64,000 bases of DNA from Bacteroidia bacterium (GTDB taxonomy: Bacteria; Bacteroidota; Bacteroidia; 2-12-FULL-35-15). A program made the position numbers and the translations under genes. Where the stretch lies: contig JAURXZ010000030.1 in NCBI GenBank assembly GCA_030654175.1, forward strand, positions 1 to 64,000. Reading direction: 5' to 3'. The notes under the pieces were generated by a model. That model ran no database searches and was not told the origin of the DNA. It saw only the letters and a program-made list of their open reading frames with translations. Of this stretch, positions 1-64,000 are shown piece by piece (within the stretch, counting starts at the first letter, position 1; every line of letters starts with the position of its first letter).

Positions 1-24
1 ATCGGTGGGCCCCTCTTTATATTG

Positions 25-608
25 AATTGATCCAATATTCAATACATTAAATTATAGCATTCTGCGATTAATTAGCATTCTTACTTTTTGTCTTGAAACA
101 AAAAGTAACAAAAAATTCAAGAAAAGGTCATCGGCTCACACTTGCCGACACGGCCCCCCCCTACCTTTTCTGGCTCACGCGCTGTTCTGATTAACAACGA
201 CCTGATATAAAGGTCTGGATCTTTGTAAGGAATTGATTCAAAATTCAATACTTTAAATTATAGAATTCTCAGATTATTTGACATTTTACTTTTTGTCTTG
301 AAACAAAAAGTAACAAAAAATTCAAGAAAAGGTCAGCGGCTCACACACTTGCCGACACTGCCCCCGCTACCTTTTCCGGCTCACGCGCTGTCCTGATTAA
401 CAAAGACCTTATATCCATTTGCAGTTCGTTTATTGGAATTGATCCGAATTTCATTCTTTTAAGCATATGCCATTCTCAAGTTATTTAGCATTTTACTTTT
501 TGTCTTGAAACAAAAAATCCAAGAAAAGGAATCTGCTGACACATTTGCCGCCCCCCCCGCTACCTTTTCCGGCTCACGCGCTTTTCTGATTAACACCGAT
601 TTGCCAGT
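25..608. repeat. Three tandem copies of a ~206-bp noncoding repeat
   Basis: Three consecutive units start near 25, 230 and 435. Each opens with a GAATTGATyC-like segment, then carries the inverted repeat TACTTTTTGT-cttga-ACAAAAAGTA at 82, 287 and (shortened) 494, then an AAGAAAAGG segment, a C-rich tract and a CCGGCTCACGCGC-like segment. The spacing between units is 205 and 207 bases. The third copy has lost the right half of the inverted repeat. No coding potential is seen on either strand. Repeats with this CTTTTTGTCTTGAAACAAAAAG core are common between Bacteroidetes genes; their function is unknown. Confidence 0.85.
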
Positions 609-680
609 CAAACCCCGGGCTAATATTTTTTGGTTTTGTGCCATCTGATTAACATTTTCAGGAAATCTAATTTTTTTTGT

Positions 681-688
681 TACTTTCG
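681..688 (+). promoter_or_regulatory. Probable -7 box of the tRNA-Ser promoter
   Basis: TACTTTCG differs by one base from the Bacteroidetes -7 consensus TAnnTTTG and lies 21 bases before the tRNA. No convincing -33 TTTG is seen at the usual distance. Confidence 0.4.
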
Positions 689-709
689 CAGTCCCAAAAC
701 GATTAAAAC

Positions 710-796
710 GGAGAGGTGTCAGAGTGGCCGAACGAGCAAGCCTGGAAAGTTTGTATACTCGCAAGGGTATCGTGGGTTCGAATCCCACCCTCTCCG
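710..796 (+). tRNA. tRNA-Ser (anticodon GGA)
   Basis: The acceptor strands GGAGAGG and CCTCTCC pair perfectly. The anticodon stem CAAGC/GTTTG closes the loop CTGGAAA, giving anticodon GGA, which reads UCC and UCU. A long variable arm (typical of class II serine tRNAs) and the T-arm with GGTTCGAATCC follow. The discriminator base is G, and CCA is not encoded. A strong terminator follows directly. Confidence 0.95.
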
Positions 797-813
797 CTGA
801 CAAATGAAACAAG

Positions 814-841
814 GTCCCGCTGAAAGGCGGGACTTTTTTTT
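814..841 (+). terminator. Rho-independent terminator of tRNA-Ser
   Basis: GTCCCGC-tgaaag-GCGGGAC is a perfect 7-bp stem followed by eight T residues, 18 bases after the tRNA. Confidence 0.9.
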
Positions 842-880
842 GTTATCAATTCATTCCTGATTGGTAATTCATCATTTCTT

Positions 881-1297
881 TCACGCAACTGAAACAACTA
901 ACTCTGTTGTTTTTCCATCAAATTCTTCGCTGTTTGTTTCCGCATCTTTTTTAGTAGATCGGACGATACCATCTTTATGATGCGGAGGGGCATATATGGT
1001 ATACATTTTTAATTCCTTTGTCTTGTCTACATTAATGATATTGTGTTTTGCCCCAGCCGGAATAATAACTACATCACCATTATTAATTTCGTACTCATTT
1101 TCATCAATGATGCATTTTCCGTGTCCGCCTTCAAAGCGAAAAAACTGGTCATTTTCAGTATGTGTTTCAACTCCGATCTCTTCTCCCGGCAAAAGACTCA
1201 TTAACACCAGTTGAAAATGACTGGATGTGTACAAGACCTTACGGAAATTTACATTTTCTATTGTTGCCTTTTCGATGTTGGTTTTGAATCCTTTCAT
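881..1297 (-). CDS. Cupin-domain protein
   Basis: A 138-residue small cytoplasmic protein made of one cupin fold. Cupin motif 1 is visible as GVETHTENDQFF (metal-ligand His and the E/Q positions) near residue 42, and motif 2 as GDVVIIPAGAKHN near residue 74. The tail from about residue 107 is polar and probably flexible. Cupins bind a metal and serve as enzymes or sensors, so the substrate cannot be predicted. It is monocistronic; its end faces the tRNA-Ser terminator. There is no signal peptide. The family call is firm, the function unknown. Confidence 0.75.
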   Translation of the reverse strand: MKGFKTNIEKATIENVNFRKVLYTSSHFQLVLMSLLPGEEIGVETHTENDQFFRFEGGHGKCIIDENEYEINNGDVVIIPAGAKHNIINVDKTKELKMYTIYAPPHHKDGIVRSTKKDAETNSEEFDGKTTELVVSVA

Positions 1298-1389
1298 TAT
1301 TTATTTATTTTGGTGAATAGCTATGAATTGTTTTTTTTAACAGAAAAAAATTGTGCCAATCTATTTAGTTTTTATTTCCAAAAAAAAAT

Positions 1390-1752
1390 CTAATTCATAT
1401 AATCCTGCCACATAATGAGCATGTATTTATTATTTTCTTTTAGATCGCGAAAACCAAATTCATAACAGAAAAAATAAACATTACCATTTTTCGCTTTCCA
1501 GTAATTGGTGAAATAATTGAAATCAAATCCTTCTTTCAGTAACAAGTCTTTTTTTATTTGGGACTGGCCGGACAAATTATACTTTTTTAAAATTCTACGA
1601 TTCTGTTTTAAAATAGTATCAATTTTAACATAAGTGCTCGCTTCTTTCTCTTTATTGTTTTTATAATGAAAGGAGGATTTACAATATTCGGAACAAAATT
1701 TTTGATCAATTCTTCCTGTCAATTTCCCTGAGCATTCTATGCATTTAGCCAT
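1390..1752 (-). CDS. Small zinc-finger protein, function unknown
   Basis: A 120-residue protein beginning with a CxxC...CxxxC cluster (Cys4, Cys7, Cys20, Cys24), which looks like a short N-terminal zinc-binding finger. It is followed by a lysine-rich stretch and an aromatic-rich C-terminal half (about residues 75-118). I recognise the general type from Bacteroidetes genomes but know of no assigned function. The fingers could bind nucleic acid or simply hold the fold. It sits alone, with its promoter region facing the integrase gene. Confidence 0.6.
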   Translation of the reverse strand: MAKCIECSGKLTGRIDQKFCSEYCKSSFHYKNNKEKEASTYVKIDTILKQNRRILKKYNLSGQSQIKKDLLLKEGFDFNYFTNYWKAKNGNVYFFCYEFGFRDLKENNKYMLIMWQDYMN

Positions 1753-1901
1753 GTTTTTTTTATTTTAATCTTTATTTATACCCGTATATTACCCGATTAA
1801 TAACCGTTTAAATGTACGAATAAATTTTGTTTCAGTTTTTTCTTCATCGTCCTTTGCACAATAAAATATTTTTTTTTACATCAATATTAATTTGAAACGT
1901 C

Positions 1902-2957
1902 ATGAAAGCCATTAAAATAAAGCATAAAAATGAAGATAGAATTAAAGTTGATTTCCCTTTCGACCGTGAAAATGTTCGAAAAATAAGACAAATACCGGAT
2001 GCAAAATGGAGTGAGAGTCAAAATGCCTGGCATATCCCTTATGCTAAACCGGCTTTTGAGATGTTAAAAAAAATATTTCCGGAAGTGGAATATTTACCTA
2101 AAACAGCATCTGAAACCCCGGCAGTTTTGGCAATTATTAAATCACCTGATCGAGCTTGCGAAATATCAACGGAGGTAAAAAAAAATGCTCCTAAAACATC
2201 CAATTATATTAAACATACTGGTGTTTCTATTTTTGTTTTTGAAAAAAATATCGCCATTAAAATTCCGAAAAATGACCTGGATACGCAGTTTATATTAAGC
2301 TTAAGATATAGCCGCTGGGATGCAAAAAAATGGTGCTGGATAGTTCCAAATTACTCACGAAATTTAGATCTGATCAAAAGCTATTTCAAAGAGAGAATTA
2401 CTGAACTTGTGGTTCATGAAAAAATTGAAACTTGCACTACTGTTGATGAAAGAAGGATTATCAAAAAAAATGATCTGTTAATTATAAAATCAATTGGCGG
2501 CCGCTTAAAACTGATTTTCGGGTTTAATAGAGAACTTACCAAAGCCATAAAAACAATCCCATATTTTAGTTGGGATCAAAAACACAAGTATTGGAGCATC
2601 CCATTTGCCGAAAACTTTTTAAACGAAATTAAAACACTCGCCATTGCTTTGGGTTTGAATAGCATTTATGAAGAAGAAGAAGCAAAAGGTGGATTAAAAA
2701 AAAACCGGGTTTCGAGGTATGATATCCCAGATTACAAACCTTGTCCGGAGGAATACATACTAAAATTAAAAGAACTGAGATACAGTGAAAATACTATAAA
2801 AACGTATAAAGGATTATTTGAAGAATTTATCAATTATTATAACACGTATGATACTGAAGCCATTGACGAATCAATGATCACAGACTTTTTGAGATATCTT
2901 GTAATTGATAGAAAGGGGCAGTGTCTCAAAATATCATATCACACCCCAAACACCTAA
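1902..2957 (+). pseudogene. Tyrosine site-specific integrase, truncated before the catalytic domain
   Basis: The reading frame gives 351 residues. Residues 280-338 form the SAM-like core-binding domain of tyrosine recombinases (conserved SENTIKTY then FLRYLVIDRK). The usual sequence should continue into the catalytic domain with the R-H-R-Y residues, but from residue 339 on the sequence is unrelated and stops after 12 residues; no catalytic part is found downstream. The break coincides with the left flank of the IS1-type transposase. The N-terminal 250 residues hold three copies of an 11-residue motif W-x6-W-x2-P at 36-46, 139-149 and 224-234, likely DNA-contact or arm-type modules. The gene cannot encode an active recombinase. 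Confidence 0.75.
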
Positions 2958-3755
2958 AAACACATCATTTTAATTTTAAATTCAATCTACAATTTTGATA
3001 GCTAAGTAAGAAATTCAAAATATACGCGTTTTAATTACATTTCTTGTAAACTTAAACCCTCAAAACTGTCTTTCGTGTCTCAAAATATCATATATGCCAA
3101 AAGCACCTGTCAATACTGTAATTCAGGATGTCATAAAACAGGAGTTCAAAAAAATGGCAATCAAAAACTCCGCTGTAAAAAATGCAAAAAATATCAATTA
3201 CAATCTTATTCAAACAATGGATGTTTACAAGAAACTAAACAAATGATCATAAAACTTTGTAAGGTAAATGTAGGTATCAGAGATATAGGGAAATTGTTAG
3301 AAATTTCAGTAAACAGTGTGATCAAAAAAATAAAACAAGGTAACAATATCAAACGGAATTCAATACTGTTAACCAACCAAACCTACGAAGTAGATGAGAT
3401 GCGCACGTATGTTGGTAATAAGAAAAACACAAAATGGGTTGTGTATGCCATCAACAAAAAAACAAAACAAGTAATTGATATTGCAGTAGGAAACCGAACA
3501 AAATCAACTCTAAAAAAAGTAACAGATACCTTGCTACTTTCATCTCCAAAAGCCATTTACAGCGATGGATTAAACATCTACCAGCATCTCATTCCTGCTG
3601 CTATACATAAAGTTCAAGCACATAATATAAATTATATTGAACGTATGAACTTAACACTTCGCACTAAACTAAAAAGGTTAAACCGTAAAACAATTTGCTA
3701 TTCCAAAAAGTCAAGCATGTTATTGGCTGCCCTCAAAATTTTAGTTTGGGGCTAA
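2915..3755 (+). mobile_element. IS1-family insertion sequence (approximate limits)
   Basis: The element carries one transposase gene. The left limit is set where the integrase homology ends (about 2915); the right limit is the transposase stop. An 8-bp inverted pair CCCCAAAC (2944-2951) and GTTTGGGG (3744-3751) brackets the gene, and a 19-bp direct repeat lies at 2921-2939 and 3075-3093. No target duplication could be found, so the exact ends are unsure and the copy may be rearranged. Confidence 0.55.
3075..3755 (+). CDS. IS1-family transposase
   Basis: A 226-residue DDE transposase in a single frame, without the InsA/InsB frameshift of enteric IS1. It starts with a zinc finger (CQYC at residues 13-16 and CKKC near 34-37), then a helix-turn-helix (about 55-90), then the catalytic core: Asp in YEVDEMRTYVG, Asp in IYSDGLN and Glu in YIERMNLTLR. 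The length is close to the 232 residues of the enteric InsAB' product. The start is GTG, and it falls exactly on the second copy of a 19-bp direct repeat. The frame is intact, so it may still be active. Confidence 0.85.
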   Translation: MSQNIIYAKSTCQYCNSGCHKTGVQKNGNQKLRCKKCKKYQLQSYSNNGCLQETKQMIIKLCKVNVGIRDIGKLLEISVNSVIKKIKQGNNIKRNSILLTNQTYEVDEMRTYVGNKKNTKWVVYAINKKTKQVIDIAVGNRTKSTLKKVTDTLLLSSPKAIYSDGLNIYQHLIPAAIHKVQAHNINYIERMNLTLRTKLKRLNRKTICYSKKSSMLLAALKILVWG

Positions 3756-3956
3756 CTCTTCATAAGGTTGTAAAGTGAGGAAGTGCTCGCAACCTCACAG
3801 CCATCATTAGTTGAGATTGGGGAGTTTATCCAGAGCCTGACGAGGGGACTGAAAAAGCCTCGCAATGACGTTCCAACCAGGCGTTAAATTATTTTAATAA
3901 ATTAACTTGTATAAAGTCTAATGTTTCGTTTATCCGATATTTAGTTTAGAAAAAAA
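3756..3956. other. Intergenic segment with imperfect hairpins
   Basis: No gene is seen. GGTTGTAAAGTGAGGAAGTG and the nearby GCAACCTCAC form an imperfect hairpin, and a GCCTCGCAATGACG-type word follows at about 3857; such words occur in dispersed repeats of Bacteroidetes. It may mark old insertion debris. Confidence 0.35.
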
Positions 3957-5162
3957 TTAATACGACCAACGTATCCGTAAATATATTCCATTACCTAACG
4001 TTCGGTAAACGCCACTAACGTCAGAAAAAAATGATTGTCCAATCAAGGCTATGTCCCAATCATCACTTATTGAAAGTGCTATTGAAGGCAATAAAATAAG
4101 GGTGTTACGCTCGGGAGAAAATATACCAGCAATGCTTCCATTCAGTAATGGATTAAAACTTTTGCTAACCTGAGCGAAAAAAGAATGTTTGAAGGGCATT
4201 AGTTTTTTTGAAGATAACGACACATTTGTTAATTCATTTATTCCTGATTGAAGTCCTTTGCCCCGGCTATTAAATAAATACGATGCGGTTGCAAAATAAT
4301 CATTTTTAAAACTGCGATCCAATGAAACAGCCGCTGATACAACACCAGAGGTATCTGAAACATTTTTGTACGGATGAAAGTATGCCCCCTCTCCTTTAAA
4401 TCCTGTATTTTTAATACTGCCGGCCCATCCGGTTCCTATTACAATGTCTTCAAAATAAATTCCCGCAAAATTCTGCAAGTCATATTTTCTGAAATTAGTT
4501 TTGTACATCAAAGCTCCTACTTGTTCTTTTTCATTATCAGATACTTTATATGCGAGTTCCAGGGAAGAAACGCTTCCTGCAGCATATTGAACGCGTATTG
4601 CATCGGTGCCGGGTCGCTCCTCATAATCAAAATCGAAATAATTGAAGGCATTAAAAATATCATTGGGATTCCAAACCAGATTAACGCCCCAATTGATGCG
4701 CTGTCGGCCAATTGTAACATCCCACTTGGTTGTTGACCAATTCAATAAAGCGCGGTCTAATATAGTATTAAGCACAACAGTTGATTCGTCAACTACATTG
4801 TAAGAAAGGTGGAACCGGCCATTATCAATATCAATTAATTTTCCAAACTGATAAGTTGTTTTTACCTGTTCACCATAAAACAAGCGGTTACGCGCTTCTG
4901 CTCTTAAATATAAATTATCTGAAATATTCCACTTTAAATTTATCCGGTTGTGAATAAAATTTCCTGAAAGCAGGGATTCCGCGTTATCAATAAAAGAAAC
5001 TGATTGCATGTCTTTTATATAACCGCGAATTTGAATTTTGGAAATTTCATTTGATGAAACCGAATCCTGTGCAAAACAAAAAACAGGGGATAATAAAACG
5101 AATAAAAAATAAATTATTTGTTTTGAAATAAATTGAATGCTGTTTTTTTCAGCGTTTTTCAT
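3957..5162 (-). CDS. Outer-membrane beta-barrel protein of the lipoprotein-sorting operon
   Basis: The start at 5162 (MKNAEKNS) is preferred over an upstream ATG because it gives a classical signal peptide, with a hydrophobic stretch around residues 16-31 ending FCFAQ. The mature chain has alternating amphipathic strands, many aromatic residues and a C-terminal ...RIRWSY ending in an aromatic, all typical of outer-membrane barrels (length about 400). It is the last gene of the operon and overlaps the ATPase gene by 14 bases. I infer it works with the FtsX/LolD complex at the outer membrane; the substrate is unknown. Confidence 0.7.
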   Translation of the reverse strand: MKNAEKNSIQFISKQIIYFLFVLLSPVFCFAQDSVSSNEISKIQIRGYIKDMQSVSFIDNAESLLSGNFIHNRINLKWNISDNLYLRAEARNRLFYGEQVKTTYQFGKLIDIDNGRFHLSYNVVDESTVVLNTILDRALLNWSTTKWDVTIGRQRINWGVNLVWNPNDIFNAFNYFDFDYEERPGTDAIRVQYAAGSVSSLELAYKVSDNEKEQVGALMYKTNFRKYDLQNFAGIYFEDIVIGTGWAGSIKNTGFKGEGAYFHPYKNVSDTSGVVSAAVSLDRSFKNDYFATASYLFNSRGKGLQSGINELTNVSLSSKKLMPFKHSFFAQVSKSFNPLLNGSIAGIFSPERNTLILLPSIALSISDDWDIALIGQSFFSDVSGVYRTLGNGIYLRIRWSY

Positions 5163-5835
5163 CGGATGCGACTTTACCATCAACAAGGGTTATCACTCTC
5201 CTGGCCTTATCTATAACACGTTGATCGTGCGTAGAAAAGATGAAGGTCATGTTCTCTTCTTTGTTCAGCCTTGCCATAATGTCAAGCAGATTTGAGGCTG
5301 ATTTAGAATCAAGATTGGCGGTAGGTTCATCGGCAAGTACAAACTGAGGTTTGGAAGCCAATGCTCTTGCAACTGCAACCCGCTGTTGCTGTCCTCCGGA
5401 TAATTCCGATGGACGAATATTGACTTTATCCTCCAACCCCACTTCACGCAGTAATTCAAGCACTCGTTTTTCTCTTTCCGCTTTTGATTTCTTTTGGAGC
5501 AACATCACAAATTCTACATTTTCTTTTGCAGTGAGAACAGGAATAAGATTATAGGACTGAAATACAAAACCGATATTGTTTAGCCTGAAGTCGATGAGTT
5601 TATTATCACTCATATTGGTGATGTCTGTTCCGTTAATAATAACCTGTCCCTCGCTCACATGATCGAGTCCGCCAATGATATTGAGTAACGTAGTTTTTCC
5701 GGAGCCCGAAGGCCCAACCAGTGCAGTAAACTCTCCGCGCTCAAGATGCAAATGAACACCATTTACAGCATTCACCGGAATACTTTTTTCATTATACACT
5801 TTGGTTATGTTGTGTGCATCAATTACTACTTCCAT
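5149..5835 (-). CDS. ABC transporter ATPase, LolD/MacB type
   Basis: A 228-residue ATP-binding subunit. The Walker A motif GPSGSGKTT lies near residues 38-46, the signature LSGGQQQR near 143-150 and Walker B with FVLADEPT near 160-167, followed by the switch His in STHD. It belongs to the LolD/MacB group, which powers FtsX-type permeases that move lipoproteins or other substrates from the inner membrane by mechanotransmission rather than classical transport. It is placed directly after two FtsX permease genes (11-bp gap), which fits this role. Confidence 0.88.
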   Translation of the reverse strand: MEVVIDAHNITKVYNEKSIPVNAVNGVHLHLERGEFTALVGPSGSGKTTLLNIIGGLDHVSEGQVIINGTDITNMSDNKLIDFRLNNIGFVFQSYNLIPVLTAKENVEFVMLLQKKSKAEREKRVLELLREVGLEDKVNIRPSELSGGQQQRVAVARALASKPQFVLADEPTANLDSKSASNLLDIMARLNKEENMTFIFSTHDQRVIDKARRVITLVDGKVASDEKR

Positions 5836-5846
5836 ATTTTTTCTAT

Positions 5847-7061
5847 TTATATTTTTCTGATGGCTTCGGCCGGTTTTAGTCGCAAAGCACGTATAGCAGG
5901 ATAAATGGCTGAAAGAACAGCCGTAAATACTGTCATTAGCGTAAGCGGCAAATAATAGGATGAATCAAGCTCGGGATAAACAATGCTGCTAAATCCCCAT
6001 GCGGCAAGGCCTTCTGAATACATTGAAATATTTATACCGGCACTTCCTGTCCACTTTACCGAAAAATATCCTATCAGTAAACCTAAGGGGCCACCAACAA
6101 GCGCCAGATAAATTGTTTCAAGCATGATCATAAAAAATATCCGCACACGGCTCATACCTATTGCCATGAGCATTCCGATCTCACGAACCCGCTCCAACAC
6201 CGCCATCAGCATGGTATTGATAATACCAAATGTAAGTGCAAGCAAAATTATTCCAACAAAAATATACATGTACTCATTAAAGGAATTTATTACCAGCTCC
6301 AATTCAGGCGCCAGTTCTTTCCATGTTTTGATAGCCACATCGGGAAATTTTTCTTTAAGTTTTTCTTTTACCCCATCCACATTGCTATCGTCTTTCAGTA
6401 ATATGGCGATTTCATGCACTGCATTTTCCACCTTCAGCAGCTGGCTTAAGTCAGAAGAGCGCACGTAAACATTCATCTCATCAAGAGTCGTATTTTTTGA
6501 CTGGTAAATGCCAGCCACACGGAAAGCGCCTGCCACTATCTCACCGGTAGTATCCTGGAAGGTGAGAATAATTTTATTTTTGAGGTTCACCTTTAATTTA
6601 ACGGCTAATTTTTTACCGATCAATACCGGGCTCCGGCCTGCACTATCAAGGTATTTTCCTGCAACAATGCGGGATGCAAGTTTTGTTACGTTATTTTCTT
6701 CTTCCGGAAATATTCCATTGATGGTTACTCCGGATGCAGTGGTAGGAGAAGAGATCATTCCGGTGGAAACAGTGCGTGCTGTTGCTGCTTTAACTCTATC
6801 ATCTTTGCGGATATCATCCATCATGGAAAGATTATTTGCAAGAAGGTATTTTACTTCACGGTCGTCTTCAAAACCGGGATGATGGAGCTGCAAATGAGAC
6901 AGCTGTGTATCCACGGTTTCGCGTATATACTGTTTGTACATTCCCCATGAGAATGCGATCATAAAAACTCCGGCCCACAAGCCTACGGTGATAGAAAGTA
7001 TCACCACCAGGCTGCGGATCTTATGCCTCCATATATTTCGCCATGCTACTATCGCTATCAT
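5847..7061 (-). CDS. FtsX-type ABC permease (second of two)
   Basis: A 404-residue inner-membrane protein beginning with the family hallmark AWRNIWRHKIRS, one membrane helix at about residues 17-37, a large periplasmic domain (about 40-265), then three helices near 270-295, 315-345 and 370-390 (MacB/FtsX fold). It resembles LolC/LolE and pairs with the neighbouring permease (3-bp gap) to form a heterodimer served by the LolD-like ATPase. The periplasmic domain probably handles a lipoprotein or the LolA-like partner encoded upstream. Confidence 0.85.
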   Translation of the reverse strand: MIAIVAWRNIWRHKIRSLVVILSITVGLWAGVFMIAFSWGMYKQYIRETVDTQLSHLQLHHPGFEDDREVKYLLANNLSMMDDIRKDDRVKAATARTVSTGMISSPTTASGVTINGIFPEEENNVTKLASRIVAGKYLDSAGRSPVLIGKKLAVKLKVNLKNKIILTFQDTTGEIVAGAFRVAGIYQSKNTTLDEMNVYVRSSDLSQLLKVENAVHEIAILLKDDSNVDGVKEKLKEKFPDVAIKTWKELAPELELVINSFNEYMYIFVGIILLALTFGIINTMLMAVLERVREIGMLMAIGMSRVRIFFMIMLETIYLALVGGPLGLLIGYFSVKWTGSAGINISMYSEGLAAWGFSSIVYPELDSSYYLPLTLMTVFTAVLSAIYPAIRALRLKPAEAIRKI

Positions 7062-7064
7062 TTT

Positions 7065-8282
7065 TTAGCTGCGTAATGCATCAATTGCTTTTAGTGAATA
7101 AACTTTTCGTGCTGCGTAAACCGACAAAAATATTGCGATAAAAAAAACGATAGCCGCTTGTTCTGTGAATACGTTCAATTTATTTGATAATGGAATTATG
7201 GCTTCCATACCATAGCTGTCGTACATTTTTTTTATTTCTCCGGTAAAACGAATGGGGTGCTCCTTAAACCAAAGTATTATTGGCAACGCACCTATCATGC
7301 CTGCCAGCGTGGCGATAAAGGCGATGAGAAAAGATTCTATCATTACTACAACCGCGAGTAAGCGTTTTTTCATACCCACTGCCATGAGTATACCAAATTC
7401 GTGCATACGTTCGCGGGTCATCATCAGAATGGTTCCGAAAACACCAAAGGCAATCACCAGGTACAAGATCCCTATCACAATATAATCACCGGCTTTATCG
7501 CCCTCAATAACCTGATTGAGTTCAGGCATCATTTGTTTCCAATCCATTATTTCGTAATGAGCGGTATCCATCACCGAAATTAATTTTTTTTTCACCTCTT
7601 CCATATCAGCCCCTTCCTTCATCATCAGTGAAACGGAGGTAATTAAATCAGGTGCATCATACATCTCCTGCATCAGCGAAATAGGCATACTCACCAGTCG
7701 TTTATTTAATTCGGGAGAACCAAAATGAACAATTCCTTTAACAGGATATTTTCCGGCCGCACTTGCACCGTGATATCCCTGGCTTAGTAAAACAACAGTA
7801 TCTCCAGTATGTAAGCCTAAATTAGCGGCCAAACCCTCGGATAACAAAAGACTTCTGTCTTTTGAATTTATATAGTTGCCTTCAACAATTTTTTCCTGCA
7901 GACGGGTAATTTTATCCTCTTTATCGGGAACGATACCAAGCACCATCACACCTTTTGTTTTATCATCAGAAGAAGCCAGTGCAAAGGATTCCAGACGTGG
8001 AACAAATTCAGTTACTTCCTTCTGATCCGAAACCAAGTGGTACAACTTTTCATCTTCTTTAAAACTGTTGTCGATGGATTGTTCATTCCAATATCCTTTC
8101 TGGTGTACCTGAATATAGCCGGACGAAAAGCTCACAACATTATGCACCATGTGTTCATAAACGCCAGTGTTTGCAGCACGCATCAGCACAGCCAGTATAA
8201 CAGCAAAGAAAACAGATGCCATTGTAATGAAAGTCCGTCTTTTATTGCGCCAGATATTGCGCCATGCCATTTTCAGTAACAT
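7065..8282 (-). CDS. FtsX-type ABC permease (first of two)
   Basis: A 405-residue inner-membrane protein with the N-terminal hallmark MAWRNIWRNKRRT, a membrane helix at about 17-37, a periplasmic domain to about residue 270, and three C-terminal helices (about 272-293, 315-345, 375-392). It is a paralogue of the next gene and most likely forms the other half of a LolCE-like heterodimer. It starts 1 base from the end of the LolA-like gene, so the genes are surely co-transcribed. Confidence 0.85.
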   Translation of the reverse strand: MLLKMAWRNIWRNKRRTFITMASVFFAVILAVLMRAANTGVYEHMVHNVVSFSSGYIQVHQKGYWNEQSIDNSFKEDEKLYHLVSDQKEVTEFVPRLESFALASSDDKTKGVMVLGIVPDKEDKITRLQEKIVEGNYINSKDRSLLLSEGLAANLGLHTGDTVVLLSQGYHGASAAGKYPVKGIVHFGSPELNKRLVSMPISLMQEMYDAPDLITSVSLMMKEGADMEEVKKKLISVMDTAHYEIMDWKQMMPELNQVIEGDKAGDYIVIGILYLVIAFGVFGTILMMTRERMHEFGILMAVGMKKRLLAVVVMIESFLIAFIATLAGMIGALPIILWFKEHPIRFTGEIKKMYDSYGMEAIIPLSNKLNVFTEQAAIVFFIAIFLSVYAARKVYSLKAIDALRS

Positions 8283-8283
8283 A

Positions 8284-9045
8284 TTATTTTACCTTTTTCA
8301 TGTTTTGAGTAGTAAAAAAACTTTGGTCAATTGGCTGATCAAATGTAATACTGCTATATATCATCACTGTTTTTTGCCCGATCTTATCTGCCGGGATCAT
8401 TTCCAATTTTGTTGGGATCAGCCTGCCACCCATTGTTTTAACATCAGAACTCTGCATAGTATTGATCAATGTATTTTCCTCATCATAAAATTCCGCACGC
8501 ATTTGTATAAAATCTTTTTTATCGATCCATACAACTATCTTCCCCCATACCACTGCAGCTTCCGGCTTAGGGATAAGTTGTATTTTATAACAGTTTCTTC
8601 CTTCAACTACAGAATCACTCAGAAAAGAATGTATATAATCATCCACTATTGATGATTCCTTTACCAGGTCATCATTGGTAAAATCGGTTCCCATCCACGA
8701 CTGCGTCATCATAGAAGGTGGCAATTTAATCACACGTTCGATGGAAGGCACCCAGTTCCATACCTCTTTATCACTTTTTAAAAATACTGTTCCTTTTTCT
8801 TTGGCCGGTGATGTAACTAATATCATGGCATGGGTAGTTTCTTTACTCCATGCTTTCATTTTCATCTCCCGTGACCAGGTAGGCCGCACGATCTTTATCG
8901 TCATTTCGGATTGTGAGGTTTTACCGCGCATTTTTTCGTCTGCCTTCTTTATTACATCTTTGGCGGTTTCGTCCATTTGCAAAACCTGGCTATGCGAAAG
9001 AAAAAAGATCAAGCCGCAGTATAAAAGTGTAATGATTATTTTCAT
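8284..9045 (-). CDS. Outer-membrane lipoprotein-sorting protein (LolA-like)
   Basis: A 253-residue periplasmic protein with a signal peptide (residues 1-19, ending at LSHSQ). The mature part resembles the LolA-like family annotated 'outer membrane lipoprotein-sorting protein': strands such as MTIKIVRPTW, VWNWVPSIERVIKLP and SFFTTQNM near the end build the open half-barrel that cradles lipid or lipoprotein. It is the first gene of the five-gene minus-strand operon. The substrate is not known; such operons are separate from the essential Lol system. Confidence 0.82.
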   Translation of the reverse strand: MKIIITLLYCGLIFFLSHSQVLQMDETAKDVIKKADEKMRGKTSQSEMTIKIVRPTWSREMKMKAWSKETTHAMILVTSPAKEKGTVFLKSDKEVWNWVPSIERVIKLPPSMMTQSWMGTDFTNDDLVKESSIVDDYIHSFLSDSVVEGRNCYKIQLIPKPEAAVVWGKIVVWIDKKDFIQMRAEFYDEENTLINTMQSSDVKTMGGRLIPTKLEMIPADKIGQKTVMIYSSITFDQPIDQSFFTTQNMKKVK

Positions 9046-9426
9046 AAAAAATTAAGAAACAAATTCATGATAAAAAGAAATATTAAAGCACGTTTTTAAA
9101 GATAAAATCAATGATCATTATTGGTTTCAGAAAATATTTTTGCTGATCCTTAATAGGAACCTAATCCATTTAAAAACGAAACAAAAGTAGATTGAGGCAA
9201 CAATTGTTTTCTTGATGGATATCACTTGAAATCGTGATCCTCTTCATTGCATTTTCTGTTTTTATTTTTTGATTTAGTATTTGATAATTTTAAAAATGCT
9301 TTTCCTTAATGAAAATGAGTTGCCGGATGCCCTCAGGGAATAAATTAAGAAATCAAATTATGTTATATCTTTGCTATAAAATACCCTCCACGGGTGATCA
9401 TAATCATTAAGAATAACATTTGAACA
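9046..9426. other. Divergent intergenic region between the Lol-like operon and glpQ
   Basis: This 381-base AT-rich segment must hold the promoters of both divergent units. The only clear element is TATCTTTG at 9366-9373. No RNA gene, riboswitch or open frame was recognised. Confidence 0.5.
9366..9373 (+). promoter_or_regulatory. Probable -7 box before glpQ
   Basis: TATCTTTG matches the Bacteroidetes -7 consensus TAnnTTTG, 54 bases before the glpQ start. No good -33 TTTG is seen 19-21 bases upstream. Confidence 0.45.
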
Positions 9427-10335
9427 ATGACAAAATTATTTTTTTTCATGAGTTGTATCTTTGTATCCTGCTCAACAAGCAATGTTGCTCAGGATGCAAC
9501 TTTAGCGGTTGCTAATTTTGACAAAGAAGGCCACCGGGGCTGCCGTGGTTTGATGCCCGAAAATACAATCCCCGCATTTAAAAAAGCAATTGATCTGGGT
9601 GTAACCACATTGGAAATGGATGCTGTTATTACTAAAGATAAACAAGTTATACTTAGTCATGAACCGTTTTTCAATCATGAAATCACTACCAAAGCTGATG
9701 GAAGTTTTGTAAAGGAAAACGAAGAGAAATCATTAAATATTTATGAGATGTTGTATGAACAAACACAACAATTTGATGTAGGATCAAAACCTCACCCCCG
9801 TTTCCCGAAACAACAAAAAATAAAAGTTCATAAACCAAAACTGCGTGATGTTATTGACAGTGCAGAAGCTTATACCAAAGCTAAATCGCTGCCTCCTGTT
9901 CAATATAATATTGAAACAAAAAGTACCGCTGCAACGGATGGTATTTATCATCCTAAACCGGAAGAGTTTGTTGATCTGCTTATGGCAGTTATAAAAGAAA
10001 AAAACATCGAGGACCGTGTCATTATTCAATCATTTGACATACGCACGTTGCAATTCATTCACAAAAAATATCCTTCTATAAAAACGGCCTATTTATACGA
10101 ACCGCCATCGATCAAAACTTTTAAAGTCCGGTTAAAAGAACTGGGATTTACTCCAACAATTTACTCGCCTGATTATTCTACAGTCACCAATGCAATTGTG
10201 AAAGAATGTAAAGAATTAGGGATAAAATTAATCCCATGGACAGTGAATGATGTTGCAAAAATGAATGAATTAAAACGCATGGGAGTTGATGGAATTATCA
10301 GTGATTATCCTGATCTGTTTGAACAATTAAAATAA
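9427..10335 (+). CDS. glpQ: Glycerophosphodiester phosphodiesterase
   Basis: A 302-residue enzyme that hydrolyses glycerophosphodiesters (deacylated phospholipids) to an alcohol plus sn-glycerol 3-phosphate. The catalytic motif HRG (36-38), PENT (44-47), metal ligands Glu63 and Asp65, and His78 in SHEP are all present in GDPD/TIM-barrel order, with the closing GVDGIISDYPD motif near 288-298. The N-terminus is hydrophobic and runs into VSCSTS, so it is probably a lipoprotein or otherwise exported. It opens a glycerol-catabolism cluster: its product can feed GlpD, and glycerol enters by GlpF/GlpK. Confidence 0.9.
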   Translation: MTKLFFFMSCIFVSCSTSNVAQDATLAVANFDKEGHRGCRGLMPENTIPAFKKAIDLGVTTLEMDAVITKDKQVILSHEPFFNHEITTKADGSFVKENEEKSLNIYEMLYEQTQQFDVGSKPHPRFPKQQKIKVHKPKLRDVIDSAEAYTKAKSLPPVQYNIETKSTAATDGIYHPKPEEFVDLLMAVIKEKNIEDRVIIQSFDIRTLQFIHKKYPSIKTAYLYEPPSIKTFKVRLKELGFTPTIYSPDYSTVTNAIVKECKELGIKLIPWTVNDVAKMNELKRMGVDGIISDYPDLFEQLK

Positions 10336-10416
10336 GTTACAAGTTAGAAAGATCAAAGTTGGAAAGCTAAACCAACAACTTTAAATTTTAAACTTTAAAC
10401 TAATAACTAACAATAT
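10336..10416. repeat. Intergenic inverted word repeat (glpQ-glpF)
   Basis: Words such as AAAGTTGG on the left and CCAACAACTTT, AAACTTT on the right face each other, giving an imperfect A/T-rich stem. The same AAAGTT/AACTTT word type is found at 44014-44150. Confidence 0.4.
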
Positions 10417-11223
10417 ATGTCAGAATTTTTAGGTGAATTTATCGGAACCATGTTATTATTGATTTTTGGTGCCGGAGTAGTTGCTGGTGTGATCTTAAAA
10501 GGAACAAAATCAGAAAATGCAGGTTGGCTGGTTATTACCAGCGGATGGGGTCTTGCAGTGATGGTTGCTATTTTTGCAGTGGGCAGTATAAGTGGCGCAC
10601 ATCTTAATCCTGCTGTTACCATCGGACTGGCTTCGGTAGGTGAATTCCCCTGGGAAAAAGTACCTGTATATATTTTAGCACAACTATTGGGAGCATTTTC
10701 GGGTGCTGTAATTGTATGGATACATTATTTACCTCACTGGAAAGAAACCAAAGAGCAGGCTACTCAGCTTGCAGTTTTTGCTACCGGGCCTGCTATACGT
10801 AAAACATGGGCCAACTTATTAAGCGAGGTCATTGGATCGTTTATTTTAATATTCGGATTATTAACTATTGGTGCCAACACTTTTTCAGAGGGTTTAAAAC
10901 CTTTTATAGTTGGTGGTTTGATTGTGGCTATTGGCTTATCACTTGGGGGAACTACCGGTTGGGCTATTAATCCTGCCCGCGATCTTGGCCCGCGAATTGC
11001 TCATTATATTTTACCAATTACAGGGAAAGGTAAATCAGACTGGGGCTATGCCTGGATCCCTGTTGTAGGCCCTATTTTGGGAGGTATTTTAGGTGCCGTT
11101 ATTTACAAAGCGTTGTTTAAACAAGAGATCTATCCTTTATTATGGGTAGTTGCCCCTATTGTTTTGGTTATAGCTATTCTCGCAGTTATTAAAGAAAAAA
11201 AATCCGTTTCACAAGAGCAGTAG
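10417..11223 (+). CDS. glpF: Glycerol uptake facilitator (aquaglyceroporin)
   Basis: A 268-residue MIP-family channel with six membrane segments and two half-helices bearing the NPA boxes: Asn64-Pro65-Ala66 and Asn185-Pro186-Ala187 followed by Arg188-Asp189. The Asp after the second NPAR is the usual mark of glycerol facilitators rather than strict water channels. It lets glycerol diffuse through the inner membrane, where GlpK traps it. The gene lies between glpQ and glpK, as expected for a glycerol operon. The C-terminal stretch (about 234-260) contains an additional hydrophobic helix. Confidence 0.9.
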   Translation: MSEFLGEFIGTMLLLIFGAGVVAGVILKGTKSENAGWLVITSGWGLAVMVAIFAVGSISGAHLNPAVTIGLASVGEFPWEKVPVYILAQLLGAFSGAVIVWIHYLPHWKETKEQATQLAVFATGPAIRKTWANLLSEVIGSFILIFGLLTIGANTFSEGLKPFIVGGLIVAIGLSLGGTTGWAINPARDLGPRIAHYILPITGKGKSDWGYAWIPVVGPILGGILGAVIYKALFKQEIYPLLWVVAPIVLVIAILAVIKEKKSVSQEQ

Positions 11224-11304
11224 ACAATTTTGCAATTTAGCAGTAGGCAATTAAGCAATTTAATATTACTTTTTAAATTGCCTACTGCTAAATTGTAAAA
11301 TTGT
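11224..11304. repeat. Long perfect-type palindrome after glpF
   Basis: The arms 11224-11252 and 11276-11304 are 29 bases each and complementary at 28 positions, with a 23-base loop. The arm begins directly after the glpF stop codon. In RNA it would form a very stable hairpin and could end or protect the glpF transcript; it lacks the usual GC core plus T-run. Confidence 0.8.
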
Positions 11305-11385
11305 TATTATTACTCTTGGTATTGATACTGCTAATTTAAAGCACTCTTAAATTTGAATATTTTTTTGACTTTTTTTAACCAACAC

Positions 11386-11412
11386 AAATTCGTAAATTCG
11401 TATAAATTCGTA
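11386..11412. promoter_or_regulatory. Triple AAATTCGTA direct repeat upstream of glpK
   Basis: AAATTCGTA occurs at 11386, 11394 and 11404, flanked by ACAAATT on the left and AATTTGT on the right. This could be an operator for a glp regulator, or simply another low-complexity word array of the type seen in other spacers here. Confidence 0.35.
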
Positions 11413-11413
11413 A

Positions 11414-14139
<2,726 letters not shown>

Positions 14140-14253
14140 TCATCATTATTATTAGGAGAGAATTAATTATTAAAAAATGATCCTGAACGTTTTTTTGACT
14201 TTCAGAATATTTATAAATAACTTTAATAAAGCGATTAAGTATAACTATTCTAA

Positions 14254-18009
<3,756 letters not shown>

Positions 18010-18191
18010 TTTTGAGAAATGAGTAAGGCGATTAAGCGCTGTGAAAACAACAATAGAACGCAGTTACGAATATCTCATTTTCCGAAATAAAAAGAATATT
18101 TTTATATCGGGTTTCGCAATTTTTAAATAATAAAAAAACAAGCAAATTGACTTCATTTTCAGCAAAAAACAGATCTTCCATAATTAATGAA

Positions 18192-19799
18192 ATGAGTACT
18201 TCTCATTTCGATCTGATAGTTATAGGAGGAGGAATTACAGGAGCAGGAATCGCATTGGACGCATCTGCACGAGGCATGAAAGTTGCATTAATTGAAATGC
18301 AGGATTTTGCAGCAGGTACATCCAGCCGATCAACCAAACTTATTCATGGCGGATTAAGATATTTAAAGCAACTTGAATTTAAATTGGTTGCTGAAGTTGG
18401 AAAAGAAAGAGCTATTGTTCATCAAAATGCCCCTCACCTTACCAAACCGGAGCATTTGCTTTTACCAATTGTGGAAGGTGGTTCATTAACAAAATTTACT
18501 GCTCGATTAGGCATGACTATTTATGAGTGGCTTGCAGGTGTGAAAAAAGAAGAAAAACATCGTGTTTTAAATAGAGAAGAAACCATTGCCGCTGAACCAT
18601 TGTTACGCAGGGATAACTTATTAGGTGGTATTCTTTTTTATGAATACCGCACTGATGATGCAAGATTGACCATTGAAATAATTAAAGAGGCGGTTAGTAA
18701 AGGAACAGTAGCGATCAATTATATGAAGGCTGTTTCTTTCATTTATACCGAAAGTAAAATTACTGGCGTTAAGATCTGTGATCAGCTTACCAACAAAACG
18801 GTTGACCTGCATGCAGACTATTTTGTAAATGCAACTGGCCCCTGGGTAGATGAAATAGATGATCTGGATAAACCTCAGAACCAGCATAAATTACATATCA
18901 CTAAAGGTATCCACATTGTTGTGGATGGGCAAAAATTACCTTTAAAACAATCGTCTTATTTTGACACCTATGATAAACGAATGATATTTGTAATCCCCCG
19001 TGAAGGGAAAACATATATCGGCACCACTGACACCTTTTATTCAGGAGATGTTGCAAACCCGCTTGTTACTGCAGAAGATATTACTTATCTTTTAAAGTGT
19101 GTTAATGACATTTTTCCTGGTATTCAACTTACAACTTCTGACATAGAATCCAGCTGGGCCGGTTTAAGGCCGCTAATTCAAAAGCCAGGCAAAGGTCCTT
19201 CTGAGATCTCACGTAAAGATGAAATTTTTGAATCAACCTCCGGACTCATTACTATTGCGGGAGGTAAACTAACAGGCTACCGGAAAATGGCTCAGCGTAT
19301 TGTTGATCTTATTGCAAAAAAAATAAAATTAAATGGAGGGAAAAAAATCCCCAATTGTACAACCGAAAACATTGAACTATCAGGAGGCAAAGTTGGTGGA
19401 GCAGTTAAGTTTTCTGATTTTGTAAAAAATAAATTAATACATGGCAGGGAACTTGGTTTAACAACTACAGAAGCTGAGATGCTTTTAAACCGATATGGTT
19501 CAAACATTGATAACATTTTTAATATCATAGAAAAACTAAAGAAACAAGAACAAGATCCCCTTCCACTATTGCTTCGTGCTCAATTACATTATTGCATTGA
19601 ACATGAAATGTGTACCACGCCTTCCGATTTCTTTATCAGACGTATCGGGGCACTTTACTTTGATATTGAAACCGTAAAAAAGTGGGAAACCCCATTATTA
19701 CTATACATGAAGAAACTCCTGGAATGGGATGATCTTTTAACAGCAAAATTTGATGCTGAACTTCAAAAGGCCGGTAAACAAATAAGTATAACTGTTTGA
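18192..19799 (+). CDS. glpD: Glycerol-3-phosphate dehydrogenase (FAD-dependent)
   Basis: The start at 18192 (MSTSHFDLIVIGGG) is chosen because the FAD-binding GGGITGAG motif then lies about 10 residues from the N-terminus as in E. coli GlpD; a TTG at 18147 would add 15 residues. The protein (535 residues) has GTSSRSTKLIHGGLRYL, the substrate-site motif found in GlpD, TGPWVDE, and the C-terminal GlpD domain from about residue 385. It oxidises glycerol 3-phosphate to dihydroxyacetone phosphate and passes electrons to quinones at the membrane, finishing the pathway begun by GlpQ, GlpF and GlpK. Confidence 0.93.
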   Translation: MSTSHFDLIVIGGGITGAGIALDASARGMKVALIEMQDFAAGTSSRSTKLIHGGLRYLKQLEFKLVAEVGKERAIVHQNAPHLTKPEHLLLPIVEGGSLTKFTARLGMTIYEWLAGVKKEEKHRVLNREETIAAEPLLRRDNLLGGILFYEYRTDDARLTIEIIKEAVSKGTVAINYMKAVSFIYTESKITGVKICDQLTNKTVDLHADYFVNATGPWVDEIDDLDKPQNQHKLHITKGIHIVVDGQKLPLKQSSYFDTYDKRMIFVIPREGKTYIGTTDTFYSGDVANPLVTAEDITYLLKCVNDIFPGIQLTTSDIESSWAGLRPLIQKPGKGPSEISRKDEIFESTSGLITIAGGKLTGYRKMAQRIVDLIAKKIKLNGGKKIPNCTTENIELSGGKVGGAVKFSDFVKNKLIHGRELGLTTTEAEMLLNRYGSNIDNIFNIIEKLKKQEQDPLPLLLRAQLHYCIEHEMCTTPSDFFIRRIGALYFDIETVKKWETPLLLYMKKLLEWDDLLTAKFDAELQKAGKQISITV

Positions 19800-20069
19800 T
19801 TCTATTCTGCCAATTTTAGGATTCATCCTGTTTGAAAAGTTTAGGACCCTGTTTTTTCGATTGAGGATAGAATTGGGAATGTTTTTTTTATCTGATAGTA
19901 TAATACATTCAGAGTAATATTTCTTTTCAGCTTATCCCTTCACCCGGAATAATGTTACATGCCGGTCGTTTCGTAAAAAGTATAGAAAGTGAGTGAAGTC
20001 GAAAACAAGACCAATATATTTACCACTTGAGTCAAAAAAAACAAAAATCTTAAATGAAGTAAGCCACAA

Positions 20070-22649
20070 ATGCAAAATTTTAAAAAAAAATCCGGAGCAA
20101 TAATTCAAACCTATACGTATCAGGAAATTTTTAAAAAATGTATCATCTACTTTAATGAGGATGAACTTGCTGCATCCACCTGGATCAATAAATATGCTTT
20201 AAAAAATAATGAAGGGCAATTTTTAGAACTGACACCGGATGATATGCATATTCGCATGGCTAAGGAATTTGCCCGGATAGAAAAAAAGTACAGCAACACA
20301 TCAAACCTCAACGGAAATTTAAAACAACTTTCACAATACGGACAAGAACGTGAACTTTTAAATGAAAAAAAAATAACTGACTATTTTAAAAATTTCAAAT
20401 ATATAATTCCACAAGGCAGTGTAATGTCGTCCCTTGGTAATCCCTACATTTTCTCATCACTCTCCAACTGTATTGTATTGCCGGAAATTTTTGATTCGTA
20501 TGGAGGCATATTTTATACTGATCAACAAATGGCCCAGCTATTCAAAAGGCGTTGTGGTGTAGGTATAGATATTTCAACGCTTCGCCCGGCCGGACAAAGA
20601 GTGGAAAATGCAGCCGAAAAAACAAGTGGTGCCGTATCATTTATGGAACGTTTTTCAAACACCACAAGAGAAGTATCGCAAAGCGGCAGGCGCGGAGCAT
20701 TAATGATCACAATGGATATAGCCCATCCTGACATCGAACAATTTATCACCATTAAACAGGATCTGTCAAAAGTAACAGGTGCAAATATTTCGATACGCCT
20801 ATCTGATGAGTTTATGGAGGCCGTAGCAAATGATAGCGATTATATTTTACGTTTTCCGATTGAAGCCCTAAATCCAAAAATTACAAAAAAGGTAAAGGCA
20901 CTTGATCTATGGAACTTAATTATTAATTGTGCACACGCCACTGCTGAACCTGGATTGATCTTTTGGGACAGACAGCATTATTATTCAACTTCATCTGTTT
21001 ACCCGGGGTTTAAAAATGTGACTACTAATCCTTGTTCCGAAATTGCTATGCAGGGAGGAGATAGCTGCCGCCTGATCGCCCTTAATCTATTTAATTTTGT
21101 TGAAGATCCATTTACTCCAAAATCAAAATTCAATTATAAAACGTTTTCAGAGATCGTTTATGAATCACAACGTTTAATGGATGACCTGGTGGATCTGGAA
21201 TTAGAACATGTGGAGCGAATTTTGGAAAAAATAAAATCTGATCCGGAACCTGATCATATAAAAACAGTTGAAGAAGAAACATGGAAATTATTTTACAAAT
21301 CAGGTAAAAAAGGAAGACGGACCGGACTTGGCTTTACAGCACTTGCAGACACGATGGCTGCACTAAATTTAAAATTTGATTCGGATGAAGCACTGATAGA
21401 AATTGAAAAAATAATGAACACGAAATGTGAAGCAGAATTCAACAGCTCCATTGATATGGCTATTGAACGTGGTAAATTTGAGGATTTCAATCCTGAAATT
21501 GAAAACACTTCCGAATTTGTTCAAATGATTCAAAAAGAATTACCTCATGTATATGATCGGATGATGAAATTCGGAAGAAGAAACATTTCATTAAGCACAG
21601 TAGCTCCAACAGGCTCATTAAGTATACTTGCACAAACATCATCAGGTATTGAACCCCTTTTTCAATTATCATACAAGCGCAGAAAAAAAATAAATACATC
21701 AGATGAAAACGCACGCATCGATTTTGTTGACCAATCGGGCGACTCCTGGCAGGAATTTGATGTGGTTCATCCTAAATTAAATTTATGGATGGACGTGGCA
21801 GGCGAAAACAATATCAATAAAAGCCCATATACAGGCTCCACATCAAGTGAAATTGACTGGATGAAACGATTAAGCATACAAGCCATCGTTCAAAAATACA
21901 CGACACATTCTATAAGCTCAACAATCAATTTACCATCCAAAGTATCAAAAGAAAAAGTGGGCGAAATTTATTTTGAGGCCTGGAAACAAGGATTAAAAGG
22001 TATTACTGTATATCGTGAAGGGTCTCGAAGCGGTGTATTAATTTCAACTGATAAAAAGGAAGAAAAGGGTGAAAAAGAAAAAACAAATGAACTTGTTGAA
22101 ACAATAGTTTTAAAACGTCCGGATAAAATTGAAGCTAAAATACTACGTTTTATAAATGTAGATGAAAAATGGATCGCATTTATTGGTTTGATAAACAATA
22201 AACCTTATGAAATATTTACAGGTAAGTCAGAGGACTTATCTGTAATTCCCGAATGGGTGGAAAAAGGATGGATCGTAAAAAATAAAGATGATAAAAATGA
22301 AAAACGATATGATTTTCATTTTATTGACAGAGATGGTCTTACTATAATTGTTGAAGGTTTATCACGCTCTTTCAATAAAGAATATTGGAACTATGCAAAA
22401 TTAATTTCAGGAGTACTTCGTCACGGAATGCCAATTCCACAAGTTGTTGATTTGGTGAAAAATTTGAATTTACACGATGATTCTATCAATACATGGAAAC
22501 ATGGAGTGGAACGCGCGCTAAAACAATTCATCCCGAGTGGAACTCCTGTTCAGGATAAAATATGTCCAAATTGCGGGGATCCAAATGGTTTGGTTTATGA
22601 AGAGGGGTGTTTAAAATGCAGGAGCTGCGGATATTCTGAGTGTAGCTGA
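20070..22649 (+). CDS. nrdJ: Adenosylcobalamin-dependent (class II) ribonucleotide reductase
   Basis: An 859-residue enzyme reducing ribonucleotides to deoxyribonucleotides with a B12 cofactor. The active-site trio of the NPCSE motif is Asn320, Cys322 (thiyl radical) and Glu324; the reducing cysteine pair is Cys134 (SNCIV) and Cys333 (DSCRL). TVAPTGSLSILA near 510 is the substrate phosphate-binding loop. The C-terminus bears a zinc-ribbon with CPNCG and CLKCRSCGYSEC, which carries the swinging thiols in this subgroup. A region around 690-800 resembles the extra domain of long NrdJ proteins. It works with oxygen present or absent. I see no cobalamin riboswitch upstream. Confidence 0.9.
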   Translation: MQNFKKKSGAIIQTYTYQEIFKKCIIYFNEDELAASTWINKYALKNNEGQFLELTPDDMHIRMAKEFARIEKKYSNTSNLNGNLKQLSQYGQERELLNEKKITDYFKNFKYIIPQGSVMSSLGNPYIFSSLSNCIVLPEIFDSYGGIFYTDQQMAQLFKRRCGVGIDISTLRPAGQRVENAAEKTSGAVSFMERFSNTTREVSQSGRRGALMITMDIAHPDIEQFITIKQDLSKVTGANISIRLSDEFMEAVANDSDYILRFPIEALNPKITKKVKALDLWNLIINCAHATAEPGLIFWDRQHYYSTSSVYPGFKNVTTNPCSEIAMQGGDSCRLIALNLFNFVEDPFTPKSKFNYKTFSEIVYESQRLMDDLVDLELEHVERILEKIKSDPEPDHIKTVEEETWKLFYKSGKKGRRTGLGFTALADTMAALNLKFDSDEALIEIEKIMNTKCEAEFNSSIDMAIERGKFEDFNPEIENTSEFVQMIQKELPHVYDRMMKFGRRNISLSTVAPTGSLSILAQTSSGIEPLFQLSYKRRKKINTSDENARIDFVDQSGDSWQEFDVVHPKLNLWMDVAGENNINKSPYTGSTSSEIDWMKRLSIQAIVQKYTTHSISSTINLPSKVSKEKVGEIYFEAWKQGLKGITVYREGSRSGVLISTDKKEEKGEKEKTNELVETIVLKRPDKIEAKILRFINVDEKWIAFIGLINNKPYEIFTGKSEDLSVIPEWVEKGWIVKNKDDKNEKRYDFHFIDRDGLTIIVEGLSRSFNKEYWNYAKLISGVLRHGMPIPQVVDLVKNLNLHDDSINTWKHGVERALKQFIPSGTPVQDKICPNCGDPNGLVYEEGCLKCRSCGYSECS

Positions 22650-22825
22650 TCCTGCACAGAGAAAGAAGTTTTTTTAACATTGAAAATAAATAAATTTCCC
22701 TAAAAAAACTACATCTCCTCTTATTGATATAAAACTATTTCCAAAATTTTGAAAAGGGATTTAGAGCCGAAGGCAATCAAGAATTAATCTATCGAAAAAT
22801 ATTTTTTTTACAATGTCGCTAGTCA

Positions 22826-22856
22826 TTGTATATTTTTTTCCTGCCCGATACCTTTG
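22826..22856 (+). promoter_or_regulatory. Promoter of the PEBP gene
   Basis: TTG (22826-22828), 20 bases, then TACCTTTG (22849-22856) matches the Bacteroidetes -33/-7 pattern. It also shows that translation must begin at 22881, not further upstream. Confidence 0.65.
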
Positions 22857-22880
22857 AACAAAATTTTAAATCCTCCTCAA

Positions 22881-23381
22881 ATGAAAGTTTTATTAATATT
22901 AATTGTCGGACTCTTTATAAATGCTTCTTTAATAATCACCAGCACAAGCTTTCCAAAAGATGGTTTGATACCATCAAAATATATGTGTGATGGAGCCAAT
23001 TTATCACCATCACTTCAAATTCAGGACCTCCCTAAAGGCACAAAAACAATGGCGCTTATTGTGCATGATCCGGATGCTCCAATGGAAGGAGGATTTACGC
23101 ATTGGGTTGCATGGAATATTACTCCGACTAAATCTATTCCTGAAAACTTTAAGGGTGGCAAACAAGGTATGAATGGAGCCAATCAAACCGGCTATGTTGG
23201 CCCATGTCCCCCTACAGGCAAACATCATTATCATTTCAATGTTTATGCTCTTGATACCGAATTATCATTGAGTAAGAATACCAATAAAGATGAATTGGAA
23301 AAAGCGATGGAAGGACATATACTTTCGGAAGGAAATCTTATCGGCTTATATGAAAGAAAGAGAGAAGTGTCGGACAAATAA
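22881..23381 (+). CDS. YbhB/YbcL-type phosphatidylethanolamine-binding (Raf-kinase-inhibitor-like) protein
   Basis: A 166-residue protein with a signal peptide (residues 1-19). The start at 22881 follows the promoter box by 24 bases. The PEBP fold is marked by the DPDAP motif (near 67-71), FTHWVAWNI and the ligand-pocket segment GYVGPCPPTGKHHYHFNVYAL. Bacterial members are small ligand-binding proteins of the periplasm whose physiological role is not settled. It is a single gene. Confidence 0.85.
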   Translation: MKVLLILIVGLFINASLIITSTSFPKDGLIPSKYMCDGANLSPSLQIQDLPKGTKTMALIVHDPDAPMEGGFTHWVAWNITPTKSIPENFKGGKQGMNGANQTGYVGPCPPTGKHHYHFNVYALDTELSLSKNTNKDELEKAMEGHILSEGNLIGLYERKREVSDK

Positions 23382-23459
23382 TAGACCATATCATAATTGA
23401 AGATGTGATATCAGAGGGCATTCGATTTAAAGGGCAAAAATAAACATTCAGAAAATAAA

Positions 23460-25238
23460 TCATTCACTTGTAGTTTTGATCAATCTGCTTCTGTATTGAA
23501 CAAAAATGCTCGATTTTGAGATAAAACCAATGTATTTACCTTCTTTCAAAACAGGCAAATTCCAAGCCCCTGTTTCATCAAACTTTTTCATTACTGAGGC
23601 CATTTCTTCTTCAGGGTCGATAGTTGCAAAAGGCTTTCTCATTATTTCTTTTACATAAACTTTATTGTACATATCATGCTTAAACATAATCTCCCTTATG
23701 TTATCAAGCACTATCACGCCCATAAAAATTTCATTTGATACAACGGGAAATATATTTCTTTTTGAATGAGCAACCACTTCAACCAATTCACCAAGAGTGG
23801 CATCAGGTGATACAATTTGAAAATCAGTTTCAATCAACTTCCCTATTTTTAAGGATGTAAGAATATTTCTGTCTTTATCTGAAGTGAAAATATGTCCTTT
23901 TTTCGCGAGTCTTTTTACATCCATTGAATAAGGTTCAAAATATTTTGATATCATAAAACTGCTTGCGGATACGATCATCAAAGGAATCATCAACTCATAT
24001 CCCCCGGTGATCTCGGCAATTAAAAATATTGCAGTAAGCGGAGCGTGAAATACTCCACTTAATATACCAGCCATAGCAACAATGGTAAAATTACTTATGG
24101 GTGCCTCCACAATACCAAGCAAATTAAGAATATATGCAAAAGCGAAACCTAGATAGGCCCCTACAAAAAGTGAAGGAGCGAAATTACCACCATTACCTCC
24201 GCTGCCTATAGTAACTGCCGCTGCAATGGTTTTAAAAAACATGGTAAGTACAATAAACAGAACAACAAGCCATTTATTTGAAACATATTTAGCTAAGATA
24301 CTATGCTCAAACAACTTCTCAGGATTGAGGTCCGAAAGAGTTTTTATACTTTCGTAACCTTCACCAAAAAGTGAAGGGAAAAATAAAATTAAAACAGCAA
24401 GGATACCGCCACCCAATATAGCTTTGCTGTAAACCTTCTTCTTTTTTGGTTTCAAAAACGATTCTATTTTCAAATAGACCCTTGCGTAATAGACAGAAAC
24501 AAAACCGGCAAGTAAACCAAGTATAATGTAATAAGGCACATTATGGTAATCGAAGGGCTGAATTAACTTGAATGAAAATAAGGTATCTTCCTGTAAAATA
24601 ATTTTCGAAAGTAAACCTCCGGCTGCGGCCGCAATTATTAAAGGAATAAAGGCAGAGATAGAAACATCCACCAACAATACTTCTAAAGCAAAAAGCACAC
24701 CGGCAATAGGTGAATTAAATGCACCCGAAATTCCGGCTGCTGCACCGCAGGCAAGCAACAAAGTTCGGTCTTTATAATTGATATGATGTGTTTTTCCAAA
24801 ATTGGAGCCGATCGCGGAACCTGTAACAACAATAGGAGACTCCAAGCCTGCCGAACCACCAAAACCAACCGTGAGTGCACTTGTTACAATATGAGAATAC
24901 ATTTGATCCTTTGGCAAAAAACTGGATTTCTTTGCAATGGAATGAAGAATATTTGCTGTTCCTCTTCCTAATTTCCCTTTTAGGTATTTTTGTACAAACC
25001 ATACGGTTAGCAAAATTCCGAGAGTTGGAAAAATTAAGTAAAGAAAATATTGATACTTGATATGATAGTCATGCGTAATTGCAAGATGAATATAATGTAC
25101 AGCGGTTTTAAGAATCACAGCAGCCATCCCAGCCGTAAGCCCAACTAATATACTTGAGAAAACAAGAACCTGCCGTGGCGACAATTTACCTGTTAGCCAG
25201 TTAATTATTGTTTCATATAGCTTCAGAAATTTATCCAT
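23460..25238 (-). CDS. CLC-family chloride channel/transporter with two CBS domains
   Basis: A 592-residue inner-membrane protein. The CLC core (about 20-440) shows the selectivity motifs GSAGLESP (the Glu is the external gate, equal to Glu148 of E. coli ClcA) and GSGGNGGNFAPSLFVGA. At the place of the internal proton glutamate (Glu203 of ClcA) the sequence reads FALEV, i.e. Val, as in vertebrate CLC channels, which suggests uncoupled chloride passage. Two CBS domains (about 470-525 and 533-585) form a cytoplasmic regulatory module, likely for nucleotides. It is a lone gene. Confidence 0.87.
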   Translation of the reverse strand: MDKFLKLYETIINWLTGKLSPRQVLVFSSILVGLTAGMAAVILKTAVHYIHLAITHDYHIKYQYFLYLIFPTLGILLTVWFVQKYLKGKLGRGTANILHSIAKKSSFLPKDQMYSHIVTSALTVGFGGSAGLESPIVVTGSAIGSNFGKTHHINYKDRTLLLACGAAAGISGAFNSPIAGVLFALEVLLVDVSISAFIPLIIAAAAGGLLSKIILQEDTLFSFKLIQPFDYHNVPYYIILGLLAGFVSVYYARVYLKIESFLKPKKKKVYSKAILGGGILAVLILFFPSLFGEGYESIKTLSDLNPEKLFEHSILAKYVSNKWLVVLFIVLTMFFKTIAAAVTIGSGGNGGNFAPSLFVGAYLGFAFAYILNLLGIVEAPISNFTIVAMAGILSGVFHAPLTAIFLIAEITGGYELMIPLMIVSASSFMISKYFEPYSMDVKRLAKKGHIFTSDKDRNILTSLKIGKLIETDFQIVSPDATLGELVEVVAHSKRNIFPVVSNEIFMGVIVLDNIREIMFKHDMYNKVYVKEIMRKPFATIDPEEEMASVMKKFDETGAWNLPVLKEGKYIGFISKSSIFVQYRSRLIKTTSE

Positions 25239-25460
25239 TTTCTTTGAAGAACGAAGTTAAGAAAATTGTGAAATAACAAAGAGCTTGTTTAAATTTTATT
25301 TAAATGGAAAAAATTATCATTACCAACGTATTCATAAATAGTTCGATGATTCAATATGCTTACACACATGGTCCTGCTGCGCTTAGTCAAAGAATATGAG
25401 TTCGGCCACAAAATATTTCTTGAAAATTTAAACCGGATCCTCAACTGAAAAAATAATAAT

Positions 25461-26774
25461 CTATTTAACAATCCCGCCACTCAATTTCAATAACTGAGTT
25501 TCAGAAATTTTAGCATTGAAACGAGAATCAGACAATCGTTTAATAGAACCTTCATAGCTTTCCTGGGCAATTTTCAATTCAATAGAAGTGCTTGCCCCCA
25601 ATCTAAAACGTTCCAATGCTATTTCTAAATTTTCTTTTGCAAGCAGTTGATTTTCTTCTTCCAATTTTAAAATAGCAATATCATCCTGATTCTTTTTAAA
25701 TGCTTTCATTAAATTTAATTGAGTTATTGTTTTCAGATTTTCAAATTCATAAGTTGAATTTTCTAAATTCAACTGCAAATTTTTGACATTGTTGGATGTA
25801 TTAAAACCATTAAAAATGGTCCAACTGGCAGTGAACCCCAAATTCAATCCAAGGTTTTGATTGAGCAATGAAAAACCGGCCTGATTTTGAGACCGGCTAA
25901 AAATATAATTGGCATTCAAATTTAATTTCGGATAAGCCACTGATTTCCCTTCTTTGATCATATACCTGGAAATTTCAATATTTTTTTGCGCGAACAGCAA
26001 ATCGGAATTATTCGTCATAATCGCATTTTTCAAATCATCGTATTTATATGGACTCATCAGTGGAATGCTATCAAAAACATCAAGGTCCTGCTCAACAGGC
26101 TGAATCAATAATTGATTGAGGTTGGCTTTTGAATCATATAATAAAGTGTTTTGCCTCATCAAATTTGATTTCATTGCATTGAGATCCACTTTTGCCTGTA
26201 AAACATCGGCTTTTGAAATAGCTCCTATATCAAACTTTTTCTGAGCAATTTTTAAACGCTCTTCCGAAACAATCATATTTTCTTTTAACCCGATTATTAA
26301 TTGCTTTTGCATTGCAATACTATAATATGAAGTTATCACCTTCACTATCGTATTTTCAATTTCAATTTTTGCATTTAATTCACCCATACGCTCTAACTCT
26401 TGCAGTTTTTCATGGGTTGCGAACATTTTCATTCCATCAAAAACGGTCCAGGTCAAATAGGCACCGGTGGTGATATTTTTAGATTGCACACCATTTTTAT
26501 CTACAACCAAACCGTTCGAAAACTCTTGTTTAGTTGCATTGTTAGCCAAAATTCCTGAAGCATTCAAATCTATTCTTGGCAACATTCCGGCATTACCTAA
26601 CGTATTATTATTTGAGTTTTGTATGGCCAGATTTTTTGAAATAACAATATCATAATTATTTTTCAGAGCCATTTCAATCGCATTCTCAATAGTCATCTTC
26701 TGACCTTGCGCTCCTGCGGTTGCGGTAATAAACAATAAAAAAATCAGTATCTTAAACAATCTATTTAACTTCAT
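25461..26774 (-). CDS. TolC-family outer-membrane efflux protein
   Basis: A 437-residue protein with a signal peptide (about 1-22, ending TAGAQ). It has two repeats of the outer-membrane-factor domain with long heptad helices (around 115-225 and 320-420) and small strand-rich parts between. It trimerises into a channel-tunnel through the outer membrane for the RND pump encoded just upstream; the start codon lies inside the end of that gene (14-bp overlap). Confidence 0.88.
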   Translation of the reverse strand: MKLNRLFKILIFLLFITATAGAQGQKMTIENAIEMALKNNYDIVISKNLAIQNSNNNTLGNAGMLPRIDLNASGILANNATKQEFSNGLVVDKNGVQSKNITTGAYLTWTVFDGMKMFATHEKLQELERMGELNAKIEIENTIVKVITSYYSIAMQKQLIIGLKENMIVSEERLKIAQKKFDIGAISKADVLQAKVDLNAMKSNLMRQNTLLYDSKANLNQLLIQPVEQDLDVFDSIPLMSPYKYDDLKNAIMTNNSDLLFAQKNIEISRYMIKEGKSVAYPKLNLNANYIFSRSQNQAGFSLLNQNLGLNLGFTASWTIFNGFNTSNNVKNLQLNLENSTYEFENLKTITQLNLMKAFKKNQDDIAILKLEEENQLLAKENLEIALERFRLGASTSIELKIAQESYEGSIKRLSDSRFNAKISETQLLKLSGGIVK

Positions 26775-29700
26775 GCTTGTGTTCTTTTGAGAAATAAGAG
26801 TAAATAGCAGGTATTACAAACAAGGTTAATACAAGCGAAAATAAAATACCACCAACAATTACGATACCCATGGCCATGCGGCTTATGGATCCGGCTCCCA
26901 GTGACAAAGCAATTGGCATTGCACCTAACGCGGTGGCAATACTGGTCATTAAGATGGGACGCAAACGTGCAGCAGAAGCCTCCTGTATAGCTTCACGCAC
27001 AGTTCTCCCCTTTTCTTTTAACTGATTTGCAAATTCAACAATTAAAATTCCATTTTTTGTTACCAATCCAATCAACATGATAATACCTATCTGACTAAAA
27101 ATATTTAAGGTCTGATTAAAATACCATAATGATAACAATGCTCCGCAAAGCGCTAATGGAACGGTTAGCATGATAATGAAAGGATCAATAAAACTTTCGA
27201 ATTGCGCAGCCAGTACTAAATAAATAATTAATAATGCAAGAACAAACGCAAACATCACGTTGGAAGAACTTTCAGAAAAATCTCGTGAAGGCCCGGTTAA
27301 TGCAGTTGAAAAAGAATCATCTAAAATTTTGTCCGATATAATTTCCATTTCTTTAATACCATCACCAATGGTTTTACCGGGCGCTAAACCTGCCGAAACT
27401 GTTGCCGACTGGTAACGATTATAATGATATAATTGTGGCGGACTACTCTGCTCTTCAATAGTTACCACGTTGTCCAACTGTATCATTTCTCCTTTATTAT
27501 TTTTGGTGTACATAGATTTTAAGTCGAGTGGTTCATTACGTTTGGCGCGTTCAAACTGGCCGATCACCTGGTATTGTTTTCCATCCATGTTAAAATAGCT
27601 GAAACGCTGACCGCTCAATCCCAACTGTAAGGTTTGAGCAATATCGCTCACCGATATTCCTATTCCGGCAGCTTTCTCCCTGTCGATGGTAATATTTAAT
27701 TCCGGTTTATTAAATTTCAGATTCACATCTACACCTTGAAACACTTTGCTTTTATTAGCTTCTTCTAAAAACAACGGCAATTTATCTTTTAGCTTTGCAA
27801 AATTGGGCGCCTGCAGTACAAACTGAACAGGCAAACCACCACGTGAACCACCTGATGAAATAGTTTGCTCCTGAATCACGAAGGTTTTTGCTTCAGGAAA
27901 AGCTTTTGTTGATCTGGTTATATAATCTGCAATTTGTTGTTGGGACCTTTTTCGTTCATTCGGTTCGGTTAATGCTAATCTCACAAAACCGGAGTTTACC
28001 GAACCGGAACCAATAAATCCGGGAGCTGTTACAGTTAAACAAATTCTTTTTTCGGGAATAGAATCATTTATAAAATCAGTAAATTTCAAAATATAGGCAT
28101 CAGTATATTCATACGAGGCCCCTTCCGGAGCAGTAATGGAAACCCTGAACCAACTGCGATCTTCAAGAGGCGCCAACTCCGATTGCAACGAACTTCCAAT
28201 TACAAAAATGAGACCTATACTTGAAATAATAATTACAAAAGCCAGCCAGCGCTTTTTCATAAATCGTGTAAGTGCATTATCATACCCATTTACCATCTTC
28301 ACAAAATAGGGTTCAGTAAGTTCATAAAAACGACTTTTCTTAGGAACCTTTCTTACCATATATGCATTGAGCATTGGAGTCAAAGTCAGCGATACGAATG
28401 CTGAAATTAAAACTGCACCCGCTATCACAACACCAAACTCGCGAAACAATCTTCCAACAAAACCTTCCAGAAAGATCACCGGCATAAATACCGCGGCCAA
28501 CGTGATGGATGTAGAAATTACAGCAAAGAAAATTTCTTTAGCTCCTTTATGAGCCGCTTCAACAGGATCCATTCCATCCTCTATCTTTTTGTAAATATTT
28601 TCGGTAACAACAATTCCATCATCTACCACCAGGCCGGTTGCTAAAACAATTGCCAATAGGGTGAGAACGTTGATAGAATAGTCCATCATATACATTATAA
28701 AAAATGCCCCTATCAATGAAACAGGAATATCAATTAGCGGGCGGAAGGCAACTAACCAATCACGAAAGAATAAATAAATAATTAATATAACAAGTACAAT
28801 TGCTATGATCAATGTCTCCTTTACCTCAAGAATAGAGCGTTTCACAAATTTTGTATTGTCAAGGGCAATACCCAAATGAAAATCTTTAGGAAGGTCTTTT
28901 TTGATCTGTTCAACGCGTTTATAAAACTCATCGGCTATTGCAATGTAATTTGCACCCGGCTGAGGAACCACTCCTAAACCAATCATTGGAACGCCCGACT
29001 GACGAAGGATCGTTTCTTCATTTTCAGGGCCAAGTACTGCAGTTCCTATATCTTTGAATCTAATCACGCTCTCCCCATCCGAACGAATGATCATATTATT
29101 AAAACCCTCTTCATCAGTAAGCTTACCAACAGTTTTAACAGTTAACTCTGTGGTATTACCCGCCACTTTCCCGGAGGGTAATTCTACATTTTCTTTATCC
29201 AATGCCTGCTTCACATCCAATGGCGTTAAACCAAAAGCAGCAAGCTTATCAGGGTTCATCCACAGGCGCATAGCGTATTTTTTCTGACCCCATATCTGAA
29301 CTGTACTTACACCGGATATTGTTTGTAAACGCTCTGCAATCACATTTTCAGCAAAGGCACTTAATTCCAAATGGCTTTTTGTATTGCTTTGCAATGTCAA
29401 TGATAAGATTGCATCTGAGTTTGCATCCGATTTGGTAACAGTGGGTAAGCCATCAATATCCTGGGGTAATTGCCGAACAGATTGCGATACTTTATCACGC
29501 ACATCATTTGCTGCCGCTTCAATGTTTGCATCTAAATTGAACTCTACTGTTATTGTACTTGAACCCTGGTTGCTTGAAGAGGAGATACTTCTCACTCCTT
29601 CAATTCCGTTCAATACTTTTTCAAGTGGCTCAGTAATTTGTGATTCGATCACATCTGCATTGGCTCCGGCATAATTTGTTTTTACTGTAATAATTGGTGG

Positions 29701-29823
29701 ATCAATAGATGGGTATTCCCGTACACCCAAGTAATTATATCCGATAGCACCGAACAAAACAATAATAATTGACATTACGATTGCAAGTACCGGTCTGTTT
29801 ATACTTATGGATGAAATATTCAT
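26761..29823 (-). CDS. RND efflux pump inner-membrane transporter (AcrB/HAE1 type)
   Basis: A 1020-residue proton-driven exporter. The first helix is preceded by SINRPVLAIVMS, followed by a porter domain, helices 2-6, the second porter half, and helices 7-12. The proton relay is intact: the Asp pair in GLVVDDGIVV and Lys in IGLVTKNGILIVEF. The AcrB-like type points to hydrophobic drugs or similar substrates rather than metal ions. The adaptor gene lies 7 bases upstream and the TolC gene overlaps its end. Confidence 0.93.
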   Translation of the reverse strand: MNISSISINRPVLAIVMSIIIVLFGAIGYNYLGVREYPSIDPPIITVKTNYAGANADVIESQITEPLEKVLNGIEGVRSISSSSNQGSSTITVEFNLDANIEAAANDVRDKVSQSVRQLPQDIDGLPTVTKSDANSDAILSLTLQSNTKSHLELSAFAENVIAERLQTISGVSTVQIWGQKKYAMRLWMNPDKLAAFGLTPLDVKQALDKENVELPSGKVAGNTTELTVKTVGKLTDEEGFNNMIIRSDGESVIRFKDIGTAVLGPENEETILRQSGVPMIGLGVVPQPGANYIAIADEFYKRVEQIKKDLPKDFHLGIALDNTKFVKRSILEVKETLIIAIVLVILIIYLFFRDWLVAFRPLIDIPVSLIGAFFIMYMMDYSINVLTLLAIVLATGLVVDDGIVVTENIYKKIEDGMDPVEAAHKGAKEIFFAVISTSITLAAVFMPVIFLEGFVGRLFREFGVVIAGAVLISAFVSLTLTPMLNAYMVRKVPKKSRFYELTEPYFVKMVNGYDNALTRFMKKRWLAFVIIISSIGLIFVIGSSLQSELAPLEDRSWFRVSITAPEGASYEYTDAYILKFTDFINDSIPEKRICLTVTAPGFIGSGSVNSGFVRLALTEPNERKRSQQQIADYITRSTKAFPEAKTFVIQEQTISSGGSRGGLPVQFVLQAPNFAKLKDKLPLFLEEANKSKVFQGVDVNLKFNKPELNITIDREKAAGIGISVSDIAQTLQLGLSGQRFSYFNMDGKQYQVIGQFERAKRNEPLDLKSMYTKNNKGEMIQLDNVVTIEEQSSPPQLYHYNRYQSATVSAGLAPGKTIGDGIKEMEIISDKILDDSFSTALTGPSRDFSESSSNVMFAFVLALLIIYLVLAAQFESFIDPFIIMLTVPLALCGALLSLWYFNQTLNIFSQIGIIMLIGLVTKNGILIVEFANQLKEKGRTVREAIQEASAARLRPILMTSIATALGAMPIALSLGAGSISRMAMGIVIVGGILFSLVLTLFVIPAIYSYFSKEHKHEVK

Positions 29824-29830
29824 TCTTTAT

Positions 29831-30889
29831 TTACTTTATTTCAGTTATTTTAACAGCTGATCCCGGCTTTAATTGCATAATACCGGTTGTTACAATTGTA
29901 TCACCAAAAACTAAACCATCCGTTATCTGGATCTTCGCTTCTGTTCTTAAGCCCGTTTCAACTTTTACGAATTCAGCTTTTCCATTATTAATACGATAAA
30001 CCTTTTTCCCCCTAAGATCAGGAATGATGGCCTCTGTAGGAATCATAATTGCATCGTTAATAGCGTTCAATGATAATTGAACCCGTGCAAATGCACCTGG
30101 ATAAATAGTTCCATCACTGTTTGGGCAAATAGCCCTTACTCGTAATGTACGCGTTGTAACGTCTATTCTAGGCTCTACAGCAAACACTTCACCTATATAG
30201 CTTTTTTTATTTCCTTCAATTGTAAAAGCCACTTTATCACCTTTTTTCACCACATCAGAATAACGCTCAGAAACAGAAAAATCTATTTTAACAGGATTGA
30301 TCTGCTGAATTGTTGCAATAACGGTCCCAACAGTAACATAAGCACCTTCACTTACATTTTTCAATCCAACAAGTCCATTGAATGGAGCACGTATTTCCGT
30401 TTTTGCAATTTGTGATTGCAGGTATTCCATATCTGCTTTTATGGTATTTACTTTATTTTGAATTACCTCAAAATCCTCCTGACTGATAGCATTAATTTTC
30501 AGTAATTCCTGTTGGCGCTTTAGTTGAGTTTCCGAAAGATCCTTCTCTAATTGAAACTTTTTTAATTGTGCCTGAAAATCGGCATCATTGATCTTCACCA
30601 ACAACTGTCCCTTTGCTACAGAAGAACCTTCTTTTAACAAAAGTTGAATAATTTTACCGGCAATTTCCGGCTTCAATTCTGCTTCCTCATTTGCCAATAT
30701 GGTACCTGATGCATAAATAGTATTCTCCAGCTTCTCTGCTTTTATTACAAAGGCTGATACTATATTAGTACCACTTTTGGTTTGCTTAAGGCTGTTAGTA
30801 GTCACTGAGTGAGATGGAAATAAAAAAAATTTTACCGCCAGCAATGCGCCAATAACACTTATAATTATTAAAATGTTTTTAATATTCAT
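29831..30889 (-). CDS. RND efflux periplasmic adaptor (membrane-fusion protein)
   Basis: A 352-residue adaptor anchored by an N-terminal helix (about 5-25). The lipoyl-like half motifs are near 60-95 (LKPEIAGKIIQLLLKEGSSV) and after the hairpin near 165-185 (IRAPFNGLVGLKNVSEG), with a coiled-coil hairpin between them and beta-barrel and membrane-proximal domains behind. It bridges the RND transporter and TolC across the periplasm. It lies 6 bases after the MarR gene, so regulator and pump share one transcript. Confidence 0.9.
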   Translation of the reverse strand: MNIKNILIIISVIGALLAVKFFLFPSHSVTTNSLKQTKSGTNIVSAFVIKAEKLENTIYASGTILANEEAELKPEIAGKIIQLLLKEGSSVAKGQLLVKINDADFQAQLKKFQLEKDLSETQLKRQQELLKINAISQEDFEVIQNKVNTIKADMEYLQSQIAKTEIRAPFNGLVGLKNVSEGAYVTVGTVIATIQQINPVKIDFSVSERYSDVVKKGDKVAFTIEGNKKSYIGEVFAVEPRIDVTTRTLRVRAICPNSDGTIYPGAFARVQLSLNAINDAIMIPTEAIIPDLRGKKVYRINNGKAEFVKVETGLRTEAKIQITDGLVFGDTIVTTGIMQLKPGSAVKITEIK

Positions 30890-30895
30890 TCTTAC

Positions 30896-31375
30896 TTATT
30901 TTTTGATTTTTATATCTACTACGTTAACAGGTAAATTTTTCAGATTTAGAATAATTTTTTCTATAAACCCTTTAAACAATTCCTGATCATTCTTACTGAA
31001 TCCTTTTAATGCTATTTTATTCATCTGAGTAATTCCGTCATGAATTTCAGGCATTATTTTTTTTGCTTTGGGAGTGAGTTGAATAATATGCTCTCTTCTA
31101 TCCTTTGGATTAACCGCCCGCGTAATCATGCCCTTTGTGACCAGGTAATCCAGCACTCTTACCATTTCCACCTTATCAATTTTTAACAGATCAGATAAAT
31201 ATTGCTGCGTACATTTTTCTTTTGCTTTATCAATTGCTACCATAGTGGTAAAATGACGATCAATGCCAATGTGCTCTATTTTTTTGCTTAAAGCGCCCCA
31301 ATAGGTTTTGGTAATCACAGCCATTGCCCTTCCAAGAGGATGCTCGCAAAGTTGTTTGTCTTTTTCAGAAATCAT
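30896..31375 (-). CDS. MarR-family transcriptional regulator of the efflux operon
   Basis: A 159-residue winged-helix dimer. The start at 31375 (MISEKDKQLCEHP) is chosen since a promoter box lies directly before it. The recognition region CTQQYLSDLLKIDKVEMVRVLDYLVTKGMITR and the wing NPKDRREHIIQLT (about 60-105) are typical MarR. It probably represses its own operon (adaptor, RND pump, TolC) until a toxic compound binds. Confidence 0.87.
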   Translation of the reverse strand: MISEKDKQLCEHPLGRAMAVITKTYWGALSKKIEHIGIDRHFTTMVAIDKAKEKCTQQYLSDLLKIDKVEMVRVLDYLVTKGMITRAVNPKDRREHIIQLTPKAKKIMPEIHDGITQMNKIALKGFSKNDQELFKGFIEKIILNLKNLPVNVVDIKIKK

Positions 31376-31379
31376 GCTG

Positions 31380-31387
31380 CAAAAGTA
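31380..31387 (-). promoter_or_regulatory. -7 box of the MarR-efflux operon, probably leaderless
   Basis: On the minus strand TACTTTTG ends only 4 bases before the ATG, so transcription likely starts at or near the start codon. A TTG stands about 21 bases upstream, within the candidate operator. Confidence 0.55.
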
Positions 31388-31403
31388 GTTAAAAACATTA
31401 ACA

Positions 31404-31418
31404 GTTAACAATGTTAAC
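31404..31418. promoter_or_regulatory. Candidate MarR operator
   Basis: GTTAAC-aat-GTTAAC is a near-perfect 15-bp palindrome placed over the -33 region of the operon promoter, a position suited for autorepression. A further TTAA-rich half site is at 31398-31402. Confidence 0.5.
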
Positions 31419-31423
31419 TAATT

Positions 31424-32374
31424 TTAACGTATCTCTTTCCATACTAATGAGGCAGCGCCAAGTATAGCGGCATCATTTTCTGATAGCCGGGAGGGGAGGA
31501 TTTTTATTTTGTTCTTATAAATATTTAAAAGATTTTTCTCAAAACTTTCAATGGTTGGTTTAAAAATAAAGTCACCTGCAAGCGCTAAACCTCCAAATAA
31601 AAAAATTGCCTGCGGACTGGTATATGCAACACTATTCGCTAATGCTAAGCCAAGAATATCTCCTGTATAATTAAAGGCTTCTATCGCATTTTTATCTCCT
31701 GATACTGCTCTATCATAAATGTATTTTGCATCAACAACCTTTCCTGCAATTTCAGTTTCACCGGTATTACGCAGAAGCATATCTGAATAGGTTCGTTTGA
31801 TAGCAGTTGCGGAACAATAAGTTTCAAGGCAGCCTTTCCTTCCACATCCGCATTGCCTTCCATCAGGGAACATAATTACGTGCCCTATTTCTCCGGCAAA
31901 ACTATCATGTCCATAAACCATTCCCCCGTTTACTACAATGCCACTACCTACACCTGTTCCAAGAGTAATAAAAATAAAGTCTTTCATCCCTTTGGCCCCC
32001 CCGAATAACATTTCCCCTATCGCAGCAGCATTTGCATCATTGGTTAAAATCACTTTACATTTTAATCTATCTGAAAACAACCCGGCAAGTGGAATAATCC
32101 CTTTCCATTTTAAGTTAGCAGCCTGCTCAATGGTTCCTTTAAAATAATTTCCATTCGGTGCGCCAATTCCAACTCCGGCTAATTCATAGTTCTGAGAAAA
32201 CTCAAGGAAATACTTTTCAATATGTTCAGATATGGCCGCAACAAGATTTTCCGGTAAAGCAAAATGTGCAGTAGGAATTGCTTCCTTAAACAGTATGTTC
32301 CCGGCAGAATCTACTAAACCAAATACGGTATTGGTTCCGCCTATATCAATGCCCGCTACCAGTTGTTGCGTCAT
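31424..32374 (-). CDS. ROK-family sugar kinase (glucokinase-like)
   Basis: About 316 residues. The start may be 32374 or the ATG six bases before. The ATP-binding motif GIDIGGTNTVFGLVD is at the N-terminus, the substrate stretch AGVGIGAPN near 70, the catalytic Asp in LTNDANAAAIGE near 113, and the ROK zinc motif C-G-C-G-x-x-G-C-L-E near 185. It phosphorylates glucose or a similar hexose. Its gene overlaps the end of the sugar permease gene by about 30 bases, so the two are co-translated and the permease probably supplies its substrate. Confidence 0.85.
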   Translation of the reverse strand: MTQQLVAGIDIGGTNTVFGLVDSAGNILFKEAIPTAHFALPENLVAAISEHIEKYFLEFSQNYELAGVGIGAPNGNYFKGTIEQAANLKWKGIIPLAGLFSDRLKCKVILTNDANAAAIGEMLFGGAKGMKDFIFITLGTGVGSGIVVNGGMVYGHDSFAGEIGHVIMFPDGRQCGCGRKGCLETYCSATAIKRTYSDMLLRNTGETEIAGKVVDAKYIYDRAVSGDKNAIEAFNYTGDILGLALANSVAYTSPQAIFLFGGLALAGDFIFKPTIESFEKNLLNIYKNKIKILPSRLSENDAAILGAASLVWKEIR

Positions 32375-33992
32375 AATCAATGCCTTTGTTTATTAATACC
32401 TTTTTCACTTTCCATGCATACCATGTTAAATAAATAAAACAAAAAACCGGTATGATATAGGAAATATGTATATCCGTATAATCAGCCAACAATCCTTGCA
32501 TTGGCGGTATAAAGGCACCACCCAGGATCATCATAATTAAAAAACCGGATGCCTGGCTGGTGTATTTCCCCAAACCTGCAATAGCCAATGAAAAAATGCA
32601 AGGCCACATGATCGAACAAAACAAACCTCCGCTCAAAAATGCATAAACACCAAGTGTTCCAGTACTCAGCAAACCAATTATCATTGAAAGGGTACCCAAC
32701 ACTCCAAATATCATTAATGTTAATGCGGGCTTTTGTTTGCCAATCATAAATCCTCCAATTAAAATAGCAACACAAATTGCATATAAAAAGAAACTGCTTA
32801 CATCAGCACCGCTCACATGGTTCATGAACAAAACCAAACTCAATGCTACAAACGGAATAACAAGAGTTAAAATAGTGTTAGCAGTTTTTTTGAGATTAAA
32901 AAAACCGATTGCCCCGGTCCAGCGCCCAATCATTAAACTCCCCCAATACAAAGAAATAAAGGGTCCGATCTGAGAATCATCAAGGCCACCGAATTCAGGT
33001 GTTTTAAGTAAGGTTCCTAAATTACTTTGAATGGTCACTTCCACCCCAACATAAATAAAAATTGCTATCATTCCCAATGTAACTTGGGGATAAGAAGTTA
33101 ACTCAAATCTGTTTTGTTTTTTTATTTTTTTGTAAAGAACATAAAGGACAAACAATAACAAAAGTAAGAACAAAGTGATACCTGATAAAAAAGCCAACTT
33201 ACTATAGTCAATACTGTTTTCTGTAACGTCTCCCGATTTATTTGTGTAAGCAAAAAACAAAAAAATTGTTATCAAAAAAATTAAGATCCCAATTATTAAA
33301 AACAATGGTTCTTTTAAAATTTTCACTTCCGAAGTATCTTCTTCTATCTCAAGTTTTTGAAATTTAGAAAACACCAGAACAAGAATTGCCAATGCAAAAG
33401 CTACCGCCAGAATCACATACAAAATATTAATAGAGCCAATGGAAACAGCCGTTTTATCTGCATCCGTAGCTATCATTTTTCCAAAAAGGGCTAAACTTAC
33501 GAGTATTGGTCCTATTGTAGTTCCCAATGAGTTTATACTTCCGGCAAAATTCAGGCGATGGGAACCGGTGGCCGGATTACCCAAATTCAAAACCAATGGA
33601 TTAGCAGACGTTTGCTGTAAAGAAAAACCCAGGGCAATAATAAAAAAAGCACCGAGAATAAACATAAACGAACCTGAATTAACTGCTGGAATCATAATGA
33701 ATGCGCCAATGATCGAAATTAGTAAACCATAAATAATTGTTTTTTTATACCCGATCTTATTAATAATATCTTTATTCAAATACAAAGAAAAAATATACAA
33801 CATTAATGAACCAATAAAATAGGCCCCATAAAAAGCACTGTCAATTAATTGTGACTGAAACTGGCTCAAAGAAAAATGTGTTTTGCAAAAGGGTATAAAG
33901 ATCCCATTTGATGCCGCCAAAAAGCCCCAAAAGAAAAACACGGATAATAATGCAATTAAAGAAGCTGGTTTAGTTGAGTTTGAATTTTCCAT
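32346..33992 (-). CDS. Glucose/galactose-type MFS permease (FucP family)
   Basis: A 548-residue, roughly 12-helix sugar:proton symporter. FucP-family marks include SVFFFWGFLAASNGIFIPF near the N-terminus, DSAFYGAYFIGSL, LGFSLQQTSANPLVLNLG, and FAGSINSLGTTIGP. The central loop (about 200-305) contains an added pair of hydrophobic segments, making it longer than the 410-440 residues of most FucP proteins. The next gene encodes the matching sugar kinase. Confidence 0.85.
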   Translation of the reverse strand: MENSNSTKPASLIALLSVFFFWGFLAASNGIFIPFCKTHFSLSQFQSQLIDSAFYGAYFIGSLMLYIFSLYLNKDIINKIGYKKTIIYGLLISIIGAFIMIPAVNSGSFMFILGAFFIIALGFSLQQTSANPLVLNLGNPATGSHRLNFAGSINSLGTTIGPILVSLALFGKMIATDADKTAVSIGSINILYVILAVAFALAILVLVFSKFQKLEIEEDTSEVKILKEPLFLIIGILIFLITIFLFFAYTNKSGDVTENSIDYSKLAFLSGITLFLLLLLFVLYVLYKKIKKQNRFELTSYPQVTLGMIAIFIYVGVEVTIQSNLGTLLKTPEFGGLDDSQIGPFISLYWGSLMIGRWTGAIGFFNLKKTANTILTLVIPFVALSLVLFMNHVSGADVSSFFLYAICVAILIGGFMIGKQKPALTLMIFGVLGTLSMIIGLLSTGTLGVYAFLSGGLFCSIMWPCIFSLAIAGLGKYTSQASGFLIMMILGGAFIPPMQGLLADYTDIHISYIIPVFCFIYLTWYAWKVKKVLINKGIDYDATTGSGH

Positions 33993-34017
33993 AAAATATA
34001 AATAAATTATTTTTTAT

Positions 34018-34047
34018 CGAAAATAAAACTAAAATGCTTAAAACAAA
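34018..34047 (-). promoter_or_regulatory. Possible promoter of the sugar permease-kinase unit
   Basis: On the minus strand TTTG (34044-34047) and TATTTTCG (34018-34025) are 18 bases apart, close to the Bacteroidetes pattern with one mismatch in the -7 box. Confidence 0.35.
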
Positions 34048-34226
34048 TCCTTTAATCAATTGTTTGTTAATACTGGATTGTTAATTACTATAATTAAGCC
34101 ACTATTCGTGATTCACTTTACACTTATTTCAGTATCTCAGGCTGGGTTTTGATACACGATCTAACGGCCCATATGCTAAAATTGGTTCAACATGACTCCA
34201 AAATTATTTTACTCATCTCTTATTCG

Positions 34227-34234
34227 TAGATTTG
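34227..34234 (+). promoter_or_regulatory. -7 box before the ferredoxin-like gene
   Basis: TAGATTTG matches TAnnTTTG and ends 14 bases before the ATG at 34249. It rules out the longer upstream reading frame start. Confidence 0.5.
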
Positions 34235-34248
34235 TAAAAAAACATACC

Positions 34249-34575
34249 ATGATTTACGACAAACACATTTTTATTTGTACAAACCAACGGGCCCCGGAAG
34301 CTCCCCGTAAAAGTTGTGGTGAAGCCCATGGGTTGGAAATAGTAGATGCTTTCAAAAAAAAACTAAAGGAATTGAATTTACCTCTTAAAATTCGTGCTCA
34401 AAAATCAGGATGTTTGGATATTTGTGATTTCGGACAAACAATAGTTATCTATCCCGAAGGTGTTTTCTATGTGGGAGTTGAATTAAATGATGTGGATGAG
34501 ATAATCAACGAACATATCATAAATAACCGGCCTGTGGAGCGATTAAGGTTGGAGAACGTAAGACAAAAGAAGTAA
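34249..34575 (+). CDS. (2Fe-2S) ferredoxin domain protein, thioredoxin-like type
   Basis: A 108-residue protein from MIYDKHIFICTN. Four cysteines suit a thioredoxin-like [2Fe-2S] cluster: FICTN (Cys10), KSCGEA (Cys23), and Cys-x3-Cys in SGCLDICDFG near 55-59. This fold occurs as free shuttle ferredoxins and as the NuoE-type domain. It is followed 6 bases later by a small unknown gene, so both are likely one unit; the electron partner is unknown. Confidence 0.8.
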   Translation: MIYDKHIFICTNQRAPEAPRKSCGEAHGLEIVDAFKKKLKELNLPLKIRAQKSGCLDICDFGQTIVIYPEGVFYVGVELNDVDEIINEHIINNRPVERLRLENVRQKK

Positions 34576-34581
34576 TAAAAG

Positions 34582-34938
34582 ATGCTAAACTTTACAGATC
34601 TCTCCAAATATATTAACCGGCTTGATTTAATTAAGGATACAGCCAATCAGATCATTAAAGATTTTGATATGTTTGGTTTGGAAATAAAATTTTCAGGTAA
34701 TGCCTTCAATGCCTATGAAGAGCTATTTGAACAAATAGAGCCACATATAGATCAACTCATCACTTCAAATCAACAAAAATTCATGAGTATTTTGTACCGT
34801 ATCGATCTGAGTGATGAACAAATAAAAAAAGCGGTAAATGAAAATTCTTCTGAGCCTTTTTCCGCTATAGTCAGCGATTTGATCATAAAAAGAGAGTTAC
34901 AAAAAGTAGTGATCAGAAACCATTATAAAACCCTCTGA
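34582..34938 (+). CDS. Small conserved-type protein of unknown function
   Basis: A 118-residue, mostly helical acidic protein without signal peptide or membrane segment. Features are an N-terminal amphipathic region with NQIIKDF, a middle part rich in Glu and Ile, and a final IIKRELQKVVIRNHY. I do not recognise a catalytic motif. Its start is 6 bases after the ferredoxin-like gene, and the 2-oxoglutarate dehydrogenase genes follow with their own promoter. Confidence 0.6.
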   Translation: MLNFTDLSKYINRLDLIKDTANQIIKDFDMFGLEIKFSGNAFNAYEELFEQIEPHIDQLITSNQQKFMSILYRIDLSDEQIKKAVNENSSEPFSAIVSDLIIKRELQKVVIRNHYKTL

Positions 34939-34992
34939 TCAACGATATTTCAAGACTGAGCCAAAATGTTTCCCTTTTACTTCTAAAAACCC

Positions 34993-35000
34993 TAAATTTG
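34993..35000 (+). promoter_or_regulatory. -7 box before the 2-oxoglutarate dehydrogenase E1 gene
   Basis: TAAATTTG matches TAnnTTTG, 26 bases before the first ATG at 35027. No convincing -33 element is visible. Confidence 0.5.
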
Positions 35001-35026
35001 CACTCTCAAAAATAGAGTGAAGAAGC

Positions 35027-37753
35027 ATGATGGATAAATTTTCCTATTTAGGTAACGCAGATACATCTTCGATAGAGGATTTGTTTCAACAGTATTTAAA
35101 AGATAGTAATTCGGTAGATTCTGGTTGGCAGAAATTTTTTGAAGGGTTTGAGTTTGCCCGCAAAAATTATGGAGATGAAATTAAGATACCTCAAAATGTA
35201 ATTAAAGAGTTTGATGTTATCAATCTTATTAATGGTTACCGCTCCCGTGGACATTTATTTACACAAACCAATCCTGTGCGTGAGAGAAGAAAATATGCTC
35301 CCACATTAGATATTGAAAATTTTGGTTTGAATGAATCTGATCTGGAAATTGTTTTTCAGGCCGGGGCTCAAATTGGTCTGGGTCCTGCAAAGCTGAAAGA
35401 TATTATCGCCCATTTACACCAAACTTACTGCCAGTCAATTGGTGCAGAGTATATGTATATCCGTATTCCAAAAGTAAATGAGTGGTTACAGGAGAAAATG
35501 GAAGGAAGCAAGAACACACCGAATTTTTTAATGCATGAAAAATTAATGATTTTGCATAAGCTAAATCAGGCGGTAGGTTTTGAAAACTTTTTACATACAA
35601 AATTTGTTGGCCAAAAACGTTTTTCACTTGAAGGTGCTGAAGCAGCAATCCCTGCATTAGATGCCATTTGCGAAAAAGGTTCTGATATGGGAATCGAAGA
35701 TTTTGTGATCGGGATGGCGCATCGCGGGCGCTTGAATATATTGACCAATATTTTGGACAAAAAATATGAAGATGTTTTTTCAGAATTTGAAGGATATCTT
35801 TCCGAAGACTCTTTATTTGAAGGTGATGTGAAATACCATGCCGGTTATTCCTGCGACAGGATCAGCAATAATGGCAAACCATTTCATGTTAGTTTATCAC
35901 CTAACCCATCTCACCTGGAAGCTGTCAACCCTGTTGTTGAAGGGATTTCGCGCGCTAAGATCGACCATTTTCATGGCGGTGATAATAACAAGGTCTGCCC
36001 CATCTTAATTCATGGTGATGCAGCTTTGGCCGGACAAGGAATTGGTTACGAAGTAATACAAATGAGTCAGCTGGATGGCTTCAAAACAGGTGGAACCATT
36101 CATCTTGTTATCAACAATCAAGTTGGATTTACTACTAATTATTTAGATGGACGCTCCAGTACCTATTGTACAGATCTGGCAAAAGTGGTTCTATCACCGG
36201 TTTTTCACGTAAACGGTGATGATGTGGAAGCCTTGGTTTTCACAGTTCAACTGGCAATGGAGTTTCGTCAGAAATTTCACCGCGATGTATTTATTGATGT
36301 TTTATGTTACCGTAAATATGGCCACAATGAAGGTGATGAACCTCGTTTCACACAACCCTTATTATACAAAGCAATTGCAGCGCACCCAAATCCAAGAGAA
36401 ATTTATGTTAAGCAGTTGATTTCAAGAGGGGATATTGACATGGACTTTGCAAAAGAGATGGAGAGGAATTTCAAAGAACTTCTTCAGGAAAAATTAGATA
36501 CTGCAAAGAAAAATGGCAAAACCCAAATTACATCTTTCCTTAAAAGTCAATGGACCGGCTTAAAAATGGCTGAGACAGATGCTTTTGATAAATCACCTGA
36601 TACTTCAGTTGATAAAAAAACATTTTTAGATATTGCAAAAAAATCGGTTACATTACCAAAGGATAAAAAATTCTTCAATAAAACTCAAAAATTATTTGAG
36701 GATCGTTCAGCCATGATCGCGAATGATAATTATGACTGGGCAATGGGAGAATTAATGGCCTACGCCACTTTGATGAATGAAGGAAGTAATGTGCGTTTCA
36801 GCGGTCAGGATGTGGAGAGAGGTACATTCTCTCACCGTCATGCTGTTATTACACTTGAAGATTCGGAAGAACAATACATACCATTGAATAATATCGGCAC
36901 TAAAGGAAAATTAGATATTTACAATTCTTTACTTTCTGAATATGGTGTGTTAGGTTTTGAATTTGGTTATGCGCTAACTGTTCCCAATGATCTGACAATA
37001 TGGGAAGCACAATTTGGCGATTTTTTCAATGGGGCACAAATTATAATTGATCAGTTCCTTACTTCTGCAGAATACAAATGGCGAAGAATGAATGGCTTGG
37101 TAATGCTATTACCACATGGTTATGAAGGAATGGGACCAGAACATTCAAGTGCCCGTATGGAACGTTTTTTACAACAATGTGCAGAAAACAATATGCAGGT
37201 GGTGAACTGTTCAACTCCTGCTAATCAATTTCATATTCTGCGCAGACAAATAAGACGTAATTTCCGAAAACCTCTAATTTGTTTTACACCGAAAAAATTA
37301 TTGCGTTACCCTACTTGTGTTTCCTCTTTAACAGATTTTACAACAGGAGGATTCAAAGAATTGATCGATGATTCATCTGCAAATGTGAAATCAGTTAAAA
37401 AAATTGCATTCTGCTCAGGTAAAATTTATTATGATCTGATTGAAGCCAAACAAAAAGAGAACAATGAAGACCTCGCAATAGTTCGTATAGAACAGCTGTA
37501 TCCACTACCAACCAAGCAATTACAGGAAATTGTTTCGAAATACAAAAATGCTACCGAATATTTATGGGTACAGGAAGAGCCCGAAAACATGGGTGCCTGG
37601 GCATATATGTTACGTGCTTTCCGCGAAGTAAATTTAAAATACATTGGCCGCAATGAAAGTGCCAGCCCTGCAACAGGTTATGGCAAACAGCATACACAGC
37701 AACAACAAAGTATAATAGACAGAGTGTTTGTAAAACAATTAGCAATAAAGTAG
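35027..37753 (+). CDS. sucA: 2-oxoglutarate dehydrogenase E1 component
   Basis: A 908-residue thiamine-diphosphate enzyme that decarboxylates 2-oxoglutarate and hands the succinyl group to E2 in the citric-acid cycle. The start is one of two adjacent ATGs. Visible parts are the N-terminal E2-binding segment (FSYLGNADTSSIEDLFQQYL), the conserved GMAHRGRLN near 228, the ThDP motif GDAALAGQGIGYE followed by NNQVGFTTN, and the C-terminal transketolase domain with GFEFGYAL and RMERFLQQCAENNMQV. The E2 gene follows after a 97-base spacer. Confidence 0.95.
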   Translation: MMDKFSYLGNADTSSIEDLFQQYLKDSNSVDSGWQKFFEGFEFARKNYGDEIKIPQNVIKEFDVINLINGYRSRGHLFTQTNPVRERRKYAPTLDIENFGLNESDLEIVFQAGAQIGLGPAKLKDIIAHLHQTYCQSIGAEYMYIRIPKVNEWLQEKMEGSKNTPNFLMHEKLMILHKLNQAVGFENFLHTKFVGQKRFSLEGAEAAIPALDAICEKGSDMGIEDFVIGMAHRGRLNILTNILDKKYEDVFSEFEGYLSEDSLFEGDVKYHAGYSCDRISNNGKPFHVSLSPNPSHLEAVNPVVEGISRAKIDHFHGGDNNKVCPILIHGDAALAGQGIGYEVIQMSQLDGFKTGGTIHLVINNQVGFTTNYLDGRSSTYCTDLAKVVLSPVFHVNGDDVEALVFTVQLAMEFRQKFHRDVFIDVLCYRKYGHNEGDEPRFTQPLLYKAIAAHPNPREIYVKQLISRGDIDMDFAKEMERNFKELLQEKLDTAKKNGKTQITSFLKSQWTGLKMAETDAFDKSPDTSVDKKTFLDIAKKSVTLPKDKKFFNKTQKLFEDRSAMIANDNYDWAMGELMAYATLMNEGSNVRFSGQDVERGTFSHRHAVITLEDSEEQYIPLNNIGTKGKLDIYNSLLSEYGVLGFEFGYALTVPNDLTIWEAQFGDFFNGAQIIIDQFLTSAEYKWRRMNGLVMLLPHGYEGMGPEHSSARMERFLQQCAENNMQVVNCSTPANQFHILRRQIRRNFRKPLICFTPKKLLRYPTCVSSLTDFTTGGFKELIDDSSANVKSVKKIAFCSGKIYYDLIEAKQKENNEDLAIVRIEQLYPLPTKQLQEIVSKYKNATEYLWVQEEPENMGAWAYMLRAFREVNLKYIGRNESASPATGYGKQHTQQQQSIIDRVFVKQLAIK

Positions 37754-37850
37754 ATGTGGGATTTAAGATATTAGATATTAGACGCTAAATAAATTGCTTC
37801 TCAAATTTCAAATCTAATATCTAAAATCTCCTATCTAAAATCTAAAAAAA
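37754..37850. repeat. Inverted word repeat between sucA and sucB
   Basis: The left half contains GATATTAGATATTAG and the right half the complementary AATCTAATATC and TCTAAAATC words; about 18 bases of stem can form. It belongs to the same class of A/T-rich word-array hairpins seen after glpQ and after the acyl-CoA dehydrogenase gene. Confidence 0.5.
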
Positions 37851-39092
37851 ATGGCAACTATACAAATGAAAGTACCAAGTCCCGGTGAATCAATTACTGA
37901 AGTAGTGATTGCGCGGTGGTTAAAAAAAGATGGTGACTATGTAGAAAAGGATGAGGAAGTGGCAGAGATCGATTCTGACAAAGCTACATTAACTATCAAT
38001 GCTGAAGAGGCGGGTGCTATTACATTATTGGCTGCTGAAGGTGATACTGTAAAAGTGGGACAGGTAATTTGTTCAATTGATACATCGGTAAAAGTTCAAA
38101 ATTTGAAAGTTCAAAGTTTGAAAGTTGAAGCAGAGCCTGCTCCGGCAGCTAAAAAAGAAGTTGTTAAAGAAACCGTGAAGGCTGAAGCATCTTATGCAAA
38201 TGGAACACCATCTCCTGCAGCAAAAAAAATGTTAGCTGAAAATAAAATTGACGCAAAAAAAATAAATGCCACCGGCAAAGATGGACGCATTACAAAAGGC
38301 GATGTCGTTAATGCCATGGCAACAGGGTTTGACACTTCATCTGCTGCAACTTGGGGCGGAAGCAGGGATGCAGAGCGTACCAAAATGTCGCCATTACGTA
38401 AAAAATTGGCACAGCGTTTAGTAGCAGTAAAAAACGAAACCGCTATGCTCACCACTTTCAACGAAGTGGATATGAGCGCTATTTATGCATTACGTGCAAA
38501 ATATAAAGACAAGTTTAAAGAAGTACATGGGGCAAATTTAGGTTTCATGAGTTTTTTCACAAAAGCGGTTACTGAAGCCTTGCATCTATTCCCGGCAGTA
38601 AATGCAATGATTGATGGTGAAGAAATTGTTTATCACAAATATGCCGACATTGGTATTGCTGTGAGTGCCCCCAAAGGCTTAGTGGTTCCGGTTATACGCA
38701 ATGCCGAACAAATGAGCCTTGCGCAAATTGAAACTGCCATTAAAAATCTTGCTTTGAAAGCACGCGACAATAAGATCACATTGGAAGATATGAGTGGTGG
38801 AACTTTTACCATTACCAATGGTGGCGTATTCGGGTCCATGATGAGTACTCCGATCATTAATCCACCTCAAAGCGCAATCCTGGGAATGCACAATGTAATT
38901 GAACGCCCTGTTGCTGTTAACGGACAAGTTGTTATTCGCCCGATGATGTATGTTGCGTTATCGTATGATCATCGCATTATTGATGGGCGTGAATCGGTTG
39001 GCTTCCTTGTAAAAGTAAAGGAGATGCTGGAAAACCCTATCAAAATGCTGTTTGGTGGTAAAGATCCTAACGAAATTGTTTTAGGCTTGTAG
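37851..39092 (+). CDS. sucB: 2-oxoglutarate dehydrogenase E2 (dihydrolipoyllysine succinyltransferase)
   Basis: A 413-residue E2. The lipoyl domain (1-77) has the lipoylated Lys in [11 protein letters not shown] linker (about 78-125) follows, then the E3/E1-binding domain ([17 protein letters not shown]...[11 protein letters not shown], about 120-158), then the catalytic domain (180-413) with the active His and Asp in DHRIIDG. The linker begins with the odd repeat [14 protein letters not shown], whose DNA matches the AAAGTT word repeats of nearby spacers. It passes succinyl groups to CoA as partner of the E1 gene upstream. Confidence 0.95.
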
Positions 39093-39169
39093 GTTATAAC
39101 CTATTTCCAAAGGCCCAAGCCGAGAGACAAGCTGACCATTATAAAAATTAATGCCCCTTCACATTTTCG

Positions 39170-39198
39170 ATTCCGCTCGATGACAGTTCGAGCGGAAT
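39170..39198. repeat. Hairpin after sucB
   Basis: ATTCCGCTCGA-tgacagt-TCGAGCGGAAT is a perfect 11-bp stem 77 bases after the E2 stop. No T-run follows, so it is more like a dispersed palindromic unit than a classical terminator. Confidence 0.6.
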
Positions 39199-39378
39199 TG
39201 GGAACCTAGTGCAATTAGTGAGACATTCAATCCCCTCCGCCTCGCCAAACTATTTTTTTCAACATTCTCTTCTTTATTCGTATTATGTTTTTATCTTGCA
39301 AACATAAGTTCCATGTATAGCTACCTTTTTGGATAGTATATTGAATTTTGAAAAAATTATAAACTAATAAATCATAAA

Positions 39379-39990
39379 ATGAAAAACTTAAAAACAGTTT
39401 TTGCTGTTGTAACAGCACTTTTACTTTTAAACTCAAATTCTTTTGCACAAAAAGGACAGTCATCATCAGGTAACTGCGTAGAAAAAGGGACTATTCTAAT
39501 TGATGGTTTTTATGGTTTTCCGTATTTTAACGGAACTCTTCTAAAAGCCGCTTATAGAGATTCGTTGGGTAGAAACAACCAAGTGCGCAATTTGAATCAC
39601 TTTGGCGGCAAAGTGGAGGTAATGCTTACCGACAAAATGGGAGTTGGTATTGAGGGCACGTGGGCAAGTGCTACTGTCAGATATATAGGAAATAATGGAT
39701 TGATCTATACTGCAGGAGTTGATAAAATCCGTGTTTTAGCCAAAATGAGTTTCCACTTCGCAACCGGAGAAAAAGTTGACCCATACCTTACATGGGGCTT
39801 AGGTTACAAAAACACGAATGTTTATACGAATGAACCCAGCGCAGTTAACGATATATCTCTTAATATAGTTCCTATTGCTTTTAGAGTTGGGATTGGAATG
39901 CGTTACTTTTTCACTGACATGATTGGTGTAAATGCAGAAGTTGGCTTAGGGGGGCCAATGATGCAGGGAGGATTATCTTTAAAGTTTTAA
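39379..39990 (+). CDS. Outer-membrane beta-barrel protein
   Basis: A 203-residue protein with a clear signal peptide (residues 1-23, ending NSFAQ). The mature chain has amphipathic strands rich in Gly and aromatic residues and ends ...GGLSLKF with a C-terminal Phe, typical of small 8-stranded barrels of the OmpW/OprF-like sort found in Bacteroidetes. There is no known ligand. It is single and followed by a two-way terminator. Confidence 0.75.
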   Translation: MKNLKTVFAVVTALLLLNSNSFAQKGQSSSGNCVEKGTILIDGFYGFPYFNGTLLKAAYRDSLGRNNQVRNLNHFGGKVEVMLTDKMGVGIEGTWASATVRYIGNNGLIYTAGVDKIRVLAKMSFHFATGEKVDPYLTWGLGYKNTNVYTNEPSAVNDISLNIVPIAFRVGIGMRYFFTDMIGVNAEVGLGGPMMQGGLSLKF

Positions 39991-40012
39991 TTAAACCACC
40001 ACATTAAAAAAT

Positions 40013-40043
40013 AAAAAAAGACGCTTTAGGGCGTCTTTTTTTT
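40013..40043. terminator. Bidirectional terminator
   Basis: The stem GACGC/GCGTC is flanked by an A7 tract on the left and a T8 tract on the right, so it can stop both the barrel-protein gene (plus) and the MscS gene (minus). Confidence 0.85.
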
Positions 40044-40083
40044 GTGTCAAAATGAAATTAGAAAATTAATATAAGAAAATTTC

Positions 40084-41184
40084 TTAGCCTTTTTTCGACA
40101 ATAAAGCCGGGGTCAAGTGGGCAAAAGAACTACCGTATTTTTCCACTATTTCAATAATTTTATAATTAATTTGTTCATGAACATCCAAATACACCTTATA
40201 CTCGATCCTATCCACAAAATACAGCACCATTATATTTATTGAATTTGAATCGAAATTATGCAAACGCACATGCGTTTCACCAGCAGAAATAAGTGGATGG
40301 TTCTCAATAAATCTTTGAATATCAGCCACAATATTTTTAAGCTGATCTGATTTTGTTTCATAAGATAAACCAATATTAAAATGGGCGCGTCTCTGGCTCC
40401 GGTGCGAAAGGTTATCCAATTCATTATCCACCAATTTTTTATTTGGAATGGTAACAAAACTTTTTTCCAATGTTCGGATGCGGGTACTCCTGAATCCAAT
40501 ATTTTCAACCTGTCCTTCTACTGTTCCAATCTTAATGGAATCGCCAATTACAAAGGGTTTATCAAGAAAAATAGTAAAAGAGCCTATTAAATTTTCCAAT
40601 GATTCTTTTGCCGCTAATGCTATTGCCAAACCTCCAATTCCCAAACCGGCAATAAGTGATGCTACATTTAACTCGAATATTGCTCCAAGTAAAAAAAAGA
40701 TCGCAAAAATGATAACGATCACTTTAATCGTTTCCTTGATAAATGGAACAAACTGGTTATCTGTTTTTGATTGGGTTAATGAGGCACGGTGCATTAAAAC
40801 CAAACCAAAAAAATCAATTACACGAAGAAATATCCAGGTAATGGAAACCACAATAGAAATTTGAAACGAACGGTATAAGATCATTCGTAAACCAAATTTT
40901 TCAATCTCCACCAAATTCCATTCAGCCGGAAACTCCAAACGGTCGAAGGCCAAATAAAAAATAATCAGCATAATAAATATGCCCATTGGCTTTTTTAACA
41001 ACACTAATAATCTATCAAATCCGATATCCCTAGAGTATTTTTGTAAAAATTTAAATACAAAGAGCGTTAACAGCTTTGAAAAAAAACGCTGAAAGATCAA
41101 TCCCGCTAATATTATCCCAACAAACCAACAGTAACTTTCAACGGTATTTCCTATAAATGTGAGTTTCAAAAAATCTTTTAACAT
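40084..41184 (-). CDS. MscS-family mechanosensitive channel
   Basis: A 366-residue inner-membrane protein. Four or five membrane segments (about 15-35, 58-78, 98-118, 147-165, 170-190) precede the pore helix with GLGIGGLAIALAAKESLENLIGS and the MscS beta domain (FVIGDSIKIGTVEGQVENIGFRSTRIRT, near 215-240), then the alpha/beta C-terminal domain. It opens on membrane tension and lets solutes out during osmotic downshock. It is a lone gene. Confidence 0.9.
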   Translation of the reverse strand: MLKDFLKLTFIGNTVESYCWFVGIILAGLIFQRFFSKLLTLFVFKFLQKYSRDIGFDRLLVLLKKPMGIFIMLIIFYLAFDRLEFPAEWNLVEIEKFGLRMILYRSFQISIVVSITWIFLRVIDFFGLVLMHRASLTQSKTDNQFVPFIKETIKVIVIIFAIFFLLGAIFELNVASLIAGLGIGGLAIALAAKESLENLIGSFTIFLDKPFVIGDSIKIGTVEGQVENIGFRSTRIRTLEKSFVTIPNKKLVDNELDNLSHRSQRRAHFNIGLSYETKSDQLKNIVADIQRFIENHPLISAGETHVRLHNFDSNSINIMVLYFVDRIEYKVYLDVHEQINYKIIEIVEKYGSSFAHLTPALLSKKG

Positions 41185-41364
41185 AATTATATTATAATTT
41201 TTTTGTGGGGAATATTCTCCACGTGCAAAAGTAAAAATGATATTTAAATAAATTTATTTAAAAATATTCTTTTGTTTGAAATAAATTTTTCGGAAATTTG
41301 TAAAAGAGTACCAAATAATTAAAAAAAACAAATCACTAAAATTGCAAAACAAATTTCATTTAAA

Positions 41365-41607
41365 ATGAAAAAGCCAAATCCAAAAAAGAGTCCTGTGAAA
41401 AAAACCAATGAGAAGGGTAAAGATGCAGGAGACTTAAAAAAAGCAGCAACGCTTAAACCTCTGAAAGAAAAAGAAAAACAAAATTGGAAAAACAGTTTGA
41501 GTGAAGACGATGAAGATTTTACTGTGGAGGATGATATTAAACTAGATACAGATTTTGATGATGACGAGGACGAAGTAGATGATGGATTCTACGATGACAA
41601 GTTTTAG
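41365..41607 (+). CDS. Small charge-segregated protein, function unknown
   Basis: An 80-residue protein whose first 40 residues are strongly basic (many Lys, some Pro) and whose last 35 are strongly acidic (runs of Asp and Glu), ending GFYDDKF. It has no hydrophobic core and is probably disordered. Its own terminator follows 17 bases later, which supports a real gene. It could act as a nucleic-acid or protein chaperone, but nothing in the sequence proves it. Confidence 0.6.
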   Translation: MKKPNPKKSPVKKTNEKGKDAGDLKKAATLKPLKEKEKQNWKNSLSEDDEDFTVEDDIKLDTDFDDDEDEVDDGFYDDKF

Positions 41608-41623
41608 TTAAGGATATTTTCAT

Positions 41624-41666
41624 AAAAAAAGGAAACCCATTTACCTGAATGGGTTACCTTTTTTTG
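41624..41666. terminator. Bidirectional terminator
   Basis: The AAAGG-a-AACCCATT stem pairs with AATGGGTT-a-CCTTT, with an A-run before and a T-run after. It serves the small acidic/basic gene on the plus strand and anmK on the minus strand. Confidence 0.85.
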
Positions 41667-41693
41667 TTATTTATATGAATGGCCGGTAATACT

Positions 41694-42776
41694 TTACTCA
41701 ACATAAACCGCTCCACCAACATTATCGTGCTTCGCTCCGGTAACACTTTTCAAGCAATTTACTTCATTACGCATCCTGAGCACCCCCAAAAAGGCGAAAA
41801 TTAATGCTTCTTTAAATTCTATTGTATCTTTCCCCGGAATGGTTAACTGATGGATAACATGCTTTTTAATCTTTTCCATTAAAAAGGCGTTATAAACACC
41901 TCCACCTGTAACCAGTAAGTTGCCGACAGGTTTGTTATTCAATGCTTTTGCAATTTGTATGGCGGCATGCTCACAAAATGTTCGCAAAACATCAGCTTCC
42001 GTAAGTTTAAATTTCCCCAAAAGAGGATCAATATTCTTTATCACCCACTCTTTACCCAATGATTTTGGGCTATCTAAGGGTAGTTTGTAAAATGCCAGTT
42101 CATTTAGTTCATGCAATAAGGTTTCGTTTATCGTTCCGGTTCTGGCAAGTTCTCCCCCATTATCATATTCTTTTCCGATTTTAGAGCAAATGGCATTCAT
42201 TACAATATTCACGGGAGAAATATCAAAAGCGATCCGTTGATCATTATACTGGTAGGAAACATTTGCAAAACCACCCAGGTTCAAACAAAAATCAAATTCA
42301 GAAAACAGTAATTTATCGCCAACAGGTACCAATGGCGCACCCTGCCCACCTAATACCACATCCAGCGAACGAAAATCACATACTACCGGTAAATTACATC
42401 CTGCAGCAATGGCACTACCTGAACCGATCTGAACGGTTAATTTTTTTTCGGGCTGATGAAAAATAGTATGACCATGGGATGAGACAAAATCCGGCTTTAA
42501 ATCATATTTTTTAATAAAATCCGCTACTAATGCACCCAAATAAAGGCCATAATCAACATTGGTTTGCTGAAAAGTTAATGCATCCGCTTTTTCGAGATTC
42601 AACAAAATCTGTTTCCAGGAATCCGGATAGCCAATGGTTTCGCCATGAACTATTTCATAGGTCCACCTGTTTTTTTCATTAAAAAACCTGCAAAAAGCAA
42701 TATCTACACCATCAAGCGAGGTTCCTGACATTAAACCAATTACGCTATAATGAGTACTTGTATTTGTCATAAACAA
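41694..42776 (-). CDS. anmK: Anhydro-N-acetylmuramic acid kinase
   Basis: A 360-residue enzyme that opens and phosphorylates 1,6-anhydro-MurNAc during recycling of the cell wall. The N-terminal ATP motif GLMSGTSLDGVD (about 14-25), the SSHGHTIFHQP motif with its catalytic-site residues (near 100), the CDFRSLDVVLGGQGAPLVP segment, and LLVTGGGVYN near 307 are diagnostic. The start may be 42776 or the ATG six bases later. The size equals other AnmK proteins. Confidence 0.93.
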   Translation of the reverse strand: MFMTNTSTHYSVIGLMSGTSLDGVDIAFCRFFNEKNRWTYEIVHGETIGYPDSWKQILLNLEKADALTFQQTNVDYGLYLGALVADFIKKYDLKPDFVSSHGHTIFHQPEKKLTVQIGSGSAIAAGCNLPVVCDFRSLDVVLGGQGAPLVPVGDKLLFSEFDFCLNLGGFANVSYQYNDQRIAFDISPVNIVMNAICSKIGKEYDNGGELARTGTINETLLHELNELAFYKLPLDSPKSLGKEWVIKNIDPLLGKFKLTEADVLRTFCEHAAIQIAKALNNKPVGNLLVTGGGVYNAFLMEKIKKHVIHQLTIPGKDTIEFKEALIFAFLGVLRMRNEVNCLKSVTGAKHDNVGGAVYVE

Positions 42777-42800
42777 TTAGCGTATTTAAAATTTAAAAAT

Positions 42801-42808
42801 TACATTTG
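42801..42808 (+). promoter_or_regulatory. -7 box before the acyl-CoA dehydrogenase gene
   Basis: TACATTTG matches TAnnTTTG exactly and is followed by C, a frequent context. It leaves a leader of about 60 bases before the start at 42875. Confidence 0.45.
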
Positions 42809-42874
42809 CAATCCCGTCTGAATAAGCCGGATTAAATCAAAAATAAAGGAATTTTCAACATAAAATTTATACTT

Positions 42875-44014
42875 ATGACATTTAATTTAACCGAAGAGCA
42901 TTTAATGATCCAGAAGGCTGCACGTGATTTCGCAAACGATGTATTAAAGCCGGGAGTAATTGAACGTGACGAACATCAAAAATTTCCTACCGAAGAGATC
43001 AAGCAAATGGGCGAACTGGGCTTCTTAGGAATGATGGTTTCAACAAAATATGGTGGAGGCGGAATGGATTGTATTTCCTACGTTCTGGCCATGGAAGAGA
43101 TCTCTAAAGTAGATGCTTCCTGCTCTGTAGTAATGTCTGTAAACAATTCCCTTGTATGCTGGGGATTAGAAACATTTGGTACTGAAGAACAAAAACAAAA
43201 ATACCTGCCTCGTTTAGCTACAGGTCAGATCATAGGCGCATTCTGTTTGTCGGAGCCGGAAGCTGGTTCTGATGCAACATCTCAAAGAACTACTGCCATC
43301 GACAAAGGAGATCATTATTTATTGAACGGAACAAAAAACTGGATCACCAATGGTGGTACTGCTTCAGTATATTTAGTGATCGCACAAACTGATGCCTCAA
43401 AAGGGCACAGAGGTATCAATGCATTGATAGTAGAAAAAGGAATGCCCGGTTTTGTGGTTGGTCCTAAAGAAAATAAATTGGGTATCCGTGGTTCAGACAC
43501 GCATTCATTGATGTTTACCGATGTGAAGGTTCCGAAAGAAAACCGTATTGGTGAAGATGGATTTGGATTCAAATTCGCAATGCAAACCTTAACAGGAGGT
43601 CGCATTGGCATCGCATCCCAGGCTCTTGGCATCGCTTCAGGAGCGTATGAATTGGCATTGGCGTATTCGAAAGAACGTAAAGCATTTGGAAAAGAAATTA
43701 ATCAACATCAAATAATTCAATTTAAATTGGCGGATATGGCTACTGAAATAGAAGCCGCCCGCTTGCTTTGCTTGAAATCAGCATGGTTAAAAGACAAACA
43801 TTTGGATTATGTTTCAGCAAGTGCCATGGCAAAAGTTTTTGCTTCTGAAGTGGCTATGCGTACAACCGTTGAGGCTGTTCAAATACACGGTGGATATGGC
43901 TTTGTAAAAGAATATCACGTGGAACGTTTGATGCGTGATGCAAAAATTACTCAAATTTACGAAGGTACCTCAGAGGTTCAGCGTATTGTTATTTCAAGAG
44001 CATTGTTAGCGTAG
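42875..44014 (+). CDS. Acyl-CoA dehydrogenase (short-chain/butyryl type)
   Basis: A 379-residue FAD flavoenzyme that introduces the first double bond in beta-oxidation. Conserved blocks are AFCLSEPEAGSDA (near 125-137) for FAD and substrate, GIRGSDTHSLMFTDVKVP, the C-terminal helix bundle with QIHGGYGFVKEYHVERLMRDA, and the catalytic base Glu in IYEGTSEVQR near 363. Length and motifs fit short-chain dehydrogenases. No electron-transfer flavoprotein genes are beside it. Confidence 0.92.
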   Translation: MTFNLTEEHLMIQKAARDFANDVLKPGVIERDEHQKFPTEEIKQMGELGFLGMMVSTKYGGGGMDCISYVLAMEEISKVDASCSVVMSVNNSLVCWGLETFGTEEQKQKYLPRLATGQIIGAFCLSEPEAGSDATSQRTTAIDKGDHYLLNGTKNWITNGGTASVYLVIAQTDASKGHRGINALIVEKGMPGFVVGPKENKLGIRGSDTHSLMFTDVKVPKENRIGEDGFGFKFAMQTLTGGRIGIASQALGIASGAYELALAYSKERKAFGKEINQHQIIQFKLADMATEIEAARLLCLKSAWLKDKHLDYVSASAMAKVFASEVAMRTTVEAVQIHGGYGFVKEYHVERLMRDAKITQIYEGTSEVQRIVISRALLA

Positions 44015-44148
44015 TTAGTTATAAAGTTCAAAGTTATAAAGTTATAAAGTTTTGCATTCTTACTCAGATCGGATATTTTGTTTGAAACTTAAAAAACTGT
44101 GTTCATTAACTTTAAACTTTCAAACTTTTAAACTTTAAACTATCTGTT
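44015..44148. repeat. Inverted word-array repeat between acyl-CoA dehydrogenase and bioD
   Basis: Repeated AAAGTT words (44027-44053) face repeated AACTTT words (44109-44140), giving an imperfect stem of over 30 bases around a 55-base loop. The 14-mer AACTTTCAAACTTT at 44115-44128 is the reverse complement of a stretch in the sucB linker. Confidence 0.6.
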
Positions 44149-44151
44149 TCA

Positions 44152-44778
44152 ATGAAACGATTTTTTGTAACCGGTATAGGAACTGATGTTGGCAAAACAA
44201 TTGCCAGTGCTATTTTGGTTGAGTCGCTCCATGCAGATTACTGGAAACCAATTCAGGCTGGCGATCTGGACAATACCGACACCATGAAGGTGCGATCATT
44301 GATTAGCAATACTACATCTAAATTCCACCCCGAAACCTATCAACTAACAAAACCTGTGTCTCCACATGCTGCTGCAGAAGCAGATGGAATTAAAATCAAT
44401 ATTGATACACTTACCCTTCCAATAACAACTAACTCGCTGATCATAGAAGGCGCAGGCGGATTAATGGTTCCACTAAACGATAAATTCCTGGTAATTGATC
44501 TGATACAAAAGTTGAAGGCTGAAGTTATTCTTGTTTCAAGCAATTACCTTGGTAGCATTAATCATACGCTGCTAACGGTTGAAGCGCTTAAGAGCAGAAA
44601 TATTCCGATTGCAGGAATTATTTTCAATGGAAGATCTGCCAAGACGTCTGAAGAATATATATTGAGCTATACAGGATTAAAAAGGCTGTTATCCATTGAG
44701 GAAGAAAAAAAAATTGATAAAGAAATGGTTTTGAAATATGAAGCAATGTTAAAACCAGCATTTGTTAATCAAAAATAG
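44152..44778 (+). CDS. bioD: Dethiobiotin synthetase
   Basis: A 208-residue ATP-dependent enzyme that closes the ureido ring of dethiobiotin from diaminopelargonic acid and CO2, the next-to-last step to biotin. The P-loop is GIGTDVGKT (about 7-15), followed by the substrate Lys in WKPIQAG (near 32-38) and the IIEGAGGLMVPLN motif near 98-110. The other bio genes are not nearby, so this copy is separate from any bio operon here. The carbonic anhydrase gene follows 47 bases later; whether linked in function (bicarbonate supply) is open. Confidence 0.92.
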   Translation: MKRFFVTGIGTDVGKTIASAILVESLHADYWKPIQAGDLDNTDTMKVRSLISNTTSKFHPETYQLTKPVSPHAAAEADGIKINIDTLTLPITTNSLIIEGAGGLMVPLNDKFLVIDLIQKLKAEVILVSSNYLGSINHTLLTVEALKSRNIPIAGIIFNGRSAKTSEEYILSYTGLKRLLSIEEEKKIDKEMVLKYEAMLKPAFVNQK

Positions 44779-44825
44779 TTCATTTTGTTTTTCACGGAAA
44801 AATTTACAAAATAAATCACGCACCA

Positions 44826-45458
44826 ATGAAAGAAAGTTATGAAAGGTTGCTGGAAGGCAATAAAACATGGTCGGCCGAAAAACTAAAACAAGATCCTGAT
44901 TTTTTTAAAAATCTTACATTGGGACAAAATCCTGAATATTTATGGATTGGTTGTTCCGACAGCCGTGTACCGGCAAATGAGATCACAGGTACCAAATCCG
45001 GACAAATGTTTGTGCATCGTAACATTGCCAATATGGTGGTACATACTGACATGAATTTGTTGAGTGTTTTATATTATGCGGTTGAGGTATTACATGTTAA
45101 GCACATTATCATCTGCGGGCATTATGGATGCGGAGGAATAGCGGCAGCAATGGGCAATAAGGATAATGGTTTTGTTAATAATTGGTTGCGAAATATTAAA
45201 GAAGTTTACGAAAAACATAAAACTGAACTTGAATCTATAACTGATTTAAAAAAACGTGAAAACCGATTGGTAGAGTTAAATGTAATTGAGCAGGTTCATA
45301 ACTTATCCAAAACAATAGTTGTGCAGAAAGCATGGAATAAGCGTGAACTTCAGGTACATGGTTGGGTGTATGGCTTCAATAATGGACTTATTACCGATTT
45401 AAAAGTAATGATGGATGAGATCAGTGATCTGGAACCAATTTTCAGATATGATTTATAA
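44826..45458 (+). CDS. Beta-class carbonic anhydrase
   Basis: A 210-residue zinc enzyme that interconverts CO2 and bicarbonate in the cytoplasm. Zinc ligands Cys and Asp/Arg dyad are in GCSDSRVP (about 39-46); the second and third ligands are in GHYGCGG (about 98-104). HRNIANMV is also conserved. The length is standard for bacterial beta-CA. No signal peptide is seen. Confidence 0.93.
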   Translation: MKESYERLLEGNKTWSAEKLKQDPDFFKNLTLGQNPEYLWIGCSDSRVPANEITGTKSGQMFVHRNIANMVVHTDMNLLSVLYYAVEVLHVKHIIICGHYGCGGIAAAMGNKDNGFVNNWLRNIKEVYEKHKTELESITDLKKRENRLVELNVIEQVHNLSKTIVVQKAWNKRELQVHGWVYGFNNGLITDLKVMMDEISDLEPIFRYDL

Positions 45459-45460
45459 AA

Positions 45461-45530
45461 AAGCTGACACAAATTCCACACTTTAACATCAAAATAATCT
45501 GATGAAATCTGTGCAAATTCATGTCAGCTT
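45461..45530. repeat. Inverted repeat after the carbonic anhydrase gene
   Basis: AAGCTGACAcaAATT on the left pairs with the complementary words around AAATTcaTGTCAGCTT on the right over some 16 bases with small mismatches. It may stop or shield the plus-strand transcript and separates it from the converging T9SS gene. Confidence 0.6.
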
Positions 45531-45569
45531 AACCCACTCCCTTTCAATAGGAGAAGTTTAATATCAGAC

Positions 45570-46508
45570 CTATTTATTGATAGTTATTTTTTTAGTGCTA
45601 TTTTCTTTATCATTTTTGATGTTCACAAAATAGCTGCCATTCGCTTCATTCGACAAGTCAATTGTTTCTTTCCCTGTTAAATTTAATTCTTTTGAAAGCA
45701 CAACTTTTCCAATGATATTGGAAACAGTAATTATTGTTTTGTTTGAAAGATTTCCAGTACTTACTGTGAACATGCCATCTGCAGATGGATTAGGATATAC
45801 TGAAATTGAAGTTCCTGCAGTAAATGAAGTGATAGCAGTTGTTCCTGTTACCGAACCATTAACCATTACTGTATCAACGCCAAAAGTTCCACCTGTTCCT
45901 TCAGCATTCCATGCATAAAAACGAAATGTTTTTGCACTGGTAGTATTTGTGAAATCGGCACCGCTTAAGGTAATTGTACTTCCTGACTGCTGGCTGGTTG
46001 TTGCATCCAGGTTCCAAAAGAAAATATCACCCGTTTGAACACTTAAATTTGCATTTGCAGGGGCAATGGATGCAGGAAGATTTGTTGCATAAGTATCTGC
46101 ATTGGAACGAACAGAATAAGTTCTGATTCCTGTACCGGAGCGTTGTAATTTAAATGTAATACTTGATAAAGTCATTGAAAATCCTGTAGAAGGCGTAACA
46201 GTTACCTCATAATATTCAGATGTATTTATACTTCCTGTTAATGAAGAATACAGGTCAACTCCGGTTGTGGCACCAAGAGGCCATCCGGTAAAAGAAAACC
46301 GACCTGCCGCATTTGGATTTACAGCAGTGCCCACAGCCGAAAAACTACCAAATGTAACACCCGTAGCGGTTGGAACAGGTGTTGGATCAATTAAGCCTGA
46401 TGTAGTTTTTACACTATCAAAACTGTATAAAGCTGAAAAGCTTTGTGCTAGAAGTACACTTGACGAAAAAGTTGCAACCGATAGTAATAAAGTAAGTTTT
46501 TTTATCAT
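45570..46508 (-). CDS. Secreted protein with T9SS type A sorting domain
   Basis: A 312-residue exported protein. It has a signal peptide (1-21, ending LLAQ), a beta-rich body (about 22-225) rich in Ser, Thr and Gly, and a C-terminal sorting domain (about 230-312) with the typical SVYPNPSADG opening, KVVLSKELNL centre and GSYFVNIKN...KKITINK ending. The sorting domain directs passage through the type IX secretion system and anchoring or release at the cell surface. No catalytic domain is recognised in the body. Confidence 0.87.
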   Translation of the reverse strand: MIKKLTLLLSVATFSSSVLLAQSFSALYSFDSVKTTSGLIDPTPVPTATGVTFGSFSAVGTAVNPNAAGRFSFTGWPLGATTGVDLYSSLTGSINTSEYYEVTVTPSTGFSMTLSSITFKLQRSGTGIRTYSVRSNADTYATNLPASIAPANANLSVQTGDIFFWNLDATTSQQSGSTITLSGADFTNTTSAKTFRFYAWNAEGTGGTFGVDTVMVNGSVTGTTAITSFTAGTSISVYPNPSADGMFTVSTGNLSNKTIITVSNIIGKVVLSKELNLTGKETIDLSNEANGSYFVNIKNDKENSTKKITINK

Positions 46509-46579
46509 GATTTTAAATTTTAGTTTTTTAATATTTTTAAAGATGCGAAATTAAACATAATTATAGTACGCTATATTAT

Positions 46580-47146
46580 CTATTTGTTATTATATGCAGT
46601 CATTGTTCTTTGCAAACCGATAGTTGCAACCCCCTGTATCATTTGTACCGCAAGTTTAATGCGGGGTTCTATTAATTTCTCCTCTTCTGCGCTCCATTTC
46701 CCAAGCACAAAATTCACTTGATTTCCTTTTGAAAATTCACTGCCCACACCAAATCGTAATCTTGCGTATTCAGCTGTATTCAGTGTTTCCTGAATATTTT
46801 TCAATCCATTGTGCCCACCATCACTGCCCTTACCTTTCAAACGCAATGCACCTAATGGCAGTGCAATATCGTCAGTAACTACCAACAGGTTCTCAATTGA
46901 AATTTTTTCGGCCTGAAGCCAATAATTTACAGCCTTACCACTTAAATTCATATAAGTAGAAGGTTTTATCAGAATCAATGTTTTCCCTTTGAATTTATAT
47001 TCCGCAATGTCGGCAAGCCGGCCGGTATTGAATTTCAAATTATTTTCTTTTGCAATAGCATCAAGCACCATAAATCCAATATTATGGCGGGTATTGGCAT
47101 ATTCATCACCAATATTTCCTAATCCAACTATTAAAAATTTGCTCAT
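46580..47146 (-). CDS. pth: Peptidyl-tRNA hydrolase
   Basis: A 188-residue enzyme that frees tRNA from peptidyl-tRNA dropped by ribosomes. The start at 47146 (MSKFLIVGLGN) is chosen because it begins the conserved GLGNIGDEYANTRHNIGF motif, which includes the catalytic His. Other motifs are LIKPSTYMNLSGKAV and GKGSDGGHNGLKN. It lies behind rplY and prs in the same direction, an order common in bacteria. Confidence 0.94.
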   Translation of the reverse strand: MSKFLIVGLGNIGDEYANTRHNIGFMVLDAIAKENNLKFNTGRLADIAEYKFKGKTLILIKPSTYMNLSGKAVNYWLQAEKISIENLLVVTDDIALPLGALRLKGKGSDGGHNGLKNIQETLNTAEYARLRFGVGSEFSKGNQVNFVLGKWSAEEEKLIEPRIKLAVQMIQGVATIGLQRTMTAYNNK

Positions 47147-47170
47147 ATTAAAACCACCTTGTAAAATAAA

Positions 47171-47208
47171 AAAAGTTGGCGCCCGCAATAGAGTGGACGC
47201 CAACTTTT
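47171..47208 (-). terminator. Terminator-like hairpin between rplY and pth
   Basis: AAAAGTTGGCG and CGCCAACTTTT pair perfectly over 11 bases; on the minus strand the right arm is followed by further T residues. It may end most rplY transcripts before pth. Confidence 0.75.
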
Positions 47209-47226
47209 AATAAACAGTTTAAAAAA

Positions 47227-47895
47227 TTATTTTTTAGCAGCAGGCTTCGCAGCAGGTGCAGCTTTAGCTCCGGCAGCAGGTGCAGCAGCTTTTGCAGCAG
47301 GCGCAGCAGCTTTTGCTCCAGGCGCAGCAGCTTTTGCTTCTTCAGCAGCAGCAACACGTGTAGTTTCAACTCCAACAACAGTAATGTTAGAAGCATTTAA
47401 GAACGTTAAGCCATCAATAATAATATCTTCAACACGAATTGATTGACCAATTTGCATTTCATCTATTGCAATATTGATAGTATCCGGCATTTTTTCAACT
47501 AAACCTTTAGCTTTAAGTGTTTTTAGTTTTTTAACCAATTTACCACCCGCTCTAACTCCTGGAGATGTTCCTGTCGTTTTTACCGGAATGTTCATTGTAA
47601 CCGGTTTTCCTGGTGTGATCTCTAAAAAATCAACGTGCAAAAGTTGATCATAAATTTTGTGAAATTGCGCTTCCTGTAAAATCGCGTTATATTTTTTACC
47701 TGCAATTTCCAGATCTACCACATTTACATCAGGTGTGTAGATCAAGTTTCTAAAGTCCGAAGACAAAACTGCAAAGTGAATTTGTTCTTTACCACCGTAA
47801 AGTACACAAGGTACTTGCTGAGCATTTCTCAATGCTGTTGCATCTTTTTTCCCTACATTCGCACGTGGCGAACCGCTAATAGATACTGATTTCAT
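47227..47895 (-). CDS. rplY: 50S ribosomal protein L25 (general stress protein Ctc type)
   Basis: A 222-residue protein of the long CTC form. Residues 1-90 bind 5S rRNA (ISGSPRANVGKKDATALRNAQQVPCVLYGG), residues 95-180 are the C-terminal Ctc domain, and the last 35 residues are a low-complexity Ala/Lys/Pro tail, a common Bacteroidetes extension. It sits between prs and pth, the usual neighbours of this gene. Confidence 0.93.
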   Translation of the reverse strand: MKSVSISGSPRANVGKKDATALRNAQQVPCVLYGGKEQIHFAVLSSDFRNLIYTPDVNVVDLEIAGKKYNAILQEAQFHKIYDQLLHVDFLEITPGKPVTMNIPVKTTGTSPGVRAGGKLVKKLKTLKAKGLVEKMPDTINIAIDEMQIGQSIRVEDIIIDGLTFLNASNITVVGVETTRVAAAEEAKAAAPGAKAAAPAAKAAAPAAGAKAAPAAKPAAKK

Positions 47896-47992
47896 TTTTA
47901 ATTTATTTTAGATTTATTTTGATTGTAGCGCCCTTCCAATCAAATTCTTTTAAATATGTTTGGCGCAATATTTTAAATTATTTTCTTTATGC

Positions 47993-48928
47993 TTAGCTTA
48001 CAATAAAGTTAGAGCTGATCGATTCAAAGCTGTGAACGCTATGTATTACCTTTCCAAACAAATCTGCTACTGAAAGCACTTTTATTTTACTGCTTTCTCT
48101 TTTCAAAGGAATAGTATCGGTAACAATAAGCTCTGTAATTCCTGATTTTTCAATATTTTCATACGCTTTACCCGATAATACAGCATGTGTACATACAGCT
48201 CTTACGCTACTGGCGCCACGCTCAAGCATCATGTCAGCTGCTTTAGCTAATGTTCCACCTGTATCAATTAAATCATCTACCAACATGATATCACGGCCTT
48301 CTACATCACCAATTAAGGTCATACTCTCTATTACATTGGCTTTTGAACGTTGTTTGTAACAAATAACAATATCCGATTTTAAGAATTTAGCATACGCATT
48401 TGCCCGTTTCGACCCGCCCATATCGGGAGCAGCCATTGTTAAATTTGGCAAATTTAAACCTTGTATATATGGTAAAAATATAGAGGAAGCATATAAGTGA
48501 TCAACCGGAAAATCGAAAAAGCCTTGGATTTGATCTGCGTGAAGATCCATAGTAATAATACGTGTTGCGCCTGCGGCTGAAAGCAAATTCGCTACCATTT
48601 TGGCTCCAATTGCTACACGCGGCTGATCTTTACGATCCTGACGGGCGAAACCAAAATAGGGCAAAACCGCAATGATCTGATGAGCCGATGCACGTTTTGC
48701 AGCATCGATCATCAGTAATAACTCAAATAAATTATCTGTTGGCGGAAAAGTAGATTGAATGATAAGTACATCACTCCCGCGAACGGTTTCTTCATACGAT
48801 GGCTGAAACTCCCCATCACTAAAGCGTAACAATGCAACTTTCCCTAATTCCTGACCATAACTTTTAGCAATTTTATCAGCTAAAACACTTGAAGCAGAAC
48901 CGGAGAATATTTTAACCTGATTTTTCAT
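47993..48928 (-). CDS. prs: Ribose-phosphate pyrophosphokinase
   Basis: A 311-residue enzyme making PRPP from ribose 5-phosphate and ATP for nucleotides, His and Trp. The start at 48928 (MKNQVKIFSG) is fixed by the promoter just upstream and family alignment; the longer open frame runs across the tRNA-Leu gene and is not real. Motifs: FSDGEFQP, the flexible loop YFGFARQDRKDQPR, MDLHADQIQGFFD, and the PRPP loop VDDLIDTGGTL near 220. First gene of the prs-rplY-pth set. Confidence 0.95.
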   Translation of the reverse strand: MKNQVKIFSGSASSVLADKIAKSYGQELGKVALLRFSDGEFQPSYEETVRGSDVLIIQSTFPPTDNLFELLLMIDAAKRASAHQIIAVLPYFGFARQDRKDQPRVAIGAKMVANLLSAAGATRIITMDLHADQIQGFFDFPVDHLYASSIFLPYIQGLNLPNLTMAAPDMGGSKRANAYAKFLKSDIVICYKQRSKANVIESMTLIGDVEGRDIMLVDDLIDTGGTLAKAADMMLERGASSVRAVCTHAVLSGKAYENIEKSGITELIVTDTIPLKRESSKIKVLSVADLFGKVIHSVHSFESISSNFIVS

Positions 48929-48946
48929 GACCTTTTTATAGGGCTG

Positions 48947-48977
48947 CAAATGTAATGAAAAATGCAGTTCTGTCAAA
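48947..48977 (-). promoter_or_regulatory. Promoter of prs
   Basis: On the minus strand TTTG (48974-48977), 19 bases, TACATTTG (48947-48954): a perfect match to the Bacteroidetes consensus, 18 bases before the prs start. Confidence 0.8.
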
Positions 48978-49005
48978 AGAATTTTGATGTTTAAGCCATT
49001 ATTTC

Positions 49006-49036
49006 TTTGTGAATCAAAAACAAATGAATAGTTTTG
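49006..49036 (+). promoter_or_regulatory. Promoter of tRNA-Leu
   Basis: TTTG (49006-49009), 19 bases, TAGTTTTG (49029-49036): a perfect consensus match, 25 bases before the tRNA. Confidence 0.8.
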
Positions 49037-49061
49037 CACTCCCGCTCCCACAAAAATAAAT

Positions 49062-49141
49062 GCCCGGGTGGCGGAATTGGTAGACGCGCTGGTCTCAAAC
49101 ACCTGTGGGAAACCGTACCGGTTCGACTCCGGTCCCGGGTA
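49062..49141 (+). tRNA. tRNA-Leu (anticodon CAA)
   Basis: Acceptor strands GCCCGGG and CCCGGGT pair (one G-U), with discriminator A. The D-arm GTGGCGGAATTGGTAGACGC is typical for leucine tRNAs; the loop CTCAAAC gives anticodon CAA, reading UUG. A short class II variable arm and T-arm CCGGTTCGACTCCGG follow. No CCA is encoded. A terminator lies 2 bases behind. Confidence 0.93.
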
Positions 49142-49142
49142 C

Positions 49143-49191
49143 AAAAGGGGACTTTTGGCTATAAACGCCAAAGTCCCCTTTATCTTTTTTT
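49143..49191 (+). terminator. Terminator of tRNA-Leu
   Basis: AAAAGGGGACTTTTGGC pairs with GCCAAAGTCCCCTTT (one bulge), followed by a T-rich run at 49184-49191. Confidence 0.88.
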
Positions 49192-49337
49192 GCTAAATCC
49201 CTTTCTATTTGCGCCATTGCGAACGCCACGTAATTAAATTCCGGGGTTCGATAATCGTCAATTTCATGGTCGTACTCTAATCCGTTCGGAAATAGCAATT
49301 CTTGTAGCTCTAACTTACCCTTATACCCGTTATAACT
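49155..49337 (-). pseudogene. C-terminal remnant of a large serine recombinase
   Basis: Reading the minus strand from 49337, just after an in-frame stop, gives about 55 residues: YKGKLELQELLFPNGLEYDH, then a DDYRTPEF segment and a final ERDLAKKDKG. This closely resembles the C-terminal end of Bacteroidetes large serine recombinases, which have an LQ-x-LLFPxGL-x-YD...YRT ending. The catalytic and DNA-binding parts are absent upstream, so this is debris of an integrated element next to tRNA-Leu. The terminator of the tRNA overlaps its end. Confidence 0.6.
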
Positions 49338-49339
49338 TC

Positions 49340-49930
49340 ATATTTGCGGCAGATTAGCGTTCCTCCATTGCTTCAATCTTCTTGTCGTTTCACTTAAACG
49401 ACCTTTTAATATAATAAGGTGTTCAATGCTATCTTACACATACTTTCCTAATTCTTGTTTTATCATTGCCTAAATCTGACATAATATACTTTTTACCTTA
49501 GTAGTTATTATTCATGTGTGGCTTTTAGGTTTCTGTGATTTTCAACATATAACGAGGCTTATTGCCTTATGTTACAAGGTATTGACACAATTAAACGCTA
49601 TTTGACACAATTTGACACTTTTAAAATATATTAAACGTCTTAAAACGATTGATTTTAAAGGGAAAGAACAGCTTTTTACGAAAAATAAAAAATGATTAAT
49701 TCAGGGTAAACGGTAGAACTACGCACAGATCAGGCAAGAAAAACATCTTACAAAACGTGGGAAAGGTTGATTTTATTGTACAATTGAAGGTTTCGTTTTT
49801 TATAGGGTTTCTTTTAGAATTTATTAAAGGGTTTCCTTTTACTGTTATTCGGTGGTTGGAAAATTATTTATGTTTAAGACAACTTTTTAATTAATGTTAT
49901 TTGAAGTATTTCAGGACCAACTCAAAATAA
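49340..49930. other. Gene-free decayed region behind tRNA-Leu
   Basis: No open frame with coding character was found in these 590 bases. The word TTGACAC occurs three times (about 49582, 49602 and 49612). The stretch is AT-rich with many stops and fits decayed mobile DNA between the recombinase remnant and the peptide cluster. Confidence 0.45.
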
Positions 49931-51676
49931 TTATTTTGTCATTTTTTCCGCATACTTTAAATTGTTCTTTACTAATTTTTTTAGAGAGGGGTAGAAAGTC
50001 AATTTCATTTTGGAGTTGGAGTTACAATACAAATTGTATATGTCTAATTCATAGGAACTATTATATTTATCGTACAATTCTATGGCCTCCTCTTCAGTTG
50101 GGCAGCGGGTTGAATATTTTTTTCTTGCCTCCCATAGCATTTTATCAGCTGCAATTTTTGACATATCAAGATACATAGCAAAGTAACCGATTGTAACAGA
50201 ATCAGGATCGAGCAGGTAACTATACTTATAATCAATCAAAGCGGAAGTGTTGAAAATAAGAGTGTCGGAATAGCAATCGTAATCAAGGTATAGCATTGTT
50301 GAAGCAAATGAAGAATCCCATTCAGCTTTTTTACCTTCATATTTATAATGTTTAAGGCGGGCATGGGAATCTCCGATTGGTTTGTTTCCTACCAATTGCA
50401 GATTCGGTTTCCAATCTTTGGTCCAGTGTTCAATTCTTTTCGGGAGAAAAGGGATGGAATCGTTTTCGTTTCTGCTGTCATAACATGGAATTGAATTAAA
50501 AGCCAGCCTCAATTGTTTTTCTGCATCATTTTCCGCAATTTCCGGATTACGCATGAAAAAATAGTTATTATAAGGGAAATAAGTTATAAGCTGGTAATCT
50601 GTCTTATTAGTGATAGAGTGAAGAATTGGCAATTGAAATTTCGTTCCATAATCATACAAAAATAATTTCATGGAAGTAAAAATGTGTCTTGTCTGGTTTT
50701 GGCTATTTGCATCAAATTGATAGTTAAAAACAATATAATTTAACAAAGTTTTATTTTGAAAAGAATCGAATCCCATTTCAATAGAATAAGAAAGGTTTGA
50801 GAATTTATTTTTTACCCTGTTCGCAATTGAAACGAATGGTATTGTTCCTACATTAGCCGCATTAAGGATTATTTTCTCCATCCTTTGTTTTTTTATAAAA
50901 TAAAACAATTCGCCTGAAAAAGAATTAATAGAATCTCTTGCTATAAATCGAAAATGCACGAGAGTATCGTTTTCTAATGGTGTTTTGTCTAATATGAAAA
51001 TTGAATAATTACGTTTTAGATGTCTCCATGTGGTCATTGTAAAAGGAGTGTATGGGAAGATGGATTCCTTGGTATTAAGAAAAGGCTTAAACAATTCTAT
51101 TAATGTTAGCGAACTCATGTTAAGAAATGAGGTTTGTTTTGGCAGCAAAAATCTGCCAGCCTTTAGTTTTGCATCTTTTATTTCAAGCGAATTACATTTG
51201 ACATTATAATACGCCTCAAACAGTTCAGCGGGATATATTTCGTCAACAGTTGTATATGACCTGAAAAACGCTTTTGAATCTGACATTTTTTGAGAAGTCT
51301 TGTAAAACGACTCGATTGCTTCTGTAAACAATATATAAGGCGTGTCGTCTTCATGCGCTGACACAATTACTTCATTTAATGTAGATGCAATAGGTTCCAG
51401 ATAGAGCAGAACATTCTCGGAATTTTCTTTTACAAAAAAAGTCTCTGTTTTATAGCCAACATATCTTACCGAAATCCATCTTACAGAATCAGTTGCTTTT
51501 AAAAGAAACACACCGTTTTCATTCGTTACGGTTGAGCCCGACAGAGAATTAACTGTAGCGTATGCTAATATTTCTTTTGTGATTTTGTCAGCTATCCGCC
51601 CTTTTATAATATGTTGAGCTGAGAGACTTCCTGAACAGAAATATACTATAGAAATAATAAGGATTTTATAATTCAT
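49931..51676 (-). CDS. Secreted protein with carboxypeptidase-D-regulatory-like domain, RiPP cluster
   Basis: A 581-residue exported protein with signal peptide (1-20, ending LSAQ). Residues 22-95 form a CarboxypepD_reg-like (transthyretin-like) domain: IIKGRIADKITKEILAYATV, NENGVFLL, ISVRYVGYKTETF. The remaining 480 residues are beta-rich with many aromatic residues and have no motif I can name; no TonB-type plug is seen, and the protein is shorter than SusC-type barrels. It is the last gene of the peptide cluster (65 bases behind the exporter). I infer a role at the outer membrane in passing on, receiving or sensing the peptide. Confidence 0.65.
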   Translation of the reverse strand: MNYKILIISIVYFCSGSLSAQHIIKGRIADKITKEILAYATVNSLSGSTVTNENGVFLLKATDSVRWISVRYVGYKTETFFVKENSENVLLYLEPIASTLNEVIVSAHEDDTPYILFTEAIESFYKTSQKMSDSKAFFRSYTTVDEIYPAELFEAYYNVKCNSLEIKDAKLKAGRFLLPKQTSFLNMSSLTLIELFKPFLNTKESIFPYTPFTMTTWRHLKRNYSIFILDKTPLENDTLVHFRFIARDSINSFSGELFYFIKKQRMEKIILNAANVGTIPFVSIANRVKNKFSNLSYSIEMGFDSFQNKTLLNYIVFNYQFDANSQNQTRHIFTSMKLFLYDYGTKFQLPILHSITNKTDYQLITYFPYNNYFFMRNPEIAENDAEKQLRLAFNSIPCYDSRNENDSIPFLPKRIEHWTKDWKPNLQLVGNKPIGDSHARLKHYKYEGKKAEWDSSFASTMLYLDYDCYSDTLIFNTSALIDYKYSYLLDPDSVTIGYFAMYLDMSKIAADKMLWEARKKYSTRCPTEEEAIELYDKYNSSYELDIYNLYCNSNSKMKLTFYPSLKKLVKNNLKYAEKMTK

Positions 51677-51741
51677 GTAATGGATATTTTATATGACAAA
51701 TTTAGTTTATTAGCTGGAGAATAAATGGCGAAGCAATTTAT

Positions 51742-53931
51742 TTATGCGAGTTGTAATTGTTCTTTCACTAATTCATAGTAAAAACCATTTTTTTCGATCA
51801 GTTCAAAATGAGAGCCCTCTTCGACAATTGTCCCATTTTTGAGTACAATGATAGTATCGGCATTTCTAACGGTATTGAGCCGGTGAGCAATAATTAGGCG
51901 GGTCTTTTTTGAAAATAACTTATCTAGGTTGTCACTAATGATGCGTTCTGTTTCTGAATCCAATGAGTTAGTGGCTTCGTCCATAAAAATATAATCCGGA
52001 TTTTTATAAAACATTCGGGCGATAAGTATCCGTTGTCGTTGTCCTGAGCTTAATGCAAGCCCGCCTTTTCCAATTATTGTATTATGACCGATCGGGAGCG
52101 ACATTACAAAATCGTATAAAGCGGCATTTTTGAGTGCCTGTATATAATTTTCTAAATTAATATCATCATTTGTTTCGGTTACATTATTAACAATCGTATC
52201 GGTAAATAAATAACCATCCTGCATTACCACTCCGCACTTTTGCCTCCATTCTTTAATATCATAATCTCCAATGGGTTTATCTTCGAGCATAATTTGTCCG
52301 GATTTTGCTGTGAATAAGCCCAAGGCAAGTTTCATCAAAGTCGTTTTACCGCTGCCACTTGTACCAACTATTGCCGTGGTTTTATTACGTTCAATTGTAA
52401 AGCTAATGTTTTGGATTACCTGATTGCTAACTTCTGTATATGAAAAGGAAATATTTTTGAACTTAATTGATCGGACATCTGTAACAGATCGCGTTCCAGG
52501 TAATTCATCCTTTATTGCCTGAATTTCGAGAATTCTTTCCAAGCTAAATTTCACTTCCTGAGTTAGGGCAATAGTCCCGTATATACTTGAGATTGTTGAA
52601 TTTAATTGCACAGCTATTAATTGAATGGCTGCCATTTCTCCTATTGTGATAGAATTATTAACAGCTAAGTATGCAGTATAAAAATTAATGGTACCCAATC
52701 CCAGATTATTTAAAAAACCTCCTCCGATTGACAGCCGTTGGGATAACTTAATATTTTTAAGATTATTCTTGAAAAATTTATTTTGATTGTTTAACAATAA
52801 ATCTACCTTTTTTGATTCGTTTCCATTTAATTTTATTTCATGGATTCCCTCAATCATTTCTGTGATATAATTATGGGTGGATACCTGAATATCAAACTTT
52901 TCGGAATTTACTTCTCTTTTTTTAAGAAGGGAATAAATCGTCCATACTGCATAAAGAGTACTAAACGCAATACATATCAAATACACTTGAAGGTTATAGT
53001 AGATCATCAACGCTGATAAAACAACAGCGCTTAATGCCGATAATAACATGGAAGAAAAATTATAGGTTAAAAAAGATTCAATTTTACTCAGATCATATAT
53101 CCTGTGAACAAAGTCACTGGTTTTTTTGTGTTGAAAAAAATGTAGGGGAATTTTAAACAACTTTCGGATGAAATCAGATGTAATCGAAAAATTAATTTTT
53201 TGGGAAATTTTATTTGAAATTATACCTTCAAAATAGCTAATACCGGATCCCATTGTAAACATGAGTATTTGGACGGAAAGCACAACCACAAGAACATTTA
53301 AGTCTTTTTGTAATAAACCCGAATCAAATGTTTGCTGAGCTAAATAGGGGGAAGCCACTTGAATTGCAAGCTTTACGAGCAGAATTAATAGAATTAAAAT
53401 AAATTCTTTTTTGCTCGAAAAAAGATGGTTAGTGATAAATTTAAGCTGATTTGAGATTAACTGATTTTCAAAAAAGTGATTTCCCTTGCTATAAAAAAAA
53501 TCCTGCGGTTCAAAAAGAATTACTTTTCCAAAATTCCCAGCAGTATTAAACAGAGTTTCAATATCTTCCAGTTTCATCACAAGTAAGCCTGTACTTGGGT
53601 CGGCAATGTATACTTTTCCTTTACTGATCTTATAAATAACAACAAAATGATCGTTGTTCCAAAAAGCAATAAGCGGTAAAGTTAGCTCCTCCAATGAAGG
53701 AACAGGATCACTCGGGTCGTGTTTTTTTAATGTTGTTTTGATTGCAATCGAATTAAATCCGATCTTTTCTCCCGCATTTTTTATAGCACTTATAGAAACT
53801 CCTTCTCTATCTATATGACAGAGTTCCCGGAGAGTCTGCAAAGAAATGTTCTTGCCATGAAACTTTACGATCATTTTAATACAAGCGGGCCCACAATCGG
53901 AACTTTCGTTTTGTCTATAGTATGAAAACAT
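51742..53931 (-). CDS. Peptidase C39-ABC exporter of the RiPP cluster
   Basis: A 729-residue PCAT-type exporter. Residues 1-130 are a C39 protease: Gln7 for the oxyanion hole, catalytic Cys13 in SSDCGPAC, His in NDHFVV (near 93) and Asp in ADPSTG. Membrane helices fill about 165-450; the ATPase has Walker A GTSGSGKTT (near 520), signature LSSGQRQR, Walker B YIFMDEAT and the H-loop in IIAHR. C39 domains cut leader peptides behind a Gly-Gly pair, and the precursor in this cluster has exactly such a pair, so this protein should both cleave and export it. Confidence 0.92.
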   Translation of the reverse strand: MFSYYRQNESSDCGPACIKMIVKFHGKNISLQTLRELCHIDREGVSISAIKNAGEKIGFNSIAIKTTLKKHDPSDPVPSLEELTLPLIAFWNNDHFVVIYKISKGKVYIADPSTGLLVMKLEDIETLFNTAGNFGKVILFEPQDFFYSKGNHFFENQLISNQLKFITNHLFSSKKEFILILLILLVKLAIQVASPYLAQQTFDSGLLQKDLNVLVVVLSVQILMFTMGSGISYFEGIISNKISQKINFSITSDFIRKLFKIPLHFFQHKKTSDFVHRIYDLSKIESFLTYNFSSMLLSALSAVVLSALMIYYNLQVYLICIAFSTLYAVWTIYSLLKKREVNSEKFDIQVSTHNYITEMIEGIHEIKLNGNESKKVDLLLNNQNKFFKNNLKNIKLSQRLSIGGGFLNNLGLGTINFYTAYLAVNNSITIGEMAAIQLIAVQLNSTISSIYGTIALTQEVKFSLERILEIQAIKDELPGTRSVTDVRSIKFKNISFSYTEVSNQVIQNISFTIERNKTTAIVGTSGSGKTTLMKLALGLFTAKSGQIMLEDKPIGDYDIKEWRQKCGVVMQDGYLFTDTIVNNVTETNDDINLENYIQALKNAALYDFVMSLPIGHNTIIGKGGLALSSGQRQRILIARMFYKNPDYIFMDEATNSLDSETERIISDNLDKLFSKKTRLIIAHRLNTVRNADTIIVLKNGTIVEEGSHFELIEKNGFYYELVKEQLQLA

Positions 53932-54011
53932 TGTTTAAACTTTTATATGTAATAAAATCCAGAATGTATAACCTTTAAACATGGAGCGAACTGATACATT
54001 TACAGCATCTT

Positions 54012-55034
54012 TTATTCCCAAACCATTTCATAAGGATTGTAATTGCACTTTGCTGGTTTTTTTAGCGAATTATCGGTCTCTAAATATGCCCGACAATCAG
54101 TACAGACATGTCTGAATTCACAAACCTTACAATCGTCTATCGTATCTTTTTTTATATTCCAAATAGCTTTAAATTGCTCCAGCTTAACTATATCTTTTAT
54201 TCTAGTATCAGTTATTTTACCAAAACCATTTACCATAGAAGGACAATTTTTAATTATGCCATTGGAATCGATACTTATTTTTCTATTCAGACAAGAGTTG
54301 TAGTTAGTAGATTCTAAGAAATGATCTTGATTCAAGTTAAAGTATTTAGGCGAGATGATGCCACAACAATTCTGATCTATTATTACCTGTTTAGTTAAAT
54401 AAATTCGTTCTGATATACCTTTAACAGATTCGATGTCCATATCGCATGAGTGCACAACCATCTCATTTACACGAGGAAATATAGATAATAGCTGATTATA
54501 TTTTTCCGCTCCTTTAGTAAATTTTAATATCAGTTCGATTCTGAAAACAATGGAATGTTCAAAAAATTGGAGAAATGAATTCAGAAAATCAAAAGGAAGC
54601 CCAATAAAATCTCTGATTTGAATATTTTCGCATCCAAGCTCATCCAGGTCAGCAATGATTGTTTTGTAAATTTCCAAATTATCGGGCACTTTATCAAAAT
54701 CAAGGATACAGTTTGAAATAATAGAAGGGTGATCCCAATTTTTATTAAGCTTCGGGAAATAATCTATTTCGTTTTTATCGCACAAAAAAGCATATTCATT
54801 ATCAATTAAAAACAAAAAGTAATCTATGACTATTTCCCTTTTTTCTTTATTATAATAATCTATAATTTCGGCTATTGTCTTTGTTCGATTACTTGTGGAG
54901 AAGATGTCGTATATTTCATTATCCAAAAATTCAATTTTATTTCTTTGCGTATCAGTAAGCAATGTCCGTCCAAATCCTTTTGTTAATTGGCAGGATTCAA
55001 ACAGTAAAATGTATTTATTCAGGTCAATTTTCAT
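54012..55034 (-). CDS. gwsS: SPASM-domain peptide maturase (grasp-with-spasm type)
   Basis: A 340-residue protein resembling radical-SAM/SPASM peptide maturases in its barrel-like middle (for example ENIQIRDFIG...FRIELILKF) and in a cysteine-rich C-terminus. The SPASM part (about 240-330) has NSC, KNCPS, then the CxxCxxxxxCxxC series in CKVCEFRHVCTDC and a last Cys in AKCNY. The N-terminal CxxxCxxC radical-SAM triad is absent. The pairing with an ATP-grasp gene is what defines grasp-with-spasm systems. Its start overlaps the stop of the 66-residue gene by 4 bases. Likely role: recognition or modification of the precursor; chemistry unknown. Confidence 0.8.
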   Translation of the reverse strand: MKIDLNKYILLFESCQLTKGFGRTLLTDTQRNKIEFLDNEIYDIFSTSNRTKTIAEIIDYYNKEKREIVIDYFLFLIDNEYAFLCDKNEIDYFPKLNKNWDHPSIISNCILDFDKVPDNLEIYKTIIADLDELGCENIQIRDFIGLPFDFLNSFLQFFEHSIVFRIELILKFTKGAEKYNQLLSIFPRVNEMVVHSCDMDIESVKGISERIYLTKQVIIDQNCCGIISPKYFNLNQDHFLESTNYNSCLNRKISIDSNGIIKNCPSMVNGFGKITDTRIKDIVKLEQFKAIWNIKKDTIDDCKVCEFRHVCTDCRAYLETDNSLKKPAKCNYNPYEMVWE

Positions 55035-55231
55035 ACGATTGTTCTTGATATTTTTTTATAAAAAGAATTAATTACAATTTCCTTTGTTTGATATTTTTCA
55101 ATATTTATCATTCTAGCAACATTATTGTTATTACTGATAAATTTCGCCTTTGGTTTTATTAAGCTAAAATTCAATTGAAAATGTTCTTTATTGTTTTGTA
55201 TAAAATCTACTATCGTTTTTTCTTGTATCAT
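55031..55231 (-). CDS. 66-residue protein inside the RiPP cluster, unknown
   Basis: A small, Ile/Asn/Lys-rich protein with no Gly-Gly leader, no signal peptide and no membrane segment; the C-terminus is basic. It begins 36 bases behind the ATP-grasp gene and ends with a 4-base ATGA overlap with the SPASM gene, so it is translated from the same mRNA and coupled to the next start. It could be a peptide-recognition or adaptor subunit. It is also possible that it is the decayed front part of the maturase; I do not recognise the family. Confidence 0.55.
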   Translation of the reverse strand: MIQEKTIVDFIQNNKEHFQLNFSLIKPKAKFISNNNNVARMINIEKYQTKEIVINSFYKKISRTIV

Positions 55232-55267
55232 AATTTTTCTATTGGATTAATAAGAATAATAAAGGAT

Positions 55268-56242
55268 TCAAGCGTTATATTTTTTAACTAAACTTGCTGC
55301 AATTTTTTCCTCAAGGTAATAATTACATGGGTATGAAACCATTCCAAATTGACCAATCGGATTAACTTCCAGAAAATAAAATTTATTATCTGTAGAATAG
55401 ATCAAATCAATTGACCCTGATTCAAACCTTAACTCTTTCATCAGTTTATGTAAGTTAATCTCTATTTGTTCCGGTAGCTTAAATGGAACTGTTCTATTGG
55501 GTTTATCATCATTATATACCCTAAAATCCGTTTGGGTTTGCGAATCATTTTGCGAAAAAATAGCCATCGAATAAAATGACCCTTCCAAATAAAATGTTCG
55601 AATCTCTATTTTTTTTTCAATGTAGCTCTGAAACAAGGTAGGTTTAAATGATTGAGGCATATTTTTTAAGATGTTTTCATTTACCTCTTCGGTATATGTT
55701 GGCAGCCAATAATCGTCAGAACCAAAAATAAAAGAACTGTGAATCGGTTTTGTGATTACTTTTTTATGCTTTTGCAAAAATATTTTCACAGTATCACTCT
55801 GTGTAGTAATTATAAATTCAGGAATATTTAAACCACATTTACCTGCGGTAAGTAAAACAATATTTTTATTCACATTGGTGCAGGAAGAGCTATCTCCAAT
55901 ACAAGGAATATTCTCTTTTAAATGATTAATAAAAAAATCCCCAAAGGACTTATTCTCGCCTTGTAGGTAAGCTAAATAAGTTCTATTAAATTCACTGTTT
56001 GCGGACTTTGGAACATCCCAAATATTGCTATAGTCCCCTCTCCTATACCAGTAGGCTTTGATCTCACTGAAATCCAATTTCCTTCCATCTTCGAATTCAA
56101 CTATAAATGTATTATCTATATATTCAATTTTATTTATTCTTATTATGTTATTAAATCGTTTGAATTTTACATTGTATTTCAATAACCATTTAATTACATG
56201 GTCTGTTGAAACATCTCTATCAATACTATTAATTAAAATCAT
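55268..56242 (-). CDS. gwsG: ATP-grasp peptide maturase (grasp-with-spasm type)
   Basis: A 324-residue ATP-grasp ligase related to the microviridin/graspetide ligases. N-terminal domain marks include the AYWYRRGDY segment (near 63-71). The nucleotide-binding Lys is in KKVITKP (near 160-166), FQSYIEKKIEIRTFYL follows near 205-220, and the metal-binding end is in GSIDLIYSTDNKFYFLEVNP, with Asp, Glu and Asn ligands (near 278-297). Graspetide ligases join Ser/Thr or Lys side chains to Asp/Glu side chains in rings. The precursor gene is directly upstream, separated by a terminator-like hairpin. Confidence 0.87.
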   Translation of the reverse strand: MILINSIDRDVSTDHVIKWLLKYNVKFKRFNNIIRINKIEYIDNTFIVEFEDGRKLDFSEIKAYWYRRGDYSNIWDVPKSANSEFNRTYLAYLQGENKSFGDFFINHLKENIPCIGDSSSCTNVNKNIVLLTAGKCGLNIPEFIITTQSDTVKIFLQKHKKVITKPIHSSFIFGSDDYWLPTYTEEVNENILKNMPQSFKPTLFQSYIEKKIEIRTFYLEGSFYSMAIFSQNDSQTQTDFRVYNDDKPNRTVPFKLPEQIEINLHKLMKELRFESGSIDLIYSTDNKFYFLEVNPIGQFGMVSYPCNYYLEEKIAASLVKKYNA

Positions 56243-56248
56243 AGCTGT

Positions 56249-56285
56249 AATAAAAAAGGAAAGGGCTGAACAATACAGCCCTTCC
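56249..56285 (-). terminator. Attenuating terminator between precursor and maturase genes
   Basis: On the minus strand GGAAGGGCTG-tattgtt-CAGCCCTTTCC is followed by six T residues. It lies 13 bases behind the precursor stop and before the ATP-grasp start. Partial read-through would give more precursor than enzyme. Confidence 0.8.
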
Positions 56286-56297
56286 CTAATAATTTAC

Positions 56298-56552
56298 TTA
56301 TCTTGTGATAACATCCAATGCTCCAGCTGCATTATTGGGATTAAAAACCGCAGCCCAAGAATCTCCATATAAGCTACCAGATGAGCCATCTGCACCATAT
56401 AGGTTCCCATCCACATAGGTAGTGAGACTTCTTGGTTGACTTGGCCCTACATAATTAGTGGTTGATCCTTTGTCTACTCCACCCTTTGTGGATGCTTCCA
56501 TTTCTGATAAAATTGCTTCTTTTGCAATTTTCATTTCTGTTACTTTTTTCAT
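56298..56552 (-). CDS. RiPP precursor peptide with Gly-Gly leader
   Basis: An 84-residue peptide. The leader (1-25) is amphipathic and acidic, MKKVTEMKIAKEAILSEMEA, and ends in Gly24-Gly25, the cut site of C39 exporters. The 59-residue core has no Cys and no Glu, but five Asp (27, 48, 55, 64, 80), twelve Ser/Thr and one Lys, and holds the near repeat LYGADGSSGS and LYGDS (51-65). Asp together with Ser/Thr are the residues that ATP-grasp ligases join. All partner genes lie downstream on the same strand. The start ATG at 56552 has an A/T-rich upstream region with no clear promoter. Confidence 0.85.
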   Translation of the reverse strand: MKKVTEMKIAKEAILSEMEASTKGGVDKGSTTNYVGPSQPRSLTTYVDGNLYGADGSSGSLYGDSWAAVFNPNNAAGALDVITR

Positions 56553-56968
56553 AGTATTTAATTATTTATTTATTGCCTACTCTATAAGCTTTTCGGCTTC
56601 CGCTTTAATTTATCAATAAATTATACTCCAATTGCTTTATTGAAGTTCTCAAGCACCCTGGCAATTATTACCCTATAAGATGCAAGAAAGTGTCGACAAT
56701 TTGCATAATAACGGTAGCTAAACTAATCAAATATATTTAGCAACAACACTAAATATTAAAAATACCGTATAAATACCTATGAAATACGGTAAAAACACCT
56801 AGTGGAAAAATACCGTAAAAACACCTAATAAAATACCGTGAAAAATACGTAGGGAAATTGTGGAATCTTAAAAACAGGGGGAAATAATTCAAAAATTTGC
56901 GATAAACAAAAACGTTTGTTTTAGAATGGAGATACGAATTTAAGAGATGGAAGTACTCTATTATATAA
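56553..56968. promoter_or_regulatory. Upstream region of the RiPP operon
   Basis: No gene is seen. The segment must contain the operon promoter; a TATAATTT-type sequence exists on the minus strand near 56620, but a full consensus promoter could not be found. The direct-repeat array is at its far end (56762-56851). Confidence 0.4.
56762..56851. repeat. Array of four TACCGT-n5-ACCTA direct repeats
   Basis: The hexamer TACCGT (once TACGGT) begins at 56763, 56785, 56811 and 56834, and each is followed 11-12 bases later by a related half site (TACCTA, CACCTA, CACCTA, TACGTA). The unit period is 22-26 bases, about two helical turns. A related pair, TACGGTATTTAGGTACGGTA, occurs in opposite orientation at 59961-59980. 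It looks like a cluster of binding sites for a regulator. Confidence 0.65.
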
Positions 56969-57094
56969 TTATTTCTTTGTGTGGTAAAGTAGCTCAGTAA
57001 TATCCACGTCTAATGCTTTCGCAATTTCAGTTAATGTTTCTAATGAAGGTTTTGCTGAATTGCTACAATTGGTTAGGGGAGTATTAATTGTCAT
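56969..57094 (-). pseudogene. Truncated XRE-type regulator paralogue
   Basis: A 41-residue frame contains NCSNSAKPSLETLTEIAKAL, then DVDITELL. This matches the C-terminal half of the helix-turn-helix of the intact XRE protein 18 bases upstream on the same strand (CNNAIQPSLETLAEIAKVLD), while the N-terminal half is gone. It is the worn second copy of a tandem duplication. Confidence 0.7.
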
Positions 57095-57111
57095 TGTTTC
57101 ACAAAATGATT

Positions 57112-57327
57112 TTATTTTGTGGAATTTATTAAATCTTTAATATCTACATCCAATACTTTTGCAATTTCAGCTAGTGTTTCCAAAGAAGGTTGTATAGCAT
57201 TATTACACCATTTTGAAACAGTAGACGGAGTTTTATTTAACTGTTTAGCCAACCATTTGTTTGTTCTGTATTTTTCAGCTAACACAACACGAATTCTGTT
57301 AAGCTCTTTTTTGCTTGCTTTTTCCAT
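57112..57327 (-). CDS. XRE-family helix-turn-helix regulator
   Basis: A 71-residue single-domain DNA-binding protein. The start at 57327 (MEKASKKELNRIRV) is preferred to an upstream ATG since a TATATTTG box (minus strand, 57334-57341) lies 6 bases before it. The helix-turn-helix covers KWLAKQLNKTPSTVSKWCNN and is followed by PSLETLAEIAKVLDVDIKDL. Such stand-alone Cro/C1-type proteins often repress their own gene or neighbours. Its position between the RiPP operon and a divergent small gene leaves the target open. Confidence 0.85.
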   Translation of the reverse strand: MEKASKKELNRIRVVLAEKYRTNKWLAKQLNKTPSTVSKWCNNAIQPSLETLAEIAKVLDVDIKDLINSTK

Positions 57328-57494
57328 AGGAAGCAAATATATATTTGATTTTATTCACAAAGAATCAACATATAATAACATACAGTTTCAATATAACAAC
57401 AATATAATTTCATATTATCGCAATAATATGTAATTTAGCGACATAATATTTTTTTACAAAAAAAGACAACAAATATATCTTAAACATTAATAAT

Positions 57495-57797
57495 ATGCTT
57501 TCAAAAGACATTATTGTTAGTCTTATTAAAGACGATTTAACGAATATCCGTTTAGTATTAGGACTTGAAAGGCTTGGACTGGATGCAGGCAAATATTACT
57601 TACATTTGAATGAAACCATTTTTAAACTTGTGGGATTAAAGGAAGATAGAGAAGATTTTTTTGAAAAGTACATAGTTGAGTGCAGAACTATACATAATAT
57701 AGACATCTTTAAATATCCTGATTTATTAAACGGAATAGCATTTAGGTTATATAACAAATTAATAGAAAAATATAAAACCCAAACACATGAAAAATAG
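57495..57797 (+). CDS. Small protein of unknown function
   Basis: A 100-residue, helical, soluble protein with a mixed-charge surface (for example KEDREDFFEKY near 50-60). No motif, signal peptide or membrane segment is recognised. It diverges from the XRE gene across a 167-base AT-rich spacer and overlaps the next small gene by 11 bases, so the two probably form one unit. Confidence 0.6.
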   Translation: MLSKDIIVSLIKDDLTNIRLVLGLERLGLDAGKYYLHLNETIFKLVGLKEDREDFFEKYIVECRTIHNIDIFKYPDLLNGIAFRLYNKLIEKYKTQTHEK

Positions 57798-58008
57798 AAT
57801 AATCAAAGTATTTGCAACAATAATTTTTATAATTTTCCTTCCAATAATGTCAATAGCACTAATATTAAAATATTCGGACAATCCTTTTTGGCGAATTAAA
57901 CGAAATTTTCAAGCAGTAATGTATATCGTTAACTTAGGACATCCAAAAACAATGAATATTAACGGAAGGGCATTAAATCCCTCCGTTTTTTCATTCCCCA
58001 AACAGTAA
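57787..58008 (+). CDS. Small membrane protein, unknown, with terminator in its 3' end
   Basis: A 73-residue protein with one strong membrane helix (about 6-27, rich in Ile, Phe, Leu) followed by a basic segment. It overlaps the preceding gene by 11 bases. A hairpin with T-run (57961-57992) lies inside the last 16 codons, so either the true reading frame ends differently or many transcripts stop before the stop codon; the C-terminal NINGRALNPS part is therefore doubtful. Confidence 0.45.
   Translation: MKNRIIKVFATIIFIIFLPIMSIALILKYSDNPFWRIKRNFQAVMYIVNLGHPKTMNINGRALNPSVFSFPKQ
57961..57992 (+). terminator. Terminator inside the 3' end of the small membrane-protein gene
   Basis: AACGGAAGGG-cattaaat-CCCTCCGTT with one bulge, followed by T6. 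Confidence 0.75.
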
Positions 58009-58009
58009 A

Positions 58010-58195
58010 GTATTAAAATTTCATTTCAACGTATTTTAAATTGTCGATTTTTGCTAAATAGGTATTAATTTGGTTCGATAACGTTAGTGTTCCTTGTACT
58101 GAACCGGAAAACCCCTGATAAAGTCTTATTTATCAGGGGTTTTTGGTTCGATAAAGTATCTTCAAAATACAAAGTAGTTTGTTTTCAATTAGTTA
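58010..58195. repeat. Repeat family copy 1 with hairpin
   Basis: A diverged version of the ATTTCAAgaTATTTTAAATTG segment (58021-58070) precedes a strong hairpin AAAACCCCTGATAAA/TTTATCAGGGGTTTTT (58108-58145) and a GGTTCGATAAAGT tail. The hairpin and tail are shared with copy 4; the first part with copies 2 and 3. The hairpin may also act as a terminator. Confidence 0.7.
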
Positions 58196-58347
58196 TATGT
58201 TCGAGTTCTCCTGGGGATTTTCACTCTGAAAAATAATCTAAGAACGTTTTCGTACATTTAATGGGGGAAAGATTAGATTAAACATTGAATATTACAACAG
58301 AAAGTACGAATAGTAGAGCAGGAAATTCTCATAAACAAAAAAATTGC

Positions 58348-59739
58348 ATGAAAAAAAATCGTTTAACATTATTAATTTTATTGACCTGTTCGTTTATTTC
58401 AGGATATGCGCAAAAACAAGAAAGCTCTTTGAAAAGCCCCACTCAGAAAATGAACAAGAAAGAAATAAAAGTTCTAATTGATAGCCTTGACACTGCATTA
58501 CACAGTTGGTACGTTTACCAGGATAAAGTTGATTTAATGCTTGCAAACGTAAAAAAGAATTTCAAAAGCGGTGCTTATGATAGGGTTGAAAACCGAGTCG
58601 AATTAGCCTCGCAATTATATACAGATATTCAGCATTCATACAAAGATGGACATTTTTTCATACGATATAATCCTCAAGTGTCTGAATTCCTTGAAGCGCC
58701 TATGCCTGATTCTGTACAACAACAGGCTGAGTATGAAAGAAGGCTGAATGAAGGAAAGGAAAATAATTTCGGCTTTAAAAAAATAGAAATATTGCAAGGC
58801 AACATTGGTTATATAAGGTTGGATGGGTTTTACCCGTTTATTGCTGAATCTACACCTACGTTTGATGGTGCATTTAGGGTCGTTAGCAATTGTAAGGAAT
58901 TGATAATAGATCTGCGTCATAATGGGGGCGGCAATCCGGATATGGTTCTGCAAACTCAAAGTTACTTTTTAAAAGAAAAAACACGAATGAATGATATTAT
59001 TAACAGTAAAAATGATACTCTTAAAAGATGGGCCGACCCGGCAGCAACCGATTTCAGATTAAGTATGCCTGTTTATATTTTAACAAGCAGATATACTTTT
59101 TCGGGAGCAGAAGATTTTGCCTATGGCTTGCAACAAGTAAAACGAGCTACTGTTGTTGGCGATACTACTGGAGGCGGGGCGCATCCGTCCAGAGAATTTA
59201 GTATCGGTCAGGGTTTTGTAATACGCATCCCTACCCACCGTTCTTTTAATCTTATTACCAAAACAGACTGGGAGGGCGTGGGCGTACGGCCTGATATTGC
59301 TATACCATCTGAAGATGCCTTAACAAAAGCGCAAGTTTTAATTTTGACAGAACGCTTAGCTAATGCAAAAGATGAGGCGGAAAAGCAGATATTTCAATGG
59401 AATTTGAAAAGTATTGAAAATAGAGCACTGCTTACCAAACAGCTTCAAAAAGAAACTATAATAATTGCAAAAGACATTTTAACAAAATATTGTGGCAATT
59501 ACACTGTATCAGACCTAAACGACCGAATGATGCCTTTTGCTGTAATTCTTAAAGAAAATAGGATATATAGACATTTTGATGATGGTTATGAAGACGCTTT
59601 AGTTCCTATTTCTCCTACTAAATTCGTAATTGATGATGATAGCGCAAGAACTATTGAATTTGTAACAAACAAGAATGGAGAAATGTCCGAATTAATTTTA
59701 TCAAAGCAAAGTGGAATAAATAAAATGAATAAAAAATAA
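58348..59739 (+). CDS. S41-family secreted peptidase
   Basis: A 463-residue exported protein. The start at 58348 (MKKNRLTLLILL) gives a good signal peptide ending SGYAQ; an upstream TTG frame is less likely. The S41 core holds NIGYIRLDGFYPF, the IDLRHNGGGNPD motif, and the nucleophile Ser252 in YTFSGAEDFAYGLQ, then VVGDTTGGGAHPSREF. This is the interphotoreceptor-retinoid-binding/tricorn-like type without PDZ domain. The C-terminal 110 residues form a small beta domain. It probably trims peptides in the periplasm or outside. Confidence 0.85.
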   Translation: MKKNRLTLLILLTCSFISGYAQKQESSLKSPTQKMNKKEIKVLIDSLDTALHSWYVYQDKVDLMLANVKKNFKSGAYDRVENRVELASQLYTDIQHSYKDGHFFIRYNPQVSEFLEAPMPDSVQQQAEYERRLNEGKENNFGFKKIEILQGNIGYIRLDGFYPFIAESTPTFDGAFRVVSNCKELIIDLRHNGGGNPDMVLQTQSYFLKEKTRMNDIINSKNDTLKRWADPAATDFRLSMPVYILTSRYTFSGAEDFAYGLQQVKRATVVGDTTGGGAHPSREFSIGQGFVIRIPTHRSFNLITKTDWEGVGVRPDIAIPSEDALTKAQVLILTERLANAKDEAEKQIFQWNLKSIENRALLTKQLQKETIIIAKDILTKYCGNYTVSDLNDRMMPFAVILKENRIYRHFDDGYEDALVPISPTKFVIDDDSARTIEFVTNKNGEMSELILSKQSGINKMNKK

Positions 59740-59762
59740 TATAAATACTTCAAAACTTTAAA

Positions 59763-59846
59763 GCTTTATTTCAAGATATTTTAAATTGTCTATTTTCGCT
59801 AAAAAGGTGTTTATCAGGTTCGACTTTGATACCCCTTTGGGTACTA
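59763..59846 (+). repeat. Repeat family copy 2
   Basis: These 84 bases match 60761-60844 at 80 positions. The unit contains TTTCAAGATATTTTAAATTG and ends with ATACCCCTTTGGGTACTA. It begins 24 bases behind the S41 peptidase gene. Confidence 0.85.
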
Positions 59847-60133
59847 GCGCTAAAACGCACGTTCAGAGCTGGTTTTAGCAATTTACATTTCAGGACGGGA
59901 CATTTCAGGACGGGACACAAGAAACAAAAAAGCCTCTCGGAAATGAGAGACTTTTTTGTTTACGGTATTTAGGTACGGTATTTTCAACTTTTAATGATTT
60001 TTCCTCTCCAAAAACGCTAAAATTGGTAAGATTTGCAGCTATAAATAGGTATAAAGTGTAAACATTTGTAAATTAGTACTGCCTGTACATTATTTATTAC
60101 AAACGGGGTTGGACAAATCGTTGGACAAAGATT
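59847..60133. other. Spacer before the 176-residue secreted protein
   Basis: It contains a 16-base tandem duplication (CATTTCAGGACGGGACA type, 59887-59917), a terminator at 59925-59957 and a reversed pair of the TACGGT words (59961-59980). No gene is seen. Confidence 0.5.
59925..59957 (+). terminator. Terminator-like hairpin
   Basis: AGCCTCTC-ggaaat-GAGAGACT (one mismatch) with A-run before and T6 after; it may act in both directions. Confidence 0.7.
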
Positions 60134-60664
60134 ATGCAAACATTCGCCAAATTGACAATAATTTTTCTTTTTATCTCAACGGGAGTTCGGGGACAAGCCT
60201 CTGAAATCGACAGACTTATCCAAAACGAACTTAAAATGACTTTCCCCAGTATTTACTTTAAACACAACTCGACAGACTACGCCACAATGTCTTATACAGT
60301 CGACTCTTGTTTTAAATATATAGCGCTCCATTTTGAGGACAATATTAATAGTCTTGTAATTTGGCGAGACAGTACGGAAACAGAGGAGCTGACAAATAAA
60401 CGTATTACAAAATTGAAGGTAGGCTTGAAGAAATATATACGATCGAAAAAAATTGAAATTCATTCAATGGGAAATGAGCAAAAAATCTCCAGACGTACAA
60501 TTAACATTACCTCGGATAGTAATAAAATTAAGTATTTATTATCCTTAAATAGTGTGTTTGACATTTCTAAAACTCGTTTTCCTCCCGAAAAGAAAAACAA
60601 GAAGAAAAATCGAAGACGTTTAGTTTGGACAGGTTGGAAAACCGGATTTCATTGGAGTACATGA
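60134..60664 (+). CDS. Secreted protein of unknown function
   Basis: A 176-residue protein with a signal peptide (1-21, ending VRGQA). The mature part is rich in Ser, Thr and Lys, with one Cys; the C-terminus is strongly basic (KKNKKKNRRR) and ends in an aromatic segment WTGWKTGFHW. I do not recognise the family. It stands alone among repeat units, in a patchwork region. Confidence 0.55.
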   Translation: MQTFAKLTIIFLFISTGVRGQASEIDRLIQNELKMTFPSIYFKHNSTDYATMSYTVDSCFKYIALHFEDNINSLVIWRDSTETEELTNKRITKLKVGLKKYIRSKKIEIHSMGNEQKISRRTINITSDSNKIKYLLSLNSVFDISKTRFPPEKKNKKKNRRRLVWTGWKTGFHWST

Positions 60665-60989
60665 GGATAACCAAGTAAAAAGGCGGAAAGTATTAAGTAA
60701 TGAACAACCTTAAAGTGTAACTAATTAAATACAACGTTCTTTTTAAATGAACAAACTAAGGCTTTATTTCAAGATATTTTAAATTGTCTATTTTCGCCAA
60801 ATGGGTATTTATCAGGTTCGACTTTGATACCCCTTTGGGTACTAAACAAAGAAATCCCTGATAAAATTTTATTTATCTGGGATTTTTGCTTCGATAGGGT
60901 ACCATTGAAATAAAAAATTCTTTGGAAGTTAAGTAATAAAATAAAAGTTTAATTCTTGACTTTTATTCTTAGAAGAACCTTGTATTATA
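60665..60989. repeat. Repeat family copy 3 with hairpin
   Basis: The 84-base unit at 60761-60844 is almost identical to copy 2. Directly behind it is the hairpin AAATCCCTGATAAA/TTTATCTGGGATTT with T-run (60852-60887) and a TTCGATAGGGTA tail, as in copies 1 and 4. No gene lies in this 325-base stretch. Confidence 0.8.
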
Positions 60990-61529
60990 TCAGCTGCAAT
61001 AGCGATCTATTAATTTTTGTTCTTCCCCATTTTTTTTAGCCTTTTTCGCTATTATTTTAAAAATGGGTAACATTAAAGTCAATAAGCCCGGAGCATTTAA
61101 CTCAGCCATACAAAGTACAATTGCAAGATGGGTAAGACTTTTAGGTTTACTTTCTTTGTCCGTCAATCCATCCGAAGCCAAGCCATAAAGTATGCGCAGC
61201 ATATTTTCAAAACCTTCGTGTCCGGGCACTACTTGAATGCCAAATCGTATTTCGCGATCCGTTGGATTGAAAAAGTTATGCAAAGCCATTGCGGGTACAG
61301 TATAAGATTCACCGGGTTTTAAAATCATCGTTTGTTTTTTTCCAAGTTTCAATCCCAATTCCCCATCAATTGCTGTAAATTTTTCAGAATAATTATGGTT
61401 ATGGAGTACATTTCCACCTTCAGGTAATAAAGTTAATTCAAGATCGGTAATTTTCCCACCCGATTCTTTAGCAGTTTGCAGGAATGTTACAGTATCCTTA
61501 ACGATTGGATTTACAATTGTTCTTTTCAT
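60990..61529 (-). CDS. Cupin-domain protein with hydrophobic C-terminal extension
   Basis: A 179-residue protein. The cupin part (about 25-110) shows motif 1 NVLHNHNYSEKFTAIDGEL (two His and a Glu as metal ligands) and motif 2 KPGESYTVPAMALHNFFNP (His). Residues 120-179 add a helical part with the hydrophobic stretch LNAPGLLTLMLPIFKIIAKK, which could touch a membrane. It is not a close relative of the cupin at 881-1297. The substrate is unknown. Confidence 0.75.
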   Translation of the reverse strand: MKRTIVNPIVKDTVTFLQTAKESGGKITDLELTLLPEGGNVLHNHNYSEKFTAIDGELGLKLGKKQTMILKPGESYTVPAMALHNFFNPTDREIRFGIQVVPGHEGFENMLRILYGLASDGLTDKESKPKSLTHLAIVLCMAELNAPGLLTLMLPIFKIIAKKAKKNGEEQKLIDRYCS

Positions 61530-61951
61530 AATTTATTTTTTGTATCCACCGAAGTCTTGCACTGCCGCTAAAGTTTGAGGCAAATAGCAGGTGGAAAGGT
61601 TAGTAATTTATATGCCACAAAAATATGGCCGGGAAGGGTGAGGAAACGTTGACTTTTGTCAAGAAATCTGCTTTATAGTATTTTGGGGAAATTTGATTAA
61701 CATTATTTAACTGGCGAACAAGCATTCATCAAAGTTCTAATTCGCTCAAAATCATGAACAAAGTTCGATATTTGCAACCAGCAGGGTAAACACAACCGCC
61801 CCCCCTTATAAAGCTTATTTATCAAGGGTTTTTGGTTCGATAAAGTAGCTGCGAAATACAAAATAGTTTATTTTCAAGCATTTACTTGTTAAAGCCCTTT
61901 AAGATTAATTCCCAAAATTGTATTTTTAAATATTGTTTGCACTATAGTTTA
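61530..61951. repeat. Spacer with repeat family copy 4
   Basis: The hairpin CCCTTATAAA/TTTATCAAGGG (61803-61833) and the TTGGTTCGATAAAGTAGCTG tail with AAATAGTTTATTTTCAAG match copy 1 over about 75 bases. The remaining part (61530-61790) shows no gene or motif. Confidence 0.65.
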
Positions 61952-61966
61952 ATGAAAGAATCAATT

Positions 61967-62434
61967 ATGGCGACAAAAACAAAGATTAAAATAGTTGATA
62001 ACTCAAACTTAAGGATAGAAATTGACGACCTGTATGAGCAAACAGGCAAGGTTGATTTGGCTAAATGGGCTATTAAATGTGCAAAACATATTTTGCCATT
62101 TTCAGATACAGAAAAACACGATAAAACATCAATTGAAAATGGATTTAAAATAAATGAATTATGGCAGCTTGGGAATGCAAGTGTTCATGAAGTCAGACAA
62201 GCTGGATTTAAAATACATGAAGTTGCACGACAATGTAAATCTGAAATAGCGAAAAACGCAATCAGAACCGCTGGACAAGCTGTTGGAGTTGGTCACATGA
62301 GAGAACACGCAATGGTTTGTTCAGATTATGCTATTAAAACAATACAATTAGCTTTTCCTGATAATATCGACAAGATCACAGAGGAAAGACAATGGCAACT
62401 AAACGAATTAAAACAAATTCTAAAGAAACAATAA
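61967..62434 (+). CDS. Putative immunity protein (Imm-5-like)
   Basis: About 155 residues from MATKTKIKIV (an ATG 15 bases earlier is also possible). It is soluble and helical. LAKWAIKCAKHILPF near the start and the C-terminal block AIRTAGQAVGVGHMREHAMV...SDYAIKTIQLAFP match what I know of the Imm5-like 'putative immunity protein' family, which is often found near polymorphic toxins or in orphan arrays. No toxin gene is visible in the window. The next gene follows 25 bases later. Confidence 0.65.
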   Translation: MATKTKIKIVDNSNLRIEIDDLYEQTGKVDLAKWAIKCAKHILPFSDTEKHDKTSIENGFKINELWQLGNASVHEVRQAGFKIHEVARQCKSEIAKNAIRTAGQAVGVGHMREHAMVCSDYAIKTIQLAFPDNIDKITEERQWQLNELKQILKKQ

Positions 62435-62459
62435 AACCACCCCTATCGAAAGGACAATT

Positions 62460-62831
62460 ATGACAACAACAGAAAAAATAGAACAAGCAATAACAAATTT
62501 TGTAAAAGGTGGGGACAATAGGGACACAGTTATGTTAGACAAAGTTTTACATAAAGACTTTAGAGTAACAAATAATGGTTTTATGGGAACTTCAGGTATT
62601 ACTGTGATTGACAAACAAAAATATTTATCAAAAATAAAAGACGGTATTTTTGGAGGACTGCCCAGAATAATGAAAATTGAAAGTATTGACGACAGCGAAA
62701 CAATTGCAATGGTCAAACTACGCTTAGAAAGTACTGAAAATTATTTTGTATCATACAATTCGTTTGTATTAGACTCAGATAACGAATGGAAACTTATAAA
62801 TAATCTTGCTGTTGTTGAATCGAAAAAGTAA
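62460..62831 (+). CDS. NTF2-like/lumazine-binding-like small protein
   Basis: A 123-residue protein with the cone-shaped NTF2/SnoaL fold: an N-terminal helix (KIEQAITNFVKGGDNRD), the HKDFRVTNNGF segment and a C-terminal beta sheet with SYNSFVLDSDNEWKLINNLAV. It is most like the 'putative lumazine-binding' (DUF4440/PF12893-type) proteins. Function is unknown; members bind small ligands or act as subunits. It is located 25 bases behind the immunity-like gene. Confidence 0.7.
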   Translation: MTTTEKIEQAITNFVKGGDNRDTVMLDKVLHKDFRVTNNGFMGTSGITVIDKQKYLSKIKDGIFGGLPRIMKIESIDDSETIAMVKLRLESTENYFVSYNSFVLDSDNEWKLINNLAVVESKK

Positions 62832-63271
62832 GGAGAAAAAAAACAACGCACCGATAAACAACGGGTTGTATAAGCAAAGAAATATAGCCCTCTTTTAATT
62901 AGATGTCCAAATAAGTACCAAATCTGAGCAAGATCCATTGTATCTTTAAGGAGCTCGTTCATATTTGGTCTGGAAGGTGCTACTAAGCCCGACTTTTCAT
63001 GCAAAACTTGAGAAGTCCGGTTTTTATTTCTCCTTAACCTCTTGTCAGGTCCCTAATATAGCGATCATTTTATTTACAATCGGGGTTGATAATTGTCAAT
63101 ATTGAGAACTTCCCACCCAATACCGCAGGTTATTATTAATGACACGTATTTGGACCGTGGTGTTTTAGGGATTTTGCTCCGCAACCAACCTGAAATTTGA
63201 ACACCTGTTAAAGCAATATCAGTATTTAAGGATACCTTTGATACAAAATAATTTAAATATTCTTAGGGACT
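62832..63271. other. Gene-free region before the four-helix-bundle sensor gene
   Basis: AACAACGGGTTGT (about 62867-62879) is a short palindrome-like word often seen at ends of small genes in Bacteroidetes accessory regions. Otherwise I find no gene, RNA or terminator in these 440 bases; short frames here lack coding character. Confidence 0.4.
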
Positions 63272-63895
63272 ATGAAATGGACGTATAGTATAAAAAACAA
63301 ATTGGCGGCATCAGGGGCACTACTTTCGCTCTGTTTATTGGTTTTGTTTAGTAATTATATTGACAGGGACCATACACAAAACGTAAAAAACTCAATTAGC
63401 ACATTATACGAAGACCGTTTAATCGCGGAAGGCTATATTTTAAAAATGACAAGCGGTGTATATCAAATAAAGGAGGCAATAAACGCTGATATGAATGATG
63501 CCAACAAAAATAATACGATCAATAATTTGCTTTTAAATATTAAAGAAATAAGCAATGCTTACCAAAAAACTAAATTTACAGATGTAGAGAAAAAAAAAGC
63601 TGATGAGTTGTTAAACACGCTGCGTGAGCTTGAACCTCCTTATTTGAATAACACTCCAATTAAATTAGAATCTGCAAATAAGGCACTTGGCATACTCAAT
63701 GAATTATCTGCGATTCAATTAGAGGAGTCTAAACAAATTATGGATTCAGCTGAAACATTATATCTGTCTGGCAAAACTTCATCACAATTCGTTTTCGCTA
63801 TCATTATTATTATTCTATTAGTTCTTCAAGCACTTGTATTTACTTCTAAAACATTAATTCCAAATAATAAAACAAAATCTCCAAATCTAAATTAG
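63272..63895 (+). CDS. MCP-like four-helix-bundle membrane protein without output domain
   Basis: A 207-residue protein with two membrane helices (about 12-30 and 172-192) that enclose a helical extracytoplasmic domain of 140 residues, as in the ligand-binding domain of methyl-accepting chemotaxis proteins. The start KWTYSIKNKLAASGALL is typical. No HAMP or signalling domain follows: the chain ends with a short basic tail (SKTLIPNNKTKSPN). It could be a stand-alone sensor subunit or a remnant of a longer receptor. Confidence 0.7.
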   Translation: MKWTYSIKNKLAASGALLSLCLLVLFSNYIDRDHTQNVKNSISTLYEDRLIAEGYILKMTSGVYQIKEAINADMNDANKNNTINNLLLNIKEISNAYQKTKFTDVEKKKADELLNTLRELEPPYLNNTPIKLESANKALGILNELSAIQLEESKQIMDSAETLYLSGKTSSQFVFAIIIIILLVLQALVFTSKTLIPNNKTKSPNLN

Positions 63896-64000
63896 TTAAT
63901 ACGAAAATAGAATTTGGTGAAGATGAATATATATTACTAAATAGTGGGAGAAGCCATAAACGACATCACAACAGCCGCAGGAGCGATTTCCAATTACGGG
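63896..64000. other. Window end, nothing recognised
   Basis: The final 105 bases contain no start of a recognisable gene. Confidence 0.3.

Follow-up and report, generated by a model that had tools for sequence, protein, structure and literature searches.

A cluster type in which an ATP-grasp gene is accompanied by a gene for a SPASM protein was surveyed as 'branch 5' by Makarova 2022 (PMC8939145), with 190 loci, most of them having unstudied precursors. In that survey, the SPASM protein was treated as a radical SAM enzyme and thioether bonds were suggested. For the small LPL proteins of these loci, a PqqD-like role was proposed, with binding to the ATP-grasp enzyme raised as a further possibility. 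In a further system, described by Carter 2026 (PMC13097080), the partner protein MirC, which has an RRE-like N-domain, is required for the graspetide rosaritide. No characterised product of a grasp-with-SPASM cluster was found in the literature surveyed, in agreement with the initial annotation of the present locus, which had taken its product to be probably undescribed. This does not make the locus special, because most precursors of the 190 surveyed branch loci are likewise unstudied.

The locus analyzed here lies in a window of 64,000 nucleotides, on contig 16 of the 5.1 Mb draft genome of an uncultured Bacteroidota bacterium. Its genes identify it as a member of the known grasp-with-SPASM cluster type, and its precursor belongs to an unstudied family. 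It is a locus of branch 5 and, judging by its SPASM gene, probably belongs to 'group 14' of Carter 2026. That the cluster is a graspetide pathway is highly likely. As in branch 5, the ATP-grasp and SPASM genes are adjacent with the LPL gene directly before the SPASM gene, a Gly-Gly precursor precedes the ATP-grasp gene, and a C39 ABC exporter is encoded. The locus differs in that its precursor family is absent from Pfam and NCBIfam, the signature Pro of its LPL protein is replaced by Gln, and its CarbopepD_reg gene is common only to its nearest relatives; the branch 5 criterion includes a cluster 23 family protein, whereas the sixth gene here has a CarbopepD_reg domain. Like the rosaritide locus, it encodes a putative non-ATP-grasp partner with a predicted RRE-like N-domain alongside the synthetase, but the C-domain of MirC is SurA-like rather than of the radical-SAM/SPASM fold, and the phylum and precursor are different.

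Operon layout, conservation and distribution

The six same-strand genes that the initial annotation placed at 49931-56552 were all recovered in an ORF check, on the minus strand, and they constitute one real operon. It runs from the precursor gene (start 56552) through the ATP-grasp, LPL, SPASM and C39 exporter genes to the CarbopepD_reg gene (end 49931). The intergenic gaps are 36-80 bp, and an ATGA overlap joins the 66-aa gene to the SPASM gene, which is separated from the ATP-grasp gene by this one small gene. The features are as follows.

56758..56857, strand not assigned: three to four direct repeats of about 20-27 bp (AAATACCGTAAAAACACCTA type), located upstream of the operon
56298..56552, minus strand: precursor peptide, 84 aa; ORF with homologs at L017, L022, L023, L025, L028, L038 and L043
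56257..56287, minus strand: hairpin with a 12-bp stem and a T run, in the gap between the precursor and ATP-grasp genes
55268..56242, minus strand: predicted ATP-grasp graspetide synthetase, 324 aa; TIGR04192 and MdnC profile match
55031..55231, minus strand: small protein assigned to the LPL family, 66 aa; in the same place in nearly all relatives
54012..55034, minus strand: SPASM protein, 340 aa; TIGR04193, AlphaFold model
51742..53931, minus strand: peptidase-containing ABC exporter, 729 aa; C39, membrane and ATPase domains
49931..51676, minus strand: CarbopepD_reg protein, 581 aa; apparent signal peptide, N-terminal CarboxypepD_reg-like domain

The neighborhood survey that had been proposed showed that relatives share the LPL, SPASM and ATP-grasp arrangement, with a small gene at the LPL position in nearly all loci. 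Each of the eight clade loci checked has a strong hairpin after its precursor gene (z-scores of -3.9 to -7.6, approximate only, from a shuffle permuting dinucleotide blocks); these hairpins differ in sequence and are similar in stability. The hairpin of the window is probably an attenuator, or a terminator with read-through. The AAATACCGTAAAAACACCTA-type repeats, of which the orthologous cassette L017 has two related copies, are possible regulator-binding sites, and Sigma-70-like promoters showed no excess over chance. Two short XRE-type helix-turn-helix ORFs on the operon strand just upstream of the operon (56969-57336) are possible regulators or remnants. Elsewhere in the window, sequence reading alone revealed a seemingly truncated tyrosine-recombinase-like ORF (1902-2957) beside an IS1-like transposase ORF (3075-3755). 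A long ORF at 14257-18009 encodes a 1250-aa protein with a collagen-like G-x-T/S repeat tract (STGNTGSTG...), and the opposite strand is also open within this region (14610-16376).

The orthologous 7.4 kb cassette L017 was found in a second genome of the genus (G006), with 90.7% DNA identity to positions 49431-56809 of the window; it sits elsewhere in that genome, flanked by unrelated neighbors. All six reading frames are intact in both genomes, and dN/dS values of 0.10-0.21 across the six genes indicated purifying selection. The cluster is thus not a chance assembly, given the orthologous cassette at another site and the selection on all six genes. Between the two precursors, the leader shows 1 nonsynonymous and 4 synonymous differences and the core 16.7 and 15.3, with amino-acid changes nearly all within the core. 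Identity to the G006 cassette is mosaic: approximately 99% over 55070-55820, a tract that takes in the 66-aa gene together with the larger part of the ATP-grasp gene, and approximately 80-97% in the rest, a pattern suggestive of local recombination.

At least 482 relatives were found when genome contigs were scanned. TIGR04193 was matched above its cut-off in 5 of 198 sampled Bacteroidota genomes. Within the genus, TIGR04192 had a match in 7 of 36 genomes, and one of these seven has an additional second locus with a stop in the ATP-grasp gene. A phage origin was considered and rejected, as the operon region had no match among phage records and the SPASM protein had no relatives in viral contigs. 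Grasp-with-SPASM loci were also observed on MAG contigs labelled Beijerinckiaceae (L033), Acholeplasmatales (L052) and Phycisphaerales (L094); these labels may be binning errors, since the ATP-grasp protein of L052 is identical to that of a Bacteroidota MAG (L051). L079:4276-6122 carries an ATP-grasp gene of the family with no SPASM match in the following 1.8 kb of the contig, a case in which the strict pairing of the two genes may break down. At three other grasp-with-SPASM loci of the genus (L015:2172-4664, L016:9899-12370 and L020:258-2538), tandem repeat-containing proteins (MAEETQYTANTG..ISTANxNLDGTGTLG...) directly precede the precursor/ATP-grasp genes.

Precursor family and ATP-grasp enzyme

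The precursor is of the Gly-Gly-leader type, as first described: its leader (residues 1-25) ends in Gly24-Gly25, and the core (26-84) comprises 59 residues of the 84-aa ORF. Conserved residues are T32, T45, D48, D55, S58, D64 and W66, within the family core pattern T-Y-V/L-D-G-x3-G-x-D-x2-S-G-S/T-L-x-G-D-x-W. T45, D48, G49 and D55 are invariant in 12/12 precursors, and T32, S58, G59, L61, G63, D64 and W66 are invariant in the nine long precursors aligned. D80, the last Asp of the core, is Asn in L017 and is therefore probably not a ring residue. Cys is absent from the window precursor and from its family, and so is the core Cys by which thioether peptides are recognized. The window precursor had no match in Pfam or NCBIfam, nor to TIGR04149 (Gly-Gly-leader precursors) at E values up to 1; its L028 homolog scored 14 bits against a TIGR04149 cut-off of 25.

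Loci with this core family are confined to a single 12-row ATP-grasp clade (SH-aLRT 97), and the precursor-family label required two changes on the ATP-grasp tree compared with 5.9 in shuffles. The family is rare. Among 395 Bacteroidota genomes sampled, it occurred in a single one, that of the window, and in the genus it occurred in 2 of 36. No plasmid relatives of the precursor were found, and the window's genome holds no credible second precursor. At L028:6468-7907, a single ATP-grasp gene is preceded by a tandem array of five precursor genes from this core family, which suggests that one enzyme may serve several products.

The grasp-with-spasm pair named in the initial annotation was borne out by both family models, with the ATP-grasp protein matching TIGR04192 at E 9e-86 (288 bits; curated cut-off 230) and the SPASM protein matching TIGR04193 at E 5e-88 (296 bits; curated cut-off 175). 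Profile comparison matched the ATP-grasp protein to MdnC (5ig9; E 6e-45), CdnC (6e-40), AMdnB and PsnB, and fold comparison placed MdnC and CdnC at the top and also matched AMdnB, PruB and PsnB. D279, E292 and N294 are invariant in 75 relatives. By profile and predicted fold, the protein is a graspetide synthetase; it shares family and fold with MdnC/CdnC at 25-27% identity and with PsnB (plesiocin) at 13-16%. In contrast to the microviridin, chryseoviridin and plesiocin systems, the leader here is without the PFFARFL motif, and SPASM and LPL proteins are additionally encoded.

SPASM protein, LPL protein and export genes

The SPASM protein was proposed as a maturase; its family membership stands, whereas a role as a second modifying enzyme does not agree with the data, there being no CX3CX2C motif, no Radical_SAM match and no Cys in the precursor. 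None of 91 ATP-grasp-linked SPASM proteins has CX3CX2C in its first 220 residues, and none of 79 SPASM relatives matched Pfam Radical_SAM (PF04055). As a control, a search of the same genome gave 16 Radical_SAM proteins, every one of which contains CX3CX2C, and the SPASM protein was absent from the matches of that search. Its own cluster slot reads SNCIIDFD where CX3CX2C would stand. On the missing motif and the lack of a Pfam match, we rejected it as a radical SAM enzyme, and these sequence data make it very probable that the protein does no radical SAM chemistry. The thioether suggestion of PMC8939145 does not fit these motif data or the Cys-free precursor.

To describe the fold, we used an AlphaFold model (pLDDT 93.1, pTM 0.87), in which an RRE-like domain (approximately residues 6-92) is followed by a degenerate radical-SAM barrel (approximately 100-245) and a SPASM Cys region (224-330). 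Residues 6-92 matched the RRE domains of PbtF (Z 9.6, rmsd 2.3 over 78 residues), TbiB1 (Z 8.5), ThcOx, TruD and MccB, whereas comparison of this domain with the PqqD profile was weak (hhalign probability 15%, E 0.0017). Residues 100-336 matched the radical-SAM/SPASM proteins PqqE, SuiB and BtrN, and TigE aligned with the model over 300 residues. The protein thus has the same domain order and predicted fold as the RRE-rSAM-SPASM maturases CteB, SuiB and TigE, but the CX3CX2C cluster site is missing and its length is 340 aa rather than 420-450. The RRE assignment rests on this predicted fold, and we rate a role as an RRE-type partner as slightly better than an even chance. Cys302, 305, 311 and 330 are invariant in 79/79 relatives and Cys15 is present in 77/79; this invariance of the first four suggests that an Fe-S cluster is probably kept, which a mere scaffold would not require. 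A second Cys set (224, 248, 264 and 314) is nearly all-or-none (58 proteins with all four, 17 with none and 4 with one), the pattern predicted for ligands of a single dispensable Fe-S cluster.

The 66-residue protein, first listed without family, is present but is not an orphan: its sequence marks it as a divergent LPL-family member with the signature Pro substituted. It aligns with the LPL proteins of 44 loci and has 47% identity to the L022/L023 copies. It reads FQLNF where the LPLxF/Y motif is expected, with Gln at the position occupied by Pro in 43/45 aligned sequences, and ends in FYKKISR; K59 and I61 of the C-terminus are present in 44/45. A PqqD-like role of the LPL protein appears less likely because the SPASM protein itself bears the RRE-like domain, and the interaction with the ATP-grasp enzyme raised in PMC8939145 is a possible alternative. 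In a read-through chain model of the ATP-grasp and LPL proteins, built with few paired rows, the enzyme was well folded and the LPL part had a pLDDT of about 30, with no confident placement.

The exporter matched Pfam Peptidase_C39 (PF03412; E 2e-34) and ABC membrane and ATPase domains, and the C39 Cys and His are present (SSDCGPAC and NNDHFVV), consistent with its first description. The cluster had also been called complete. This is correct for the six genes and not for an envelope-spanning exporter: no gene for a HlyD-type adaptor or outer-membrane channel lies within the cluster, and a genome-wide TIGR01843 search gave 53 bits at best, far below the cut-off of 209. The CarboxypepD-reg-like nature of the last gene product was upheld by a CarbopepD_reg_2 match (E 2e-9) and the apparent signal peptide. 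Its homologs were found only in the clusters L017, L022 and L023, which indicates that the protein belongs to this sub-type.

Proposed pathway and alternatives

We consider it likely that the operon is horizontally mobile and serves to make an exported graspetide, with the SPASM protein as leader-holding partner. What the sequence shows is which genes are present, the families they belong to, the conserved core pattern and a SPASM protein that has lost its radical SAM motif; from these observations the following pathway is proposed. Attenuation at the hairpin would make the precursor more abundant than the enzymes. The SPASM protein, as a non-catalytic partner, would hold the leader helix through its RRE-like N-terminus, while the ATP-grasp enzyme would phosphorylate the side chains of D48, D55 and D64. 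The activated Asp residues would then be joined to Thr/Ser hydroxyls as ester rings, with T32, T45 and S58 the best candidates, although the rings on Asp48, Asp55 and Asp64 may be ester or amide; this residue assignment has about equal chances of being right or wrong. The LPL protein may be an accessory factor in ring formation. The C39 exporter would cut after Gly24-Gly25 and export the 59-residue core, and the CarbopepD_reg protein would have its role beyond the inner membrane, either in passage or in immunity. Graspetide chemistry is supported by the invariance of core donors and acceptors in the precursors of one ATP-grasp clade, and the partner model has a precedent in the MirC-dependent synthesis of a graspetide (PMC13097080).

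If the SPASM protein were instead an active enzyme, using Fe-S clusters for a second, redox or radical, modification after ring formation, its invariant cysteines and its designation as a radical SAM enzyme linked to thioether bonds (PMC8939145) would be accommodated. We regard this as unlikely in view of the missing CX3CX2C motif, the lack of any Radical_SAM match and the Cys-free precursor family. Moreover, a link of second Fe-S site loss to Cys-free precursors was not seen; with precursors called by a rough regular expression, the loss went with Cys-containing precursors (12/13) rather than Cys-free ones (28/45). A somewhat stronger, still doubtful, candidate is that the LPL protein serves as a trans-acting leader and that its LPLxF/Y motif occupies the site on the ATP-grasp enzyme at which the microviridin PFFARFL helix docks. 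This motif is similar to the Phhx(1,2)h leader motif, which is absent from precursors of the branch (PMC8939145), and some loci encode LPL proteins with LPFFFRN or LPLFFKN, but the window copy has Gln for the signature Pro and the read-through model left the protein unplaced.

A decaying or silent cluster yielding no mature peptide is very improbable. The lack of an adaptor or channel gene within the cluster, the occurrence in only 7/36 genus genomes and the stop in the second locus of one of them would agree with decay, whereas the intact frames in two genomes, the low dN/dS values and the conserved hairpin argue against it.

The new information is mainly at the family level, namely that the SPASM protein is very unlikely to be a radical enzyme and probably holds the substrate; the missing domain may already be noted in earlier literature. 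For the cluster type, which is widespread in Bacteroidota, we put at roughly one in two the chance that grasp-with-SPASM is a graspetide class whose substrate is recognized by a separate RRE-bearing pseudo-radical-SAM protein that has lost its SAM cluster and turned into a partner delivering substrate to an ATP-grasp macrocyclase, aided by the LPL protein. Should the SPASM protein prove to be a non-radical partner, the thioether or C-C bonds predicted in the literature for the branch would have to be reconsidered, and both the SPASM and the LPL protein ought to be part of any heterologous expression although they would be non-catalytic. The conserved Cys-free core offers a small, testable ring-mapping problem.
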